Translations under genes and position numbers: made by a program
The notes under the pieces: model-generated
What the model was told of the DNA's origin: nothing
Seen by the model: the letters and a program-made list of their open reading frames with translations, nothing else
The model's database searches: none
Assembly: GCA_902573175.1 (NCBI GenBank)
Contig: CACGIS010000001.1
Span: 62,001-126,000, forward strand
Source: Paracoccaceae bacterium
GTDB lineage: Bacteria; Pseudomonadota; Alphaproteobacteria; Rhodobacterales; Rhodobacteraceae
Reading direction: 5' to 3'
Length of the DNA stretch: 64,000 nucleotides
Part shown: one piece after another, positions 1 to 64,000 of the stretch
Layout: each line of letters begins with the position of its first letter
How positions within the stretch are numbered: the stretch's first letter is position 1

Positions 1-96
1 TTTGCCAAACTGTCGTTCTATTTGAGCTAAAGCACTATCCAGTGCTTTTTGCTTTTCGTTATTCCGTTTTGATTCCATCGATAATAATTCTGCCAT
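1..96 (-). CDS. recA: Recombinase RecA, N-terminal 32 codons only (gene continues off the left edge)
   Basis: Reading the minus strand from the ATG at 96 gives 32 uninterrupted codons to the window edge. They contain the stretch KQKALDSALAQIERQFGK, the typical N-terminal helix of alphaproteobacterial RecA just ahead of the Walker A region. RecA coats single-stranded DNA, drives homologous recombination and triggers LexA self-cleavage. An AAGG element lies at 107-110, and a perfect SOS box and a sigma70-like promoter lie between this gene and rsmB. Only the 5' end is present, so the catalytic core cannot be checked. The identification rests on N-terminal similarity plus the SOS box. Confidence 0.9.
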   Translation of the reverse strand, partial: MAELLSMESKRNNEKQKALDSALAQIERQFGK

Positions 97-148
97 TCTG
101 ATCTGCCTTTTTATCTCACAGTGTAACTTAAGGAGCAATACTACATTT

Positions 149-193
149 GTTCTACTATTGTTCTTTTATGGGGGTATATAAAGAACATTGCAA
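149..193 (-). promoter_or_regulatory. recA promoter with LexA/SOS box
   Basis: On the plus strand GTTC at 149-152 and GTTC at 160-163 are separated by exactly 7 nt, which is the alphaproteobacterial LexA site GTTC-N7-GTTC (GAAC-N7-GAAC read towards recA). Just upstream for recA, TTGCAA (188-193) and CATAAA (165-170), 17 nt apart, make a fair -35/-10 pair, so LexA would sit over the start-site region. The site lies 53 nt before the recA ATG. The direct repeat and spacing are seen; LexA control is inferred from the family. Confidence 0.88.
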
Positions 194-212
194 GAAAAAT
201 ATCGAAAATGGT

Positions 213-1391
213 TTAATTTTTATTGGAGTATTTATTTTTTTTTAGAGTAGCAAAATAAAAACCGTCTCCTAACTCATTGGGCATAAACAGTTTTTCTTTC
301 TCAAATACCCACTCGTTTGAATTTGCTAAAAACTTTTGTATTTGAGTTTTATTTTCATCTTTAAGTACAGAACACGTTGCATAAACTAACCTACCATTTG
401 CTCGAACTAATTGTGCAGCAGTCGTTAGAATATTTTCTTGAATAGATAATAATTTTTGATAATCCCGTAATGTTATTGACCATTTTCCTTCAGGATCTCT
501 GCGCCAAGTACCGCTTCCAGAACAAGGAACATCACAAAAAACCAAACCATAGTAAGAGTTTTTTAAATCATTAGATTTAGTAATTCGGATATCTGCACCT
601 AAACGACTGGCCCGCTTAGGTAGATCCTTCATTCTCAACAAATTAGCATCATATGCAAAAATTGGTTTATTCAAATAAGCATTTAAGGCAAGGGCTTTTC
701 CTCCTCCACCGGCGCAATAGTCTAATATTGGTCCATTCTGATCGGTACTTAATTGTAATATACTTGCCTGACTTGACGCATCTTGTAGCTCTACTAGTCC
801 TAAATTATAGGCTTCAGAGTTCTTTATATTTCTGGTTCCTTTATCTACAATTAACGCAGTAGATACGGTTGGGTGCAATTTTGAAATTATACCATCTTTT
901 TGAAGAGCTTGAATTGCATCCTCCCTAGCAAACTTAGTTATGTTTACCCTTAGAAATATATTTGCTCGCTCCTTGAGCGTATTAGCAACCTCGTTTGCCT
1001 TTCTTCCCAACGTTGCCTTCCATTTTGGCCATAACCAATCTGGAATATCATGTAAGTCGCTTTCATTTTCTAAAGGTAAAAGATCCAATTCCCATTTTTT
1101 TATTTTTGGTGGACTGTACCTGCTTGTTCCAAAATATTCATCAATATTTACTTCGCTTTTTTGAAGAAGAGCAATAATCCAAGACCTGCCAGATATTTTT
1201 TTTGATCTTTTTGTGAGGCTATTTTTTTGCCGTAAGGCATCATATACAATATCCCTTATTGCATTTCGATCTCCACTACCTGCAAACCGATTAGATCTGC
1301 CCCACCTAGTCAAAGAAGTTTCAGCATTCCCTCCTGAAAGAATTAGATCGAGTATTTCGATTGCGGCTGCGATATGCGCTGCTGGTGTCAT
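213..1391 (-). CDS. rsmB: RsmB-type RNA (cytosine-5)-methyltransferase
   Basis: A 392-residue protein of the Sun/RsmB (NOL1/NOP2) family, which methylates a cytosine at C5 in 16S rRNA using S-adenosylmethionine. The N-terminal NusB-like helical part carries the early motif RFAGSGDRNAIRDIVYDAL. The Rossmann methyltransferase part has the SAM loop LDYCAGGGGKALAL, the motif IV cysteine in DVPCSGSGTWRRDP, and the motif VI nucleophile in YATCSVLKDEN. Both cysteines of the m5C mechanism are present. Its ATG is 3 nt after the guaB stop, so the two are surely cotranscribed. At 392 residues it is a little shorter than E. coli RsmB (429). The exact target base is assumed from the family. Confidence 0.87.
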   Translation of the reverse strand: MTPAAHIAAAIEILDLILSGGNAETSLTRWGRSNRFAGSGDRNAIRDIVYDALRQKNSLTKRSKKISGRSWIIALLQKSEVNIDEYFGTSRYSPPKIKKWELDLLPLENESDLHDIPDWLWPKWKATLGRKANEVANTLKERANIFLRVNITKFAREDAIQALQKDGIISKLHPTVSTALIVDKGTRNIKNSEAYNLGLVELQDASSQASILQLSTDQNGPILDYCAGGGGKALALNAYLNKPIFAYDANLLRMKDLPKRASRLGADIRITKSNDLKNSYYGLVFCDVPCSGSGTWRRDPEGKWSITLRDYQKLLSIQENILTTAAQLVRANGRLVYATCSVLKDENKTQIQKFLANSNEWVFEKEKLFMPNELGDGFYFATLKKNKYSNKN

Positions 1392-1394
1392 TGA

Positions 1395-2861
<1,467 letters not shown>

Positions 2862-3028
2862 TTACAGTAGCCGTTTGGCAAGTCCCTATTTCACGATCTC
2901 AAAAAAAAGAAAAGAGTAATAACAAATAAATGTGCAAATTGGCGCAGACTGCCAAATTTATGACGATTGCAGTCTTTTACTTTCAAACTATTCCGTTATT
3001 TTTAAATCAAAGTTTATTGGAGTTTGGT

Positions 3029-5065
3029 ATGAGTTTAAAACCGCTTGTTGTTTTTACGCCATCCGGAAAACGAGGCCGTTTTGAAAAAGGTACTTCTATT
3101 TTACAGATTGCACGTCAACTCGGTGTAGATCTCGATTCTGTGTGTGGCGGACGAGGTATTTGCAGTAAGTGCCAAATTACCCCTTCTTATGGAGAATTCA
3201 CAAAACATGGAGTTACAGTTGCTGCCGACGCACTCTCTGAATGGAACAAAGTTGAAGAGCGCTACAATGAAAAACGTGGCTTAGAAAAAGGTCGAAGATT
3301 GGGGTGCCAGGCCTGCATACAAGGTGACGTTGTAATAGATGTGCCCGCTGAAAGTCAGGTGCATAAACAAGTTATTAGAAAAGATGCAAGTATTCGACCA
3401 GTAAAAATGAATCCGGCTACTCGGTTATTTTACGTCGAGGTCGAAGAACCAGATATGCACGAACCCAGCGGGGACTTTGAACGTTTAAAAATAGCTCTCC
3501 AGGATCAATGGAAGATAAGTGACGTAGAATTAGATTTTTTCCAATTTAGCAAACTGCAAAAAACTTTGAGGCAGGGAAATTGGGCCGTAACTGTAGCAAT
3601 ATTTAACGATCATACGAGCACCCCACCGCGTATAATAGAGATCTGGCCAGGCCTTTATGAAGATGGCCTTTATGGTTTAGCTATTGATCTGGGATCCACC
3701 ACGATCGCAGCCCATCTAACTGACCTTAAATCTGGGGCAGTATTAAAAAGTGCTGGTTTAATGAACCCGCAAATCAGGTTCGGAGAAGATTTAATGAGTA
3801 GGGTTAGCTACTCAATGATGAACTCTGGCGGCGATAAAGAAATGACAACTGTAGTTAGAGAAGCCATTAATAGCCTCGCTGAGCAGCTACGAAAAGAAGT
3901 AGAAACCGAAAAGAATTCAATAGTTGAAGTTGTTTTCGTCTGTAATCCAGTCATGCACCATTTGCTTTTGGGTATTGACCCTGTTGAATTAGGACAGGCT
4001 CCTTTTGCTCTAGCTTCTTCAAACTCCATTACAGTAAATGCGTCTCATTTAGGCCTTAGCAATATTAACCCTTCGGGTAGATGCTACATTTTACCTTGTA
4101 TCGCTGGGCATGTAGGTGCTGACGCTGCAGCAGTCGCCTTATCAGAGGAGCCAAATAAGTCTAATGATCTTGTTCTAGTCGTAGATGTTGGAACGAATGC
4201 TGAAATATTGTTGGGCAATAAATCCAAAGTTCTTGCCTGCTCTTCTCCAACTGGCCCAGCTTTTGAGGGCGCTCAAATAAGTTCAGGCCAAAGAGCAGCT
4301 CCCGGTGCAATTGAGCGCATCGAAATAGATCAGAGCACCAAAGAACCGCGTTTTCGGGTTATTGGATGTGATTTATGGTCTGATGAGGAAGGCTTTAAAG
4401 ATGCTATAAAAAACTCTGGCGTAACTGGGATTTGTGGATCTGGTATTATCGAGGCAGTAGCAGAATTAAGAATGGCAGGTCTAATGGATGAGAGCGGACT
4501 CATAGGATCTGCTGAAGCAACTGGTTCGGCCAGATGCATACCAGAGGGTCGAACCAACTCTTATCTTATTTTTGACCAATCAGACGAAAATGGGCCACAA
4601 ATCTCTGTTTCACAAAATGATATAAGGGCTATCCAGTTGGCAAAATCTGCCTTGTATGCGGGCGCTCGGCTTCTAATGGATGAAATGAAAATACAAAAAG
4701 TGGATCGCATTGTGCTTGCTGGTGCATTTGGAGCCCATATTTCTTCAAAGCATGCTATGGTTTTAGGGATGATCCCGGATGCTCCTTTGGCAAAAGTTCA
4801 ATCAGCGGGAAATGCAGCAGGGACTGGCGCTAGAATTGCTCTCTGCAATATTTCTGCTCGTAATGATATTGAAACTACAGTCAGCCAAATAGAAAAAATT
4901 GAAACAGCTATAGAACCAAAATTTCAGGACCACTTTGTAGCTGCAAATGCTATTCCACACAAACTAGATTCTTTTCCAGAATTAAGCAAAGTTGTTAAAT
5001 TACCGAAAGTCCACTTCAACTTAAGGTCAGAAAATAAAACAAGACGACGGCGCAGGCAATCTTAA
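3029..5065 (+). CDS. [2Fe-2S] ASKHA-family ATPase (DUF4445), reductive activator of corrinoid proteins-like
   Basis: A 678-residue protein starting at the ATG at 3029 (GGAG at 3019-3022, 6 nt upstream); the frame is open upstream but without a good start. The N-terminus is a plant-type [2Fe-2S] domain with cysteines 39, 45, 48 and 93. A linker leads to a large ASKHA ATPase region marked by LAIDLGSTTIAAHLTDL and VVDVGTNAEILLG. This architecture is that of RACo/RamA proteins, which use ATP to re-reduce cob(II)alamin in corrinoid methyltransferase systems. No corrinoid protein or methyltransferase lies nearby: neighbours are guaB (divergent) and a bactofilin (convergent). The basic tail NKTRRRRRQS is unusual. 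The family is sure; the partner is unknown. Confidence 0.85.
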   Translation: MSLKPLVVFTPSGKRGRFEKGTSILQIARQLGVDLDSVCGGRGICSKCQITPSYGEFTKHGVTVAADALSEWNKVEERYNEKRGLEKGRRLGCQACIQGDVVIDVPAESQVHKQVIRKDASIRPVKMNPATRLFYVEVEEPDMHEPSGDFERLKIALQDQWKISDVELDFFQFSKLQKTLRQGNWAVTVAIFNDHTSTPPRIIEIWPGLYEDGLYGLAIDLGSTTIAAHLTDLKSGAVLKSAGLMNPQIRFGEDLMSRVSYSMMNSGGDKEMTTVVREAINSLAEQLRKEVETEKNSIVEVVFVCNPVMHHLLLGIDPVELGQAPFALASSNSITVNASHLGLSNINPSGRCYILPCIAGHVGADAAAVALSEEPNKSNDLVLVVDVGTNAEILLGNKSKVLACSSPTGPAFEGAQISSGQRAAPGAIERIEIDQSTKEPRFRVIGCDLWSDEEGFKDAIKNSGVTGICGSGIIEAVAELRMAGLMDESGLIGSAEATGSARCIPEGRTNSYLIFDQSDENGPQISVSQNDIRAIQLAKSALYAGARLLMDEMKIQKVDRIVLAGAFGAHISSKHAMVLGMIPDAPLAKVQSAGNAAGTGARIALCNISARNDIETTVSQIEKIETAIEPKFQDHFVAANAIPHKLDSFPELSKVVKLPKVHFNLRSENKTRRRRRQS

Positions 5066-5083
5066 AATATGCAATTAAATAAA

Positions 5084-5389
5084 TTATTTTACTTTAAGAT
5101 TTCCCTGCAATTTTGCGCCCTTATCGGTAGATAAAGTTTCGTAAGTAACGTCGGCCATCACCGTACCAGAGCTTGCAACGGCTAAATCTGAAGCAGAAAT
5201 TACACCGTTTGCTTTTCCATCAACTGACACCGACGTTCCAGTAATCGATCCGTCGACACTTCCAGACGCCAGAACAGAGACTGAATTACCGACAACCTTA
5301 CCCTTGATTTGGCCATCAATCTCAATATCGCTCTGACTTTTTATGTTCCCATTAAGTTTAAAATCAGAACTCAAATATGTTTTTGCCAT
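5084..5389 (-). CDS. Bactofilin-family polymer-forming protein
   Basis: A 101-residue protein built mostly of short right-handed beta-helix rungs, with repeating patterns such as SDIEIDGQIKGKVVGNSVSV and GSVDGSITGTSVSVDGKANG. Bactofilins self-assemble into cytoskeletal filaments, often membrane-associated, that scaffold cell-wall enzymes. I place the start at the ATG at 5389, because GGAG (5396-5399) precedes it by 6 nt and the protein then begins MAKTYLSSDFKLNGNI; the longer open frame upstream looks untranslated. It is near the minimal size of the family, with very short tails outside the core. It is transcribed alone, convergent with the ASKHA gene and divergent from rpsF. Confidence 0.85.
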   Translation of the reverse strand: MAKTYLSSDFKLNGNIKSQSDIEIDGQIKGKVVGNSVSVLASGSVDGSITGTSVSVDGKANGVISASDLAVASSGTVMADVTYETLSTDKGAKLQGNLKVK

Positions 5390-5550
5390 TATTTTCTCCA
5401 AAATATTAAAATTAATGAATATTAGTAAGCATTTAGGAAACGGTGTAAGGATAAAATTGAAACAAGGCAAGAAATACTGACAATATACTCGCTCCAAAGA
5501 TTAATTAAAGCGATAGCTCACTTGCATTAAGTTTTTAAATATGAGATACG

Positions 5551-5644
5551 CCACCCGGTCCGCATTAGTGTAACAGCGCGGTCTCTCGTGGATGAGAGCG
5601 GATTGTAAGCTCATCCTTTGAAACGCGTAACAAATGGAGTTGTC
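5551..5644 (+). ncRNA. Candidate S6:S18 ribosomal-protein leader upstream of rpsF
   Basis: The rpsF 5' region can fold into a long hairpin: TCCGC (5559-5563) pairs with GCGGA (5598-5602), enclosing a perfect CTCTC (5583-5587) / GAGAG (5594-5598) stem with a 6-nt loop. CCG-containing segments occur at 5555-5563. Bacterial rpsF-rpsR operons often carry a leader bound by the S6:S18 complex at a CCG motif for feedback repression. The position directly before rpsF and rpsR fits. I have not matched the consensus base by base, so this is a candidate based on position and folding. Confidence 0.45.
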
Positions 5645-6001
5645 ATGCCTCTGTACGAGCATGTAGTGATATCGCGCCAGGATTTGTCCAATGCGCAGGC
5701 CGAAGGGTTAATAGAACACTTTGGAAAAGTACTTTCTGAAAATGGTGGTAAAGTTGTTGATAGCGAGTATTGGGGCCTTAAAACAATGGCTTACAAAATA
5801 AATAAAAATAGAAAAGGCCATTATAGTTTCTTAAAAACAAACTCTCCCTCAGCAGCTGTTCAAGAAATGGAACGGCTCATGAGGATTCATGAGGATGTAA
5901 TGCGGGTATTGACTATCAAGGTAGATACTCACAACGAAGGCCCTTCTATACAAATCAGTAAGCGCGAAGATCGTAGTGATCGACGCGAACGAGCAGAATA
6001 A
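5645..6001 (+). CDS. rpsF: 30S ribosomal protein S6
   Basis: bS6, 118 residues, a primary component of the 30S platform that binds 16S rRNA as a heterodimer with S18. It begins [15 protein letters not shown] at the ATG at 5645, with GGAG (5636-5639) 5 nt upstream; nine codons of open frame before that are not expected to be translated. The core motif region around [19 protein letters not shown] is conserved, and the C-terminus is a charged tail ([13 protein letters not shown]). It is first in the rpsF-rpsR-rplI operon, with rpsR starting 23 nt after its stop. Translation is probably feedback-controlled through the leader hairpin. Confidence 0.96.
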
Positions 6002-6024
6002 CATTTTTTGAAAGGAAAGATACA

Positions 6025-6252
6025 ATGGCAACCAAACCATTTTTTCGTCGTCGTAAGGTTTGCCCTTTTTCTGGTGAAAATGCGCCACAAATTGATTATA
6101 AAGATACTAAGTTATTGCAAAGATATATCTCTGAGCGCGGAAAAATTGTACCTAGCAGAATTACTGCAGTATCCGCAAAAAAACAGAGAGAACTAGCTAC
6201 CGCCATCAAGAGAGCTAGGTTCTTGGCATTACTTCCGTATGCAGTAAAGTGA
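6025..6252 (+). CDS. rpsR: 30S ribosomal protein S18
   Basis: bS18, 75 residues, normal length. It starts [17 protein letters not shown] and contains the conserved segments [19 protein letters not shown] and the RNA-binding stretch [20 protein letters not shown]. The single CPF cysteine remains where zinc-binding S18 forms have more cysteines. AAAGGAAAG at 6011-6019 serves as ribosome binding site. It pairs with S6 in the 30S platform and sits between rpsF and rplI, with only 13 nt to the latter. Confidence 0.96.
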
Positions 6253-6265
6253 GGAGACAAAGCTA

Positions 6266-6913
6266 ATGCAAGTTATCCTTTTAGAGCGTGTAGCAAAACT
6301 GGGCCAAATGGGTGACGTAGTTGACGTTAAGCCAGGCTACGCAAGGAATTTTTTATTGCCACAGGGAAAAGCAAAGTCTGCATCGGAGACTAATATAGCG
6401 GCTTTTGAAGCACAAAAAGCAAAATTGGAAGCCCATAATTTAGAAACAAAAAAAGAGGCGGATTCATTAGCCGCCAACTTAAATGGGCAAAAGTTCACTA
6501 TAATAAGGTCAGCCTCCGACACAGGAGCACTGTACGGATCAGTTACTCCTAGAGATGTTGCAGATGCTGCAAACGAAGCGGGTTTCACTATAGACCGTAA
6601 ACAATTCACCTTAAAATCACCAATCAAAGAACTTGGTCTACACGAAACAGAGATCAAGCTGCACCCAGAGGTTTCAGCCACTGTGACAGTGAATGTTGCA
6701 AGATCATTAGAAGAGGCTGAATTACAAGCTTCTGGTAAATCGATTCAAGAGTTGGCAGCAGAGCAAGAACAGGAAGCAGAGTTTGAAATTGCTGAATTGT
6801 TTGACGACATTGGGTCGGCGGCTCTGGATGACGAAGATTTGGGAATAGATCAGGAACCAAAAGGCGCAGAGGCTAGTGAAGACGGAACCTCAGATGATAA
6901 CAAACCTGAATAA
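6266..6913 (+). CDS. rplI: 50S ribosomal protein L9 with long acidic C-terminal extension
   Basis: bL9, 215 residues. The N-domain shows the signature [29 protein letters not shown] in which GxVVxVKxGYARN is diagnostic; a central alpha helix rich in Lys/Glu links it to the C-domain, which ends near residue 150. Standard L9 is about 150 residues, so about 65 extra residues follow, dominated by Glu and Asp. Longer L9 tails occur in Rhodobacteraceae, so this is probably lineage-typical rather than a fusion. GAGGAG at 6251-6256 precedes the start. The operon ends here with an intrinsic terminator. Confidence 0.94.
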
Positions 6914-6937
6914 TAATTTAATTTAAATACAAATTCC

Positions 6938-6971
6938 AAAACGCTCTCGATCACTTCAAGAGCGTTTTTTT
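6938..6971 (+). terminator. Intrinsic terminator of the rpsF-rpsR-rplI operon
   Basis: ACGCTCT (6941-6947) pairs perfectly with AGAGCGT (6959-6965), the stem is extended by flanking A/T pairs, and a run of seven T (6965-6971) follows. It lies 25 nt after the rplI stop codon. Confidence 0.9.
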
Positions 6972-7041
6972 ATTCCAAAATTAAATTTTATTAATCAGAA
7001 ATTATAATAAAATATCAAAATTTTGTTTTATTTTAAAATTA

Positions 7042-7070
7042 TTGACAATTTTTAATATTAAAATTGTATT
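7042..7070 (+). promoter_or_regulatory. Candidate ilvBN promoter with overlapping operator-like dyad
   Basis: TTGACA (7042-7047) is a perfect -35; 17 nt later TGTATT (7065-7070) is a possible -10. Overlapping the -35 and the spacer is a perfect inverted repeat, ACAATTTT (7045-7052) and AAAATTGT (7060-7067), around a 7-nt centre. Such placement is what a repressor or an Lrp-type regulator would use. The sequence elements are seen; regulation is inferred. Confidence 0.55.
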
Positions 7071-7204
7071 TTTATATATTTAAGCTGTTGACGTTCATCA
7101 AGCTCTTTTTTAAGTTGAATAGTAAGAAAAGAATTAAACAAAAAAGTCTCTAAAGTAGGTGTAAGGATCTCACTAAGGCATAGCAGTTGGATTAAAACTT
7201 GTGC

Positions 7205-7230
7205 CCTCCGAATTTTTCGGAGGTTTTTTT
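7205..7230 (+). terminator. Intrinsic terminator in the ilvBN leader (attenuator candidate)
   Basis: CCTCCGA (7205-7211) pairs perfectly with TCGGAGG (7217-7223) and is followed by seven T (7224-7230). It stands between the candidate promoter at 7042 and the ilvB ATG at 7258, so transcription must read through it to reach ilvB. It can be an attenuator, or the 3' end of a separate small RNA of about 130-150 nt. Confidence 0.75.
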
Positions 7231-7257
7231 AGGGGCTTAAGAAAATTGGAGTTGAAA

Positions 7258-9015
7258 ATGACACGCCAAATGACGGGCGCAAAAATGGTTGTTCAAGCCT
7301 TGAAAGATCAAGGCGTAGATACGGTTTTTGGTTATCCAGGTGGAGCAGTTTTACCTATTTATGATGAAGTTTTCTTGCAAAATGATATCAGACATATCTT
7401 AGTACGCCATGAACAGGGCGCAGTTCATGCTGCTGAAGGTTATGCTCGCTCCACAGGAAGGCCAGGTGTAGTTCTTGTCACTTCTGGGCCGGGCGCTACA
7501 AACGCCGTAACAGGCCTTACAGATGCATTAATGGATAGTATCCCGCTAGTTGTATTAACGGGTCAAGTTCCAACCTTTATGATAGGCTCAGATGCTTTTC
7601 AAGAGGCGGATACGGTGGGAATTACCCGTCCTTGCACTAAGCATAACTGGTTAGTTAAAGATACAAATCAGTTAGCCGAGACAATTCATGAAGCTTTTCA
7701 CGTGGCAACTTCTGGTAGACCAGGACCCGTATTGGTTGACATTCCAAAAGATGTACAATTTGCGACATCCAAATATATTGAAAAATCCAAAATTCCGGTG
7801 TCACATTATCAACCTCGAGTAAAGGGTGACGCAGACCAAATCACAAGATTAGTTGACGCTATAGAAAGTGCTAAAAAGCCAATATTTTATACCGGGGGCG
7901 GTGTAATAAATTCAGGACCGGTTGCTAGTAAGTTATTAAGAGAGCTCGTGGATAAAACGAATTTTCCAATAACTTCAACATTAATGGGGCTGGGCTGTTA
8001 TCCTGCATCAGGAAAGAGATGGCTGGGCATGCTAGGAATGCATGGACTGTATGAAGCCAACTTGGCTATGCATGATTGCGATCTTATGATTAATATAGGT
8101 GCAAGGTTTGATGACAGAATAACGGGCAGGATTGACGCATTCAGCCCAAATTCTAAAAAAGCGCATGTAGATATCGATCCCTCTTCAATAAATAAGGTGA
8201 TAAGCGTTGAAATTCCCATCATCGGCGACGTTGGTAGTGTTCTCCAAGATGTGCTAGAACTATGGAAGTCCAGAGGACAAAAAACTAATGTAGAAGAAAT
8301 TAGCAGCTGGTGGAAAGAGATCGAAAATTGGAAATCCATTGACTGTCTAGCATTCAGTCAAGAAGGTAAGACGATCAAACCTCAGTTTGCAATTTCTCGA
8401 CTAGAAGAACTGACAAAAAAATATAAAAAACGTTTTATTGCCACCGAAGTGGGTCAACATCAAATGTGGGCCGCTCAATACCTTGGTTTTGAAGAACCAA
8501 ATCAATGGATGACATCAGGTGGATTGGGCACAATGGGTTATGGCTTCCCTGCTTCAATAGGGGTTCAAATCGCGAATCCTGAATCATTAGTGATCAACGT
8601 TGCCGGCGAAGCTAGTTGGCTTATGAACATGCAGGAATTGGGAACTGCCGTGCAATATAGATTACCTGTCAAACAATTCATTTTAAATAACGAAAGGCTC
8701 GGGATGGTTAGGCAATGGCAAGAGCTTTTACATGGTGAGCGTTATTCCCACAGCTGGTCTGATGCCTTACCAGATTTTGTCAAGTTAGCCGAAGCATTTG
8801 GAGCTAAAGGAATATTATGTGATGATCCCCAAAACTTAGATGACGCGATAATGGAAATGCTCAACTATGACGGGCCAGTAATTTTTGATTGTCTTGTAGA
8901 AAAACACGAAAACTGTTTTCCTATGATCCCGTCGGGCGAATCCCATAATAAAATGCTATTGGGAGAATCTAACACCAAGGATGCAATTGGGTCTTCTGGG
9001 GCTGTTCTAGTTTAA
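7258..9015 (+). CDS. ilvB: Acetolactate synthase large (catalytic) subunit
   Basis: A 585-residue ThDP enzyme that condenses two pyruvates (or pyruvate and 2-oxobutyrate), the first common step of valine, leucine and isoleucine synthesis. The ATG at 7258 follows GGAG (7248-7251) by 6 nt; reading from further upstream would include the terminator hairpin and is rejected. The catalytic Glu is residue 52 in [16 protein letters not shown]. The ThDP/Mg region reads [14 protein letters not shown] followed by ILNN; the usual GDG is GEA here, a variant I believe is shared with other Rhodobacteraceae. ilvN, the regulatory subunit, starts 9 nt after its stop, forming an ilvB-ilvN operon. Confidence 0.95.
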
Positions 9016-9024
9016 GGAGTAAAT

Positions 9025-9585
9025 ATGTCCGCGCTTAAAATTAAAAAAGGATCTTCTAAGCACTCCGCGTACAATCTGCGCGCCAATTTCCAAGATCAAA
9101 CAGAAGCTCACACTTTAACTGTATTAGTTGATAATGAAGCTGGAGTATTAGCCCGGGTAATAGGTTTATTTTCCGGTAGAGGCTATAATATTGACAGTTT
9201 AACTGTGGCTGAAGTTGACCACGAAGATAGCTTATCACGAATAACAATCGTAACAAGTGGAACACCCCAAATTATAGAACAAATAAAAGCACAATTAGGT
9301 CAAATTGTGCCTGTGCACGAAGTTCATGATTTGACAGTAGAAGGCCCTTCTGTTGAAAGAGAATTAGCGCTTTTGAAGGTTTCAAGTAAAGGTGAAAAGA
9401 GAGTTGAAGCTTTAAGACTGGCCGATATTTTTAGAGCTAGTGTGGTAGACAGCACGCTAAAAAGTTTTGTTTTTCAAATTACAGGAACACCAGAAAAAAT
9501 AGATGCTTTTGCTGAATTAATGGAGCCCTTGGGTTTGAATGAAATAGCCAGAACTGGCGTAGCGGCTATTTCTAGAGGTAAATAA
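9025..9585 (+). CDS. ilvN: Acetolactate synthase small (regulatory) subunit
   Basis: A 186-residue IlvN/IlvH-type regulatory subunit that activates the catalytic subunit and confers feedback inhibition by valine. An N-terminal extension (about 25 residues) precedes the ACT domain, recognisable from HTLTVLVDNEAGVLARVIGL and the RGYNIDSLTVAEV segment. The C-terminal domain typical of long small subunits follows to the end. AAGGAG (9014-9019) overlaps the ilvB stop and sits 5 nt from the ATG, indicating coupled translation. Confidence 0.94.
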   Translation: MSALKIKKGSSKHSAYNLRANFQDQTEAHTLTVLVDNEAGVLARVIGLFSGRGYNIDSLTVAEVDHEDSLSRITIVTSGTPQIIEQIKAQLGQIVPVHEVHDLTVEGPSVERELALLKVSSKGEKRVEALRLADIFRASVVDSTLKSFVFQITGTPEKIDAFAELMEPLGLNEIARTGVAAISRGK

Positions 9586-9719
9586 CCAAGATTATTAAAC
9601 GCGCATTTTAGCCATCAAAACTTTTAAATTTGTCGCAACTAGGCAATCACAGTCGCAAAACCAGATGAAACTTTTTTCACTTTTAATAGGCTATTTGGTG
9701 TCATAAGAAGTAAAAAGAG

Positions 9720-10889
9720 ATGCAAAAAGAAACAAACTTGGAGCTGGTAAGACAACATGTTTCTGTAGCAAATGGCTTACCGAACGAACACTATATAGAC
9801 CAATCTGTATTCGATGAAGAGAGAAATAGTGTACTATTTAATCAATGGGCAGGCTTAGATGTATGCTCTGAGGTGCCTGAGATTGGTGATAGCAAACCTA
9901 TAAACTTTATGGGCCTGCCACTTTTCATTATTAGAGATAACAAAAATATTGTTCGAGTTTTTCAAAATACGTGTAGACATCGGGGGATGATACTGGTTGA
10001 AAAAACTAAGAAAATTCAAGGAGCTATTAGATGTCCTTATCATAGCTGGTGTTATTCAACTGAAGGAAAGTTAATCAGCACACCTCACGTAGGCGGACCA
10101 GGTCAAAATACAGATGAAAATATAGATAGAACAAAATTGTCTTTAGTTGAAATCAGATCTCATGTTTGGAGAGATGTTATTTGGGTCAATATAGACGGTA
10201 CCGCTGAACCATTTGAAGAGGTTATGGCAAGTACAATTGATAGATGGAAAGAACTGGATCAGAAATTATACCATGGGGGTGAAGACGGTAAATTTTCACT
10301 AAAAGTTAAAGGAAATTGGAAATTAGCAGTTGAGAATTATTGTGAAAGCTACCACCTTCCTTGGGTTCATCCAGGACTTAACAGCTATTCACGTCTAGAA
10401 GATCATTATCATATTGTGAAATATGGAAGTCATTCAGGACAAGGCAGTTTAGTTTATAGGCAACTTACAGATGATAAGGGCCAAAAATTTCCAGATTTTA
10501 AAAACTTAAGTAAAAAGTGGTCAACCGGAGCTGAATACATTGCGTTATACCCAAATGTTCTTTTAGGAGCGCATAGAGATCACGCCTACGCAATCATTTT
10601 GCTTCCTTTGTCTTACTCTGAAACTATTGAAAACATTCATATTTATTATTCTCAACCAAATACCAGTTCCTCCCTAAAGAAAAAAAATAAAGATCAGTGG
10701 AAAGAAATTTTCGAAGAAGATATTTTTGTTGTTGAAGGCATGCAAGCCGGTCGCCTTGGAGTTAAGTTCGACGGCGGTCGCTTTTCACCAAAAATGGACG
10801 AACCGACCCATTGTTTCCATGATTGGGTTGCAAGTAAAGTTAACGACTTTAGAAATAACAATCACCAAATAACCAATGTCACTGAATAA
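9720..10889 (+). CDS. Rieske [2Fe-2S] ring-hydroxylating-type oxygenase, alpha subunit
   Basis: A 389-residue oxygenase. The Rieske domain shows CRHRG and CPYHSW, giving ligands C85, H87, C105 and H108. The catalytic domain has ENYCESYHLPWVHPGL with facial-triad histidines H212 and H217, and D334 (EEDIFVVEGMQ) as the probable third ligand. The pattern resembles the aromatic-ring dioxygenase, choline or glycine-betaine monooxygenase group, in which substrates are often small quaternary amines, but I cannot assign one. No ferredoxin or reductase partner is adjacent, so electrons must come from a gene elsewhere. The stop overlaps the next small gene by 14 nt, suggesting the two work together. 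Confidence 0.83.
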   Translation: MQKETNLELVRQHVSVANGLPNEHYIDQSVFDEERNSVLFNQWAGLDVCSEVPEIGDSKPINFMGLPLFIIRDNKNIVRVFQNTCRHRGMILVEKTKKIQGAIRCPYHSWCYSTEGKLISTPHVGGPGQNTDENIDRTKLSLVEIRSHVWRDVIWVNIDGTAEPFEEVMASTIDRWKELDQKLYHGGEDGKFSLKVKGNWKLAVENYCESYHLPWVHPGLNSYSRLEDHYHIVKYGSHSGQGSLVYRQLTDDKGQKFPDFKNLSKKWSTGAEYIALYPNVLLGAHRDHAYAIILLPLSYSETIENIHIYYSQPNTSSSLKKKNKDQWKEIFEEDIFVVEGMQAGRLGVKFDGGRFSPKMDEPTHCFHDWVASKVNDFRNNNHQITNVTE

Positions 10890-11085
10890 CAAAATACTGA
10901 AGGCGCACCATAATAAAAACTTATCTTTATTGGTCGAACTTTATCAAGAAGCAGCAGATAAAGTTTCAACCCGCCAAGAGCAAAACTTCTTCCGGGTACA
11001 GGCTTATGTTTACGCTTTGGAAGTTGGGCACCATTTAACTCCAATTTTACATAAAAAACTTGTTAAGGACGGAGTCGAGGAATAG
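10876..11085 (+). CDS. Small conserved-looking hypothetical protein (69 aa) overlapping the Rieske gene
   Basis: A 69-residue frame whose ATG lies inside the last codons of the Rieske oxygenase gene (14-nt overlap), a layout typical of translational coupling. The sequence is charged and predicted helical, with segments such as NLSLLVELYQEAADKVSTRQ and FRVQAYVYALEVG that recall a single helical-repeat (TPR-like) unit. There is no signal peptide or membrane segment. I recognise no family. Coupling suggests a role with the oxygenase, perhaps as a stability or assembly factor, but that is inference. It ends 3 nt before the convergent uup stop. Confidence 0.62.
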   Translation: MSLNNKILKAHHNKNLSLLVELYQEAADKVSTRQEQNFFRVQAYVYALEVGHHLTPILHKKLVKDGVEE

Positions 11086-11088
11086 ATA

Positions 11089-12912
11089 TCAATGCCTACC
11101 TGAATTGAGAGCCTTTTCTTCTAATATAAACCATTCATCTTCAAGGCTTTTTAGTTCGGTTTGCCTTTCGATGAGGGCAGTGGAAGCTTTTTCAAATTTA
11201 ACTGGATGATCTAGATATAGCGTGGTATCCGATAAAAAATTTTCTAGTTTTTTTATCTCATATTCAAGACGTTCAATCAAAATCGGTAGTTGCTCTAACC
11301 TGTGATTGTCAACAAAAGAATATCTAGGTTTTGGCGAACATTGATTATTTGAAGTTTCTTCTGAATTATTCTTGATCTTTTTTCGTTTTTCAGTATCTGG
11401 CTTGGTGTTTTCTATTTTTGAGCTTTTATAATCGACCCAACTTCCTGCAATTTTTAAAAATTTACCTTTTCCGGTTAAAATTATACTTGTTTCAACTGTG
11501 CGATTTAAAAAATCTCTATCATGACTGATTAGCAAAACAGTACCAGGATATTCGGCGATAACTTCCTGAAGTAAATCTAATGTTTCCAAATCTAAATCAT
11601 TAGTTGGCTCGTCAAGAATGAGTAAATTACTTTCTTTTACCATTATCTTAGCCAAAAGGAGCCTTGCCTTTTCTCCTCCTGAAAGTGACTTTACCGGAGA
11701 CCTAAGTTGTGTCTCAGAAAATAAGAAATCTTTAAGATAGCCAGCCACGTGTTTAGGTTTGCCTCTAACCAGTATTTGCCCAGCTGTACCAGTACTCTGA
11801 ATATTTGGGTCATCTGTTAAATTCTGTAAGAGAGAGTTCTCTAAATTAAGCTGTTCACGCATTTGATCAAACTTAGCAATAATTAAGTTGGTCCCTAATT
11901 TAATTTTACCAGAGTCTGGCTGAACTTCTCCCAATAGCATTTTTATCAAGGTAGTTTTACCTATACCATTTGGACCTACTATTCCAATCCTATCACCTCG
12001 TTTAATTTGGATTGAAAAATTGCTGATAATACATTTACTAGAAAAATTTTTATTTATATTGCTAGCGTCTACAACTAATTGACCTGATTTTTTTTCTGAT
12101 GCCAATTTCATGTTAGCAGTGCCCATTCTCGGAATATAAGATTTCTCTTGTTCTCTTAACTTCTTTAAGTTTTTCAAACGCCCCTGATTTCTCTTTCGTC
12201 TGGCGCTAATTCCTTCTACAGACCAACGGCTTTCAGACAGAATTTTTCGATTAAGTTTATGCATTTTTTCATCTTCTTCGTGCCAAACTTTATCTCGCCA
12301 TGCTTCAAAACCTCCAAAACCAACGGAACACCTACGAGCTTTTCCTCGATCAATCCAAATCGTATCGTTTGTTAAATTTGAAAGAAACGTGCGATCATGA
12401 CTTATAATAACAAAACTTTTAGATGAATATTTCAATTCAGACTCTAGCCACTCTATCGCTTCCACATCTAAGTGGTTCGTAGGCTCGTCCAAAAGCATAA
12501 TATCATGATCGCCTACAATTAATTTCGTTAATGCTGCTCTTCGCCTTTCACCTCCAGAAGATTCAGAAACAGAAACCTCCAAATCAATTCCAAGACTTTT
12601 TCCAGTCATTTCAATTAAATGGAAATTGCTTTCTGGTATCCCAGAGTAAACGTAATCGTATAGCGTGGTAAATTTGCTTAGATTGGGATCTTGCTCCATA
12701 TACCCGATCGATATACCCTTACTTAGCATTCTATTGCCTTCATCCTGAACAACCAAACCTTGCAGAATCTTAAGAAGTGTCGATTTTCCAGACCCATTTC
12801 TTCCAACTAAAGCAATACGGTCACGCGGATGGATTAATAAATTTAAATTGTTAAAAACGGGCTCTTCTCCAAAAGAGAGAGAAATATTACTTAGACTTAT
12901 TTGTAGACCCAT
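11089..12912 (-). CDS. uup: ABC-F ATPase, Uup type
   Basis: About 607 residues with two ABC domains and no membrane segment, the ABC-F arrangement. Domain 1 has Walker A GRNGSGKS, signature SSGGERRRAAL and Walker B LLDEPTNHLD; domain 2 has GPNGIGKT, LSGGEKARLLLA and LDEPTNDLD. Between them is the P-site linker, and the C-terminus (about residues 535-600) is a Leu/Glu-rich coiled coil like the DNA-binding arm of Uup. Uup-type proteins act on ribosomes or branched DNA intermediates. I use the ATG at 12912 (MGLQISLSN); a TTG 33 nt upstream abuts the preceding stop. Third gene of bamE-olsB-uup. Confidence 0.9.
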   Translation of the reverse strand: MGLQISLSNISLSFGEEPVFNNLNLLIHPRDRIALVGRNGSGKSTLLKILQGLVVQDEGNRMLSKGISIGYMEQDPNLSKFTTLYDYVYSGIPESNFHLIEMTGKSLGIDLEVSVSESSGGERRRAALTKLIVGDHDIMLLDEPTNHLDVEAIEWLESELKYSSKSFVIISHDRTFLSNLTNDTIWIDRGKARRCSVGFGGFEAWRDKVWHEEDEKMHKLNRKILSESRWSVEGISARRKRNQGRLKNLKKLREQEKSYIPRMGTANMKLASEKKSGQLVVDASNINKNFSSKCIISNFSIQIKRGDRIGIVGPNGIGKTTLIKMLLGEVQPDSGKIKLGTNLIIAKFDQMREQLNLENSLLQNLTDDPNIQSTGTAGQILVRGKPKHVAGYLKDFLFSETQLRSPVKSLSGGEKARLLLAKIMVKESNLLILDEPTNDLDLETLDLLQEVIAEYPGTVLLISHDRDFLNRTVETSIILTGKGKFLKIAGSWVDYKSSKIENTKPDTEKRKKIKNNSEETSNNQCSPKPRYSFVDNHRLEQLPILIERLEYEIKKLENFLSDTTLYLDHPVKFEKASTALIERQTELKSLEDEWFILEEKALNSGRH

Positions 12913-12945
12913 CACGATAACATTTCTAGTATTCCGAAAAGACAA

Positions 12946-13686
12946 TCATGCTAAATTTAACAAAAAATTCTTTCGGCTTTTCGGTATTTTGGATATTTCC
13001 ATTCCTGTGAATAAATGGAGAGTTTTCATTTTCAAATCAACCACAGCATGATCGCTGACCCAGGCTCCCATAGAAAGGTAGGTTTTTAATAAAGGTGGCA
13101 TATTTAATAAAGCTTTTTTTCTATCTACTTTGTAAATTAAATCTTTGGAATAATAAAAAACTCTCGCTGCCTTTATTTTTGGACGCCAATGGTCAGGCGC
13201 CATATATCTATCGCGCAGCAATGCAAAACTATCGAGATACTTTTCTTTTTCAATACCTTCAAACGAAGAACAACCAAAAAGAAGTTCTATTTGGTTTTGT
13301 TCAACGATTTGTGCCAAAGCAGCCCATGCCGTTAATACGATACGTGGGTCATTTAGTTCGGGATCTATACAAAATCTACCAACTTCAATCATTGGCTCCG
13401 TATAACTTTCAATAGCCTTTAAGTCATAGAATTGCGAAGAATAGCTAAAAGAAATATTATTTCCATTTTCAAAACTCAGAATTCTATAACAGCAAATTAA
13501 TTGTTCCGTTTCTAAATTTTCAATGAGCACATGTTGGCAAAGTGTATCAAAGTCATCTACATCTAGCTCATCTTTATTTGATAAGTTGAAACATTGATAA
13601 CGCAGTGATTGTGCGGCTGATACATCAATTTCAGAAGATGCAAATCGTGCCCGATATTGGCCAAACCTAACTATTTCCAGTGCCAT
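12946..13686 (-). CDS. olsB: L-ornithine N-alpha-acyltransferase (OlsB-like GNAT)
   Basis: A 246-residue hemolysin/OlsB-type acyltransferase. Visible family features are the N-terminal AAQSLRYQCFNL, MIEVGRFCIDPELNDPRIV, the FGCSSFEG loop, and the C-terminal PPLLKTYLSMGAWVSDHAVVD. OlsB transfers a 3-hydroxyacyl group from ACP to ornithine, making lyso-ornithine lipid, a phosphate-free membrane lipid favoured in phosphate-poor water. The second enzyme, OlsA, is not next to it, so the pathway cannot be shown complete here. It lies between bamE and uup on the minus strand with short spacers. The general GNAT/OlsB family is confident; the acceptor is assumed. Confidence 0.83.
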   Translation of the reverse strand: MALEIVRFGQYRARFASSEIDVSAAQSLRYQCFNLSNKDELDVDDFDTLCQHVLIENLETEQLICCYRILSFENGNNISFSYSSQFYDLKAIESYTEPMIEVGRFCIDPELNDPRIVLTAWAALAQIVEQNQIELLFGCSSFEGIEKEKYLDSFALLRDRYMAPDHWRPKIKAARVFYYSKDLIYKVDRKKALLNMPPLLKTYLSMGAWVSDHAVVDLKMKTLHLFTGMEISKIPKSRKNFLLNLA

Positions 13687-13718
13687 TGGAACAGACTTTC
13701 TATAAAACGGACTCCCTT

Positions 13719-14192
13719 TTACATTCCAAGACTAGAAGTAGAAGGTCCACCAATTGATCCTATTATCTGCTGAAGAATATTCTTATTATCCAATCCAGTT
13801 TCAGTTACCCGATAATCTAATCTAATAAAATTTCCATTATCAACATTAAAAGTCTCAATATTTTTCAGTTTACTGCGCTGATCAAAGGACAGCACTACCA
13901 CTGTTCGATCGACTAGTTGGGCAGACTTAAAACCGGGCGCATTGAAAGTTGATCTAACATAGTAGTAAGCCCCCTCTAGGCCAGCAGTGGCAGGAAGACC
14001 AATTTTTTTAGCAACACTTTGTTTGGTATCTTTACCAATCACCAGAGTTTCCAGGTCTGACTTTGATGGAGTATATCCGTAGTTTTTAATATTCGTAGTA
14101 CACGAGAGAAGAAAACTGGTTAATAAAATAACAACATAGACTCTTATATAAATCAATTTTTTACTTTCTAAACTATGGGCTTTTTGAATCAA
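13719..14192 (-). CDS. bamE: Outer membrane protein assembly lipoprotein BamE
   Basis: A 157-residue SmpA/OmlA (BamE) family lipoprotein. A hydrophobic segment ends in the lipobox LLSC, giving a lipidated cysteine at about residue 31. The mature part has the family pattern IGKDTKQSVAKKIGLPA, then YYYVRSTF and the strand VVVLSFDQRSKLKNIETF. BamE helps the BAM complex insert beta-barrel proteins in the outer membrane. The start is TTG at 14192, with AGAGG just upstream. It heads the minus-strand bamE-olsB-uup set and is divergent from yceD. Confidence 0.88.
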   Translation of the reverse strand: MIQKAHSLESKKLIYIRVYVVILLTSFLLSCTTNIKNYGYTPSKSDLETLVIGKDTKQSVAKKIGLPATAGLEGAYYYVRSTFNAPGFKSAQLVDRTVVVLSFDQRSKLKNIETFNVDNGNFIRLDYRVTETGLDNKNILQQIIGSIGGPSTSSLGM

Positions 14193-14253
14193 TTCCTCTA
14201 CCTCATAACACTAATATATTTATTAAACGAACATTTTGTATGGAGTTTTTAAT

Positions 14254-14799
14254 ATGGGCTCGCTTGTGCGTTTCTCAGAGATAAACCAATCAAAACCATT
14301 TGATTTTCATTTGATGCTTTCAAATCAAAAAGTTGCTGAATTAGTCAAACGCCTTGATCTACTCAGTATAAAAAAAGTTTCTCTGCTAGGTATATTGTCC
14401 CCATTAAGTATTAATGAATGGAGCCTTAAAGCTGAATTAAGAGCTACAGTAAAACAAAAATGCGTTATCAGTTTTAAACCTGTTAAAACGATAGTCTGTG
14501 AAACAATAAATAGAACTTTTTCTCCTGCAGCCTCGCAAAATACTCCTGAAGCAGTTGATGATGGAACTTCACCAGTAATGTTTGATGATACCCTGTGCGA
14601 GCTTAATGATGAAATAGACTTAACTGAGATAATTTTCGAAGAACTAACTTTAATATTACCACTTTATCCGAAAATCGAAGGTGCAGAGTTAGGCTCTTAT
14701 TCTATAACTGAACCGGGAGCAAAGCCTCTAAACGAAGAAAATATAAAACCCTTTGCACAACTTTCAGAGCTTAAAGACAAACTCTCAACGAAAAAATAA
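14254..14799 (+). CDS. YceD/DUF177 family protein
   Basis: A 181-residue acidic protein of the DUF177 (YceD) family, which in bacteria and plants is needed for 23S rRNA accumulation and is almost always encoded next to rpmF, as here. The start ATG at 14254 follows GGAG (14242-14245). Family features include LSIKKVSLLGILSP, the WSLKAELRATVKQKCVISFKPV segment around a conserved cysteine, and the acidic stretch EIDLTEIIFEELTLILPLYP. There is a 153-nt gap before rpmF. Confidence 0.85.
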   Translation: MGSLVRFSEINQSKPFDFHLMLSNQKVAELVKRLDLLSIKKVSLLGILSPLSINEWSLKAELRATVKQKCVISFKPVKTIVCETINRTFSPAASQNTPEAVDDGTSPVMFDDTLCELNDEIDLTEIIFEELTLILPLYPKIEGAELGSYSITEPGAKPLNEENIKPFAQLSELKDKLSTKK

Positions 14800-14952
14800 A
14801 TCCTAAATGGGAAAGTTGATAAGCATAGAAGGTAATTTTTAAAGTTGAGTTTAAATTTTCTATTGTGTTTCTATTACTAAATCATGTAAGAGGCTTCAGA
14901 TTATACAGTGTAACTTCTGAGCTTTTCGCTCTTAAACAATCGAGGTTGAGGC

Positions 14953-15159
14953 ATGGCTGTCCAGCAAAATAAAGTATCTAAGTCTCGCAGAAACAATAGA
15001 CGGGCGCATGACTCACTAAGCTCTTTTAATCCAAACGAATGTCCAAATTGTGGCGAGTTGAAACGTCCCCACCATGTTTGCGCATCATGCGGTTACTACA
15101 GCGAAAAAGAAGTAATACTCACTGCAGAAGAAATAGATATAGACGAGGACGCAGCTTAA
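14953..15159 (+). CDS. rpmF: 50S ribosomal protein L32
   Basis: bL32, 68 residues. It opens [20 protein letters not shown] and has a zinc-ribbon with [20 protein letters not shown], all four cysteines present. The C-terminal tail is acidic ([11 protein letters not shown]). GAGG precedes the start. Its leader contains an imperfect hairpin (GCTTCAGA 14893-14900 with TCTGAGC 14916-14922). It is first in rpmF-plsX-fabH, the common arrangement coupling ribosome and fatty-acid synthesis. Confidence 0.95.
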
Positions 15160-15178
15160 GCTGTATCGTCGTCTGCAG

Positions 15179-16249
15179 ATGACGCGTAATACTCGAGGAA
15201 ATCAAATAAAAAATAGCCGCATTGTGCTAAGCGTTGACGCAATGGGTGGTGACTTGGGGCCACCAGCAGTTGTGGCAGGTATAGCGCGTTCCGCCAATGA
15301 TAATCCAAACCTCTCCTTCATATTGCATGGTCCAGAAGACATATTGAGGAGCTTGGTAAATAGACGGCGGCGGCTAAAAAATTGTGTTAAGATAGTGAAT
15401 TCAACAGATGTAATAAGCATGAGCGATAAGCCTAGCCTAGTTGTGCGCAGTGGAAAGAATTCATCTATGTGGTCGGCACTAGAATATGTAAAAAACGGCG
15501 AGGCGGATGTTTGTGTTTCATGCGGAAATACCGGTGCTTTGATGGCCATATCAATGATACGTCTTCGCAAATTAGATGGCATCAACCGACCCGCAATAGC
15601 TGTTCTTTGGCCGTCAAGATCAAAAGTTGGGTTCAACATTGTCCTTGATGTCGGTGCCGACATTAAGGCTGAGGCAAACGATTTACTGCAATACGCACTG
15701 ATGGGCGTATCATATGCAAGGAACGGGCTTAACATAGAAAAACCTAAAGTAGGACTTCTTAATGTAGGCACCGAAGAGCACAAGGGCCGAGCTGAGTTGC
15801 ATAGGGCGTATGAACTTATCGAAAAAAATTGTGACCCATCTAGTTTTTCATTTGTTGGGTTTGTTGAGGGCGGTGATATCACTTCAGATAAAGTCGATGT
15901 AATCGTAACAGATGGTTTTACTGGCAATGTTGCCCTCAAAACAGGCGAAGGCACAGCAGCTTTAATTGGAAACTTATTAAAAGAAGCCTTTGCTTACACC
16001 CCATTATCTCGCTTAGCATCTTTTTTGGCCGTTACATCATTAAGAAGATTAAGAAAAAGAATTGATCCACGTAGAGTAAACGGCGGTGTTTTCTTGGGTT
16101 TGAACGGAACTGTTGTAAAGAGTCATGGCTCCGCTGATGCGACTGGAGTAGCCGCGGCTATAAAGCTTGCTGTTCAGTTATCGGAAAATAATTTTTCAGA
16201 AAAAATTGCCGCTCGGGTTGCATCAGCTAACACTATGCAGCACAATTAA
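15179..16249 (+). CDS. plsX: Phosphate acyltransferase PlsX
   Basis: A 356-residue enzyme converting acyl-ACP to acyl-phosphate, the first step of phosphatidic acid synthesis in the PlsX/PlsY route. Diagnostic motifs are LSVDAMGGDLGPPAVVAG at the N-terminus, the SCGNTGALMAIS turn, KVGLLNVGTEEHKG and DVIVTDGFTGNVALKTGEG. A run of Arg/Lys near residues 290-300 is typical of the membrane-facing region. The start at 15179 has a weak ribosome binding site, only 19 nt after rpmF, so coupling is likely. fabH follows after 28 nt. Confidence 0.95.
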   Translation: MTRNTRGNQIKNSRIVLSVDAMGGDLGPPAVVAGIARSANDNPNLSFILHGPEDILRSLVNRRRRLKNCVKIVNSTDVISMSDKPSLVVRSGKNSSMWSALEYVKNGEADVCVSCGNTGALMAISMIRLRKLDGINRPAIAVLWPSRSKVGFNIVLDVGADIKAEANDLLQYALMGVSYARNGLNIEKPKVGLLNVGTEEHKGRAELHRAYELIEKNCDPSSFSFVGFVEGGDITSDKVDVIVTDGFTGNVALKTGEGTAALIGNLLKEAFAYTPLSRLASFLAVTSLRRLRKRIDPRRVNGGVFLGLNGTVVKSHGSADATGVAAAIKLAVQLSENNFSEKIAARVASANTMQHN

Positions 16250-16277
16250 AAAGAACAGGACAAGGTCGGTCTATAAT

Positions 16278-17249
16278 ATGACTAAAAGAGCAGTAATTAA
16301 GGGTGTTGGCCACTACCTCCCCAAAAGAATAGTTCCTAATTCAGAATTTGAAAAAACTCTTAGCACTAGCGATGATTGGATTATCACTCGAAGCGGAATA
16401 AGGCAGAGGCATTTTTCAGATAAAAATGAAACCACTTCAAAAATGGCCATCTTAGCCGGTAAACAAGCTATAAAAGATGCGAAAATACAAGTTTCTGATT
16501 TAGACGCTATAATTTTAGCTACTTCCACAGCCGATCTAACTTTCCCATCAGCAGCTACAATGGTTCAAGCTGGTCTAGGAATAAGGCATGGGTTTGCTTA
16601 TGATGTTCAAGCGGTTTGTGCAGGTTTTATATATGCGTTATCAACAGCCAATGCTCAGATAGTTTCCGGCCAAGCAAATAGAATACTGGTAATTGGTTCT
16701 GAAACTTTTTCAAATTTGATGGACTGGAGTGATCGATCAACTTGTGTGCTTTTCGGTGATGGAGCTGGTGCCGTCGTCTTAGAGGCTCAAAACTCGAATG
16801 GAACCAAAGAGGACCGGGGTATTTTGTCAGTAGATCTTAATTCGGATGGTAGCTATAGAGATATCCTATACGTTGACGGCGGGGTTTCTAAAAAAACAAC
16901 CGGTTATTTAAGAATGGAAGGAAGAGAGGTCTTTAAGCATGCAGTTGATAAATTAGCAAAGACATCAGAAAATGCGATGGCAAAAGCAGGGATAGAATCC
17001 AGTGATGTTGATTGGGTTGTACCTCATCAAGCTAATGTCAGGATCATACAAGGTACGGCACGTAAGATGGGCATACCGGATGAAAAAGTTATTAAAACTG
17101 TTCAAGACCATGGCAATACATCTGCAGCATCAATTCCGTTAGCACTGTCAGTAGCTTCAAAGTCTGGAAAAATAAAACAAAATGATTTGATCGTAACTGA
17201 AGCTATAGGAGGAGGTCTAGCCTGGGGAGCAATAGTACTAAGATGGTAA
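16278..17249 (+). CDS. fabH: Beta-ketoacyl-ACP synthase III
   Basis: A 323-residue initiating condensing enzyme joining acetyl-CoA and malonyl-ACP. The catalytic triad is visible: C114 in AVCAGF, H250 in VVPHQAN and N280 in DHGNTSAAS. The N-terminal GVGHYLPKRIV and the C-terminal glycine-rich EAIGGGLAWGA are standard. The ATG at 16278 gives the normal family start; the open frame extends upstream into plsX out of frame and is not used. Last gene of the rpmF-plsX-fabH unit. Confidence 0.95.
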   Translation: MTKRAVIKGVGHYLPKRIVPNSEFEKTLSTSDDWIITRSGIRQRHFSDKNETTSKMAILAGKQAIKDAKIQVSDLDAIILATSTADLTFPSAATMVQAGLGIRHGFAYDVQAVCAGFIYALSTANAQIVSGQANRILVIGSETFSNLMDWSDRSTCVLFGDGAGAVVLEAQNSNGTKEDRGILSVDLNSDGSYRDILYVDGGVSKKTTGYLRMEGREVFKHAVDKLAKTSENAMAKAGIESSDVDWVVPHQANVRIIQGTARKMGIPDEKVIKTVQDHGNTSAASIPLALSVASKSGKIKQNDLIVTEAIGGGLAWGAIVLRW

Positions 17250-17297
17250 AATATTCGGTTTAATGCATCAAAAATTTCAGAAAAAGCCTCAATATTG

Positions 17298-17327
17298 TTG
17301 ACAGTTAAAAACCGTGCGCTTTAAAAT
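17298..17327 (+). promoter_or_regulatory. Probable promoter of ihfA-merR
   Basis: TTGACA (17298-17303) and TAAAAT (17322-17327) are 18 nt apart and lie 22 nt before the ihfA ATG at 17349, which has GGGAGG (17338-17343) in front. It is one of the best sigma70-type matches in the window. Confidence 0.65.
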
Positions 17328-17348
17328 GATCTCAAACGGGAGGATACA

Positions 17349-17648
17349 ATGGCAGACAAAACACTTACCAGAATGGACTTAAATGAAGCTGTATTTCGTG
17401 AAGTAGGCCTATCTAGGAATGAATCTGCAGATTTAGTTGAGAGCATTCTAAATCATATAAGCGATGCCATGGTAAAAGGTGAACAAGTCAAAATATCATC
17501 ATTTGGAACTTTCAGTTTACGGAACAAAAGTGCCAGGGTAGGACGAAACCCTAAGACTGGTGACGAGGCCCCTATTGCTCCAAGAAGAGTGCTAACTTTC
17601 CGGCCATCACATTTATTGAAAGACCGCGTGGCCACCGGTAATTCTTAA
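17349..17648 (+). CDS. ihfA: Integration host factor subunit alpha
   Basis: A 99-residue HU/IHF-family DNA-bending protein. It reads [19 protein letters not shown] at the N-terminus, the core turn [12 protein letters not shown], and the beta-arm [20 protein letters not shown] where the intercalating proline lies; the last helix ends LKDRV. The TLTRMDL start and the IAPRRV arm favour IHF-alpha over HU. It dimerises with IhfB, encoded elsewhere, and shapes nucleoid, promoters and recombination sites. merR follows after 9 nt. Confidence 0.94.
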
Positions 17649-17657
17649 GTTACGTAA

Positions 17658-18227
17658 ATGACAAAATCTGCAGATGCCTTTAGAACGATAAGCGAAGTAG
17701 CTGACTGGCTAGATACAGAGACCCACGTATTAAGATTTTGGGAAAGTAAGTTTAGTCAAATTAAACCTGTAAAAAGAGCTGGTGGCCGAAGATATTACCG
17801 ACCAAAAGATATGTTGATTATTGGTGGTATTAAAAAACTTCTGCACGAAGATGGGATTACAATTAAAGGAACACAAAAGATCATTAAAGATAGGGGCCTA
17901 AGTTATATTTCAGATCTTTCTCGACCACTAGAAACGGTAGAAACTGTTATAACTCAGATACAAGAAAAAATATCGCGCAAAACCAAAGAAAGTCTGAATT
18001 TTCCTAATAAAGAAGAAAAATATACCAATAACTTCGATGAGGTGGATGGGCAATTCTCTATGTTTTCAGATGAACCCGTGACCAAACCTTCTGAACCAGT
18101 GAGACCAGAGCCAACTTATAAGTCTATCTCAAATTTTTTATACAAAAAAACATTCGTTTATAGTGATAAAATTTTATTCAAAAAGATATTAAGTACTATC
18201 GATGAAGCTATAAAAAAACGAGCCTAA
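17658..18227 (+). CDS. MerR-family transcriptional regulator
   Basis: A 189-residue regulator with an N-terminal winged-helix MerR domain: [20 protein letters not shown], then the conserved WESKF and the basic wing [14 protein letters not shown]. The rest, rich in Lys/Glu and with a dispensable-looking middle (about residues 105-155), has no cysteine pair for metal sensing and no recognisable drug-binding domain. Similar MerR genes sit next to ihfA in many Rhodobacteraceae, where the target is unknown. Operon with ihfA; tRNA-Pro follows 61 nt downstream. Confidence 0.86.
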
Positions 18228-18288
18228 TGCTCTAGGATTGAAGTTTCTTCTTGTTCTCAACTGAAAATCAAGAAATAACACATAAAGT

Positions 18289-18365
18289 CGGGCTATAGCG
18301 CAGCCTGGTAGCGCGTCCGTCTGGGGGACGGAAGGTCGCAGGTTCAAGTCCTGCTAGCCCGACCA
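18289..18365 (+). tRNA. tRNA-Pro (anticodon GGG)
   Basis: A 77-nt cloverleaf including the encoded CCA. The acceptor stem CGGGCTA (18289-18295) pairs with TAGCCCG (18355-18361); the discriminator is A and CCA is at 18363-18365. The anticodon stem is TCCGT/ACGGA with loop CTGGGGG, so the anticodon GGG is at 18323-18325. The T arm is GCAGG-TTCAAGT-CCTGC. It reads CCC and CCT proline codons. No integrated element or att-like repeat is seen at its 3' end. Confidence 0.97.
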
Positions 18366-18413
18366 AGTAGCTCGTGAGTTTTCACAGTCGCATAGATTAA
18401 GGAGCCAAATATT

Positions 18414-19481
18414 TTGGGTGTATTACCAAGCCAATCTATTAGTAAACTAATTTTAAAAAAAATTATATTTGCGGATAGCAAAATAGAAACAAGTCAAATC
18501 CAACCGGCCAGCCTAGATCTCCGTCTTGGTAATGTCGCCTGGCGAATACGAGCATCCTTCTTAACTGGAAAAGAAAAAAGTGTATCAGATTTGTTAGATG
18601 AATTCAAAATGCATCAAATCGACATGATGGAAGGCGCTGTTTTAGAAAAAGGTTGTGTCTACTTAATCCCACTTAAAGAGAACTTAAGCTTACCAGCAGA
18701 TTTAAGTGCCATAGCTAATGCAAAGAGTTCAACAGGTCGATTGGACCTTTTAACAAGGGTTATTACTGATAAAGGTACTGAATTTGATAGAATTCCTGCT
18801 GGATATAATGGCCAATTATTTGTTGAAATATGCCCCCGGTCATTTTCAGTACTGGTTAGACCCGGTATGCGTTTAAACCAAATTCGCTTCAGGCAAGGCC
18901 AGGCTATTTTAACAGACGAAGAGTTGTCAGAACTTCATAATGAAGAAACGTTAATAGATAGCGAACCAAAGATAGATGCGGGCCTGGGGTTTTCAGTAGA
19001 CTTACAACCAGTAAAAGGCTCCTTAGTCGGCTACCAGGCAAAACCACACACAGGAATAATAGATTTAGATAAGGTAAAAACTTATAAACGTGAGGATTTT
19101 TGGCAAGAAGTCCACAGCTCGAATAGTAAAATTATCTTGGATCCTGATGCTTTTTATATCCTTGTAAGTAGAGAATCTGTTCACATCCCTCCTGCTTATG
19201 CTGCAGAAATGGCCCCTTATCTGGCAATGGTTGGCGAATTTCGAGTCCATTATGCTGGATTTTTTGATCCAGGATTTGGTCATGCCAATGCAGGTGGCTC
19301 AGGTTCTCGTGGGGTTTTAGAGGTTCGGTGTCACGAGGCACCTTTTGTTTTAGAGCACGGTCAAATTGTGGGGAGGTTAGTATATGAGAGAATGGCTGAA
19401 ACTCCCGAAGAATTGTACGGTGAGAATATAAAGTCTAATTACCAAGGTCAGGGTTTAAAACTATCAAAGCACTTTAAATAG
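18414..19481 (+). CDS. dcd: 2'-deoxycytidine 5'-triphosphate deaminase, long two-domain form
   Basis: A 355-residue protein, about twice the size of classical Dcd (near 190). The first half has QPASLDLRLGN and the active-site region GTEFDRIPAGYNGQLFVEI followed by RPGMRLNQIRF. The second half repeats the dUTPase-like fold with HIPPAYAAEMAPYLAMVG and FFDPGFGHANAGGSGSRG, ending VGRLVYERM. It converts dCTP to dUTP for dTTP synthesis. The start is TTG at 18414 with AGGAG (18400-18404) 9 nt upstream. Its 3' end overlaps convergent scpB by 8 nt. The long form is what alphaproteobacteria such as Rhodobacteraceae carry. Confidence 0.88.
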   Translation: MGVLPSQSISKLILKKIIFADSKIETSQIQPASLDLRLGNVAWRIRASFLTGKEKSVSDLLDEFKMHQIDMMEGAVLEKGCVYLIPLKENLSLPADLSAIANAKSSTGRLDLLTRVITDKGTEFDRIPAGYNGQLFVEICPRSFSVLVRPGMRLNQIRFRQGQAILTDEELSELHNEETLIDSEPKIDAGLGFSVDLQPVKGSLVGYQAKPHTGIIDLDKVKTYKREDFWQEVHSSNSKIILDPDAFYILVSRESVHIPPAYAAEMAPYLAMVGEFRVHYAGFFDPGFGHANAGGSGSRGVLEVRCHEAPFVLEHGQIVGRLVYERMAETPEELYGENIKSNYQGQGLKLSKHFK

Positions 19482-20127
19482 TCTTTTCTTCGTTAAAAAG
19501 TTCGCTCTGTTGATCTTCACCTTCCAAAATTTCTTCTCGTGCAAGCGACCCAGGTGGCCTAGGGCTTTCAAGAAGTCCTGCAGATTTTAACTCTTTCAAT
19601 CCGGGTAGATCGCGGGCACTTTCGAGACCAAAATGGTCAAGAAAGTTTTGAGTTATAGTAAACGTAACAGGCCTCCCTGGCGACACTCGTCTTCGTCCAA
19701 TCTTGATCCAATCTAGTTCCATTAACAGATCAATTGTTCCACGAGAAACACTCACCCCTCGAATCTCTTCAATTTCTGCTCGAGTCACAGGTTGATGGTA
19801 TGCTATTATTGCGAGTGTCTCCACAGCCGCCCTAGAAAGTTTTCTAACTTCAACTGTTTCCTTCTGCATAAGAAAACTCAGATCTGAAGCAGTTCGAAGA
19901 GCCCAACAATCACCAACTTTTACTAAATTGATACCCCTACTCTTGTACTTTTCCTTTAAGTTTTTGAGCGCCTGCTCTGGCTCACAACCATGCGGTAAGC
20001 GGCCAATGATTTCTTTAACTGTCACCGGATTTGAACTAGCAAAAAGAATAGCCTCTACCATTCGTTCTTGTTGATCGATTTTAGGAGCCTCAAATAAGGA
20101 GTCTGTTAATTTTTCTTCTTCGATCAT
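19474..20127 (-). CDS. scpB: Segregation and condensation protein B
   Basis: A 217-residue ScpB with two winged-helix domains; core motifs are ERMVEAILFASSNPVTVKEI, the ALRTASDLSFLM segment and LSRAAVETLAIIAYHQPVTR, then EIEEIRGVSVSRGTIDLLM. ScpB dimers bind ScpA to form the kleisin part of the SMC condensin. Its ATG overlaps the scpA stop (ATGA), showing translational coupling. It ends the argS-SPOR-nagZ-scpA-scpB run. Confidence 0.94.
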   Translation of the reverse strand: MIEEEKLTDSLFEAPKIDQQERMVEAILFASSNPVTVKEIIGRLPHGCEPEQALKNLKEKYKSRGINLVKVGDCWALRTASDLSFLMQKETVEVRKLSRAAVETLAIIAYHQPVTRAEIEEIRGVSVSRGTIDLLMELDWIKIGRRRVSPGRPVTFTITQNFLDHFGLESARDLPGLKELKSAGLLESPRPPGSLAREEILEGEDQQSELFNEEKTI

Positions 20128-20939
20128 TTATCCTTACCTCTTGATCTAAATTGTATAGGTCCAAAACTATCACTCTGACGCAACTCGAGATCACCGCTCT
20201 TAGCCAACTCTAATGTTGCGGCAAAAGTTGAGGCCGTGGCACCCCGAATACGGCTTGCTGAAGAAGTCCAATCATCGGGTAAAAAGGTAGAAATATCTAT
20301 CCAACCAATTGTATAACCAATCAATCCGCGCATTCGCTCTAAAGCCTGCTCAAGTGTATAAACATCATCTCGGTCCATAACCAATGGTCGAAACTCATCC
20401 TTTGTTTTTATTCGAGCATAAGCTTGGATTAAGTCCAAAAGAGAGGTATCGTATTTTGTCCACTTGATTTTTTCAACTTTTTCCTCAATCCCTCTTGCAA
20501 AGAAATCTCTTCCCAGTTGATCTCTAGCCATTAACTTAGCCGCCACGTCGCGCATCGCCTGTAATCTTTCGAGTTGAAACGCTAGATGTGCTGCTAATTC
20601 TTCTCCTGTCGGCTCATTCTCATCTGGGTTAGGAGGAAGCAGTAAACGAGATTTCAGAAAAGCAAGCCAGGCTGCCATAACTAAATAATCAGCTGCCAGC
20701 TCAATTTTTAATGAGCGGGCTTTTTCAATAAAATCCAGATACTGTTCTGCTAGCTGAAGAATAGAAATCTTCATTAAATCTAATTTCTGCGTGCGTGACA
20801 AACTTAGAAGAAGGTCTAATGGGCCTTCGAAACCTTCAATATCAACAATCAACTCATCTGAGGCCATCAATTCAGATGAAAAAGAATTAGAATCAAAACT
20901 TTCATTTGGATATTTGCTATCAATTACCATTTGGTTCAC
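20124..20939 (-). CDS. scpA: Segregation and condensation protein A (kleisin)
   Basis: A 271-residue ScpA. The kleisin N-domain is clear: FEGPLDLLLSLSRTQKLDLM followed by ISILQLAEQYLDFIEKA and LVMAAWLAFLKSRLLLP. The C-terminal winged-helix region is less conserved. It bridges SMC heads with ScpB during chromosome segregation. It probably starts at GTG 20939, where GTGA overlaps the nagZ stop; an ATG 9 nt further is possible. Cotranscribed with nagZ and scpB. Confidence 0.94.
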   Translation of the reverse strand: MNQMVIDSKYPNESFDSNSFSSELMASDELIVDIEGFEGPLDLLLSLSRTQKLDLMKISILQLAEQYLDFIEKARSLKIELAADYLVMAAWLAFLKSRLLLPPNPDENEPTGEELAAHLAFQLERLQAMRDVAAKLMARDQLGRDFFARGIEEKVEKIKWTKYDTSLLDLIQAYARIKTKDEFRPLVMDRDDVYTLEQALERMRGLIGYTIGWIDISTFLPDDWTSSASRIRGATASTFAATLELAKSGDLELRQSDSFGPIQFRSRGKDK

Positions 20940-21931
20940 GAACTCTGTGACGACTCTAAATTCTCAATTTTATTATGCTCTATCTTTTTTCTTTCTTCAA
21001 TGACAGAGGACATGCGGGATAATGTCAATGTGCTTGGAACCACTCCTGAATCGATGATTTCTTTCATCTCAAAAAGTTTTGCATTGCAGTGTAATATTAC
21101 ATCATTTCCAGCTTCTATTAAATTTGTAGTACGTTTCTTTATATCACCTGGCAAAGCTGCCATAGAAATGTCATCACTTATTAAAAGACCGGAAAATTTT
21201 ATATCATTGCGAATAATATCAATTAGTTTTTTTGAAGTGCTTGCCGCCGAATAAGGATCTATAGCCTCAAAGAGCACATGAGCTGACATTGCTATTTCAG
21301 CATCACAAAAAGCCCTAAAAACCGCAAAATCATTTGCCAAAAGTTCTTTTTTACTCGCTTTAACAACAGGTAACTCAAAGTGGCTATCATGTGATGCAAA
21401 GCCATGGCCTGGCATGTGTTTAATTATTGGGAAAACGCCATTTGATTTTAAAGCATCGTATGCAACTCTCCCAAGCGAGATGACGTCAGACTTGTTGACA
21501 CCGTAACATCTATTGCGCAAAAATCTGTGAGTAGTTGGCCGGGCAATATCAAGTACTGGAGCGCAATTAAAATCAATACCAAGCGCAAGTAATTCGTTTG
21601 CTATTTCCGAAAAACGAAGTTTAAAAATACTTTTAGCATTTTGCCCAGCCTTTTGAGCCTCATCTAAAGGTGGTGGTCTATATAACGCCAAAGGAGGATT
21701 AATACGTTGAACCCTGCCACCCTCTTGATCAATTAAAATTGGAGCGTACCAACCGACAGCATCTCTTAACGATTGACACAATTCGTTAACTTGCTTTGCA
21801 TTAACAATATTTCTAGAGAAAAGAATAAAACCAAAAGGCAAAGTCTCTTTAAAGAAGTTAAACTCGACTTCTGTTAACCTGGGGCCTTCACATCCAAAAA
21901 TAACTGCATTTTTGATGGATTTGGATATCAT
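20936..21931 (-). CDS. nagZ: Beta-N-acetylhexosaminidase (peptidoglycan recycling)
   Basis: A 331-residue GH3 enzyme, which cleaves GlcNAc from anhydro-muropeptides in the cytoplasm. Features: PFGFILFSRNIVNAKQVNEL, the substrate loop DQEGGRVQR, the catalytic-loop region IKHMPGHGFASHDSHFELP with the Asp-His dyad, and ISDDISMAAL. The start ATG at 21931 directly follows the TGA of the SPOR gene. Its association with scpAB and a SPOR protein is a standard alphaproteobacterial block. Confidence 0.93.
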   Translation of the reverse strand: MISKSIKNAVIFGCEGPRLTEVEFNFFKETLPFGFILFSRNIVNAKQVNELCQSLRDAVGWYAPILIDQEGGRVQRINPPLALYRPPPLDEAQKAGQNAKSIFKLRFSEIANELLALGIDFNCAPVLDIARPTTHRFLRNRCYGVNKSDVISLGRVAYDALKSNGVFPIIKHMPGHGFASHDSHFELPVVKASKKELLANDFAVFRAFCDAEIAMSAHVLFEAIDPYSAASTSKKLIDIIRNDIKFSGLLISDDISMAALPGDIKKRTTNLIEAGNDVILHCNAKLFEMKEIIDSGVVPSTLTLSRMSSVIEERKKIEHNKIENLESSQSS

Positions 21932-22852
21932 TCAGCGCGTCACGACGGGAATACATGCTACTCTATCACTTATCGCACTACAAAATTGTCTAGCATCCGA
22001 GATGTCATCGAAACCTGAAGCTCTTAAGCGATAAAATATTTTACCACCGCTTTCTGCCTTTTGAACAATCATTTTCTTCGAAAACAATATAGAACCAAGA
22101 AGTTTTTCAAAACGTTGCCATTCACTCCTAGCTAGATTTTTATTTTCAAACGCCCCGAGCTGGACCACCGCGCTCCCTATAGGTAGATTAGAAATTGGCT
22201 CATTATTAACTACCTGGTCTCCAGTTGTTTTGTTATTTCGACGAGAAATCATGGGGCGAATTTTGGGCCTTAACAGGGTAAGCGAATCCACAGTATCATC
22301 AGTAATTGATAGCGCAAGAGACACTGCATTTTCTATTTCTATTTTCTTTTGGGAAAATGCCACTTTCGAAAGAACTACTTCCTTTTTTGAACTAGTATCT
22401 ACCTCTATTTCGTTAGATACCTCTCTCAAATTTATACTATTTTCAGCATTCACCTCTTTAATTTCAAATGTCCCATCATATGTATTTGATTTGACATCTT
22501 CGGTAACTTGCAATGCTAAATGCTCCGCATTCAAAATATCTGCTGCAGGTGCGAGATGTATTTCGTTCGATAACAAAGGCTTTTCATTTACCGCAAATTG
22601 GGTCACGGATAAACCTTGATTAGCAGCGGTCAGACCACCTGGATCATCAGGAGCCACTCTAAGCGGACCCAATTGGGCCCTAACTACAGGAATCTGATTT
22701 ATGTCCCTAACAATTAATTGGTAACTCCAACCTATAGCGCTGGCCAACAGAAAAAACGACAAAGCCGCCCCAGTCCAATAAAAAATCATATTTGGTTTGA
22801 ATTTAACCTGTTTTTCTTCGCCAGCTAAAGCTGTCTCACTGCCTTCTAACAT
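21932..22852 (-). CDS. SPOR-domain membrane protein
   Basis: A 306-residue single-pass protein: a short cytoplasmic N-terminus, one membrane helix (about residues 25-45, TGAALSFFLLASAIGW), a long low-complexity periplasmic linker rich in Ser, Glu and Asn, and a C-terminal SPOR domain (about residues 230-303) with GSAVVQLGAFENKNLARSEW and YRLRASGFDDISDARQFC. SPOR domains bind glycan strands lacking stem peptides, placing proteins at the division site. Between argS and nagZ on the minus strand. The exact partner is unknown. Confidence 0.88.
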   Translation of the reverse strand: MLEGSETALAGEEKQVKFKPNMIFYWTGAALSFFLLASAIGWSYQLIVRDINQIPVVRAQLGPLRVAPDDPGGLTAANQGLSVTQFAVNEKPLLSNEIHLAPAADILNAEHLALQVTEDVKSNTYDGTFEIKEVNAENSINLREVSNEIEVDTSSKKEVVLSKVAFSQKKIEIENAVSLALSITDDTVDSLTLLRPKIRPMISRRNNKTTGDQVVNNEPISNLPIGSAVVQLGAFENKNLARSEWQRFEKLLGSILFSKKMIVQKAESGGKIFYRLRASGFDDISDARQFCSAISDRVACIPVVTR

Positions 22853-22903
22853 ACTGCCTCCAGAGAAATCTCTAGTAATTTGCCTCGGCCAGCTGTCGTT
22901 TTT

Positions 22904-24649
22904 TTAATTCATATGAGTTGCTGGCTCTACCCCTAGAATACCAAGACCTGAGGAAATAACAACTAAAACAGCCGAAATCATGGCCATTTTTGTGCAAGTT
23001 GCTTTATGGTCATTTTCTTGGATAAATCTCAACTCATCATTTTCACTGCCTTTATTCCATAAACTATGAAAATCCCCTGCTAGTTCATAGAGATAGAAAG
23101 CTATACGATGGGGCTCATGAGTTTTGGCAGAGATTTCAACAAGTCGAGGCCACTCAGCTAACTTTTTCGCAATTTTAATTTCTGCTTCGTGTGTAATTTT
23201 GGAAAATGTTTCATACCTAACCTGCTCCGGATCAAAATGAATTCCAACTTCTTTAGCTTTTCGGAATACACTATGGATTCTGGCACTGGCGTACTGAACG
23301 TAATAAACAGGGTTATCTTTGCTTTGCTCAAGAACCTTTTCAAAGTCAAAGTCTAATGGGGCATCATTTTTTCGTGTTAACATTACAAAACGAGTTACGT
23401 CAGAACCAACTTGATCCACTAGGTCTCGCAAAGTTACAAATGTCCCTGCCCTTTTCGACATTTTAAATGGCTCTCCTCGTTTGAACAACTTGACTAGCTG
23501 GGTTAACTTTATGTCGAATTTGACTTTATCATCTGAAAGTGCAGACACAGCAGCCTTCATTCGCTTGACATATCCACCATGATCAGCACCAAACACATCA
23601 ATCAAATGATCAAAATTTCGCTCTACTTTATCAAAGTGATAGGCAATATCTGGAGCAAAGTAAGTCCACGCTCCATCAGACTTTTTAATAGGGCGGTCTA
23701 CATCATCGCCATGAGAAGTGGATTTAAATAAAGTTTGAACCCTAGGTTCCCAATCCTCTACTTTCTTGCCCTTGGGAGAATCCAAAATTCCGTCGTATAT
23801 CAAGTTTTTGCTTTTAAGACTATCAATTGCTTTCTCAATTTTGCCACCACCGTATAAAGATTTTTCTGAAAAAAAGGCATCCATCTCGACTCCTAATGCG
23901 GCGAGGTCATCTTTTATCAGTTTCATCATAGCATCTGTCGAAAATTCACGAACATCTTCCAACCAGTAATGCTCTGGTTTATCGATATAATCAGAACCAA
24001 CTTTTTCTTTAAGTGCCTGTCCCACTGAGATGAGATAATTACCTGGATATGTTCCATCTTCAAAAGTAACTTCTTGACCGTGAGCCTCAAGATAGCGAAG
24101 ATAAACTGACCTAGCTAATGTATCCACCTGGGATCCACCGTCATTTATATAATATTCACGTGTGACTTTATATCCGGCAAAACTTAATAATTCTGACAGA
24201 GCATCTCCAAAAACTGCTCCACGAGTGTGTCCAACATGAAGTGGCCCTGTTGGGTTTGCTGAAACAAATTCAACATTGACGCGCAAATTTTTACCTAATC
24301 CTGTCCGGCCATATGCGCTATCCAACTCTAAAATTTTATTTAAATTTGATTGCCAGGCCTTAATGCTTATTCGAAGATTTATAAAACCAGGACCGGCAAC
24401 TTGCAAATTTTCAATAATGTCCACATTAGATAATCGATTTGCTAAGTTTTCAGCAATTTCCCTTGGGTTTTTTTTTGCGCTTTTGGACAGAACCATAGCT
24501 GCGTTAGTGGCCATATCACCGTGCAAAGGGTCTCGAGGAGGCTCAACTGCCACACTGGTCATATCCAAACCAGCGGGAAGTTCTCCAGCAGCAACCATGC
24601 CATCAAGTTCCTTTAGTACATGCTGTCTTACTGTGTAAAAGAGATCCAT
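22904..24649 (-). CDS. argS: Arginyl-tRNA synthetase
   Basis: A 581-residue class I synthetase. The HIGH motif is HVGH in NPTGPLHVGHTRGAVFGD; the KMSKS-equivalent is KMSKRAGTFVTL. The N-terminal Add1 domain and the C-terminal anticodon-binding DALR domain (about residues 460-581, with HSLWNKGSENDELRFI) are present. It charges tRNA-Arg. It heads the minus-strand run continuing into the SPOR, nagZ and scpAB genes, with a 51-nt gap to the SPOR gene. Confidence 0.96.
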   Translation of the reverse strand: MDLFYTVRQHVLKELDGMVAAGELPAGLDMTSVAVEPPRDPLHGDMATNAAMVLSKSAKKNPREIAENLANRLSNVDIIENLQVAGPGFINLRISIKAWQSNLNKILELDSAYGRTGLGKNLRVNVEFVSANPTGPLHVGHTRGAVFGDALSELLSFAGYKVTREYYINDGGSQVDTLARSVYLRYLEAHGQEVTFEDGTYPGNYLISVGQALKEKVGSDYIDKPEHYWLEDVREFSTDAMMKLIKDDLAALGVEMDAFFSEKSLYGGGKIEKAIDSLKSKNLIYDGILDSPKGKKVEDWEPRVQTLFKSTSHGDDVDRPIKKSDGAWTYFAPDIAYHFDKVERNFDHLIDVFGADHGGYVKRMKAAVSALSDDKVKFDIKLTQLVKLFKRGEPFKMSKRAGTFVTLRDLVDQVGSDVTRFVMLTRKNDAPLDFDFEKVLEQSKDNPVYYVQYASARIHSVFRKAKEVGIHFDPEQVRYETFSKITHEAEIKIAKKLAEWPRLVEISAKTHEPHRIAFYLYELAGDFHSLWNKGSENDELRFIQENDHKATCTKMAMISAVLVVISSGLGILGVEPATHMN

Positions 24650-24740
24650 TAACTTTTATTCCTCTGTTTTGCGGTTTAACAGGGTGTACAGCTACGTCAA
24701 GATCAAGCCACACTAATTAAATTAATTGACTATATTTTGA

Positions 24741-25907
24741 TTACCTAAGAATATTTTTTTCAAACACTTTACTGTGTTGAGTTAATGCATATCGATCCGT
24801 CATCCCAGAAATGTAATCCGCAACCACTCTCGCCAGGTCAGTTTTATTGGATGACATATCAGATTTTTGTTTCCATTCAGAGGGTAGATAACTGGGATCA
24901 TTAATGTATTTTTTGAATAGATTTTTTAATTTAAAAGTGACTATTTTTCGCATCTCAATAACTTTAGGTGAACGATACATATTATTGAATAAAAATGATT
25001 TTATTTCCTTTAAAGCTAAAAATTTTTTATCCGAAAATCGTATTACAGGCCCACTAGCATTCCGAATGTCCTCTATAGAATTGGGTGAAAGTTCTAAGAT
25101 AATACTTTTTGAACTGGAAATAACATCCTCAACCAAAATACCAAAAAAACGCCGAAGAGCCTCGTGTCTACGCCTATACAAGTCCAAGTTTGGATAAATT
25201 TTGTCAACTTCATCGTAACATTTTTCAATTAATGGTAAGCGCTTTATGTCATCATCGGTAAATAGTTTTGCTCTGAGCCCGTCATGTAGGTCATGACTGT
25301 TATAAGCTATATCATCTGAAATAGCTGCTACCTGGGCCTCTGCGCTCGCAAAAGTATTCAAGTTAAGACTATGAACAGCGTTATATTGCTTGAGTGCAAA
25401 TGGTATTGGCTCCTTAATCGGACCATTATGCTTTGCAATTCCTTCTAACGTATCCCAAGTAAGGTTAAGCCCATCAAAATCAGCATAATGTTGCTCAAGC
25501 TTGGTAACTATTCTTAATGCCTGAGCATTATGATCGAACCCACCATATTTCATCATCAATTGATCCAAAGCTTCCTCGCCAGTATGACCAAATGGGGTAT
25601 GTCCCAAATCATGCGCTAGGGCGATTGCCTCTGATAAGTCATAATTGAGATCTAACGCTGTGCTTATAGTTCTAGCAACTTGGGCAACTTCGAGGGTATG
25701 CGTCAACCGAGTACGAAAGTAATCACCTTCATTCTCTACAAAGACCTGAGTTTTATGTTTTAATCTTCGGAAAGCCGAACAATGTAAAACACGATCGCGA
25801 TCTCTCTGGTAACAAGAGCGATAGTTACTTTCCCTTTCTCTAAAATATCTATGGTTTGAAAGATTTTTTTCAAAGCTTGGATCGGCTGCAAATCGAGCAA
25901 GCATCAT
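24741..25907 (-). CDS. dgt: Deoxyguanosinetriphosphate triphosphohydrolase-like protein
   Basis: A 388-residue HD-domain phosphohydrolase. The metal-binding HD signature is intact: CSAFRRLKHKTQVF, TRLTHTLEVAQVARTI and ALAHDLGHTPFGHTGEEAL. Such enzymes split dGTP (or other dNTPs) into deoxynucleoside and triphosphate, balancing dNTP pools. The size fits the bacterial type-2 dGTPase-like group. It is transcribed alone, divergent from erpA by 90 nt. Substrate specificity cannot be read from sequence. Confidence 0.91.
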   Translation of the reverse strand: MMLARFAADPSFEKNLSNHRYFRERESNYRSCYQRDRDRVLHCSAFRRLKHKTQVFVENEGDYFRTRLTHTLEVAQVARTISTALDLNYDLSEAIALAHDLGHTPFGHTGEEALDQLMMKYGGFDHNAQALRIVTKLEQHYADFDGLNLTWDTLEGIAKHNGPIKEPIPFALKQYNAVHSLNLNTFASAEAQVAAISDDIAYNSHDLHDGLRAKLFTDDDIKRLPLIEKCYDEVDKIYPNLDLYRRRHEALRRFFGILVEDVISSSKSIILELSPNSIEDIRNASGPVIRFSDKKFLALKEIKSFLFNNMYRSPKVIEMRKIVTFKLKNLFKKYINDPSYLPSEWKQKSDMSSNKTDLARVVADYISGMTDRYALTQHSKVFEKNILR

Positions 25908-25997
25908 AGATATTCCCTTGTTTATAGTTTTTACAATCTCTATTATAATTATAAGAGTTATTTATTGCTATCTATGTTTATTAAAGTGGAGATAAAA

Positions 25998-26321
25998 ATG
26001 CAGCTTCCACCGAAGGTTACTAATCGAGCTTTTGACAGGTTGGCTGAGATTATTCCAGCAAGTTCTGAAAAAGGCTTACGTATTGCCGTTGAAGGGGGTG
26101 GGTGCTCTGGCTTTCAGTATAACATAGAATTGGATACAAAACATGAAGATGACCTAATTTTAGAAAAAGAAGGTAACAAAGTATTTATAGATAGTACCTC
26201 ACTACCCTTTCTGACTAATGCAACAATAGACTTTTCTGAAGAATTGATTGGCGCCCGTTTTATTATCGACAACCCCAATGCGAGTTCTTCTTGCGGATGT
26301 GGTACCAGTTTTTCAATTTGA
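25998..26321 (+). CDS. erpA: Iron-sulfur cluster insertion protein (ErpA/IscA family)
   Basis: A 107-residue A-type carrier with the three cluster cysteines: C36 in EGGGCSGFQY and C99, C101 in SSCGCGTSFSI. It receives Fe-S clusters from the SUF/ISC machinery and passes them to target enzymes. The ATG at 25998 follows GGAG (25988-25991) by 6 nt; the longer open frame is not used. ErpA is favoured over IscA because it stands alone, away from isc or suf genes. xth starts 10 nt after its stop. Confidence 0.9.
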   Translation: MQLPPKVTNRAFDRLAEIIPASSEKGLRIAVEGGGCSGFQYNIELDTKHEDDLILEKEGNKVFIDSTSLPFLTNATIDFSEELIGARFIIDNPNASSSCGCGTSFSI

Positions 26322-26331
26322 AATCTGTTTA

Positions 26332-27108
26332 ATGAAAATAGCAAGCTTCAACATTAATGGCATCAAAGCCAGGACACCCGCTTTAATCGATTGGTTGAAA
26401 GACTCGAGACCAGATGTAGCGCTACTTCAAGAAATCAAATCAATAGATGAGGCTTTTCCCAGAGAAACTTTTGAAGATTTAGGATATAATATTGAAACCC
26501 ATGGGCAGAAGTCCTTCAATGGCGTGGCAATTTTGTCGAAATATCCTTTGCGGGAAATCAGGCGCGGATTGCCAGGCGACGAAAGTGATGAACAAGCAAG
26601 ATGGATTGAAGCCACGATTTGTGCCTCGAGTGAGATAAAAATCTGCTGCTTGTACCTTCCAAACGGAAATCCTCTTGGACCAAAATATGATTATAAATTA
26701 GCCTGGATGGATAGGCTTTTTCTTAGAGCGCACGAGTTGCTTCGTTCTGAGCAAACTTCATTAATTGCTGGAGATTTCAATATTATTCCTCAAACAGAGG
26801 ATGCCGCAACACCAGAAGCATGGCAAAACGACGCCTTATTCAAATTGGAAAGCCGCGCAAAATTTAGAAAAATTTTAAATTTGGGTTTTTTGGATGCATT
26901 TAGAGCATGCAACGATGGTCGTGGTCATTATAGTTTTTGGGATTACCAAGCGGGTGCTTGGGATCGAAATGATGGGATTAGGATTGATCATTTTCTGTTA
27001 TCTCCTAACTGCGCGGACCTGTTAACTAATTGCAAAATTGATAGTGACATAAGGGCGCGCGAGAAACCATCAGACCATGTTCCAATTTGGATCGAGTTAA
27101 ATGTTTAA
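26332..27108 (+). CDS. xth: Exodeoxyribonuclease III / AP endonuclease
   Basis: A 258-residue exonuclease III family enzyme for base-excision repair. Catalytic motifs are present: FNINGIKART, LLQEIKS with the metal-binding Glu, YLPNGNPLG, AGDFNIIPQ, RIDHFLLSP and the terminal SDHVPIW with the Asp-His pair. The start ATG at 26332 has no strong ribosome binding site, so translation may be coupled to erpA, 10 nt upstream. Its 3' end overlaps the convergent monooxygenase by 12 nt. Confidence 0.94.
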   Translation: MKIASFNINGIKARTPALIDWLKDSRPDVALLQEIKSIDEAFPRETFEDLGYNIETHGQKSFNGVAILSKYPLREIRRGLPGDESDEQARWIEATICASSEIKICCLYLPNGNPLGPKYDYKLAWMDRLFLRAHELLRSEQTSLIAGDFNIIPQTEDAATPEAWQNDALFKLESRAKFRKILNLGFLDAFRACNDGRGHYSFWDYQAGAWDRNDGIRIDHFLLSPNCADLLTNCKIDSDIRAREKPSDHVPIWIELNV

Positions 27109-28248
27109 TTTGGTAACATCATAATTATATAGCCATCGAAAAGGTAAACTTGCCGACTGTGGGAAACTTTTATCAAGGAACCTTAAACCGCTATGTGTGC
27201 AGGCTCTAATAAAACTATGTTCTAAATGAAATTTCCACGCATTATTTTTGATCTGTTTCATTAAACGCACCAAACGCGGTTTTCTTATTTCAAGATATTT
27301 ATCAGCAGCTTCACTGACATCTAGAAACGACATTAACTTCGTTAAAACAAATGCATCTTCTAAAGCAGAATTTGCTCCTTGAGCCAAAAATGGAAGCATT
27401 GGGTGAAGCGCGTCTCCAATTAAAAATATATTACCGCCCGTCCAATTAACTGGAATATCATGGGAACTCAAACCCCACTTATGGACTGTTGTAATTGACT
27501 CCAAAGTCTCCTTCATATCGCCCCCAAATTCAGAAAAAATATATTTTATTTCTTCTGGGCTCTCCGTCATACCCCACTCAAAGATTTCATTATTTTCAGC
27601 CTCTTGAATTAAAACTAGATTTAATTGATCACGGCCCCTTATAGGGTAAGAAACAATATGTTTATTTGGCGCGACAGTTAATCTTACTCCGTTGTGATGG
27701 GTATTTTTAATGGGAACAATAGTGCGCCAGGCAAAGTAATTGGTTTTTCTATTCGTATTTTGAATGGGGTTTAGTAAGGCTCGTGTTTTTGAATGTACCC
27801 CGTCGGCAGCAATTACAAAAGAATATTGACTGCTTAACGATTGCGCATCAGCAGCATAGCCCAAATTAAATATTACTTTATTACTTAAAGCTGATTGATA
27901 TAAAATTTTGATTAAGTCCGCTCGATGCATGAGCCGAAAGTGTTTATTTCCTAGGCTAGAACTTTGATCGAATTGCAGCAATTTTTTGCCCTTGTAATAA
28001 TCACATATCAAGATCGAGTTATTACAAACAGAATTGTCGATTGTATCTTCAGCAACGCCTAATTTTTTTAGTACACAAAAACCGTTTGGCGAAATTTGTA
28101 TTCCTGCTCCTAATTCGCTAATTTTCTGACTTTTTTCAAAAACGTGAACTTTATGACCAGCCGCGCCTAAAAGACTGGCAACGCTTAGTCCAGAAACACC
28201 TGCTCCAATTACTGCAACTTTCAACAAAGTATTATGCTCAAAACTCAC
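27097..28248 (-). CDS. FAD-dependent aromatic hydroxylase-like monooxygenase
   Basis: A 383-residue class A flavoprotein monooxygenase. The N-terminal dinucleotide fold is AVIGAGVSGLSVASLLGAAG followed by VHVFEKS; the DG motif region is FVIAADGVHSKTRALL; the second FAD motif is IFLIGDALHPMLPFLAQGAN. The pattern is closest to salicylate or 3-hydroxybenzoate hydroxylases (NAD(P)H-dependent aromatic hydroxylation). The genes around it (xth, dksA) give no pathway clue, so the substrate is open. It is transcribed alone, ending over xth. Confidence 0.86.
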   Translation of the reverse strand: MSFEHNTLLKVAVIGAGVSGLSVASLLGAAGHKVHVFEKSQKISELGAGIQISPNGFCVLKKLGVAEDTIDNSVCNNSILICDYYKGKKLLQFDQSSSLGNKHFRLMHRADLIKILYQSALSNKVIFNLGYAADAQSLSSQYSFVIAADGVHSKTRALLNPIQNTNRKTNYFAWRTIVPIKNTHHNGVRLTVAPNKHIVSYPIRGRDQLNLVLIQEAENNEIFEWGMTESPEEIKYIFSEFGGDMKETLESITTVHKWGLSSHDIPVNWTGGNIFLIGDALHPMLPFLAQGANSALEDAFVLTKLMSFLDVSEAADKYLEIRKPRLVRLMKQIKNNAWKFHLEHSFIRACTHSGLRFLDKSFPQSASLPFRWLYNYDVTKLNI

Positions 28249-28295
28249 CTTATCTACTATAAGATTAAGGCAAACAGACCCAAGCCACCAAAGCT

Positions 28296-28718
28296 CTATT
28301 CGTCTCTATGTACTTTTTCTTTACGCTCGTGTTTTTCTTGAGCTTCCAAAGTCATAGTAGCGATCGGTCTCGCATCCAGCCTTCTGAGAGAAATAGGGTC
28401 TCCTGTTTTTTCACAGTACCCGTACTCACCTTCATCGATACGCCGTAATGCAGAATCAATTTTAGCAACAAGCTTTCTTTGCCGGTCTCTTGTTCGAAGT
28501 TCTAAAGCGCGATCCGTTTCCTCACTCGCTCTGTCTGCTATGTCAGGAATATTTCGAGTACTGTCCTGAAGACCCTCGATGGTATCCTTACTATCAGACA
28601 TTAAATCTGCTTTCCAAATTAACAACTTACGTTTAAAATATTCTAGTTGGCGGTCGTTCATAAACGGCTCGTCTTCAGCCGGTCTATAATCATCTGCCAG
28701 AAAAACTTCAGGCTTCAT
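28296..28718 (-). CDS. dksA: DksA-like RNA polymerase-binding regulator with degenerate zinc finger
   Basis: A 140-residue DksA/TraR protein. The coiled-coil tip motif DxxDxA is present (D59, D62, A64 in IPDIADRASEETD), needed to reach the polymerase active site with ppGpp. The C4 zinc finger is reduced to one cysteine, C102 in GYCEKTGDPISLRRLDARP; the other three positions are not Cys. The same one-cysteine form is known in Rhodobacter. I choose the ATG at 28718, behind the strong GGGAGGG; an ATG 36 nt upstream also has AGAGG. Divergent from the MoxR gene. Confidence 0.9.
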   Translation of the reverse strand: MKPEVFLADDYRPAEDEPFMNDRQLEYFKRKLLIWKADLMSDSKDTIEGLQDSTRNIPDIADRASEETDRALELRTRDRQRKLVAKIDSALRRIDEGEYGYCEKTGDPISLRRLDARPIATMTLEAQEKHERKEKVHRDE

Positions 28719-28897
28719 AATCACCCTCCCCTCAAGCGTTTCAAGATTGGACATGCAGACCTCTTTTTATGTTCATCTTTATATCCCTGTAGGGTCGGGT
28801 TAAACTACCTAGGGTAATTTGTCACTAGCCAAATCAAAAGATTGAAGCTTTTCGATTATTTGGTTATTTTCACATATAGTTTAAAATGAGGTTCAAT

Positions 28898-29737
28898 ATG
28901 AAATTTAACGGCACAGATAATTATATAGCTACTGAAGATTTAATGATCGCAGTAAATGCTGCCGTTACTCTGGAACGACCCCTTTTAATTAAGGGAGAAC
29001 CAGGAACAGGCAAAACGGAACTCGCAAAACAAGTATCACTTGGCTTGAAATTAGAAATGCTGGAATGGAATATAAAATCTACAACTAAAGCCCAACAGGG
29101 ACTTTATGAATATGATGCAGTATCGAGATTACGAGACAGCCAGCTAGGTGACGAGCGCGTAAATGACGTCTCAAACTACATTCGAAAAGGCAAACTTTGG
29201 GACGCCTTTGAAAGTAAGCAAAAAGTGGTTTTGCTCATTGACGAAATAGATAAAGCGGACATTGAGTTTCCAAACGATCTTCTTCAAGAATTAGATAAAA
29301 TGGCTTTTTATGTATACGAAACTGGGCAAACTATTTCTGCTAAACAACGACCGGTTGTAATAATTACCTCAAATAATGAGAAAGAACTGCCAGATGCATT
29401 TTTGAGAAGGTGTTTCTTTCATTACATTAAATTTCCAGACCAAGAAACTTTGCGTAAGATAGTAAAAGTTCATTACCCTGATATAAAAGATAATCTTCTT
29501 TCGACTGCTTTAACCCAATTTTTCGAAATTAGAGAGCAGTCTGGTCTGAAGAAAAAGCCCTCAACTTCTGAAGTACTAGATTGGTTGAAACTATTGCTTG
29601 CGGACGATTTGAAGCCAGAGGATTTACGTCGAGATAGTTCATCAGCATTGCCAAAATTGCATGGAGCGCTCTTAAAAAATGAACAAGACGTGCAGCTTTT
29701 TGAAAGGTTAGCCTTTATCGCAAGAAACGAACGTTAA
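28898..29737 (+). CDS. MoxR-family AAA+ ATPase
   Basis: A 279-residue AAA+ ATPase. Walker A is GEPGTGKTEL, Walker B is VVLLIDEIDKADIEFPNDLL, sensor 1 is IITSNNEKELPDAFLRR with the arginine finger region. MoxR ATPases work with VWA proteins as chaperones that activate or assemble metal-dependent or multi-subunit enzymes. It starts at ATG 28898 with GAGG (28888-28891) 6 nt before; a start 12 nt upstream is weaker. It is first in a four-gene run with a tiny membrane protein, a VWA protein and an M48 protease. Confidence 0.9.
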   Translation: MKFNGTDNYIATEDLMIAVNAAVTLERPLLIKGEPGTGKTELAKQVSLGLKLEMLEWNIKSTTKAQQGLYEYDAVSRLRDSQLGDERVNDVSNYIRKGKLWDAFESKQKVVLLIDEIDKADIEFPNDLLQELDKMAFYVYETGQTISAKQRPVVIITSNNEKELPDAFLRRCFFHYIKFPDQETLRKIVKVHYPDIKDNLLSTALTQFFEIREQSGLKKKPSTSEVLDWLKLLLADDLKPEDLRRDSSSALPKLHGALLKNEQDVQLFERLAFIARNER

Positions 29738-29764
29738 ACCTTTGGGTTAAAATTTAGGAAAAAA

Positions 29765-29929
29765 ATGTATCTAATCGCGGCATTTATAGGTGCTCTAATA
29801 GGAGCAAGAACTGCAAGAAAAAGGAAAGGCTCAGTTATGGACGTGGCCTTTTACGCCGCTGGTTACTCCATCGCATTTGCTTTAGTCTCGCTAGTTATCA
29901 CTCTAATAATCCACCGGAATTTTCTGTAA
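29765..29929 (+). CDS. Small membrane protein (54 aa) between MoxR and VWA genes
   Basis: A 54-codon frame with AGGAA (29756-29760) just upstream of its ATG. It encodes two likely hydrophobic segments, one at the N-terminus (MYLIAAFIGALIGA) and one at about residues 29-50 (YAAGYSIAFALVSLVITLII), separated by a basic loop ARKRKGS. A two-helix hairpin with a cytoplasmic positive loop is the likely topology. It starts 27 nt after the MoxR stop and its TAA is 4 nt before the VWA ATG, so it fits as an operon member. I recognise no family. It could anchor the MoxR/VWA pair to the membrane (inference). Confidence 0.72.
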   Translation: MYLIAAFIGALIGARTARKRKGSVMDVAFYAAGYSIAFALVSLVITLIIHRNFL

Positions 29930-29933
29930 ATCA

Positions 29934-31118
29934 ATGTTCATTAAATTTTTCGATAATTTACGCAAATCCGGGGTCCCCGTAAGTCTCAGGGAATACTTAA
30001 CTTTTCTGGAGGCCTTAAGCAAAAATATTGGCACCTATGAAATCGAAAACTTTTATATTCTGGCTCGTACAATCATGGTAAAAGACGAAAGGCACCTTGA
30101 TCGATTTGATATAGCTTTTTCTCATACATTCAATGGTCTAGATGAGCTTTCTTTAGAAGAAATTATTAATAAAGCAGAGTTACCTGGCGACTGGTTAAAA
30201 AAATTAGCCGAAAAACACTTAAGCGAAGAAGAAATGGCAGAAATTAAATCTTTAGGCGGGTTTGAAAAACTAATGGAGACATTGAAAAAACGCCTGGAGG
30301 AACAAAAAGCACGACACCAAGGCGGTAATAAATGGATAGGAACCGCGGGAACAAGCCCTTTTGGTGCATACGGATACAATCCAGAAGGAATAAGAATTGG
30401 TCAAAATGAAAGTCGCCATAAAAAAGCTGTCAAAGTTTGGGATAAACGAAATTTCAAAAACCTAGATGACACTATCGAAATAGGAACAAGAAATATCAAA
30501 GTTGCATTGAAAAGACTACGAAAATGGGCACGAGATGGTGCAGAAGAAGAGCTAGATATTGATAAAACAATCCAGTCAACAGCGGAAAATGGCTATTTGG
30601 ATGTAAAAACCCGCCCAGAGCGGCGAAATGCAGTGAAAGTTTTACTCTTTTTGGATGTTGGTGGCTCAATGGACCCCTATATAAAATTGGTCGAAGAACT
30701 TTTTTCCGCTGCCAGAAGTGAATTTAAGCATTTAGAATATTTTTACTTCCACAACTGTATTTATGAGGGTGTATGGAAAGATAATCAAAGAAGGTGGACA
30801 GAGCAAATACCGACAGACGAAATAATTCGAACTTATGGCAATGATTATAAATGCATATGCGTTGGAGATGCTTCAATGTCGCCCTATGAAATAGCTTTCC
30901 CAGGTGGAGCTAATGAACATTACAATGCTGAATCCGGTCAAGTTTGGTTAGACAGAATTCGTTCTCAATGGCCAAATAGCCTTTGGATAAACCCAGTAAA
31001 ACAAAGTCTTTGGGGCTATACTCAGTCTATAGAAATGATAAAAGATATTTTTGAAGATAAAATGGTACCAATGACGCTTGAGGGTTTAGAGAAGGGTATG
31101 AAAGAATTAGCTCGTTGA
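29934..31118 (+). CDS. VWA-domain (CoxE-like) protein
   Basis: A 394-residue protein. The N-terminal half is helical and charged (residues 90-130), followed by a Gly-rich stretch around TAGTSPFGAYGYNPEG. The C-terminal VWA domain has a MIDAS-like DVGGSM (D241 to M246; classical DxSxS has Ser where Gly243 or Gly244 stands), then HLEYFYFHNCIYEGVW and VGDASMSPYEI. Such VWA proteins partner MoxR ATPases, as CoxE does with CoxD in CO dehydrogenase maturation. No cox genes are here. It is downstream of the small membrane protein by 4 nt. Confidence 0.87.
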   Translation: MFIKFFDNLRKSGVPVSLREYLTFLEALSKNIGTYEIENFYILARTIMVKDERHLDRFDIAFSHTFNGLDELSLEEIINKAELPGDWLKKLAEKHLSEEEMAEIKSLGGFEKLMETLKKRLEEQKARHQGGNKWIGTAGTSPFGAYGYNPEGIRIGQNESRHKKAVKVWDKRNFKNLDDTIEIGTRNIKVALKRLRKWARDGAEEELDIDKTIQSTAENGYLDVKTRPERRNAVKVLLFLDVGGSMDPYIKLVEELFSAARSEFKHLEYFYFHNCIYEGVWKDNQRRWTEQIPTDEIIRTYGNDYKCICVGDASMSPYEIAFPGGANEHYNAESGQVWLDRIRSQWPNSLWINPVKQSLWGYTQSIEMIKDIFEDKMVPMTLEGLEKGMKELAR

Positions 31119-31140
31119 AAAATTTTAGGTAATTCTCCGT

Positions 31141-31827
31141 ATGTCAACTGTACTAATACCTATAGTTTTAGCAGGCCTCTATGGTGTGGTTATGTTTCAA
31201 TTTTCTGCTTGGTCTTTGAAAAGGCAGCTATCGAGGCAATCAAACCCATTGATAGATAAAAACCTAGAAAAAATAATGGCTAAATTCGCAAATATTCTCG
31301 AAGTTGAGAAGATCCGGATAAATATTTTCGAAACTGATCCGATAAATGGCCTAGCGGCACCTGACGGTAGAATTTTTATTACAAGAGGCTTTTATAAAAA
31401 ATATCAAAATGGAGATATAACAGTTGAAGAAATATCATCCGTAGTAGCGCACGAATTAGGACACGTAGCATTAGGTCATATTAGAAGAAGAATGATTGAT
31501 TTTTCTGGACAAAATGCCGTTCGGGCAGCTCTCGGTGCCTTACTTTCTCGTTTGATTCCCGGGTTAGGAGGTTTTATTGCTAGTATTATTGGAAATTTAC
31601 TGATGGCTAGGCTATCAAGGCGCGATGAGTATGAAGCAGATGAATATGCTTCTGCGTTAATGATCAAATCTGGTCTCGGAATAGAACCACAAATCTCTAT
31701 GTTTAAAAAGTTAGATAAAATTTCAAACCTACAAGGTTCCGTACCAGCTTGGTTAATGAGCCATCCTCCTACACAAGAGAGAATAAATTCAATTAAAAAA
31801 TTAAATGCAAAAATTTATAACAGGTAG
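31141..31827 (+). CDS. M48-family zinc metalloprotease, membrane-anchored
   Basis: A 228-residue M48 peptidase. A hydrophobic N-terminal segment (residues 3-22) probably anchors it. The zinc motif HExxH is HELGH at residues 104-108, followed by VALGHIRRR, and the third ligand Glu is in RRDEYEADEYA. The central hydrophobic stretch (about 130-155, AALGALLSRLIPGLGGFIAS) is typical of HtpX/BepA-like enzymes. These proteases remove misfolded membrane or envelope proteins. It is 22 nt after the VWA gene, and may be part of the same unit. It converges on pgi with 4 nt between stops. Confidence 0.87.
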   Translation: MSTVLIPIVLAGLYGVVMFQFSAWSLKRQLSRQSNPLIDKNLEKIMAKFANILEVEKIRINIFETDPINGLAAPDGRIFITRGFYKKYQNGDITVEEISSVVAHELGHVALGHIRRRMIDFSGQNAVRAALGALLSRLIPGLGGFIASIIGNLLMARLSRRDEYEADEYASALMIKSGLGIEPQISMFKKLDKISNLQGSVPAWLMSHPPTQERINSIKKLNAKIYNR

Positions 31828-31831
31828 GCTA

Positions 31832-33436
31832 CTACTGCATAGTTTTTGCAACCTTGACTAAGTTTTGGGTTGAAGCGTTTAAATCATTACCTCCTGAACC
31901 TGTCATTAAAAAATTTTCCAGCCCTGTGGCTAATTCTTTACCTAATTCTACGCCCCATTGATCAAAGCTATTTATCCCTAAAATTTTACCCTCTACAAAA
32001 ACCCTATGCTCATAAAGAGCAATTACTTTTCCTAAAATTTTAGGTGTCAACTTAGGATATAAAAGAGTTGTGGAGGGTCGGTTTCCGGGAAAAATTCTAT
32101 GCCTCGCTTGCTCCTCAAATTTGTCATGGTTAACATCATCACTACTTAACTTAGAACATACTTGCTCAAAACTGCGCCCCAGCATCAAAGCTTCTGACTG
32201 AGCAAAACAATTCGATAATAATGATTTGTGATGATGATCTAAATAAGGCTCATGTGACTGAGCCGCTACTAAAAATTCACAAGGTATTATTCTAGTACCT
32301 TGGTGTAACAACTGGAAGAAGGCGTGCTGACCGTTGGTACCTGCTTCACCCCAGACCACTGGAGCAGAATGAAAACCCAAGAGGCTTCCATCAAGATCTA
32401 CGCTCTTACCATTACTTTCCATTTCCAATTGCTGCAAATAGGCTGGAAGCTTATTAAGCCTTTGATCATAGGGCAGCACTGCTCTGGTTGAATAATTGCA
32501 AATTTGATTGTGCCAGACCCCAATTAAAGCCAGTAATATGGGTAAGTTTTTTCCCATCTCAGCAGTTTTAAAATGAATATCCATTTCATGGGCACCATTT
32601 AAAAGTGACTCAAAGGCTTCTGCTCCTAAAGCTATAATTATCGATAGGCCTATTGGACCCCAAAGTGAGTAACGACCCCCAACCCAATCTTCAAATCCAA
32701 AAACATGATCGCGAGAGATACCAAATTCATCGGTTTTTTGAACTGCTGTAGATACAGCAGCAAATTGCAAAGACGGCTCATTCACTGTTCCAGACATCCA
32801 GTCATAGGCAGTTCGAGCATTTTTCATAGTTTCAGAAGTGGTGAATGTTTTGGAAGCAACAATAACCAAGGTCTTTTCAGGGTTTAATTTTGATAATACG
32901 TCGTGAATATGTGACCCATCCACATTGGAAATAAAATGACAGTTTGGTCCATCGTGATATGGTGCTAAAGCTTTAACAACCATGGCGGGTCCTAAATCAG
33001 ACCCTCCTATGCCAATATTAACCACATCTGTTATGTTACCACCTTGACCAGAAAACTGACCCGACCTTACACAGTCAGAAAATACTTTCATTTTTTCCAA
33101 CGTTTGCAAAATAGAAGGCATAACATCTAGTTTATTTACATAAATTGGGGTACTTTCTACATTCCTGAGCGCTGTGTGTAAGACAGCTCTGCCTTCACTA
33201 GTATTGATTAGTTCGCCTCTAAACATGGCATCTCGCGCCTTAGAAATGCCTCTAAATTTGGCTAAATTAATTAATAACTCAAGTGTTGGCTGATCAATGT
33301 TTGTTTTGGAAAAATCTAAAAATAAATCTTCTTGTAAGACGGAGAAACTCATTGCACGTTTTTTGTCTTGGTCAAACAAGGAAATGATTTTTCTATCTTT
33401 TACTTTTTGAAAGTATTTTAATAACTGATCAAACAT
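31832..33436 (-). CDS. pgi: Glucose-6-phosphate isomerase
   Basis: A 534-residue PGI interconverting glucose-6-phosphate and fructose-6-phosphate. Signature segments are VVNIGIGGSDLGPAM, SKTFTTSETMKNA, VWGEAGTNGQHAFFQLLHQG and the C-terminal GINSFDQWGVELGK with the catalytic Lys region. It is last in the minus-strand zwf-pgl-pgi operon, 14 nt after pgl. This grouping steers glucose-6-phosphate between oxidative and glycolytic routes. Confidence 0.96.
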   Translation of the reverse strand: MFDQLLKYFQKVKDRKIISLFDQDKKRAMSFSVLQEDLFLDFSKTNIDQPTLELLINLAKFRGISKARDAMFRGELINTSEGRAVLHTALRNVESTPIYVNKLDVMPSILQTLEKMKVFSDCVRSGQFSGQGGNITDVVNIGIGGSDLGPAMVVKALAPYHDGPNCHFISNVDGSHIHDVLSKLNPEKTLVIVASKTFTTSETMKNARTAYDWMSGTVNEPSLQFAAVSTAVQKTDEFGISRDHVFGFEDWVGGRYSLWGPIGLSIIIALGAEAFESLLNGAHEMDIHFKTAEMGKNLPILLALIGVWHNQICNYSTRAVLPYDQRLNKLPAYLQQLEMESNGKSVDLDGSLLGFHSAPVVWGEAGTNGQHAFFQLLHQGTRIIPCEFLVAAQSHEPYLDHHHKSLLSNCFAQSEALMLGRSFEQVCSKLSSDDVNHDKFEEQARHRIFPGNRPSTTLLYPKLTPKILGKVIALYEHRVFVEGKILGINSFDQWGVELGKELATGLENFLMTGSGGNDLNASTQNLVKVAKTMQ

Positions 33437-33450
33437 GGAAATCTCATTAA

Positions 33451-34140
33451 TTATGCGGCCCAGTGTATACTGGCGCCTGGCAAAATAGCTGAAATAGGCG
33501 CAATGCTCTTGGGTAAATCGATAGCCTTTTCAAAAGCTGTGCGTTTTTCGTCACCAAAAATCACTAAATGCTTAATCCTAGAACTATTCAAGACTTGGGC
33601 CGTAAGCGTTATTCTTGCCTCTAAAGCACCTGCAGCTCGCATAGGTAGTAAGGTCCGTGCATTACTCGAAAGTGCTTCCTCAAGATTATCACCACCAGGA
33701 AATAGTGATGCTGTGTGCATATCCGTACCCATTCCAAAAAGTAAAACAGAAATAGGCAAACTCCGTTCTATACGCTTTTGCAATTGAGGAATACCGAGTT
33801 CTGGGGTTAACGCTCCGGAGTACATCGAGATATATGTCGCCAAGGCAGCTTTTTTAATTAGTAGTCTTTCTCGAAGCAACTTTGTGTTTGAACGTTCACT
33901 ATTTTCAGGTACCCAGCGCTCATCATTTAAAATTATACTTACTCTTTTCCAATCCAAATCAAATTCACAAAGCTTATCAAAAATTGGACCTGGAGTGCTG
34001 CCACCTGGAACAGAAAAAATAATGTTTTTTCTTTCTTGTATCGATGCGGACAAATCACAAGCTAGAATTTCTGCAACTTTAGAAACCAAATCCTCTCTGT
34101 CATTATACTCTAAAAAATCAATCAAGGTATTTCGCGCCAC
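33451..34140 (-). CDS. pgl: 6-phosphogluconolactonase
   Basis: A 229-residue DevB/Pgl-type enzyme hydrolysing 6-phosphogluconolactone to 6-phosphogluconate. Visible features are the phosphate-binding VPGGSTPGPIFDKL, the SIILNDERWVPENSERSN motif, VLLFGMGTDMHTASLFPG and the HLVIFGDEKRTAFEKA segment. Its ATG lies 19 nt inside the end of zwf, showing translational coupling. Normal length for the family. Confidence 0.94.
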   Translation of the reverse strand: MARNTLIDFLEYNDREDLVSKVAEILACDLSASIQERKNIIFSVPGGSTPGPIFDKLCEFDLDWKRVSIILNDERWVPENSERSNTKLLRERLLIKKAALATYISMYSGALTPELGIPQLQKRIERSLPISVLLFGMGTDMHTASLFPGGDNLEEALSSNARTLLPMRAAGALEARITLTAQVLNSSRIKHLVIFGDEKRTAFEKAIDLPKSIAPISAILPGASIHWAA

Positions 34141-35570
34141 TTGCGGCCTTCACGCTCCAAAAGTGTCAGGCTATCCTGCGGACCAGAACTTCCGCTTTCA
34201 TAAGGTTTTGGAACGTCGTTTCTGTCAACCCATCCATTAATTATCGGGTCTGTCCATTCCCACGCCGCCTCAACCTCATCTCCTCGCATAAATAGCGTTT
34301 GATTTCCTCGAATGACGTCCATTATCAATCTTTCATAGGCGTCCGGCACTGCGTTTTCTTCAATTCCCAGGGTTTCAGAAAATGTCATATCCAATGGCAC
34401 GTCAATCAAACGCATACCACCCGGACCCGGCTCTTTTATGGTTACATCCATCGTAATTCCTTCGTCAGGCTGAAGCCTAATGATAAGAGCATTTTGATGA
34501 TTTCCAGCTTCTGGGCCAAAAATACTGTGAGGTTTTTCCTTAAATATAACAGCTATTTCCGATGTCCGGGCTTTAAGTCGTTTACCAGTACGCAGATAAA
34601 AAGGTACGCCAGCCCAGCGATAATTACTTATGTTAACCTTAAGGGCTACGAAACTTTCCGTCTTCGAGGTTTTGTTGTCTACACCTGTCCGATAATCTGG
34701 GTGGTCAACGCCTGGTCCATACTGACCCCGCACGATATGATGTGGAGCCACGGGATCAAGTGCTCTTATTACCTTTAATTTTTCATCTCGCACAGAGTCA
34801 GGTTCGAAGCGCGCAGGAGGCTCCATAGCAATTAAGCATAGTAATTGCATCAGGTGATTTTGAACCATGTCTCTCATTGCGCCCGAGTGATCATAATATT
34901 CACCTCGATCTCCAACCCCAACAGTTTCGGATACTGTGATTTGGATGTGGTCAACATACTGGGCATTCCATAGAGGCTCAAACAACATATTCCCAAATCT
35001 TATAGCCATGAGGTTCTGTACTGTTTCTTTTCCTAAGTAATGGTCGATGCGATATATTTGCTTTTCAGTAAAATGCTCTGCTAAAATTGCGTTTAGTTGT
35101 TTTGAAGTCGCCAAATCTTGTCCAAATGGTTTTTCTACAACAATTCTACTATTTTCAGTAGCGATTGCGTGTTCATGCAAACGTTCCGCTAAACTTCCAA
35201 ATAATGAAGGTGTAACAGAAAAATAAAATGCCAGTATTTTTTTCGGCCTAAGAGTAGATTTCAATGCACTCCATCCATTCGAACCAGTAGCATCAATCTG
35301 GATGTAATTTAGACATTTTAAAAAATTTTTAAGATCATCATCTCTAAAATTTATTTCGGCGAAACTTTTGATAGAATTTTCTACAAGAACATTGAATTTT
35401 TTTTGTGATAAATTTGAGCGGGCAGCACCAACAACTTTAGAGTCCGTCGGCATTTGACCTGCAAGAAACCTTCTAAACAATCCAGGAAAAATCTTTCTCT
35501 TTGCCAGATCACCTGTTGCTCCGAAAATGACCAAATCAAATGACTCAACGGGGATAACTCGAGATACCAT
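34122..35570 (-). CDS. zwf: Glucose-6-phosphate 1-dehydrogenase
   Basis: A 482-residue NAD(P)-dependent dehydrogenase starting the Entner-Doudoroff and pentose-phosphate routes. The Rossmann motif is FGATGDLAKRKIFPGLF; the substrate-binding signature is RIDHYLGKETVQNL; EKPFGQDL is also present. The last residues, TLLEREGRKWR, match the family. AAGG precedes the ATG at 35570. A perfect palindrome 39 nt upstream may be a repressor operator. It leads zwf-pgl-pgi; edd and eda are not in the window. Confidence 0.96.
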   Translation of the reverse strand: MVSRVIPVESFDLVIFGATGDLAKRKIFPGLFRRFLAGQMPTDSKVVGAARSNLSQKKFNVLVENSIKSFAEINFRDDDLKNFLKCLNYIQIDATGSNGWSALKSTLRPKKILAFYFSVTPSLFGSLAERLHEHAIATENSRIVVEKPFGQDLATSKQLNAILAEHFTEKQIYRIDHYLGKETVQNLMAIRFGNMLFEPLWNAQYVDHIQITVSETVGVGDRGEYYDHSGAMRDMVQNHLMQLLCLIAMEPPARFEPDSVRDEKLKVIRALDPVAPHHIVRGQYGPGVDHPDYRTGVDNKTSKTESFVALKVNISNYRWAGVPFYLRTGKRLKARTSEIAVIFKEKPHSIFGPEAGNHQNALIIRLQPDEGITMDVTIKEPGPGGMRLIDVPLDMTFSETLGIEENAVPDAYERLIMDVIRGNQTLFMRGDEVEAAWEWTDPIINGWVDRNDVPKPYESGSSGPQDSLTLLEREGRKWREIP

Positions 35571-35608
35571 ATCTACCTTCTTTTAATCACCAAAGCGCCT
35601 TAACATTT

Positions 35609-35620
35609 GTTAGCGCTAAC
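35609..35620. promoter_or_regulatory. LacI-type operator candidate upstream of zwf
   Basis: GTTAGCGCTAAC is a perfect 12-bp palindrome with a central CG, the form typical of LacI/GalR-family sugar-repressor operators, and lies 38 nt before the zwf ATG, in a 258-nt divergent region shared with tyrS. Flanking bases are TT and GA. A regulator gene is not nearby. The palindrome is seen; the regulator class is inferred from its shape. Confidence 0.6.
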
Positions 35621-35828
35621 GAAAAGCTAAAAATGTATACGCATAATTATTACACCAGAAATAATTCTTAAGCAGGTGAAAATTGGCAATCACTAAGTTT
35701 TGCATGACATTAGTAAGAGACAAACATAAAACATACAAAAAATTAAAAAACTTTACCTTGCTATATCCTAATTTTCTTAGCTATAGCCCATTACAGAACG
35801 TTTACGCAGTGACTTAACGAGGCCTAAC

Positions 35829-37085
35829 ATGTCTTCCACACCCAAAAGCGACTTCTTGAAGATAATGATTGAGCGAGGATTTGTAGCTGATTGTACTGAT
35901 TATGAAGGTCTTGATAGTGCAATAGTTGAAGGAAATATTTCAGCTTACATAGGTTTCGATGCAACTGCTAAATCATTACATGTCGGCAGTTTAATTCAAA
36001 TCATGATGCTACGATGGCTCCAAAAAACAGGAGGGCAACCTATAACCCTCATGGGTGGAGGAACAACTAAAGTCGGTGATCCCTCCTTTAGGGCAGAAGA
36101 AAGGCCTTTACTGGGGGAAACGCAAATTGAAGATAATATATCTGGCATAAAAAGAGTTTTTTCAGCCTATCTTAATTATGGTGATAAATCAGATGACGCC
36201 CTAATGATAAATAATGATGAATGGCTATCTAGTTTGAATTACTTGGAATTTCTTCGGGATGTTGGACGCCACTTTAGTGTAAATAGAATGTTAAGTTTTG
36301 AGAGTGTCAAATCACGCTTAGACAGAGAGCAAAGCCTTTCATTCTTAGAATTTAATTACATGATACTTCAGGCATATGATTTTTATGAGCTTAACAAAAG
36401 GTATGGCTGCAAACTCCAAATGGGGGGCTCAGATCAGCTCGGAAATATTATAAACGGTATGGAATTAACTCGTCGCATTTCTGACGCACGAGTTTTTGGG
36501 CTCACCTCTCCTTTGCTGACAACTTCTGACGGCAAAAAAATGGGAAAATCTCAGGACGGTGCTATTTGGTTAAATTCGAGTATGCTTTCCCCATATGAAT
36601 TTTGGCAGTTTTGGCGAAATACGTCAGATGCAGATGTGGCCCGTTTTTTAAAATTATACACGGAACTACCTTTAGATGAGTGTAGTGTCCTTGGTAAACT
36701 CGAAGGTTCCGAAATCAATGATGCCAAAGTTGTATTAGCCAATGAGGTCACAAAACTTCTGCACGGAAGAGATGCTGCAAATGCGGCAGCCAAAACATCT
36801 GCAGAAGTTTTCGAAAAGGGCGGTATCGGAGAAGATTTACCAACTTTTACATTTGAGCAAAGAGAAGTATATGACGGCTTACCAATAGTCCAAGCCTTTG
36901 TTAAAGCAGGGTTAGCCAAGTCTGGAAAAGAAGCAAAACGTTTAATTTCCGAAAATGGTGCCAGACTTGATGACGAATTAGTCACAAGCACAAGTTTAAT
37001 CCTTACTTCCGAAATGCTGGCTAGGCCTGTAAAGCTTTCTGCTGGAAAAAAGCGCCACGCCCTTTTGACTGTTATTTCCAGCTAA
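35829..37085 (+). CDS. tyrS: Tyrosyl-tRNA synthetase
   Basis: A 418-residue class I synthetase of the TyrRS-I type. The HIGH-like motif is [11 protein letters not shown], the tyrosine pocket region is [13 protein letters not shown] with [11 protein letters not shown], and the KMSKS loop reads KKMGKS. The C-terminal S4 RNA-binding domain spans about residues 350-415 ([16 protein letters not shown]). GAGG (35819-35822) is 6 nt before the ATG. It is monocistronic, divergent from zwf. Confidence 0.96.
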
Positions 37086-37140
37086 ATGTACAGAGTTTTT
37101 TGAAAATTTGAGTGCTAATAGTGTTCGTTAAAAAAATTAC

Positions 37141-37686
37141 TTAACGTGACACCTCCACAGAGACCATCTTGTCAGGTTCGCCTAAAACTGCTCCGTTTGG
37201 CCCCTTACCTATCTTTATTTGATCGACAACTTCCATTCCGGTTTCAACCCTTCCTATAACCGTGTATTGGCCATTTAAAAAGTATCCAGGTTCAAACATT
37301 ATAAAAAACTGACTATTGGCACTATTTGGGTCCTGAGTTCGGGCCATACCAACAATACCCCTATCAAATTTTATATCAGAAAATTCAGCTGGCAAGTCAG
37401 GCAGCGCTGATCCACCACGACCTGCAAAAGCTATATCTCCTCCAGCCTTGCCATATTCAACGTCGCCAGTTTGCGCCATAAAACCTTCAATTACACGATG
37501 GAAAACAACGTTATTATACTGTCCCTGTTCTGCGAGTTTTAAAATTTGAGCAACGTGTAATGGGGCAACATCTTCAAAAAGGTCAATTTCTATCTGTCCC
37601 TGTGCAGTTCCGGCAATAGTAATTTTTAAACTTGATGCAAAAACTGGAGACCCAAATAAAATTAAAAAATATAAGACTTTATACAT
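37141..37686 (-). CDS. Periplasmic peptidyl-prolyl cis-trans isomerase (cyclophilin)
   Basis: A cyclophilin of 181 residues with an N-terminal signal peptide (MYKVLYFLILFGSPVFA, cleavage after SPVFA likely). The catalytic fold shows VVFHRVIEGFMAQTGD, SALPDLPAEFSD and NSANSQFFIM, followed by YTVIGRVETGMEVVDQI. Proline isomerisation of exported proteins is the expected job. The ATG at 37686 overlaps the stop of the cytoplasmic paralogue (ATGTATAA); a TTG 9 nt upstream is a weaker alternative. The pair looks like a tandem duplication that split by compartment. Confidence 0.9.
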   Translation of the reverse strand: MYKVLYFLILFGSPVFASSLKITIAGTAQGQIEIDLFEDVAPLHVAQILKLAEQGQYNNVVFHRVIEGFMAQTGDVEYGKAGGDIAFAGRGGSALPDLPAEFSDIKFDRGIVGMARTQDPNSANSQFFIMFEPGYFLNGQYTVIGRVETGMEVVDQIKIGKGPNGAVLGEPDKMVSVEVSR

Positions 37687-38185
37687 CAGCCGCAACCTTA
37701 ACGCTCACCATCCTATCTGGATTTGCAGGCGGTTCGCCTCTAACAATTTCATCCACGAGGTCCATGCCATCTATTACCCTCCCATAAACTGTATATTGGC
37801 GATTTAAAAAATGGTTGTCGTTAAAATTTATAAAAAATTGGCTATTAGCACTATCCGGGTTCTGGCTTCGAGCAGCTCCTAAAGTACCTCTGTCATGAGG
37901 AATTCCTGAAAACTCCGCCTTCAAGTTAGGTAACTCCGATCCTCCTGTACCTGCTCTATGTGGCTGATATTCATTTTCCATGTTTCCATATTCAACATCA
38001 CCTGTTTGCGCCATAAAGCCTTCAATAACGCGATGAAAAGAAACATTATCATATTTACCTGATCGCGCCAATTCCTTCATTCGGTCACAATGGCCTGGTG
38101 CTATATCTGGCAAAAGCTCAATTGTAACGGTCCCATTCTTTAATTCCATTAAGATTGTATTCTCTGCATCTTTAATTTTAGCCAT
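37679..38185 (-). CDS. ppiB: Cytoplasmic peptidyl-prolyl cis-trans isomerase (cyclophilin)
   Basis: A 168-residue cyclophilin without a signal peptide, therefore cytoplasmic. It has VSFHRVIEGFMAQTGDVEYG, SELPNLKAEFSG, the NSQFFINF core and YTVYGRVIDGMDLVDEI. AAAAGGAG precedes the ATG at 38185 well. Its stop is overlapped by the start of the periplasmic paralogue, which it closely resembles, so the two form a coupled operon. Divergent from pgk. Confidence 0.93.
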   Translation of the reverse strand: MAKIKDAENTILMELKNGTVTIELLPDIAPGHCDRMKELARSGKYDNVSFHRVIEGFMAQTGDVEYGNMENEYQPHRAGTGGSELPNLKAEFSGIPHDRGTLGAARSQNPDSANSQFFINFNDNHFLNRQYTVYGRVIDGMDLVDEIVRGEPPANPDRMVSVKVAADV

Positions 38186-38304
38186 CGGTAACTCCTTTTA
38201 AAATTTTCCTCTTCCTACGCTTTACAAACCATAAGAACAAGATATGGCTTGACGCAGTATTAAAGTCTGCTGAAAAAGCTTATATTTTAACGTGAGTAAA
38301 TGTG

Positions 38305-39495
38305 ATGTCTTGGAAAACGCTTTGCCAAATGGATTTACACGGGAAACGTGTTCTAACTCGGGTAGACCTTAATGTGCCAATGGTTGATGGGAAAATTGCT
38401 GACGCAACACGCATTGAAAAAATAGTTCCCACAATAAACGAGATTATCAAGAAAGGTGGGACTCCTATTTTACTTGCCCATATGGGACGACCTAAAGGCG
38501 AGAGACATCAAAACCTAAGCCTCTCACAGCTTCAGGAAGAATTGGAAAATTATTTTAAGTCCAAAGTTATTTTTGCTGCAGAGTGCATTGGGCCTAGCGT
38601 CAAAACTGCTCTTAAAATTGTAAAACAAGGCGAAATTATATTACTTGAAAACACCCGCTTTTATGCAGAAGAAGAAGAAAATGACCCCAAGTTTGCTGCC
38701 TCGCTAGCAGCACTGGCTGATATTTTTTGTAATGATGCTTTCTCAGCATCTCATAGAGCCCACGCAAGCACAACTGGTTTAGCAAAATATTTACCTTCAT
38801 GCGCTGGGAGATTGATGGAATCAGAACTTAAAGCTTTAGAAAGTGTTTTAGGCCAACCCAAACGACCTGTCGCTACCCTAGTTGGTGGCGCTAAAATTTC
38901 TACAAAAATTGCACTACTGGAAAATCTAATAGAAAAGATGGATAGTATTATCATAGGCGGAGCTATGGCTAATACCTTTCTTTTTTCAAAAGGATTTAAT
39001 ATTGGCCAATCATTAATAGAAGAAAGTTTAAAGCCGACTGCACTAAAAATTCTTAGCAAAGCAAAAAAATTTTCATGCAATATCATTTTACCAACCGATC
39101 TCATTGTTGCAAAAGAGTTATCAAAAAACACACCCACATCAGTTGTTTCAGCTGACCAATGTCCAGAAAACTATATGATACTAGATGCGGGACCATCAAC
39201 AGTCGATAACATAAAACAATGTATAGGTAGTGCTGAAACACTTTTATGGAATGGGCCATTAGGTGCGTTTGAGGTCCCTCCTTTTGATCAAGCCACCAGT
39301 CAGGCTGCTAAATTTGCCTCTGAAAGGACAAAAAACGGTAATTTAATATCAGTCGCAGGCGGTGGAGATACTGTAGCAGCTCTAAATAAAGCCGGTGTTA
39401 CCGAGTCATTCACCTACGTTTCAACAGCGGGCGGTGCATTTTTAGAATGGCTGGAAGGTAAGGAGTTACCTGGAGTTCTCTGCCTTACGAAATAA
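38305..39495 (+). CDS. pgk: Phosphoglycerate kinase
   Basis: A 396-residue glycolytic kinase moving phosphate from 1,3-bisphosphoglycerate to ADP. Motifs: VLTRVDLNVPMVDGKIADATR, the LLAHMGRPKG loop, NDAFSASHRAHAST and the C-terminal VAGGGDTVAALNKAG followed by YVSTAGGAFLEWLEG. I prefer ATG 38305 over the GTG codon before it. It faces the divergent cyclophilin pair, and the class I aldolase follows after 103 nt. Confidence 0.96.
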   Translation: MSWKTLCQMDLHGKRVLTRVDLNVPMVDGKIADATRIEKIVPTINEIIKKGGTPILLAHMGRPKGERHQNLSLSQLQEELENYFKSKVIFAAECIGPSVKTALKIVKQGEIILLENTRFYAEEEENDPKFAASLAALADIFCNDAFSASHRAHASTTGLAKYLPSCAGRLMESELKALESVLGQPKRPVATLVGGAKISTKIALLENLIEKMDSIIIGGAMANTFLFSKGFNIGQSLIEESLKPTALKILSKAKKFSCNIILPTDLIVAKELSKNTPTSVVSADQCPENYMILDAGPSTVDNIKQCIGSAETLLWNGPLGAFEVPPFDQATSQAAKFASERTKNGNLISVAGGGDTVAALNKAGVTESFTYVSTAGGAFLEWLEGKELPGVLCLTK

Positions 39496-39598
39496 AATCT
39501 CCATCATTATTATTTTTGATAAATTATGGTAGCGCAATCAGGATTGAATTGTATTTCACAGTCTCTTAAATCTTTTCTCAAGCAGAAAGGAAAATATC

Positions 39599-40489
39599 TT
39601 GAATAAAACTGAACAGCTAGAAAGAATACGGACAGATAAAGGCTTTATAGCTGCGTTAGACCAAAGCGGAGGGTCCACACCTAAAGCTCTCCGATTATAT
39701 GGAATTTCCGAAGATCAATACCAAGATGAACAAGAAATGTTCGATCTAATACATGATATGCGAACGAGAATAATCACAAGCCCCTCTTTTAGCCAGAGCC
39801 ACATAATTGGAGCAATATTATTCGAACAAACTATGGAGCGGGTTATCTCTGGGATGCCAACCGCTGATTATCTCTGGAAAACAAAAAAAATTGTTCCATT
39901 TTTAAAGATTGATAAGGGATTAAAAGATCCAAAAGATGGTGTCCGCCTTATGAAAGATATACCAGATTTGCGTGAAACTTTAAAAAAAGCCTCAGAACAT
40001 GGCATTTTCGGAACTAAAATGAGATCCGTTATCGATGAAGACAACGCCTCAGGAATAGATAAAATTGTAAACCAGCAATTTGAATTTGGAAAAATAATTT
40101 TGGATTCCGGTTTAACACCCATTATTGAACCAGAAGTAACCATAAACATTTCTCAAAAATCAAAAGCTGAAGAAATTCTTAAAAAAAGTTTAATAAAATA
40201 TTTATGTAAACTAGAACCCAAACAAAATGTTTTACTAAAATTAACCCTTCCAGAAAAACACAACTTTTATAAAGATTTAGTTAATCATCCAAATGTTTTG
40301 AGAGTTGTTGCATTATCTGGAGGTTATTCACTTGCAGAAGCCAACAAACGCTTAGAAGAAAATTCTGGTGTAGTCGCCTCCTTTTCTAGAGCATTAACGC
40401 AAAGCTTATTTGTTCATCAAAATGCCGACGAATTTAATTTGGCGTTGAAAGAAGCTATATCTGCAATTTCGGCTGCATCAGAAACTTAA
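39599..40489 (+). CDS. Fructose-bisphosphate aldolase, class I
   Basis: A 296-residue class I (Schiff-base) aldolase of the short bacterial type. It carries GFIAALDQSGGSTPKALRLY, the KIVPFLKIDKGL segment with a candidate active-site lysine, FGTKMRSVI, and LTPIIEPEVTIN. It cleaves fructose-1,6-bisphosphate to triose phosphates without a metal ion. Start TTG at 39599 with AAAGGAAAA just upstream. Following pgk, it completes a small glycolytic group; transcription may be shared with pgk. Confidence 0.9.
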   Translation: MNKTEQLERIRTDKGFIAALDQSGGSTPKALRLYGISEDQYQDEQEMFDLIHDMRTRIITSPSFSQSHIIGAILFEQTMERVISGMPTADYLWKTKKIVPFLKIDKGLKDPKDGVRLMKDIPDLRETLKKASEHGIFGTKMRSVIDEDNASGIDKIVNQQFEFGKIILDSGLTPIIEPEVTINISQKSKAEEILKKSLIKYLCKLEPKQNVLLKLTLPEKHNFYKDLVNHPNVLRVVALSGGYSLAEANKRLEENSGVVASFSRALTQSLFVHQNADEFNLALKEAISAISAASET

Positions 40490-40521
40490 ATTAAAAAAAA
40501 ATGATTTTTTTTCATTTAAGG

Positions 40522-40549
40522 GATTCCCTTGCGAATCATTATGTGATTC
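40522..40549. promoter_or_regulatory. Cluster of three GANTC (CcrM-type) sites before ftsB
   Basis: GATTC at 40522-40526, GAATC at 40533-40537 and GATTC at 40545-40549 fall within 28 bp, 41 nt before the ftsB ATG. GANTC is the site methylated by CcrM in alphaproteobacteria, where it can time cell-cycle promoters. The last two also form the inverted repeat GAATCA-N5-TGATTC. The sites are seen; methylation and effect are inferred. Confidence 0.45.
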
Positions 40550-40589
40550 TATCGACCTAGTCCTTCTCGTTGGGCAATAAAGGTAGGTT

Positions 40590-40892
40590 ATGAATTCAGC
40601 TAGATTATCAATCCCATGGGTAATGTTGGCAGTATTTGCTGTAACATTGATGCTTGGTCTTTATTTCACTTTTGCTGCAGTGCAAGGTGACTATGGATTA
40701 TTTAGAAGAGCAGAAATATTAAGTGATGCCAAAAAATTAGAAGCAGAACTTACGGTGCTTAAAAGTGAGGTTGATAAAATGCGCAATCTAACTTTGAGAA
40801 TGTCAGATGAGTATCTAGACTTAGACCTTTTAGATGAACAAGCGCGATACATACTAGGTCAAATTCGTTCTGACGAAGTAATAATTCAATAA
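40590..40892 (+). CDS. ftsB: Septum formation initiator protein FtsB-like
   Basis: A 100-residue bitopic protein: one membrane helix (about residues 9-30, PWVMLAVFAVTLMLGLYF) followed by a heptad-like coiled coil (AEILSDAKKLEAELTVLKSE) and a short conserved end around LDLLDEQARYILG. FtsB joins FtsL and FtsQ in activating septal wall synthesis. GTAGG precedes the ATG. Its position between aldolase and pdhA is usual in Rhodobacterales. Confidence 0.87.
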   Translation: MNSARLSIPWVMLAVFAVTLMLGLYFTFAAVQGDYGLFRRAEILSDAKKLEAELTVLKSEVDKMRNLTLRMSDEYLDLDLLDEQARYILGQIRSDEVIIQ

Positions 40893-41018
40893 GTTTAGTC
40901 TTTGAGTGATCTTCCAATTAAAAAAATTAAAAATAAAAGCTGATAATTTTATAGCTTTTCATCAGCTATTTTACATTTTTTAAGCATTTTTTATTTTGCT
41001 ATCGCATTTTCCAATTAA

Positions 41019-41049
41019 ATAGTTTAAAGATAGTTTAACGCTAAACTAT
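41019..41049. promoter_or_regulatory. Operator-like repeat cluster immediately before pdhA
   Basis: ATAGTTTA occurs at 41019-41026 and again at 41030-41037, and its exact complement TAAACTAT at 41042-41049 after a 4-nt ACGC spacer. The last two form a perfect 8-bp inverted repeat ending 16 nt before the pdhA ATG, right next to the ribosome binding site. It could bind a repressor or fold into an RNA hairpin that affects translation. Confidence 0.5.
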
Positions 41050-41065
41050 TTTGGGGTGAGCTCCT

Positions 41066-42055
41066 ATGACGTCTCGCAAAGTTTCAAAAAAAACTAACGT
41101 AAACAAACAAGAATTACTCTCTTTTTATAAGGATATGCTTTTAATTAGGCGGTTTGAGGAAAAAGCTGGTCAGCTCTATGGAATGGGTTTAATAGGTGGC
41201 TTTTGCCACCTTTACATAGGTCAAGAGGCTGTTGTTGTTGGGCTAGAGGCTTCAGCAGAAGAGGGAGATAAAAGAATAACTTCCTATCGTGACCACGGGC
41301 ATATGCTTGCTTGCGGTATGGATCCTAATGGTGTCATGGCTGAACTCACAGGCAGAGCTGGGGGTTACTCTAAAGGAAAAGGCGGTTCAATGCATATGTT
41401 CAGCAAAGAGAAGAATTTCTATGGCGGGCATGGAATTGTTGGAGCACAAGTTCCTCTTGGAGCTGGACTAGCTTTTGCAGATAAATATTTAGAAAATGAT
41501 AGAGTAACTTTTACTTATTTTGGCGATGGTGCAGCCAACCAAGGTCAAGTCTATGAGACTTTTAATATGGCGTCTCTTTGGAAACTACCGGTAATCTTCG
41601 TAATTGAAAATAATCAATACGCTATGGGTACATCCCAACTACGGTCAACCTCAACACCAGACATTTACACTAGAGGTTCTGGTTTTGATATACCCGGAGA
41701 GGCCGTTGATGGGATGGATGTTCTTTCTGTAAAAGCAGCCGGAGATAAAGCAGTTAAACACTGCCGCGCTGGTAAAGGTCCCTATATTCTGGAAATCAAA
41801 ACTTATCGATACCGAGGACACTCGATGTCTGATCCTGCAAAATACAGAACTCGTGAGGAGGTTCAAAAAATGCGGGAAGAACGGGATGCAATCGAAAATA
41901 TTAGATCTATTTTACTAACTGGCAACCATGCAAGTGAAGATGACTTAAAGTCGATTGATAAGGAAATTAAGAAAATCGTAAATGAATCTGCGGAATTTGC
42001 CAAAGCCAGCCCTGAACCAGAACTTAATGAACTTTACACTGATATTTACGCGTGA
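41066..42055 (+). CDS. pdhA: Pyruvate dehydrogenase E1 component, alpha subunit
   Basis: A 329-residue ThDP-binding E1-alpha. It has FCHLYIGQEAVVVGLEA, the HGHMLACGMD loop, GKGGSMHMFS and the ThDP motif TYFGDGAANQGQVYETFNMA ending in VIENNQYAMG; the phosphorylation-loop equivalent is RYRGHSMSDPAKYR. With PdhB it decarboxylates pyruvate and reduces the lipoyl group. GGGGTGAG lies just upstream of the ATG. It is first in pdhA-pdhB-pdhC (11- and 12-nt gaps), behind an operator-like repeat. Confidence 0.96.
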   Translation: MTSRKVSKKTNVNKQELLSFYKDMLLIRRFEEKAGQLYGMGLIGGFCHLYIGQEAVVVGLEASAEEGDKRITSYRDHGHMLACGMDPNGVMAELTGRAGGYSKGKGGSMHMFSKEKNFYGGHGIVGAQVPLGAGLAFADKYLENDRVTFTYFGDGAANQGQVYETFNMASLWKLPVIFVIENNQYAMGTSQLRSTSTPDIYTRGSGFDIPGEAVDGMDVLSVKAAGDKAVKHCRAGKGPYILEIKTYRYRGHSMSDPAKYRTREEVQKMREERDAIENIRSILLTGNHASEDDLKSIDKEIKKIVNESAEFAKASPEPELNELYTDIYA

Positions 42056-42066
42056 GGGGATAGCAA

Positions 42067-43428
42067 ATGACAACTGAAATTTTAATGCCCGCCCTATCAC
42101 CAACAATGGAAGAGGGAACCTTGGCAAAATGGTTAGTCAAAGAAGGCGACAAAGTCTCTGCAGGTGATATCCTCGCAGAGATAGAAACTGATAAAGCAAC
42201 CATGGAATTTGAAGCAGTTGATGAAGGAACCATTAGCAGAATATTAGTTTCGGAAGGTTCGGAAGGCATTAAAGTTAATAGCGCAATAGCTATATTAGCC
42301 GATGATGGAGAGAATATTTCGGACTTGGAGTTAAGCGATATATCAAATGAAAAACAGACCCTTGCAGACACTAAAAATTCAAAACTAAAAGTAGAAACAT
42401 CTACCATAGAGTCGATCTCTGAACCCGAATGGACCGATGCGACAAAGGTTAATCAGAAAACCGTCAGAGAAGCCCTGAGGGATGCTATGGCTGAAGAGAT
42501 GCGGCGCGATGAAAAAGTTTTTCTTATCGGAGAAGAGGTTGCTGAATACCAAGGGGCATATAAAGTCAGCCAAGGACTACTTGAAGAATTCGGTTCAAAA
42601 AGGGTTATCGACACTCCAATTACTGAGCATGGCTTTGCTGGCATAGCTACTGGCGCTTCTTTCGCTGGACTAAGGCCTATTGTTGAGTTTATGACCTTCA
42701 ATTTCGCCATGCAGGCAATCGATCAGATTGTAAACTCTGCAGCAAAAACACTTTATATGTCTGGCGGCCAGATGGGAGCGCCAATGGTATTTCGTGGGCC
42801 AAATGGAGCAGCAGCCAGAGTTGGCGCACAACACAGTCAAGACTACACATCTTGGTATGCCCATATCCCGGGTCTTAAAGTAGCAGCGCCATATTCCGCG
42901 TCAGATGCCAAGGGCTTACTAAAATCAGCGATTAGGGATGATAATCCAGTAATCTTTCTTGAAAATGAAATTCTTTATGGGCGTAGCTTTGATCTGCCTG
43001 ATATCGAAGACTATATTATCCCATTCGGTAAAGCGAGAATTTGGCGTAAAGGAACCGACCTCACCATAGTCTCGTTTGGTATTGGTATGCAATACGCACT
43101 AAAAGCCGCGGAAGAGTTAGCTGCACAGGGAATAGAAGCGGAAGTTTTAGATTTAAGAACTATTAGGCCAATTGACTACGAAACAATAATTCAGTCGGTC
43201 TCTAAAACAAATCGTTGTATTACAGTAGAAGAAGGTTTTCCCGTTGTCTCAATAGGAAATCATTTATCCGCCTATGTAATGGAACACGCATTTGATTATC
43301 TAGATGCACCTATAATAAATTGTACTGGCAAGGACGTGCCTATGCCTTACGCCGCAAATTTAGAAAAGCTTGCTCTTGTTACGACTGAAGAAGTCGTTAG
43401 TGCAGCAAAAAAAGTTTGCTATCGATAA
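42067..43428 (+). CDS. pdhB: Pyruvate dehydrogenase E1 component, beta subunit, with lipoyl domain
   Basis: A 453-residue E1-beta. Residues 1-80 are a lipoyl domain with the lipoylation loop [17 protein letters not shown]; an acidic linker (about 80-120) follows; then the transketolase-like body with [54 protein letters not shown] and the C-terminal swivel domain. An N-terminal lipoyl domain on E1-beta is a known alphaproteobacterial and mitochondrial-lineage oddity. The lipoyl domain closely resembles that of the adjacent pdhC, pointing to duplication. Confidence 0.96.
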
Positions 43429-43440
43429 AGGAGAGTATCA

Positions 43441-44727
43441 GTGTCTGTGAATATATTAATGCCTGCACTTTCGCCAACAATGGAAGAAGGCACTCTCGCT
43501 AAGTGGCTTGTTAAAGAGGGGGATAGGATACAAAGCGGGGATCTTATTGCTGAAATTGAAACCGATAAGGCAACTATGGAATTTGAAGCTGTTGATGAGG
43601 GAATTATCGGCAGACTTTTAGTCTCTGAAGGTAGCGAGGGTGTCAAAGTTAACAGTCCAATTGCTGTTATTTTAGATGATGATGAAGAACTCAAAGTGAG
43701 TGAAACAGCAGATCTGGTTGTGGAGACAGAACAAACAAAGTCAGAAGTCGCTACAGAAGAAGTGGCGGAAATTCAAAAACCTTCAATGAATGCCGTTCAG
43801 ACTTCCAGTACGCGAGTCTTCGCTACACCTCTCGCAAGAAGATTAGCTAGAGAAAAAGGCATTGATTTGGGAAGTATTAGCGGTTCTGGTCCTCATGGGA
43901 GAATAGTAAAAACTGATATTTTAGAAATAAACGTCTCTAGCGTTGATACCAATCAAGAAAGTTTGGCAAACCCGGTTTTAAGAACTAATGTTCAACAAGC
44001 TTCTGGGTCGTCAATAACAAATCTTTACGCTGACAGAGAATTTAAAGAAATTCCTCTCAACAGTATGAGAAAAACAGTTGCTTCTAGGCTAACGGAAGCA
44101 AAACAAAATATTCCACACTTTTACCTTAGAAAAGAAGCTAGAATAGACGAATTATTACAAGTAAGAGCAAGATTGAACGCACATTTGGCGGAAAAAAATA
44201 ATAAACTTTCAATTAACGATTTTATTATAAAATCCTGCGCTTTAGCACTGCAATCGGTGCCAACTGCGAATGCCATCTGGGCCGAGGACAAAATTCTTCA
44301 ACTTAAACCTTCTGATATTGCAGTAGCTGTTTCCGTAGAGGATGGGCTTTTTACGCCCATTATACGAGATGCCAATACTAAAAGCTTATCAAATATTTCA
44401 AAAGAAATGAAAGAATTGGCTGATAAAGCTCGCTCCAAAAAGCTCATGCCAAGTGAATATCAAGGAGGAAGTTTTTCAATTTCGAACCTTGGCATGTTTG
44501 GAGTAGATAATTTTGATGCCGTTATAAATCCTCCTCATGGAGCCATACTAGCAGTTGGTAGAGGTCTTCAAAAACCAATAGTAAATGAAGATGAATCTAT
44601 TTCAGTGGCCAATTTGATGTCCCTTACTCTTTCCGTAGATCATCGTGTGATTGATGGCGCTCTGGGCGCCAAATTGCTCCAAAATATTACCAAATACCTT
44701 GAAGACCCAGTACTCATGTTAACGTGA
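43441..44727 (+). CDS. pdhC: Dihydrolipoyl acetyltransferase E2 of pyruvate dehydrogenase
   Basis: A 428-residue E2. Domains: one lipoyl domain (residues 2-78, loop [17 protein letters not shown]), a flexible acidic linker, the E3/E1-binding domain (about 125-160, [20 protein letters not shown]), a second linker, and the catalytic acetyltransferase core ending with [20 protein letters not shown], where the His and Asp act in acetyl transfer. Starts with GTG at 43441 behind AAAGGAGAG. E3 (lpd) is not present in the window. It converges on cysE, 3 nt apart. Confidence 0.96.
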
Positions 44728-44730
44728 CTA

Positions 44731-45540
44731 TCAGTCCGACGACAGTATCTGATCCATTTTGATTGAAGGAGTGCTACAACCAGCCTCACCAACTATTTTA
44801 GCCGGAACCCCCGCGACAGTTTTCTTAGGTGGTATCTCTTGTAATACAACCGAGCCTGCTGCGATACGAGAGCAACTTCCAACTTTTATATTGCCTAGCA
44901 CCTTAGCACCAGCGCCTACCATCACACCATCACCTATTTTTGGATGACGATCCTCTTCTTCCTTACCAGTGCCACCTAAAGTAACCGAATGGAGCATAGA
45001 GACATTATCACCAACAACCGATGTTTCACCAATTACGATCGAATGCGCATGATCTATCATCAATCCTTTTCCAATTTTTGCTGCTGGATGTATGTCTATT
45101 CCAAAAACCTCTGAGGTTCTCATTTGGAAAAAACATGCCATATCCCTTTGATTATTAATCCAAAGCCAGTTTGAAACCCGATACGCTTGGACTGCAAGGA
45201 AGCCCTTGAAATACAAAAGAGGCTGCATATACCTGTTACAGGCTGGGTCCCTATCTACCACCGCCATAACATCGGCTCTCGCAGCAGTTGCAATCTGCGG
45301 ATCGTTAGAAATAGCCTTGCTGCAGATATCTCTCAGAGTTTGCTCGGAAATTTCAGCTGATGCTAATTTGGAAGCAATCCGATGGGCTAAAGCGTTCTCA
45401 AAGCTTGGATGTTGAAGGATACTAGTTTGAATAAATCCACCAATCGCTGGCTCTGCTATCACAGCATCTTCTGCCTCATTACGCAATCTATCCCAAACAG
45501 GATCTAACTGAACATATTTTTCTTCTAAATTCACCATCAA
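44731..45540 (-). CDS. cysE: Serine O-acetyltransferase
   Basis: A 269-residue SAT, activating serine with acetyl-CoA for cysteine synthesis. The helical N-domain includes DPVWDRLRNEAEDA and the DPACNRYMQPLLYFKGFLA stretch; the C-terminal left-handed beta helix has hexapeptide repeats, with the active-site IDHAHSIVIGETSVVGDN and LGGTGKEEEDRHPKIGDG. The C-terminal tail (last ten residues IKMDQILSSD) does not end in Ile, so the classic docking tail for cysteine synthase is not obvious. cysK is not nearby. Confidence 0.94.
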   Translation of the reverse strand: MMVNLEEKYVQLDPVWDRLRNEAEDAVIAEPAIGGFIQTSILQHPSFENALAHRIASKLASAEISEQTLRDICSKAISNDPQIATAARADVMAVVDRDPACNRYMQPLLYFKGFLAVQAYRVSNWLWINNQRDMACFFQMRTSEVFGIDIHPAAKIGKGLMIDHAHSIVIGETSVVGDNVSMLHSVTLGGTGKEEEDRHPKIGDGVMVGAGAKVLGNIKVGSCSRIAAGSVVLQEIPPKKTVAGVPAKIVGEAGCSTPSIKMDQILSSD

Positions 45541-45618
45541 CTGAACCCTTCGTTACTTTGTACATATAGTGTTGAAACCTTCAAATCTCAACAACTTCAT
45601 AAAATCGATTGCTGAGAT

Positions 45619-46767
45619 CTAGTCTTTGCTATTTTTTTCAATTGCTCTCCACTTAGAGACATTTTTGTTGTGATCAGTTAAATTTGTGGCAAATGCATGT
45701 CCGCCAGTGCCATCTGCAACAAAAAATATGAAATCCGTATTTTCTGGGTTCAAAGCAGCATAAATGCTTTCTTCGCCAGGATTTGCAATTGGTGTTGGAG
45801 GCAAGCCCCCCCTTAGATATGTATTCCAAGGAGTATCCTTGCGGAGCTCACTTTGTCGAAGGCCCCGGCCTAAAATTTCTTTACCTTTTGTTATTCCGTA
45901 TATTACACTCGGATCAGTCTGCAGCGGCATACCCTTTTTTAGGCGGTTGATAAATACACTCGAAATAATCCGCCGTTCACTTTTGAGCCCAGTCTCTTTT
46001 TCAATAATTGAGGCTAAAATTAAAGCTTCTTCCGCGGTTTTAAATGGCAAGTCATCTAGTTTAGACTGCCAAGCTCTTTGTAAAATATCTTCTTGCTTTA
46101 AGGACATTTGCTTCAATATTGTTGACCTAAAATCTTTTTGACCAAATTCATAACTATCTGGGGCCAAACTGCCCTCTTGAGGAATTTCATTTATCTCCCC
46201 AGTAAGATAGCTAATTTCATTTAAGGCTTGTACTATTCTCCATGAAGTAGCACCCTCTGCTATTACAATTCTGTGCCTAGTAGTTTTATCGTCTACAAAA
46301 GAATTAAATTCTGCCGGTCTTTTATCGCTAGATTTAAAAGCAAATTTTTCTTCTAATTTTGAGGTTTTAGGATCTAGCTCTCGAACTCTGATGGTTGTTG
46401 AAACAATTCCTACTCCGTAGATGATTTCTGTGCCGCAAGTATTTGCCCCACCTTGGGTAACTATATTAGAAATATCCTGCATTGTTGAAAACGCCGGAAT
46501 AAGAAAACTACCAGCTTTCAACTTAGTATCTTTTTCTTGATACCGAACGCCTACCCTGAAAAACCAAGCTGACTGTAGTGCACCTTTTTTTTCTAATTCT
46601 TCAGAAACTGTACGAAATGAACTACCACTCGGGATGCGAATGCATATTGCGGTTTCCAACGGGCCCGCAGAAATATAAAACGACTTTGCCGTTAGACCTA
46701 TACCGCCAGACAACAGCATTACGACGACGAGTAAAGAAATTATATTTGAGGCAGCGCTTCGCCACAT
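45619..46767 (-). CDS. mltG: Endolytic peptidoglycan transglycosylase MltG (YceG)
   Basis: A 382-residue inner-membrane lytic transglycosylase. One N-terminal membrane helix (about residues 8-28, IISLLVVVMLLSGGIGL) precedes a LysM-like part and the YceG domain, whose catalytic Glu lies in ASIIEKETGLKSERRII; VFINRLKKGMPLQTDPSVIYG and NTYLRGGLPPTPIANPG follow (family hallmarks). MltG sets glycan strand length. ATG 46767 is 1 nt after the fabF stop; the longer frame inside fabF is not used. The fabF-mltG pairing is common in proteobacteria. Confidence 0.92.
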   Translation of the reverse strand: MWRSAASNIISLLVVVMLLSGGIGLTAKSFYISAGPLETAICIRIPSGSSFRTVSEELEKKGALQSAWFFRVGVRYQEKDTKLKAGSFLIPAFSTMQDISNIVTQGGANTCGTEIIYGVGIVSTTIRVRELDPKTSKLEEKFAFKSSDKRPAEFNSFVDDKTTRHRIVIAEGATSWRIVQALNEISYLTGEINEIPQEGSLAPDSYEFGQKDFRSTILKQMSLKQEDILQRAWQSKLDDLPFKTAEEALILASIIEKETGLKSERRIISSVFINRLKKGMPLQTDPSVIYGITKGKEILGRGLRQSELRKDTPWNTYLRGGLPPTPIANPGEESIYAALNPENTDFIFFVADGTGGHAFATNLTDHNKNVSKWRAIEKNSKD

Positions 46768-46768
46768 T

Positions 46769-48025
46769 TTACACTTTCGCCAAAAGCAAACTGGCGTTCG
46801 TTCCCCCAAAACCAAAGGAGTTAGAAATAGCGTAGTTTATTTCTCTTGATACTTTTTGATTTGGGGCCAAATCAATTTGTGTTTCTGTTGCAGGATTATC
46901 TAAATTGATTGTTGGTGGAGCAACCTGATCACGAATTGCCAAAATAGTAAAAATAGCCTCGATTGCTCCAGCTGCACCCAGTAAGTGACCAGTTGATGAC
47001 TTAGTAGACGACATCGTTAATTGCCCAGCGTTATCTCCCATCATTCGCTCAACTGCTGCTAATTCGATAACGTCTGCCATGGTTGAAGTACCATGCGCGT
47101 TTATGTAACCTAATTGATCAGGTTCGATACCGGCTTTTTTTAATGCAGCCAACATGGATCTTTCTCCACCTTCGCCATTTTCAGAAGGCGCAGTTATATG
47201 ATACGCATCACCAGACAACCCATATCCAACAACTTCAGCGTATATTTTAGCTCCTCTGCTTTTTGCATGCTGATACTCTTCCAAAACAACAATTCCAGCC
47301 CCCTCACCCATTACAAATCCATCACGATCTACATCATATGGGCGAGACGCCTTCGTTGGATCATCAGCTCTTTTAGTTGATAGCGCTTTACAGGCGTTAA
47401 ACCCACCAATTCCTATCTCAGAAATGGCAGCCTCCGCCCCACCTGCAATCATTACATCAGCATCATTAGCAGCAATAAGCCTAGCCGCATCACCAATTGC
47501 GTGTGCTCCGGTTGAACAGGCAGTTACGACTGAATGATTAGGGCCTTTGAAGCCAAATCGAATACTAACCTGCCCAGATATCAAATTTATCAGTGCACCC
47601 GGTATAAAAAATGGTGAAATTCTTTTGGGTCCACGCTCATTAATCATTACTGCAGTTTCTGCTATAGAATTTAAACCGCCAATACCTGAGCCAATCATTA
47701 CACCGGTGCGAAGTAATTTGGCCTCTTCAGTAGGCTTCCAATCAGCATCCCTTACGGCCATTTCTGAAGCAGCAATACCATACAAGATAAAGTCGTCTAC
47801 TTTTCTTCGTTCCTTTGGCTCCATCCAATCATCGGCATTGAAGGTTCCATTTAGACCGTCTCCATGGGGAACCTCGCAAGCATACTTTGTCGCGACCCGG
47901 TCAGCGTTAAACCGTGTTATTATACCTGCACCAGAGTCTCCATTAAGAATACGCGACCAAGTTTCCTCAACGCCACAGGCGAGAGGCGATATCAACCCTA
48001 ATCCCGTAATAACTACTCGACGCAT
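46769..48025 (-). CDS. fabF: Beta-ketoacyl-ACP synthase II
   Basis: A 418-residue elongating condensing enzyme. Catalytic Cys170 is in VVTACSTGAHAIGDA; the two histidines are in INAHGTSTMADVIE and KSSTGHLLGAAG. The GVMIGSGIGGLNSI and SNSFGFGGTNASLLLAKV ends match the family. It follows acpP after 134 nt holding a terminator and a hairpin, so it seems to have its own promoter. mltG is coupled downstream. Confidence 0.96.
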   Translation of the reverse strand: MRRVVITGLGLISPLACGVEETWSRILNGDSGAGIITRFNADRVATKYACEVPHGDGLNGTFNADDWMEPKERRKVDDFILYGIAASEMAVRDADWKPTEEAKLLRTGVMIGSGIGGLNSIAETAVMINERGPKRISPFFIPGALINLISGQVSIRFGFKGPNHSVVTACSTGAHAIGDAARLIAANDADVMIAGGAEAAISEIGIGGFNACKALSTKRADDPTKASRPYDVDRDGFVMGEGAGIVVLEEYQHAKSRGAKIYAEVVGYGLSGDAYHITAPSENGEGGERSMLAALKKAGIEPDQLGYINAHGTSTMADVIELAAVERMMGDNAGQLTMSSTKSSTGHLLGAAGAIEAIFTILAIRDQVAPPTINLDNPATETQIDLAPNQKVSREINYAISNSFGFGGTNASLLLAKV

Positions 48026-48068
48026 GTTTTACTCATTATAGACCGCTTTGGTTGCTAATAGCGCGTAA

Positions 48069-48097
48069 GAGCCCTCTAGGGCAAGTCTTGCGGGCTC
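48069..48097 (-). other. Hairpin in the fabF upstream region
   Basis: GAGCCC (48069-48074) and GGGCTC (48092-48097) pair perfectly around GCAAG/CTTGC (48081-48091), giving a bulged stem 44 nt before the fabF ATG, on the fabF side of the acpP terminator. No T-run follows in the minus-strand direction, so it is not a terminator. It could shape fabF mRNA stability or translation. Confidence 0.4.
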
Positions 48098-48112
48098 CTA
48101 TCACGGAGCAAA

Positions 48113-48137
48113 TAAAAAACCCTCGCGTCTGCGAGGG
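48113..48137 (-). terminator. Intrinsic terminator after acpP
   Basis: On the minus strand CCCTCGC (48137-48131) pairs with GCGAGGG (48126-48120) around a 4-nt loop, followed by six T (48119-48114). It lies 22 nt past the acpP stop and separates the fabD-fabG-acpP transcript from fabF. Confidence 0.88.
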
Positions 48138-48159
48138 CTCTAATCAACTGATACTTTAG

Positions 48160-48393
48160 CTAAGCAGCTTCTCCGATGAACTTAACAGCATCTCCAAAAG
48201 TCTGAATGTTTTCCGCAGCATCATCTGGTATTTCAATTCCAAACTCTTCTTCAAATGCCATCACTAACTCAACCGTATCCAAGCTATCGGCACCTAGATC
48301 ATCAATAAACGATGCATTATCAACAACTTTATCTTCATCAACGCCTAAATGTTCTACAACAATTTTTTTAACGCGGTCTGCGGTATCGCTCAT
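48160..48393 (-). CDS. acpP: Acyl carrier protein
   Basis: A 77-residue, strongly acidic four-helix protein carrying the growing acyl chain. Serine 37 in [22 protein letters not shown] takes the 4'-phosphopantetheine arm. GAGGAAGAT precedes the ATG at 48393. A nested hairpin lies in its leader (48423-48465). It sits between fabG and fabF and is followed by a strong terminator, as expected for a gene needed in large amounts. Confidence 0.97.
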
Positions 48394-48422
48394 CGTATCT
48401 TCCTCATTCTACAGGGATTGAA

Positions 48423-48465
48423 CCCGATTTTCCCCTAAATTTAAAGGGGTTTTTGCCCTATCGGG
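48423..48465 (-). other. Nested hairpin in the acpP leader
   Basis: CCCGAT (48423-48428) pairs with ATCGGG (48460-48465), and inside it CCCCT (48432-48436) pairs with AGGGG (48445-48449). Both stems are perfect. The structure ends 30 nt before the acpP ATG, in a 231-nt fabG-acpP spacer. It may be a 5' UTR stability or control element, or the processing point between fabG and acpP. Confidence 0.45.
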
Positions 48466-48624
48466 CGGTTATGTTAACTAAAGCTAAAAGGATGTTTTTT
48501 TATTTAAACAACTCATCATTAACTTTTCACGAGCGCTATAACATAAGAATTTAAATTAGCAAACGTTTTGCAATAAAAAGAATGCTGAATTTAAAATTCT
48601 TCAAAATAATAAAATCCTTGAATT

Positions 48625-49362
48625 TTAGATCATAGCCATGCCACCATTGATATGAAGTGTCGCTCCAGTCAAATAACTTGCCTCCGGGCTTGCTAAGTAT
48701 AATGCGGCAGATGCTATTTCAGCGGCAGTTCCCATTCTTCCCGCTGGGATCTGGGTCATTATATTAGTTTTCTGATCTTCATTTAATTTATCCGTCATCG
48801 GCGTTTCAATAAATCCTGGTGCAATAATGTTGACTGTAATTCCCCGACTTGCCACTTCAAAAGCTAACGACTTAGACAATCCCACCATTCCAGCCTTGGA
48901 AGCTGCATAATTAGCTTGCCCAGGATTACCTGTAGAACCAACCACTGAACTAATATTGATTATGCGACCCCAACGATTTTTCATCATACCACGCATAACG
49001 CCCTTACAAAGTTTCATTGTTGCTGTTAAGTTTATATCCAAAACTGTCTGCCACTCTTCATCTGACATCCGCATGACCAAATTATCCCGCGTAATACCCG
49101 CGTTGTTTACCAAAATATCTATACCACCCATCTTTTCGGAAGCATCTCTCAAAAGATCCTCGATAGCTACAGGATCACTCAAATTACATGGAAAGATTTG
49201 TGTGTTATCGTCCAACAAATCTGATAAAACCTGTAAACTTTCTAATCGGGTTCCACTAACTGCAACCTCGGCACCAGCTTCATTCAGCGTTTTAGCTATT
49301 TCCCCGCCTATACCGCCAGACGCCCCAGTAACAAGAGCTTTTTTTCCTTTAAGATCATACAT
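48625..49362 (-). CDS. fabG: 3-oxoacyl-ACP reductase
   Basis: A 245-residue short-chain dehydrogenase reducing 3-oxoacyl-ACP with NADPH. TGASGGIGGEIAKTL binds the cofactor; NNAGITRDNLVMRMSDEEW is a FabG hallmark; the catalytic Ser-Tyr-Lys are in NISSVVGSTGNPGQANYAAS with YAASK. The C-terminal SYLTGATLHINGGMAM is standard. It follows fabD by 18 nt; acpP lies 231 nt downstream. Confidence 0.95.
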   Translation of the reverse strand: MYDLKGKKALVTGASGGIGGEIAKTLNEAGAEVAVSGTRLESLQVLSDLLDDNTQIFPCNLSDPVAIEDLLRDASEKMGGIDILVNNAGITRDNLVMRMSDEEWQTVLDINLTATMKLCKGVMRGMMKNRWGRIINISSVVGSTGNPGQANYAASKAGMVGLSKSLAFEVASRGITVNIIAPGFIETPMTDKLNEDQKTNIMTQIPAGRMGTAAEIASAALYLASPEASYLTGATLHINGGMAMI

Positions 49363-49380
49363 TAAATGATACCTTTTAAT

Positions 49381-50310
49381 TTAAAATTTTACTGTTTTTA
49401 TATCCTCAGGTGAAGAAATATTCTTGAGATCTATATTTTTATCTATCCGTCTTATCATTCCACTCAAGGCTTTACCCGATCCAACTTCCCAAATTTCATC
49501 CACCTTATTTTTTGCCATCCATATGACTGACTCACGCCACCTAACTGACCCAGTAACCTGACTAACTAACAATTTTTTTATCTGGGTGGGATCCGAAACC
49601 GTTTGAGCGCTTACATTTGATATAATTGGAACAATTGGTGGTTTAATTTTAATAGTTTCTAATTCAATCTTCATTTTTTCTGCTGCAGGAGCCATCAATT
49701 CACAGTGAAAAGGGGCGCTCACAGGAAGCATAATAGCTCTTTTCGCCCCAAGATTTTTAGCAAGCTCAATAGCTAACTCTACGGCAGCTTTTTCACCAGA
49801 TATGACAACTTGAGAAGGATCATTATCATTTGCTGCCTGACAAATACCTGCAGCTTGAGCTTCACTAGCCAAAGATTGAACCGTCGCAAAGTTTAATCCC
49901 AATATAGCAGCCATAGCCCCAACTCCAACGGGAACTGCGTCTTGCATAGCGAGCCCTCTAGCTCTCAGAAGTCTTGCCGCATCTGAAACAGAAATAGCTT
50001 TACTCATCGCCAGCGCAGAATATTCACCCAGAGAGTGCCCAGCTAAGTAAGCACAGCTTTCAGTTTTAAAACCTTCACTTTCTAATCCTCTTAATGCCGC
50101 TAAGCTCATCGCCATTAATGCTGGCTGAGCGTTTTGGGTGAGAGTCAATTCTTCAATATCGCCATCCCATATTAGGGAAGATAGGTTTTCGCCCAATGCA
50201 TAATCAACTTCCTCAAATACAGCTTTAGCTGACGAATATTCGTCAGCTAGTAATTTGCCCATTCCTATACTCTGAGACCCTTGCCCAGGGCATACTAAAG
50301 CTCTAACCAC
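49381..50310 (-). CDS. fabD: Malonyl-CoA:ACP transacylase
   Basis: A 309-residue acyltransferase loading malonyl units on ACP. It begins VCPGQGSQSIGMGK; the nucleophilic serine is in AGHSLGEYSALA; the catalytic His region is PVSAPFHCELMAPAA. Normal length. First of the fabD-fabG-acpP group on the minus strand, 58 nt after the amidase gene. Confidence 0.95.
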   Translation of the reverse strand: MVRALVCPGQGSQSIGMGKLLADEYSSAKAVFEEVDYALGENLSSLIWDGDIEELTLTQNAQPALMAMSLAALRGLESEGFKTESCAYLAGHSLGEYSALAMSKAISVSDAARLLRARGLAMQDAVPVGVGAMAAILGLNFATVQSLASEAQAAGICQAANDNDPSQVVISGEKAAVELAIELAKNLGAKRAIMLPVSAPFHCELMAPAAEKMKIELETIKIKPPIVPIISNVSAQTVSDPTQIKKLLVSQVTGSVRWRESVIWMAKNKVDEIWEVGSGKALSGMIRRIDKNIDLKNISSPEDIKTVKF

Positions 50311-50368
50311 AAATAACTCCTTATATGTAAATTGCAGATATCTGTCTTGTTGAAATCATGCAATCCTT

Positions 50369-51742
50369 TTAGTTTATAAAAGTAGGTGGGTATTTTTCTG
50401 GAAAACTTGTAGCGCTGTGCCAACTTTCGGCAATATTTAAAAGGCTATTATCAGAAAACTGTTTGCCAATTAATTGAATACCAAATGGCAATTTATTTTT
50501 GCAAAAACCAGCTGGAAGATTAATAGCTGGAAGCCCTATTAAACTGACCGGCACTACGACCTGCATCCATCTATGATATGTGTCCATCGGGTAGTTAGAA
50601 ATGAATTCTGGATATTCTTTTTCTATATTAAACGGCTGTACCTGTGTTGAAGGCAATACAGCAGCATCACACTGGTCAAGCACTGAAGCCATTTTCTTAA
50701 ACCACTCGCTTCGGGTCTTAGAAGCTTGTACTATCTCGTCGTTTTTGAGCGATAGCCCTCGCTTTATTTCCCATATAAGTGGTTTCTTCATCAACCTACG
50801 TTTTCCTGAATCATCAAATTCCTTTGCAAGCGAGTTGGCTACGGACCAAGATCGCAAAGTAATCCAAGCTTCCCAAACTTTTTCCATAGCCATGGGTAAA
50901 TCAATAACCTCTATTGAAGCGCCTAGTTCCTCAAATTTTTTTAACGATTGCTCAGTGAGATCCCTTATTCCTTCTTCAAGTGGAAGATCCCAGCCCATAA
51001 AAGATATTATCCTTTTATTTTTTAATGAATGATCCTTTAACGGCACGTTAACATCAAAAAAAGGAACTCCATTAGGTTGCCTTTCATCTTTACCAGCCAT
51101 AACCCTCAATAAAACTGCTAAATCCTGAGGGTTTTTGGCCATTGGTCCACTAGTAGACAATTTATGCAAATATAACTCATCACTAGGTTCACTAGGCACT
51201 AAACCCCAGGTAGGTCGCATCCCATAGACATTATTCCAAGCAGCGGGGTTCCGAAGAGAACCCATCATATCCGAGCCATCAGCATATTTTACCATATCAC
51301 AAGCCAAAGCAACCGCTGCCCCGCCAGAGGATCCTCCAGCAGTTTTACTCAAGTTATAGGGGTTTTTTGTAGCTCCAAATACTGGATTAAAAGTATTACT
51401 GCCTAACCCAAGCTCTGGTGTATTCGTTTTTCCAATTATAATAGCGCCGGCCTTACGCATTCGGGCAACAATTATGTCATCATTATCGGCTATTTCATTA
51501 GCAAAAATCGGCGAACCTTGAGTTGTCCTAAACCCCTTTGCATTCGCTAAATCTTTTATTGCAATGATCTCGCCATGAAGTTCACCTTGCTCCTCGATTG
51601 GCAATTTTTCTTTATTAAAGGCTTCATCTAGAATATCATTTTCTTGTCGCATCGAAACAATGGCATTCACTTCAGGGTTCCATTTACGAATTTGCGCAAG
51701 CCTAAATTCAATTTTCTCTGTTACTGATCTTTCAACTGTCAA
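50369..51742 (-). CDS. Amidase-signature family enzyme
   Basis: A 457-residue amidase. The Ser-cisSer-Lys triad region is present: catalytic Lys in IIAIKDLANAKGFRT, the glycine/serine stretch KTAGGSSGGAAVALACDM, and the second serine segment DGSDMMGSLRNPAAW. Such enzymes hydrolyse amides; some act on Glu-tRNA or nitrile-derived amides, but this lacks GatA context, so the substrate is unknown. The start is probably TTG at 51742, because a stop lies 18 nt upstream and the next ATG is about 30 codons in; the N-terminal helix is shorter than in many relatives. Between prfB and fabD. Confidence 0.84.
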   Translation of the reverse strand: MTVERSVTEKIEFRLAQIRKWNPEVNAIVSMRQENDILDEAFNKEKLPIEEQGELHGEIIAIKDLANAKGFRTTQGSPIFANEIADNDDIIVARMRKAGAIIIGKTNTPELGLGSNTFNPVFGATKNPYNLSKTAGGSSGGAAVALACDMVKYADGSDMMGSLRNPAAWNNVYGMRPTWGLVPSEPSDELYLHKLSTSGPMAKNPQDLAVLLRVMAGKDERQPNGVPFFDVNVPLKDHSLKNKRIISFMGWDLPLEEGIRDLTEQSLKKFEELGASIEVIDLPMAMEKVWEAWITLRSWSVANSLAKEFDDSGKRRLMKKPLIWEIKRGLSLKNDEIVQASKTRSEWFKKMASVLDQCDAAVLPSTQVQPFNIEKEYPEFISNYPMDTYHRWMQVVVPVSLIGLPAINLPAGFCKNKLPFGIQLIGKQFSDNSLLNIAESWHSATSFPEKYPPTFIN

Positions 51743-51778
51743 AATGTTATCTTTTATCTAGTTTTCTTTACTCTTAAC

Positions 51779-52906
51779 TTAATCGCTATCCTTTGCTTCA
51801 GCCCTTGATTTCCCAGAAACATTCATTGCTAAAGTAGCAGCCATAAAATCGTCGAGATCACCATCTAATACTCCTTTTGTATCGGAAGTTTCGTGTCCGG
51901 TTCTAAGGTCTTTGACCATCTGATAAGGCTGTAAGACATACGACCTTATTTGGTTGCCCCAACCCGCGTCGCCTTTATTCTCATGGGCCTCAACAACCGC
52001 AGCACTTCTACGATCTAACTCCAGCTGGTATAATCGCGATTTTAGCGCTTTCATTGCAATATCGCGGTTTTGATGCTGAGATTTTTCTGAGCTTGTCACG
52101 ACAATTCCCGTGGGATTATGCGTTATTCTAACCGCGGAATCAGTGGTGTTAACGTGCTGCCCTCCAGCCCCTGAAGAGCGAAAAGTGTCTATTCGAATAG
52201 ACGCTGGATTAACCTCAATATCAATATTATCATCTACCACTGGATAAACCCAAATTGAACAAAAGGAAGTATGCCTTTTAGCCGAACTATCAAAAGGTGA
52301 AATCCTAACAAGCCTATGGACGCCACTTTCCGATTTCAGCCAACCATAAGAATTATGGCCACTTATTTTATAAGTCACAGATTTAATGCCAGCTTCTTCC
52401 CCAGGGGTTTCCGATTGCAAATCGACATTATACCCTGTTTTTTGAGCCCACCTTAGATACATACGAGCCAACATCGCAGCCCAATCACAACTTTCTGTGC
52501 CGCCAGCACCAGCATGAATTTCAAGGAACGTATCGTTTGCATCAGCCTCACCATTCAAAAGCGCTTCAAGCTCTTTTGAAGCTGCATTTTTAGCTAAAAG
52601 GTTTATAGCTTTTTCAGCCTCATCAATAATTTCGCTATCTTCTTCCTGCTCACCTAATTCAATCATTTCGATATTATAGAGTAGATCATCTCTAATTTGA
52701 TTATGCCCCTCCATTGCGTCAACTAATGATTGTCTCTCTCTCATCAACTTCTGAGCCTGATCAGGTTTATCCCAAAGATTGGGGTCTTCTACACGAGCAT
52801 TAAATTCTTCTAGACGGTTAGATGCAGTATCCCAGTCCATTCTCTGGCGAAGTAGTTCCAAAGATTTTTCAACTGAGTTGACTAAATTTTCTATATCTGC
52901 TCTCAT
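51779..52906 (-). CDS. prfB: Peptide chain release factor 2
   Basis: A 375-residue class 1 release factor ending translation at UGA and UAA. The GGQ motif is in RSSGAGGQHVNTTDSAVRI; the codon-recognition SPF is in VRISPFDSSAKRH. The gene is one continuous frame: the programmed +1 frameshift of E. coli prfB is absent, as in many alphaproteobacteria. It follows mrcA by 43 nt on the minus strand. Confidence 0.96.
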   Translation of the reverse strand: MRADIENLVNSVEKSLELLRQRMDWDTASNRLEEFNARVEDPNLWDKPDQAQKLMRERQSLVDAMEGHNQIRDDLLYNIEMIELGEQEEDSEIIDEAEKAINLLAKNAASKELEALLNGEADANDTFLEIHAGAGGTESCDWAAMLARMYLRWAQKTGYNVDLQSETPGEEAGIKSVTYKISGHNSYGWLKSESGVHRLVRISPFDSSAKRHTSFCSIWVYPVVDDNIDIEVNPASIRIDTFRSSGAGGQHVNTTDSAVRITHNPTGIVVTSSEKSQHQNRDIAMKALKSRLYQLELDRRSAAVVEAHENKGDAGWGNQIRSYVLQPYQMVKDLRTGHETSDTKGVLDGDLDDFMAATLAMNVSGKSRAEAKDSD

Positions 52907-52949
52907 AGTTTTTCTTTTAATTTACCGCTAATATTTCATGAATTTTTTC

Positions 52950-55490
52950 TTAGTAAAGACCACCAGAAGTAAGAGTTCCTAGGCTTGCGGCACCACCAAA
53001 GGTTACAATTTCTCCGCTGGAACTTGTTGTATGAACTAGTTGCTCATCCTCTTCGGAAAAAAGGTCAATATTGCTTCCCATTGCAAAACCTCCGTTTACA
53101 GCATCCCCAAATGTTGGTTCCTCTCCATCACGAAAATATTCTGCAACCACAAAATCTCCAACGGCTTTTCCATCTAATCGATCACCTGTAAGACGATGGA
53201 GGTTAATAAACTTGCCGCCGTCCGGCACCTTAAAATTACCTCCACCATATTTCTTGATAGCTGAAAGCATAAATTCATTAAATACCGGACCACATGTACT
53301 ACCACCGCCAGTTCCTCGACCAAGCGGCGCGGGAATATCATAACCGATATAACAACCAGCAACAATATTGCTGGTGAAACCCACAAACCATGCATCTTTA
53401 GCTTCGTTAGTTGTCCCTGTTTTTCCAGCAGTAGGCACTGGCAATTTTACTGTTCTAGATGCTGTTCCGCGAGTAACAACACCTTCCATCATTGAAGTCA
53501 GCTGGTAGGCGGTTACGGCATCCATAACTCTTTCTCTTTTTGAAGTAATTTCCGGCCCCAAACCCAGTGGCAGAAAATCCTCCACACAATCCTCACATAC
53601 TCTTGGGTCATGGCGATAAACTGTCTTGCCAAACCTATCTTGAATGCGATCTACCAACGTTGGTTCTACTCGCTCGCCACCATTTGCAAACATGGCATAC
53701 GCAGCAACCATCTTATAAAGTGTAGTTTCTTCGGCACCCAAAGAATTAGCCAAATACGGACGCATATTCATATAAACACCAAAACGTTCAGCATAATCTG
53801 CTATAGTTTTCATCCCAACATCTTGAGCAACCCTAATAGTCATTAAATTTCTAGACTTTTCTATACCCGTACGCAGGGGAGTTGGTCCATAAAACTTACT
53901 TGACGCATTCTTGGGCCGCCATAGACCTTCCGGCGTATTGAATTCGATTGGTGCGTCGATAACTACGGTGGCAGGAGTATACTTACTGTCAAGCGCAGAT
54001 GCATAAACAAATGGCTTAAAACTTGAACCTGGCTGACGATCTGCTTGCGTGGCCCGATTGAAAACAGAATGGTCATAATCAAAGCCACCTTGCATGGCAA
54101 GAATGCGCCCAGTGTTGACGTCCATGGCCATAAACGCTCCCTGAACTTCGCTTATCTGTCTCAGTGTCCATCTCTTAAACTCTTTATCTTCATCAAGTAA
54201 CGCTCTTACATAAATAACATCACCTAGAGACAAGATATCCTGTGCCCTTTTTGCCTTATACTGCGTGCTTTCTTCATTGGTTTTTTTATGAGCCCAAGTT
54301 ACATCTTTATATGAAATATAATGTCCTCTTGGATCGTCAGGAACTCCTTCTATCCCAATGATTGCACTATCTCCTTTAAAACCTAGAACAACAGCAGGGT
54401 ACCATCGCCCATCTAAGTTGATTTTACGCGACATAGGGAGCACAGAGAGAGCTTCTCTCCAGTAACCTAACTGAGGTTCTGTTAATTTCAATCCAGTCCC
54501 TCTCCAAGCCCCTTGCTTCCTATCAAAAGCTTCAAGTGCTCTTTGTAATGCAGTGGCCGCAACGCTCTGCATCTCTGGATCTAGTGTTGCCCTAACCGTC
54601 ATTCCCGAGGTAAAAAACTCTTCTTCACCAAAATTTCTGCTCAGCTGCCTGCGGATTTCATCTGTAAAATAGTCACGTGGAGGAAGAGAGGATTTAAATG
54701 AGGGGAAGTCACCATTTTGAACAGATTTTAGTGGCTTTTGAAGTTCCACTTTATATTCTGTTTCGTTGAGATAGCCATTCTGCCACATTTCGCGGAGCAC
54801 GTAGTTCCTTCTCTCTAATAAGCGATCTTTTTTTCTAACTGGATGAAATTTGGAGGGAGCTTTTGGTAAAGCAGCGAGAAAAGCGGCTTCATGCGGAGCT
54901 AATTGGTCCAAGGTTTTATTAAAGTAAGTTTGAGCGGCGGCCGTTACACCGTAGGAATTTTGCCCGAGAAAAATTTCATTCAAATATAGCTCAAGTATTT
55001 TACTTTTAGGTAGCGTATTTTCTATGCGCGTTGCTAAGATTATTTCTTTAATTTTTCGCTCGGCTTGACGTGAACCATCTAACAAAAAGTTCTTCATGAC
55101 TTGTTGAGTAATAGTTGATGCCCCCCTTACTACCTGTCCGCCAGAACGGACTGCATCAACAATAGCTGAAATTATTCCTCGCACATCATATCCGGGATGT
55201 GAGTAAAAATTTTTGTCTTCCGCTGATATAAATGCATTTTTAATTGAAACCGGGACTTCATCAACAGGCGTAAATAGCCTCCGCTCTCGAGCAAACTCAT
55301 CTATTATCCGCCCCTCTACAGAGTAAATCCGGCTAATTGTTGGGGGTTTATACTGAGAAAGCGATTCATGACTTGGAAGATCTCGTCCATATATCCAAAA
55401 AACTGCACCAACAGTAATAGCGGCTCCAATTGCACCCAACGTTAAGATGGTGAAAACCGATCCAATAATGTTTATTAATGGCCTAACCAA
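52950..55490 (-). CDS. mrcA: Penicillin-binding protein 1A (bifunctional)
   Basis: An 846-residue class A PBP. An N-terminal membrane helix (about residues 8-32) is followed by the GT51 glycosyltransferase domain with catalytic Glu in AFISAEDKNFYSHPGYDVRG, then an OB-like insert, and the transpeptidase with SxxK in RQPGSSFKPFVYASAL and KTGTTNEAKDAWFVG. It makes and cross-links peptidoglycan in the periplasm. The C-terminal tail (about 770-846) is Gly/Ser/acidic and likely disordered. Downstream of the periplasmic amidase gene, upstream of prfB. Confidence 0.95.
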   Translation of the reverse strand: MVRPLINIIGSVFTILTLGAIGAAITVGAVFWIYGRDLPSHESLSQYKPPTISRIYSVEGRIIDEFARERRLFTPVDEVPVSIKNAFISAEDKNFYSHPGYDVRGIISAIVDAVRSGGQVVRGASTITQQVMKNFLLDGSRQAERKIKEIILATRIENTLPKSKILELYLNEIFLGQNSYGVTAAAQTYFNKTLDQLAPHEAAFLAALPKAPSKFHPVRKKDRLLERRNYVLREMWQNGYLNETEYKVELQKPLKSVQNGDFPSFKSSLPPRDYFTDEIRRQLSRNFGEEEFFTSGMTVRATLDPEMQSVAATALQRALEAFDRKQGAWRGTGLKLTEPQLGYWREALSVLPMSRKINLDGRWYPAVVLGFKGDSAIIGIEGVPDDPRGHYISYKDVTWAHKKTNEESTQYKAKRAQDILSLGDVIYVRALLDEDKEFKRWTLRQISEVQGAFMAMDVNTGRILAMQGGFDYDHSVFNRATQADRQPGSSFKPFVYASALDSKYTPATVVIDAPIEFNTPEGLWRPKNASSKFYGPTPLRTGIEKSRNLMTIRVAQDVGMKTIADYAERFGVYMNMRPYLANSLGAEETTLYKMVAAYAMFANGGERVEPTLVDRIQDRFGKTVYRHDPRVCEDCVEDFLPLGLGPEITSKRERVMDAVTAYQLTSMMEGVVTRGTASRTVKLPVPTAGKTGTTNEAKDAWFVGFTSNIVAGCYIGYDIPAPLGRGTGGGSTCGPVFNEFMLSAIKKYGGGNFKVPDGGKFINLHRLTGDRLDGKAVGDFVVAEYFRDGEEPTFGDAVNGGFAMGSNIDLFSEEDEQLVHTTSSSGEIVTFGGAASLGTLTSGGLY

Positions 55491-55585
55491 TGTTTATCCC
55501 TTAAAAGGCTCAAATGTAGTCAACAAATTACTCATGCTCTAAAATACTTACAATATGTTTAAATTAAATAGATACAATTTTAAGA

Positions 55586-56791
55586 TTATTCCTTTTTTAA
55601 AAATTTCTGCTGTTTATCTTTTATCTGCCAGCGTGATATTGCTTCGGAAAGTGCATCAGCAAATTCTACCTGCCACTGTGGCGTAATTAAATTTTGCAAA
55701 TCAGAGGAAGTAGACATAAAGCCAGCCTCTATTAGAATTGACGGAATATCTGGAGATTTTAAGACGGAAAATGCTGCATATCTTAACGGCTGCGAACTGA
55801 GCTCCGTAATGTTTTCCTTAAATACTTGAAGAATAAAAGAAGCAACGGCCTCATTTCGTGGCCTTGTTTCTTGCCGTGCCATGTCAATTAATACAGAGGC
55901 GACCTGGCTATCTATGCCACTCAGATCAACATCTCTTAAAATTTCTGACCGATCGTGCCTCGAAGCTAACTGAGCGCTCATTTTATCAGTTGCCTTTTCG
56001 CTTAAAAGATAAACCGTTGTCCCGCTCGCCTCTCCTTCAATTACAGCGTCTGCATGTAATGAAATGAAAAGGTCTGCACCCGATTGTGCTGCTATTGTTA
56101 TCCGATCCTCAAGAGAAAGAAATATATCTTCGCTCCTCGTCAAAACCACTTTAAATTCAGTGTTTCTAATTAAACTTTCTTTGACCGCTGCGGCCAACTC
56201 CAACATTAGATTAGACTCACGATAACCACTGGCCTCAGCACCGGGATCTTTACCGCCATGCCCAGGGTCCAAAACAACTACAAATTCCTTATTTTCAATG
56301 ACTGCACTTTTTTCTTTTTGTTCCGAATTTTCACTCTTTAAGAAATTTTTACTATTTACATTTTCTGATTTAAAAACATCTTTAGATACTGTTTTTAATA
56401 AAATTGAAATTGTTGCACTGCTATCGTTTGGATCAATCCTCATTTCAGTATTCTCAATATTCCAGAAGTCCTCAAACTGGATCGAAAGCCTTGACCATTT
56501 AGAGTCTAACTCTTCAAATTTTATAAATTTTATATTCTTACTATGATTAAGTTTTTGCGGATCTATCTCATCAAAGCTCACTGTATTAAAATCGATGATT
56601 AAACTTATTGGATCCTCTAAAAAGCTTATTTTGTAAGGAACCCCCTGGCTTAAGCTAAGATTAATTTCAAGACCACCAAAAAATCGATCCTTAACAAAAG
56701 AATTTTCATGTAATAATCTTGCAAAACTAACTTCTGATGCTGCTGGAACGGCTAAAACTAAAAAAAAGATAGTATAAATAAAATTTATCAA
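55586..56791 (-). CDS. amiC: N-acetylmuramoyl-L-alanine amidase with AMIN domain
   Basis: A 401-residue periplasmic amidase. A signal peptide (first ~20 residues, FIYTIFFLVLAVPAASE), an AMIN targeting domain (about 30-130) and an Amidase_3 catalytic domain (about 170-390). Zinc ligands: His in LDPGHGGKDPGAE, Glu in YRESNLML and His in LFISLHADA; catalytic Glu in ILIEAGFMST. It cuts stem peptides from glycan at the septum. Start is TTG 56791, overlapping the aminotransferase stop by 4 nt. Amidase-PBP1A-prfB order is typical of alphaproteobacteria. Confidence 0.91.
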   Translation of the reverse strand: MINFIYTIFFLVLAVPAASEVSFARLLHENSFVKDRFFGGLEINLSLSQGVPYKISFLEDPISLIIDFNTVSFDEIDPQKLNHSKNIKFIKFEELDSKWSRLSIQFEDFWNIENTEMRIDPNDSSATISILLKTVSKDVFKSENVNSKNFLKSENSEQKEKSAVIENKEFVVVLDPGHGGKDPGAEASGYRESNLMLELAAAVKESLIRNTEFKVVLTRSEDIFLSLEDRITIAAQSGADLFISLHADAVIEGEASGTTVYLLSEKATDKMSAQLASRHDRSEILRDVDLSGIDSQVASVLIDMARQETRPRNEAVASFILQVFKENITELSSQPLRYAAFSVLKSPDIPSILIEAGFMSTSSDLQNLITPQWQVEFADALSEAISRWQIKDKQQKFLKKE

Positions 56792-57939
56792 AAATACCCT
56801 CGTTTTTTCATAAACTCGCCTAACTTGTTTATACCCTCTGTTATTTCGTCAGTCGATCTAGCATATGAAATTCTAATAGTCGTTTTGCCTCTCGCAGGAT
56901 CAAAATCTACGCCTGGGGTTATGGCCACTCCAACTTCTTGCAAGATATCATTGCAAAACGATAAACTGTCATCACTATATTTAGAGATATCTATATAAAA
57001 ATAAAAAGCTCCATCAGGAGGTGCAAAGCTTTGTAATCCTATATGTTGCAACCCATCCATAATAATTTGACGATTTTTGCGATAGATATTTAGATTTTGA
57101 GACAACTCGTCTTCACAATTCATAGCTTCTAAAGCCGCAAACTGAGAAACGTGTGGGGAACATATAAATAAATTTTGAGCTAGGCGCTCTACGACTCTAA
57201 TATGATTTTGGGGAACTACCATCCAACCAACGCGCCATCCAGTCATCGAAAAAAATTTCGAAAAAGAATTGATTACATAGCAATCATTGGTAACTTCTAA
57301 GGCTGAAACGGCTTTTTTTTCATACTGTATGCCGTGATATATTTCATCACTTATGAAATTTGCCCCGATAGAATGAGATGCGTCTATTAAATCAGTAAGC
57401 TCATCCTTACTCAACATGGTGCCCGTGGGGTTTGAAGGTGACGCAACGAGCAATCCATCTAAATTTTGAGAAACGACATCTTCTGCCGTAGGTTGAAATT
57501 TATTTTCGAAATTGGTCATGATATCAACTGGGGAAATTCCAAGCGATTTCAAAATTTGTCGATAACTGGGGTAACCAGGAGCACCTATACCCACCCTCGC
57601 ACCTTCCTCAAAAAGAGCGGTAAATGATAGGATGAAAGCACCGGAAGAACCTGATGTAACAATCACTCGCGAGGGATCTAAATCTAAATTGTACCATCGG
57701 CCATATAAATCAGAGATTTTTTTTCTTAATTCTGGCAGGCCTAGTGCAACTGTATATCCAAGAGGGTTGCTTTTAATTATCTGAGATGTTCGCTCTAAGG
57801 CATCAGATGGTGCTGCCGTGCTAGGCTGGCCAACCTCCATATGTATAATTTTACGGCCACCTTCTTCAGCTTTCCTAGCATTTTCCATAACATCCATGAC
57901 AATGAATGGATCTACATTTCCTCTCATCGAGTATTTCAT
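56788..57939 (-). CDS. PLP-dependent class I/II aminotransferase
   Basis: A 383-residue fold-type I aminotransferase. It has MEVGQPSTAAPSDAL near the N-terminus, VTSGSSGAFILSFTALFEEG, LLVASPSNPTGTMLSKDEL, the PLP-lysine motif NSFSKFFSMTGWRVGWMV and the C-terminal RISYARSTDEITEG. It resembles aspartate/alanine-type transaminases, but substrate cannot be fixed. Its stop overlaps the amidase start by 4 nt, so it is translationally coupled to a cell-wall gene, a surprising pairing. Confidence 0.86.
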   Translation of the reverse strand: MKYSMRGNVDPFIVMDVMENARKAEEGGRKIIHMEVGQPSTAAPSDALERTSQIIKSNPLGYTVALGLPELRKKISDLYGRWYNLDLDPSRVIVTSGSSGAFILSFTALFEEGARVGIGAPGYPSYRQILKSLGISPVDIMTNFENKFQPTAEDVVSQNLDGLLVASPSNPTGTMLSKDELTDLIDASHSIGANFISDEIYHGIQYEKKAVSALEVTNDCYVINSFSKFFSMTGWRVGWMVVPQNHIRVVERLAQNLFICSPHVSQFAALEAMNCEDELSQNLNIYRKNRQIIMDGLQHIGLQSFAPPDGAFYFYIDISKYSDDSLSFCNDILQEVGVAITPGVDFDPARGKTTIRISYARSTDEITEGINKLGEFMKKRGYF

Positions 57940-58079
57940 GTGATTGCTTTCCCATATTTTTTAGATCCAAGCTTTTCCGGATAAATCAGCTTTGACTGTC
58001 GGTAGAGTTTATAACAAATTTTCATGTTACATTTTTAATCTAATTTAGAAGGTTGCACTATTTAAAAATTGATTTAACC

Positions 58080-58145
58080 CTGTGGCAGGTGGGTGAGAAA
58101 ATATACTTATCATAATAAGGAAAATGCAATCTCTAAAAGCCACAG
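58080..58145. repeat. Inverted repeat in the upstream region of the DsbA-like gene
   Basis: CTGTGGC (58080-58086) and GCCACAG (58139-58145) are a perfect 7-bp inverted repeat separated by 52 nt, 31 nt before the DsbA-like ATG. The rest of the 236-nt spacer (57940-58175) shows no gene. The repeat may close a structured leader, but no known RNA family was recognised. Confidence 0.3.
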
Positions 58146-58175
58146 TTGAGGTAACCCAAAGAATAGGTCCTAAAA

Positions 58176-58913
58176 ATGTTTAGAATAGTAATTTCGGTTT
58201 TATTTTTTTTGGCAACTCAATCATTTGCTTTAGACCTATCTAAAATGAGCGAATCTGAAAGAGCGCTATTGCAAGAAGAAATTCGACTATACCTACTGGA
58301 AAATCCTGAAGTTATCATGGAAGCCGTTGATGTTTTGAGGAAAAAAGAGCAGCAAGCAGCGATTCAATCTGATTTTGAGTTAGTGAAAAAGCATGAAAAG
58401 GCTATTTTTGAAGATGGCTTTTCGTTCATAGGCGGAAATCCAAATGGGGATATCACGCTGGTGGAGTTTGTTGATTACAGATGTGGTTATTGCAAGAAAG
58501 CCCATAATGAGGTTGAAAAGCTTCTGAGTACCGATGGGAATATTCGATTTGTAATAAAGGAGTTTCCCATACTTGGCGACGACTCTTTAATGTTATCTAA
58601 ATTTGCTTTGGCAGTTAAGATCGTACATGGCGATGAAATGTATAAGCTCGTTCACGACATTTTAATTAAAATGAAAGCTCCACCAAGTGAGAAAGCCTTC
58701 GATCAAATTATAAGCAACCTAAATTTAGATGCCAAACTTGTTGAAAGCGCAATGGAAAGTAATGAGGTCAATGGAATGATTGCTTATACACGCACTCTAG
58801 CTGAAAGGCTGAAAATAAGTGGAACTCCAACCTTTGTTATGAATGATGAATTAATCCGGGGCTATGTTCCTTTCGATGCTTTAATTAGTATTGTTGATAA
58901 TAAAAGAAACTAA
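58176..58913 (+). CDS. DsbA-family thiol:disulfide oxidoreductase
   Basis: A 245-residue exported thioredoxin-fold protein. The signal peptide (FRIVISVLFFLATQSFA) is followed by an N-terminal helical region LYLLENPEVIMEAVDVL typical of the Com1/ScsC-like group, then the active site FVDYRCGYCKKAHN with CGYC at 103-106 and the cis-Pro loop SGTPTFVM. It oxidises or isomerises disulfides in the periplasm. No dsbB is adjacent. The 3' end overlaps the convergent hydrolase gene by 33 nt. Confidence 0.9.
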   Translation: MFRIVISVLFFLATQSFALDLSKMSESERALLQEEIRLYLLENPEVIMEAVDVLRKKEQQAAIQSDFELVKKHEKAIFEDGFSFIGGNPNGDITLVEFVDYRCGYCKKAHNEVEKLLSTDGNIRFVIKEFPILGDDSLMLSKFALAVKIVHGDEMYKLVHDILIKMKAPPSEKAFDQIISNLNLDAKLVESAMESNEVNGMIAYTRTLAERLKISGTPTFVMNDELIRGYVPFDALISIVDNKRN

Positions 58914-59768
58914 GGCACTTACGGTTTCTTGTGGATATTGATCAGGAAAAAAATGACCACCTCCCATGGGCTTTTTTTCAATATTTGAAAAATTTTTACT
59001 CCAAGTTGCAGGGATATCGAAGTGCTGAGCCATTGCTCCAGTTTTCCCCCACATCACGCAAGCTGGGATCTCAAGACAGCGACTTCGATCTTCTTTATCA
59101 AGAGCCCAGTCGATATGTATTGCGGCTCTATAATCGTCACACATAGAGCGAATTGTATCTACGTTATTCCAAGATTTTCTGTATTGACTGAGTTTTTCTG
59201 AGTCGAAGTTGTCAAGATTTGCTGCACCCCAACCCAAAAGACAAGATTCATAAAAATAATCAGGATCGGCAGAAATCAATTTTTCTGGAAAAGGTGATTG
59301 TTGGGCCAAAAATAACCAATGATAATAGCTTTGAGCAACTTGAGTTGTTAACTCAGAAAGCATAAGTTCCGTGGGTACTATATCCATTAGTGTAATAGAT
59401 TTTATTCTATCTGTCTCATCCAGTGCCATTCTATGAGCTACTCGCCCTCCTCGATCGTGACCCACAATATGAAACTTTTTGAAACCCAAGTGCGACATTA
59501 ATTGAATTTGGTCCTCAGCCATATGTCTAAAACTAAAATTTTCAACACCCGTTGGCTTTTCCGAATTACCATACCCTCTAAGATCGGAACAGATAATAGG
59601 ATAATTTTCAGGAAACTTGTCAGCTATTCCTGCCCACATTGCATGAGTTTGCGGAAATCCATGGAGAAACAAAATCGCATTTTCAGATGCGTTATCTTTG
59701 TTTTTTATTCTAAAATTTATTTCTATACCATTCACTTTGGCATTAGAGAGCAAGAAATCATCAAACAT
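58881..59768 (-). CDS. Alpha/beta hydrolase, haloacetate (fluoroacetate) dehalogenase-like
   Basis: A 295-residue alpha/beta hydrolase. It begins with FLHGFPQTHAMWAGIA (oxyanion loop) and DLRGYGNSEKP. The nucleophile elbow GHDRGGR gives D105, with R106 and R109 where fluoroacetate dehalogenase has its two carboxylate-binding arginines. D129 (LMDIVPTE) and H272 (GGGHFFPD) complete the triad. H150-W151 (SYYHWLFLAQ) and Y213 (CDDYRAA) correspond to the halide pocket. These match the fluoroacetate-dehalogenase pattern better than epoxide hydrolase. Activity is inferred. Its stop end overlaps the DsbA-like gene; its start overlaps the M20 gene by 8 nt. Confidence 0.83.
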   Translation of the reverse strand: MFDDFLLSNAKVNGIEINFRIKNKDNASENAILFLHGFPQTHAMWAGIADKFPENYPIICSDLRGYGNSEKPTGVENFSFRHMAEDQIQLMSHLGFKKFHIVGHDRGGRVAHRMALDETDRIKSITLMDIVPTELMLSELTTQVAQSYYHWLFLAQQSPFPEKLISADPDYFYESCLLGWGAANLDNFDSEKLSQYRKSWNNVDTIRSMCDDYRAAIHIDWALDKEDRSRCLEIPACVMWGKTGAMAQHFDIPATWSKNFSNIEKKPMGGGHFFPDQYPQETVSALVSFIINNTN

Positions 59769-61146
59769 TTTGCAACTCAGAAAAGGAATTTATCACTCTT
59801 ACCCAACTACGGATACCTTTTCGGAAACTCTCAAGATCATATTTCTCGTTCGGGCTATGAATTTGGTCATCATCTTTAGCGAACCCTATTAGAATTGGAT
59901 CTACCCCAGTTATTTGCTGGAAATGACCAGCAATCGGAATAGAACCGCCGCAACCAACGAAAGCGGCCTCAATTCCCCATTCTTCTGAAATCGCTTCTCT
60001 TGCTTTTTCAAACTCTGGAGATGAGGTATCCATTTGGCTGGCTTTTGAGGCTTCATGCTCTAAAAATGTAACTGTACAGTCAATGGGGACAAGATTTTGA
60101 ATCATTTTTCGGAAAGACTTGCGGATTTTAAAAGGATCTTGGCTTCCTACCAATCTAAAGCTTATTTTTGCTGAGGCTTGGGATGGTAAAACCGTTTTAA
60201 ATCCCTCATTGATATAACCAGATTTTATACCATTAATTTCACAAGTTGGTCTCGACCATATCATCTCAAGCGGAGACCTGCCTTTTTCTCCTGCTGGTAT
60301 AGATAAACCAACTTCACTGAGGAATTGATCATGTTTGAAATTTAGACTTTCCCATTGATCTTTAATATTTTGGGATAATTCTGAAACGCCATCGTAAAAA
60401 CCTGGTATTGTTATAGTGCCATCTTTATCATGCATAGCAGATAAAACATTAGTAAGTAGTCGTGCTGGGTTGGTAGAAATACCTCCGTACATTCCAGAAT
60501 GAAGATCTTTATCTGGTCCGGTTATAATAATTTCTTCTTTAAGAATGCCCCTCAACATAGTTACAATCGAAGGGACTCTACTTTCAAATAACCAAGTATC
60601 GCATATTAGAACAATATCTGAAGATATTTCCTTTTTATATTTTTTCATGAATGGAACTAAGTTTGGAGATCCGCTTTCTTCTTCACCCTCAAAGAAAAAA
60701 GTGACCTTAAATGGAAGTGAACCATTTTGAGCAATCCAGACCCTGCAAGCTTCAACAAACGTCATTAGTTGCCCTTTATCATCTGATGATCCACGAGCAC
60801 GTATAACAGATCCGCTTGGCAGTTTTTCGATAATCGGTTCAAATGGGTCATTGTCCCATAATTCTAATGGGTCAACAGGCTGCACATCGTAATGTCCGTA
60901 AAATAGGATGTGGGGCCCACTGTCAGATCCTAAGTCTCCTAAAACTAAGGGATGTCCCCCTGTTTCATATTTTTCTACTTTTGCGCCAAAAGATTTTAGA
61001 TCCGCAACTAACCAATCTGCCGCTTCAGCACAGTCTTTTTCAAACTCGGGATCGGTGGATATTGATTTTATTTTCAGAAAATCAAACAGCCTATTTAGAT
61101 TTTGTTCCATTTCACTGTCTATGCGCGACAAAGTGGCATCTAGCAT
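59761..61146 (-). CDS. M20-family peptidase (dipeptidase-like)
   Basis: A 461-residue metallopeptidase. The metal-binding region ILFYGHYDVQPVDPLELW has the His-x-Asp pair; RGSSDDKGQLMTFVEA holds the bridging Asp; FFEGEEESGSPNL has the catalytic Glu and a ligand; the last His is in IHSPNEKYDLESFRKG. The middle dimerisation lid (about residues 200-330) has HSGMYGGISTNPARLL. It fits the CNDP/DapE-like group of dipeptidases. Cytoplasmic, with no signal. Coupled to the dehalogenase-like gene (8-nt overlap), divergent from hemA. Confidence 0.89.
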   Translation of the reverse strand: MLDATLSRIDSEMEQNLNRLFDFLKIKSISTDPEFEKDCAEAADWLVADLKSFGAKVEKYETGGHPLVLGDLGSDSGPHILFYGHYDVQPVDPLELWDNDPFEPIIEKLPSGSVIRARGSSDDKGQLMTFVEACRVWIAQNGSLPFKVTFFFEGEEESGSPNLVPFMKKYKKEISSDIVLICDTWLFESRVPSIVTMLRGILKEEIIITGPDKDLHSGMYGGISTNPARLLTNVLSAMHDKDGTITIPGFYDGVSELSQNIKDQWESLNFKHDQFLSEVGLSIPAGEKGRSPLEMIWSRPTCEINGIKSGYINEGFKTVLPSQASAKISFRLVGSQDPFKIRKSFRKMIQNLVPIDCTVTFLEHEASKASQMDTSSPEFEKAREAISEEWGIEAAFVGCGGSIPIAGHFQQITGVDPILIGFAKDDDQIHSPNEKYDLESFRKGIRSWVRVINSFSELQNV

Positions 61147-61261
61147 CTATTGAAACCCTCATGTTTACGAATATCTATAGCATATAAAAAACTTAGCCTA
61201 GACGTTGATTGTCGCACGAACAAGGCAAAAAATTAAAGTGTAAATTTAGATTAATAAACTT

Positions 61262-61279
61262 TGATAACTTAGCATCAAG
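61262..61279. promoter_or_regulatory. Dyad upstream of hemA (TTGAT-N8-ATCAA)
   Basis: TTGAT (61262-61266) and ATCAA (61275-61279) flank an 8-nt spacer 21 nt before the hemA ATG. The half-sites are those of FNR/FnrL but the FNR spacer is 4, so a standard FnrL site is not met. Known hemA genes of photosynthetic relatives are FnrL-regulated. Confidence 0.3.
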
Positions 61280-61300
61280 GTCAAAAAAAGAAAACGTCTG

Positions 61301-62545
61301 ATGACAAAAGAAATAGATAAAAGTTTTTATGAGCAGAAACTCGATGCTGCGTTAGAAAGCCTGCATTTAGAGGGAAGATATCGCACTTTTATTGAAATAG
61401 AGCGCGCCAGAGGCAGTTTTCCAAATGCACGATGGATAGCAAAAGATAATACAGAAAGATCAGTTACTGTCTGGTGCGGTAACGATTACCTCGGCATGGG
61501 CGAAAGCGATGTTGTTTTAAAAGCAATGCAAGACGCGCTTAGTAGCGCTGGTGCTGGTTCTGGTGGTACTAGAAATATATCTGGAACTACAGTGCATCAT
61601 AAAAAACTTGAACATGAGTTAGCCAGCCTGCATGACAAAGAGGCTTGTCTTTTATTCACAAGCGCCTACGTAGCCAACGATTCAGCTCTTTCAACTCTTT
61701 CAAAGCTCTTTCCCAATCTGATTATATACTCTGACGAGTTAAACCATGCTTCAATGATCGAAGGAATACGTAGAAATGGTGGTGAGCGGAGAATTTTTCG
61801 TCATAATGACGTAGAACACTTGCGTATACTATTAAAGGCTGATGATCCAAAAGCTCCCAAACTGATAGCTTTTGAATCCATTTATTCTATGGATGGCGAT
61901 TTTGCGCCGATCAAAGAAATATGTGATTTAGCTGAAGAATTTTCAGCCTTAACATATATTGATGAGGTCCATGCTGTTGGAATGTACGGGAAAACCGGTG
62001 GTGGACTGGCTGAACAGGAAAATTTACTATCTCGTATTGATATTATTAACGGAACCTTGGCAAAAGCTTTTGGAGTCATGGGTGGATATATTGCTTCATC
62101 TGAGAAACTTTGCGATGCTTTAAGATCTTATGCACCCGGGTTTATATTTACAACTTCGTTACCGCCTGCGATTGCGGCTGGCGCGGCCGCATCTGTAGAA
62201 CACTTAAAAGCTAATCATTTGCTCCGAGAGCAACACCAACTACAATCAAAGGTTCTGAAAGCAAGGTTGAAGGCTGTGGGCCTTCCTATAATTGATCATG
62301 GAAGCCATATAATACCAGTTGTGGTAGGTGACCCCATCCATACAAAAAAACTTTCTGATATGCTATTGTCAGACTTTGATATTTATGTGCAACCAATAAA
62401 TTACCCAACCGTTCCGCGAGGCACCGAACGCCTTAGGTTTACTCCGTCTCCCATGCACGGGCCAAAACAGATAGATCACTTGGTAGCATCGATGGACTAC
62501 CTTTGGTCTCATTGTGCGCTGAATCGTGCCGAGTTAAGCGCATAA
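61301..62545 (+). CDS. hemA: 5-aminolevulinate synthase
   Basis: A 414-residue PLP enzyme condensing glycine with succinyl-CoA, the C4 route to haem and tetrapyrroles used by alphaproteobacteria. It carries [59 protein letters not shown] and the PLP lysine in [16 protein letters not shown]. Length is normal. It is transcribed alone from the divergent M20/hemA region, which contains an FNR-like dyad. Confidence 0.96.
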
Positions 62546-62568
62546 ATTTGATGTAAGTGCAAAAACAA

Positions 62569-62644
62569 GTTTATTGTGATAAACAGTAGGTTAGGTGCCG
62601 TGAAAGCGATTCGCTAAGTGCTTTCGGCTGGGGTAAAGGCACTT
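62569..62644 (+). other. Candidate structured leader before the RodZ-like gene
   Basis: The 113-nt spacer holds an inverted repeat GTTTAT-tgtg-ATAAAC (62569-62584), then AGGTGCC (62593-62599) pairing with GGCACTT (62638-62644) (one G-U), enclosing GAAAGC (62602-62607) with GCTTTC (62620-62625). The CC at 62598-62599 could pair instead with GG at 62626-62627, so two folds compete. GGGGTAAA occurs twice (62629-62636, 62645-62652), the second copy just before the start. Folding is read by eye; no RNA family was recognised. Confidence 0.4.
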
Positions 62645-62658
62645 GGGGTAAATTGGTT

Positions 62659-63897
62659 ATGGCTAAATATAAACTGGCTTATAACAGTCAGGAAGATAAT
62701 AAAAATAAACCAAAGGGTTTCGACGACTTTGAGCTAAAGCTCGGAGACACCTTACGTGGCGAGCGAGCCACTATGGGAAAGTGTGTCGTAGAGGTTCAAA
62801 ACGAGCTCAAAATTAAGGCTGCTTATATCTCAGCAATAGAAAATTGTGACCCACTTGCATTTGACACACCAGGTTTTGTTGCCGGGTATGTCCGTTCTTA
62901 CGCACGATACTTAAATTTAGATCCCGACGAAGTATTTTCAAAATTCTGTTCGGAAAGTGGCTTTGCTACTGTTCACGGTATGTCAGATAAAGCTTCTTCG
63001 ATAAAAGAAAAAACTAATTCTATCTTGTTACCTTCTGATAATTTTATTGATGGTGAAGAGCTTTTCAACAAATCCCCTACGGCTATATTAGACAGCTCCT
63101 CTAAAACCTTTGATAAAATTGAGCCTGGTGCGATTGGTTCAATAGCCGCATTGATTTGTATAGTTTGTGGAATAGGCTATGGCGGATTGACATTATTTAA
63201 TCAGATGCAAACTGTTAAAATATCACCTTCTGATGCAAGCCCGATAGTTTTAACTGAGATAAGTTCAGAGTTGGTAAGAGTAGAAAATGTAGATAGCTCT
63301 ACATCAAGTGAAACTAGAAGTGAGCAATTGGATAGGTTATATCGACCGCAAGCTTTAGAAGTTCCAGTCCTTACTGCTAGGGATGGTCCTATATCCACCT
63401 TGGACCCATCATTTTCAAAAAATTTCGATATGCAGCAAGAGTTAATTATTTCTGAGGTAGCAACTAACGCTTTAGAAGGAAACTTAATTGAACAAGTTTC
63501 TAGCAATAATTTCCATGAGGCTCCGATTCAAGTTGTTCAAGATCTTCCGCCTTCTATAGCAGTCTTGGTAACTGAAAACGCCTGGGTGCAAATTACAGGA
63601 TCAGATGGCACGGTTATTTATGAAAACATAATGCTTCCAGGAGAAGAATTTGTGTTGCCTCAATTGGAAGTCCCGCCAAAACTCAGAGCTGGAATGTCTG
63701 GATATGTTTATTTCTCGGTCAACGGCGAACTTTTTGGGCCAGTGGGGAGCGGCACCTCTGTTAGAAAGAATGTTGAGCTATCTGCTGCTAATATTGTTTC
63801 GAATTTACAGACGCCCGAACTTTCGAATAAAAAATTGATTGCCGAGTTGATTTCTGAAGGAAATTTTCCGAGTTTACAGAAGTTTAAACTGGACTAA
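62659..63897 (+). CDS. RodZ-like helix-turn-helix membrane protein (DUF4115)
   Basis: A 412-residue protein with an N-terminal HTH domain (about residues 24-95: LGDTLRGERATMGKCVVEVQ, then KAAYISAIENCD and PGFVAGYVRSYARYLNLDPD), a membrane helix at about 159-180 (IGSIAALICIVCGIGYGG), an Asn/Ser-rich periplasmic linker, and a C-terminal DUF4115 domain (about 290-375, with ENAWVQITGSDGTVIYE). RodZ anchors MreB to the cell-wall machinery. ATG 62659 is used; a TTG two codons earlier is possible. ispG follows after 59 nt, as in relatives. Confidence 0.86.
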   Translation: MAKYKLAYNSQEDNKNKPKGFDDFELKLGDTLRGERATMGKCVVEVQNELKIKAAYISAIENCDPLAFDTPGFVAGYVRSYARYLNLDPDEVFSKFCSESGFATVHGMSDKASSIKEKTNSILLPSDNFIDGEELFNKSPTAILDSSSKTFDKIEPGAIGSIAALICIVCGIGYGGLTLFNQMQTVKISPSDASPIVLTEISSELVRVENVDSSTSSETRSEQLDRLYRPQALEVPVLTARDGPISTLDPSFSKNFDMQQELIISEVATNALEGNLIEQVSSNNFHEAPIQVVQDLPPSIAVLVTENAWVQITGSDGTVIYENIMLPGEEFVLPQLEVPPKLRAGMSGYVYFSVNGELFGPVGSGTSVRKNVELSAANIVSNLQTPELSNKKLIAELISEGNFPSLQKFKLD

Positions 63898-63956
63898 AAG
63901 GCTATTTATCGTTCATAAAACAGTTGGCATATAAGTGTCATAAGAACGGTAAAGAA

Positions 63957-64000
63957 ATGTCTGAAAACCATATTAGGCCTTGGCGAAATATTTATAGGCG
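63957..64000 (+). CDS. ispG: 4-hydroxy-3-methylbut-2-enyl diphosphate synthase, first codons (continues off the right edge)
   Basis: The last 44 nt encode MSENHIRPWRNIYRR, matching the start of alphaproteobacterial IspG (GcpE), the [4Fe-4S] enzyme of the MEP isoprenoid pathway. The location after an HTH/DUF4115 gene is usual for ispG in Rhodobacterales. AACGGTAAAGAA precedes the ATG, with no strong SD. Too little is present for domain evidence. Confidence 0.75.
   Translation, partial: MSENHIRPWRNIYR

Follow-up and report, generated by a model that had tools for sequence, protein, structure and literature searches.

Can a chromosomal gene of a Rhodobacteraceae lineage encode an enzyme able to cleave the carbon-fluorine bond, do its active-site residues set it apart from its relatives, and does it work together with the M20 peptidase gene beside it? 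These questions are raised by an open reading frame in the window, by which we mean the whole 64,000-nucleotide stretch of contig CACGIS010000001.1 (Paracoccaceae bacterium) that was analysed. We put the probability at about 75% that this gene encodes an active alpha/beta-hydrolase haloacetate dehalogenase of the FA1/H1 branch, old and chromosomal, which would detoxify or salvage natural monohaloacetates. This reading builds on what we observed of the active-site residues, the family relationships, the predicted fold, the position in the tree, the dN/dS values and the synteny.

Active-site residues, fold and family membership

The gene runs on the minus strand from an ATG through 295 codons with no internal stop, and the features that matter for its identification are the following.

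58881..59768, minus strand: fluoroacetate (haloacetate) dehalogenase-family alpha/beta hydrolase, 295 aa (open reading frame, homology and predicted fold)
59430..59456, minus strand: codons 105-113, with nucleophile Asp105 and the DRxxRxxxR arginines R106, R109 and R113
59382..59384, minus strand: codon of catalytic Asp129 (position and alignment)
59316..59321, minus strand: codons of halide-pocket His150 and Trp151 (position and alignment)
59130..59132, minus strand: codon of halide-pocket Tyr213 (position and alignment)
58953..58955, minus strand: codon of catalytic His272 (position and alignment)

The residues that the initial annotation had assigned to this frame (D105, R106, R109, D129, H150, W151, Y213 and H272) are all found at those numbers. 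The Asp-His-Asp triad (105, 272 and 129) is present, as is, by alignment, the His-Trp-Tyr halide pocket (150, 151 and 213); R113 completes the DRxxRxxxR motif, and S147, W180 and M246 are residues that FAcD-H1 has too. Pfam returns only general alpha/beta hydrolase families for the window protein, and no NCBIfam model passes its own cut-off among the 25 of 29 matches listed. The best match among solved structures is FAc-DEX FA1 (1y37; phmmer E 3.3e-86), followed by the FA1 D104 mutant (3b12), NOS0089 (3qyj) and DAR3835 (8sdc); passages of the review PMC11022551 describe FA1, NOS0089 and DAR3835, together with H-1 and RPA1163, as defluorinases.

An overlay of the predicted structure on known fluoroacetate dehalogenases had been proposed as a check. 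The AlphaFold2 model (monomer) has a mean pLDDT of 95.2 and a pTM of 0.94; it was built on an alignment of 67 rows, in which the window protein is joined by 66 locus proteins that are 280 aa or longer and were thinned at 80% identity. The model's best Foldseek match is 3b12, the FA1 mutant with fluoroacetate (TM 0.96, rmsd 1.2 Å, 44% identity), and VIA-align superposes the two with a Z of 47.0 and an rmsd of 1.1 Å over 291 residues. The fold, cap included, thus fits 3b12, with the correspondence of the pocket residues being read from the alignment. Because the model was built from an alignment of the protein's own relatives, its fold cannot count as separate evidence for a function.

We also placed the protein in a quick tree of 109 rows, leaving out 12 named loci, rows shorter than 240 aa and locus rows more than 85% identical to a kept row. 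A branch with an SH-aLRT support of 99 splits the tree into 67 rows, to which FA1, H1 and the window group belong, and 42 rows that hold RPA1163, DAR3835 and NOS0089. On the 67-row side, 64 rows (support 81) are Rhodobacterales or unnamed alphaproteobacteria, many of them marine by name, and next to these come FA1, H1 and one Roseiarcus row (support 82). The rows and loci of this sample were chosen by likeness to the window protein, so that relatives of H1 and FA1 from elsewhere may be missing. Taken together, sequence, triad, DRxxRxxxR, pocket, predicted fold and tree support well the membership of the window protein in the fluoroacetate dehalogenase family.

It is nonetheless conceivable that the native substrate is an ester, an epoxide or another small acid and that any dehalogenation is incidental. 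The lack of an NCBIfam match over cut-off would fit such a reading, and alpha/beta hydrolases are promiscuous; Serratia SlDefH, as told in passages of PMC13230308, is an esterase, deformylase and dehalogenase in one, and works through a Ser nucleophile. The window protein has Asp rather than Ser as nucleophile, together with DRxxRxxxR and a full halide pocket, and it nests with FA1 and H1. Nor does it bear the epoxide-hydrolase marks. In the relevant passages of PMC7429986, DRxxRxxxR after the nucleophile is the mark against epoxide hydrolases and an aromatic residue after the Asp is the mark of one; here Arg106, not an aromatic residue, follows Asp105 and DRxxRxxxR is present, on which grounds we rejected an epoxide hydrolase identity. 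The other mark of that paper, an aromatic X in HGXP, occurs in the window protein as HGFP but does not discriminate, because FA1, H1 and RPA1163 have it too. We consider a different native substrate improbable, and continue with the haloacetate dehalogenase as the preferred reading.

The signature marks the family rather than this gene

The initial annotation had taken the complete residue set to distinguish fluoroacetate dehalogenase from epoxide hydrolases and other relatives. Across 104 rows (the window protein plus L001-L103, with same-genome copies included, L001 being the window itself, and partial genes scored as gaps), 100 have His at position 150 (the rest being 2 gaps, 1 Pro and 1 Tyr), 101 have Trp at position 151 (against 2 gaps and 1 Phe) and 100 have Tyr at position 213 (against 3 gaps and 1 Phe), and a further 27 family loci all carry the triad, the three arginines and His-Trp-Tyr. 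Since these residues are near-invariant across the dehalogenase family, the signature marks membership and does not single out the window gene, and the idea that the pocket is peculiar to it is ruled out. What the signature can do is tell the family apart from other alpha/beta hydrolases, because DRxxRxxxR occurs in only one of the 11 PF00561 matches in the gene's own genome (assembly 58.8% complete), namely in the window gene. A HAD-superfamily L-2-haloacid dehalogenase was likewise ruled out, as the Pfam, NCBIfam and best structural matches are alpha/beta hydrolases. The earlier interpretation is thus well supported as to family membership, whereas the residues do not make this frame unusual within the family.

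The alignments also brought up several variants. A genome of the same genus carries a second FAcD-like gene (L020, G006:C7:4520-5389), 38-39% identical, with the His-Trp-Tyr pocket and Gln at 180. In L017, from a genome of the same family (G023), the triad and arginines are kept and the three pocket positions are Tyr, Phe and Phe, so that this protein would offer a natural contrast in assays. Roseobacter-group homologues L057, L061, L129, L130, L132, L133, L135, L136 and L138 replace Trp180 by Phe and keep an intact halide pocket; the exchange at 180 may alter the size range of their substrates. The PDB 4b9a group comprises a Pseudomonas aeruginosa relative titled as a putative epoxide hydrolase and solved with bound MFA and as T131D; these entry titles suggest a natural member without one catalytic Asp.

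The M20 gene is a conserved neighbour

The genes that surround the dehalogenase are as follows.

58176..58913, plus strand: DsbA/ScsC-like thioredoxin-fold protein, convergent neighbour
59761..61146, minus strand: M20 metallopeptidase (NCBIfam PRK09104 subfamily), directly upstream of the dehalogenase
61301..62545, plus strand: gene beyond M20, conserved context, which we take from its sequence to be 5-aminolevulinate-synthase-like (ALAS)

The 3' end of the M20 gene overlaps the start of the dehalogenase by 8 bases (59761-59768). At its own 3' end, the dehalogenase shares 33 bases (58881-58913) with the 3' end of the DsbA-like gene that converges on it. Same-genus orthologues repeat the arrangement, with M20 upstream and DsbA and aminotransferase genes downstream, and many Roseobacter-group loci, at about 50-57% identity, have M20 and ALAS on the upstream side.

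To place M20 in the wider family, 71 dehalogenase places in family genomes were split at 45% identity, a value picked after inspection of the list. M20 lies within 5 kb of 25 of the 28 dehalogenase genes of at least 45% identity, in 24 cases upstream on the same strand, and of none of the 43 below that value. Of the three remaining genes, two come from genomes whose M20 sits on a different contig, and for the third no M20 match was obtained. A gap of 0.8-2.5 kb separates the two genes in five of the 24 same-strand pairs. Four genomes from one sublineage of the genus (G003, G005, G007 and G011; loci L008-L011) keep the dehalogenase, at 46-50% identity, beside ALAS without an M20 orthologue, their only M20 match being a 37-38% paralogue on another contig.

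These data bear on the proposal that the two proteins share a pathway, for example with M20 releasing a haloacyl amino acid on which the dehalogenase then acts. The 8-base overlap and the contrast between 24 of 28 close and 0 of 43 distant genes speak for it. Against it, M20 occurs in 146 of the 150 family genomes and a close dehalogenase in 28, which means that M20 does not depend on the dehalogenase; the four genomes that hold the dehalogenase beside ALAS with only a distant M20 paralogue, and the pairs that are set apart by a gap, point the same way. We regard a joint pathway as very unlikely and rejected M20 as a functional partner, since nearly all the genomes have M20 even where the dehalogenase is lacking. 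Of the coupling that had been claimed, the adjacency and the overlap are borne out and the shared function is not: M20 is probably a conserved neighbour by inherited position.

Proposed reaction and substrates

Activity, substrate range, role and the fate of glycolate are put forward here conditionally, with the mechanism following from homology to FA1 and RPA1163 as told in passages of PMC11022551. Asp105 would attack the alpha-carbon of a monohaloacetate (SN2) held by Arg106 and Arg109, and the leaving halide would be taken up by His150, Trp151 and Tyr213. The resulting ester would then be hydrolysed by water activated via His272 and Asp129, freeing glycolate. According to the same source, Trp150 of FA1 is needed for C-F, not C-Cl, cleavage; as its equivalent Trp151 is kept, C-F capacity is likely, and the enzyme should be able to break C-F bonds in addition to C-Cl, C-Br and C-I bonds. 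Judged from its sequence, the window protein would likely defluorinate in vitro. The active-site pocket could also persist by descent alone.

Known family members act on other haloacetates too (passages of PMC11022551), and algal and other marine sources of bromo-, iodo- and chloroacetate are described in part of PMC8490876. The natural substrates may thus be bromo-, chloro- or iodoacetate as much as fluoroacetate, and the role is probably detoxification or salvage of naturally occurring monohaloacetates.

Fluoride export, glycolate and the fluoroacetate cassette

A narrower alternative holds that the protein is a dedicated fluoroacetate-degrading enzyme, with fluoroacetate or another monofluorinated acid as its main marine substrate. 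The complete fluoride pocket with Trp151 and an active site near-identical to that of H1 are what such an enzyme should have. On pUO1 (L152, NC_005088.1 7282-16154) the order is a SAM-dependent methyltransferase, a thioesterase, H1 and crcB, among IS1071 and IS481 elements, and passages of PMC11812338 describe a similar set in Caballeronia S22, with aconitate methyltransferase, fluoroacetyl-CoA thioesterase and CrcB alongside FAcD. The window dehalogenase has M20, DsbA-like and aminotransferase genes as neighbours, and no cassette of the pUO1/S22 type. When the pUO1 proteins were searched by tblastn (E 1e-4) against 158 loci, the methyltransferase and thioesterase were found only in pUO1 itself, and CrcB beside a dehalogenase only in pUO1 and in L153; for L001-L023, which carry about 1.5 kb of flank only, this absence is weak. 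The pUO1 thioesterase also has matches in 0 of 16 genus genomes, in a search run without a positive control.

CrcB itself occurs in six of the 16 genus genomes, in the gene's own genome on a contig other than that of the dehalogenase, and in 147 of the 150 family genomes; being near-universal, it says little about fluoroacetate use. Two genomes of the genus have CrcB about 6.5 kb from the dehalogenase, G003 (L153, G003:C10:22000-36500) and G007 (contig C4). In L153, RodZ, GcpE and an aminotransferase-family gene stand between the two, and the related G005 and G011 gave no CrcB match. With these intervening genes, the lack of CrcB in G005 and G011 and its near-universal spread, we rejected the G003 and G007 arrangement as a fluoride cassette. 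Fluoride riboswitches were found in 0 of 16 genus genomes, and control by one was rejected. As natural organofluorines are also few (passages of PMC11227584), we doubt that the enzyme is dedicated to fluoroacetate.

The haloacetate dehalogenase of broader range that we favour would sit in a lineage with other haloacid genes. In 10 of 16 genus genomes, not including the gene's own, HAD type II haloacid dehalogenases score above the cut-off, which fits general haloacid exposure. GlcD-like matches occur in all 16 genus genomes, and none of these exceeds the curated glcD cut-off, compared with 2 of 14 control genomes, so that the glycolate step is putative. Overall, the gene content of the lineage seems to point to the handling of haloacids at large more than to fluoroacetate specifically.

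Host, spread and selection

Among named records, three Rhodobacteraceae genomes come closest, AG-359-N23 (92%), AG-343-P20 (89%) and AG-461-P07 (87%), and the marine attribution rests on the names of related records (HIMB11, MED-G08, REDSEA-S34_B6, Roseobacter and Sulfitobacter). Dehalogenase matches were obtained in 10 of 16 genus genomes (E 1e-20), the other six being without a match and several of the assemblies incomplete, and in 63 of 150 family genomes (E 1e-40), with 87 lacking a match at that threshold; given these absences, the gene is dispensable. Compared with five same-genus orthologues, the window gene has NG86 dN/dS values of 0.08-0.24, dS reaching roughly 1 or higher for two of these orthologues, and it is under purifying selection. 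It looks like an old gene, chromosomal in the Roseobacter group and common to many relatives.

Related genes also occur in plasmid and viral sequence collections. FAcD-like genes below 60% identity occur in 233 plasmid records, among them 57 from Klebsiella, 44 from Pseudosulfitobacter and 39 from Pantoea. Four IMG/VR contigs classed as viral (L148-L151), from 19 candidate stretches, encode FAcD-like proteins at 34-38% identity, and these contigs may be host DNA.

Significance

Haloacetate dehalogenase genes have already been reported by annotation from marine metagenomes (passages of PMC10919026 and PMC12750322). In one open-licence library, judged by titles, abstracts and some passages, we recognised no assayed member from marine Rhodobacteraceae, and the assayed fluoroacetate dehalogenases named in the cited passages come from soil and other non-marine bacteria and one cyanobacterium. 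A branch near FA1 and H1, with a full pocket and a conserved chromosomal place in Roseobacter-group bacteria, provides ready candidates for assay. This branch changes no known mechanism, and makes testable which natural haloacetates the sea supplies.

A more far-reaching possibility, to which we give little credence, is that a C-F-capable haloacetate dehalogenase has long persisted on the chromosomes of the Roseobacter group, inherited vertically and lost repeatedly, and that plasmid-borne soil H1 and FA1 were perhaps recruited from this alphaproteobacterial branch. If true, such long retention would mean that natural sources steadily supply surface seawater with monohaloacetates, fluoroacetate perhaps among them.

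Comparison with known systems

The HAD L-2-haloacid dehalogenases, such as marine ZgHAD, carry out a like reaction on haloacids but belong to another superfamily with another fold and are encoded by separate genes; as described in part of PMC8490876, a marine haloacetate role of ZgHAD was established by knockout in Zobellia. Closer to the window protein, RPA1163, DAR3835 and NOS0089 (3r3u, 8sdc and 3qyj) share its triad, three arginines, His-Trp-Tyr and Trp180, but lie across the 99-supported branch at 35-41% identity and have Ala, Val or Ile rather than Met at 246. FAc-DEX FA1 (Burkholderia sp. FA1; 1y37, 3b12) has the same triad, arginines and pocket as the window protein at 44-45% identity and a predicted-fold rmsd of 1.1-1.2 Å, differing in having Ala147 and Leu245.

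We also compared the window protein with FAcD-H1 (DehH1) of Delftia acidovorans (the former Moraxella sp. B), whose reference sequence was taken from plasmid pUO1 and which is 47.5% identical over 99% of the query with the same residue numbering. In H1, passages of PMC12955510 give Asp105 and His272 as catalytic and His150, Trp151 and Tyr213 as binding fluoride. Among the 13 positions that we compared (105, 106, 109, 113, 129, 147, 150, 151, 180, 213, 245, 246 and 272), 12 are identical, the sole difference being Ala245 in the window protein and Gln245 in H1. Selections on 2-fluoropropionate, in the same passages, kept Trp180 and Met246, with one active variant lacking Met246, and favoured Ala or Val at 245; at these positions the window protein has Trp180, Met246 and Ala245. 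The two genes also differ in their setting: H1 is plasmid-borne among insertion sequences, whereas the gene described here lies on a chromosome, with M20, DsbA and ALAS as neighbours.
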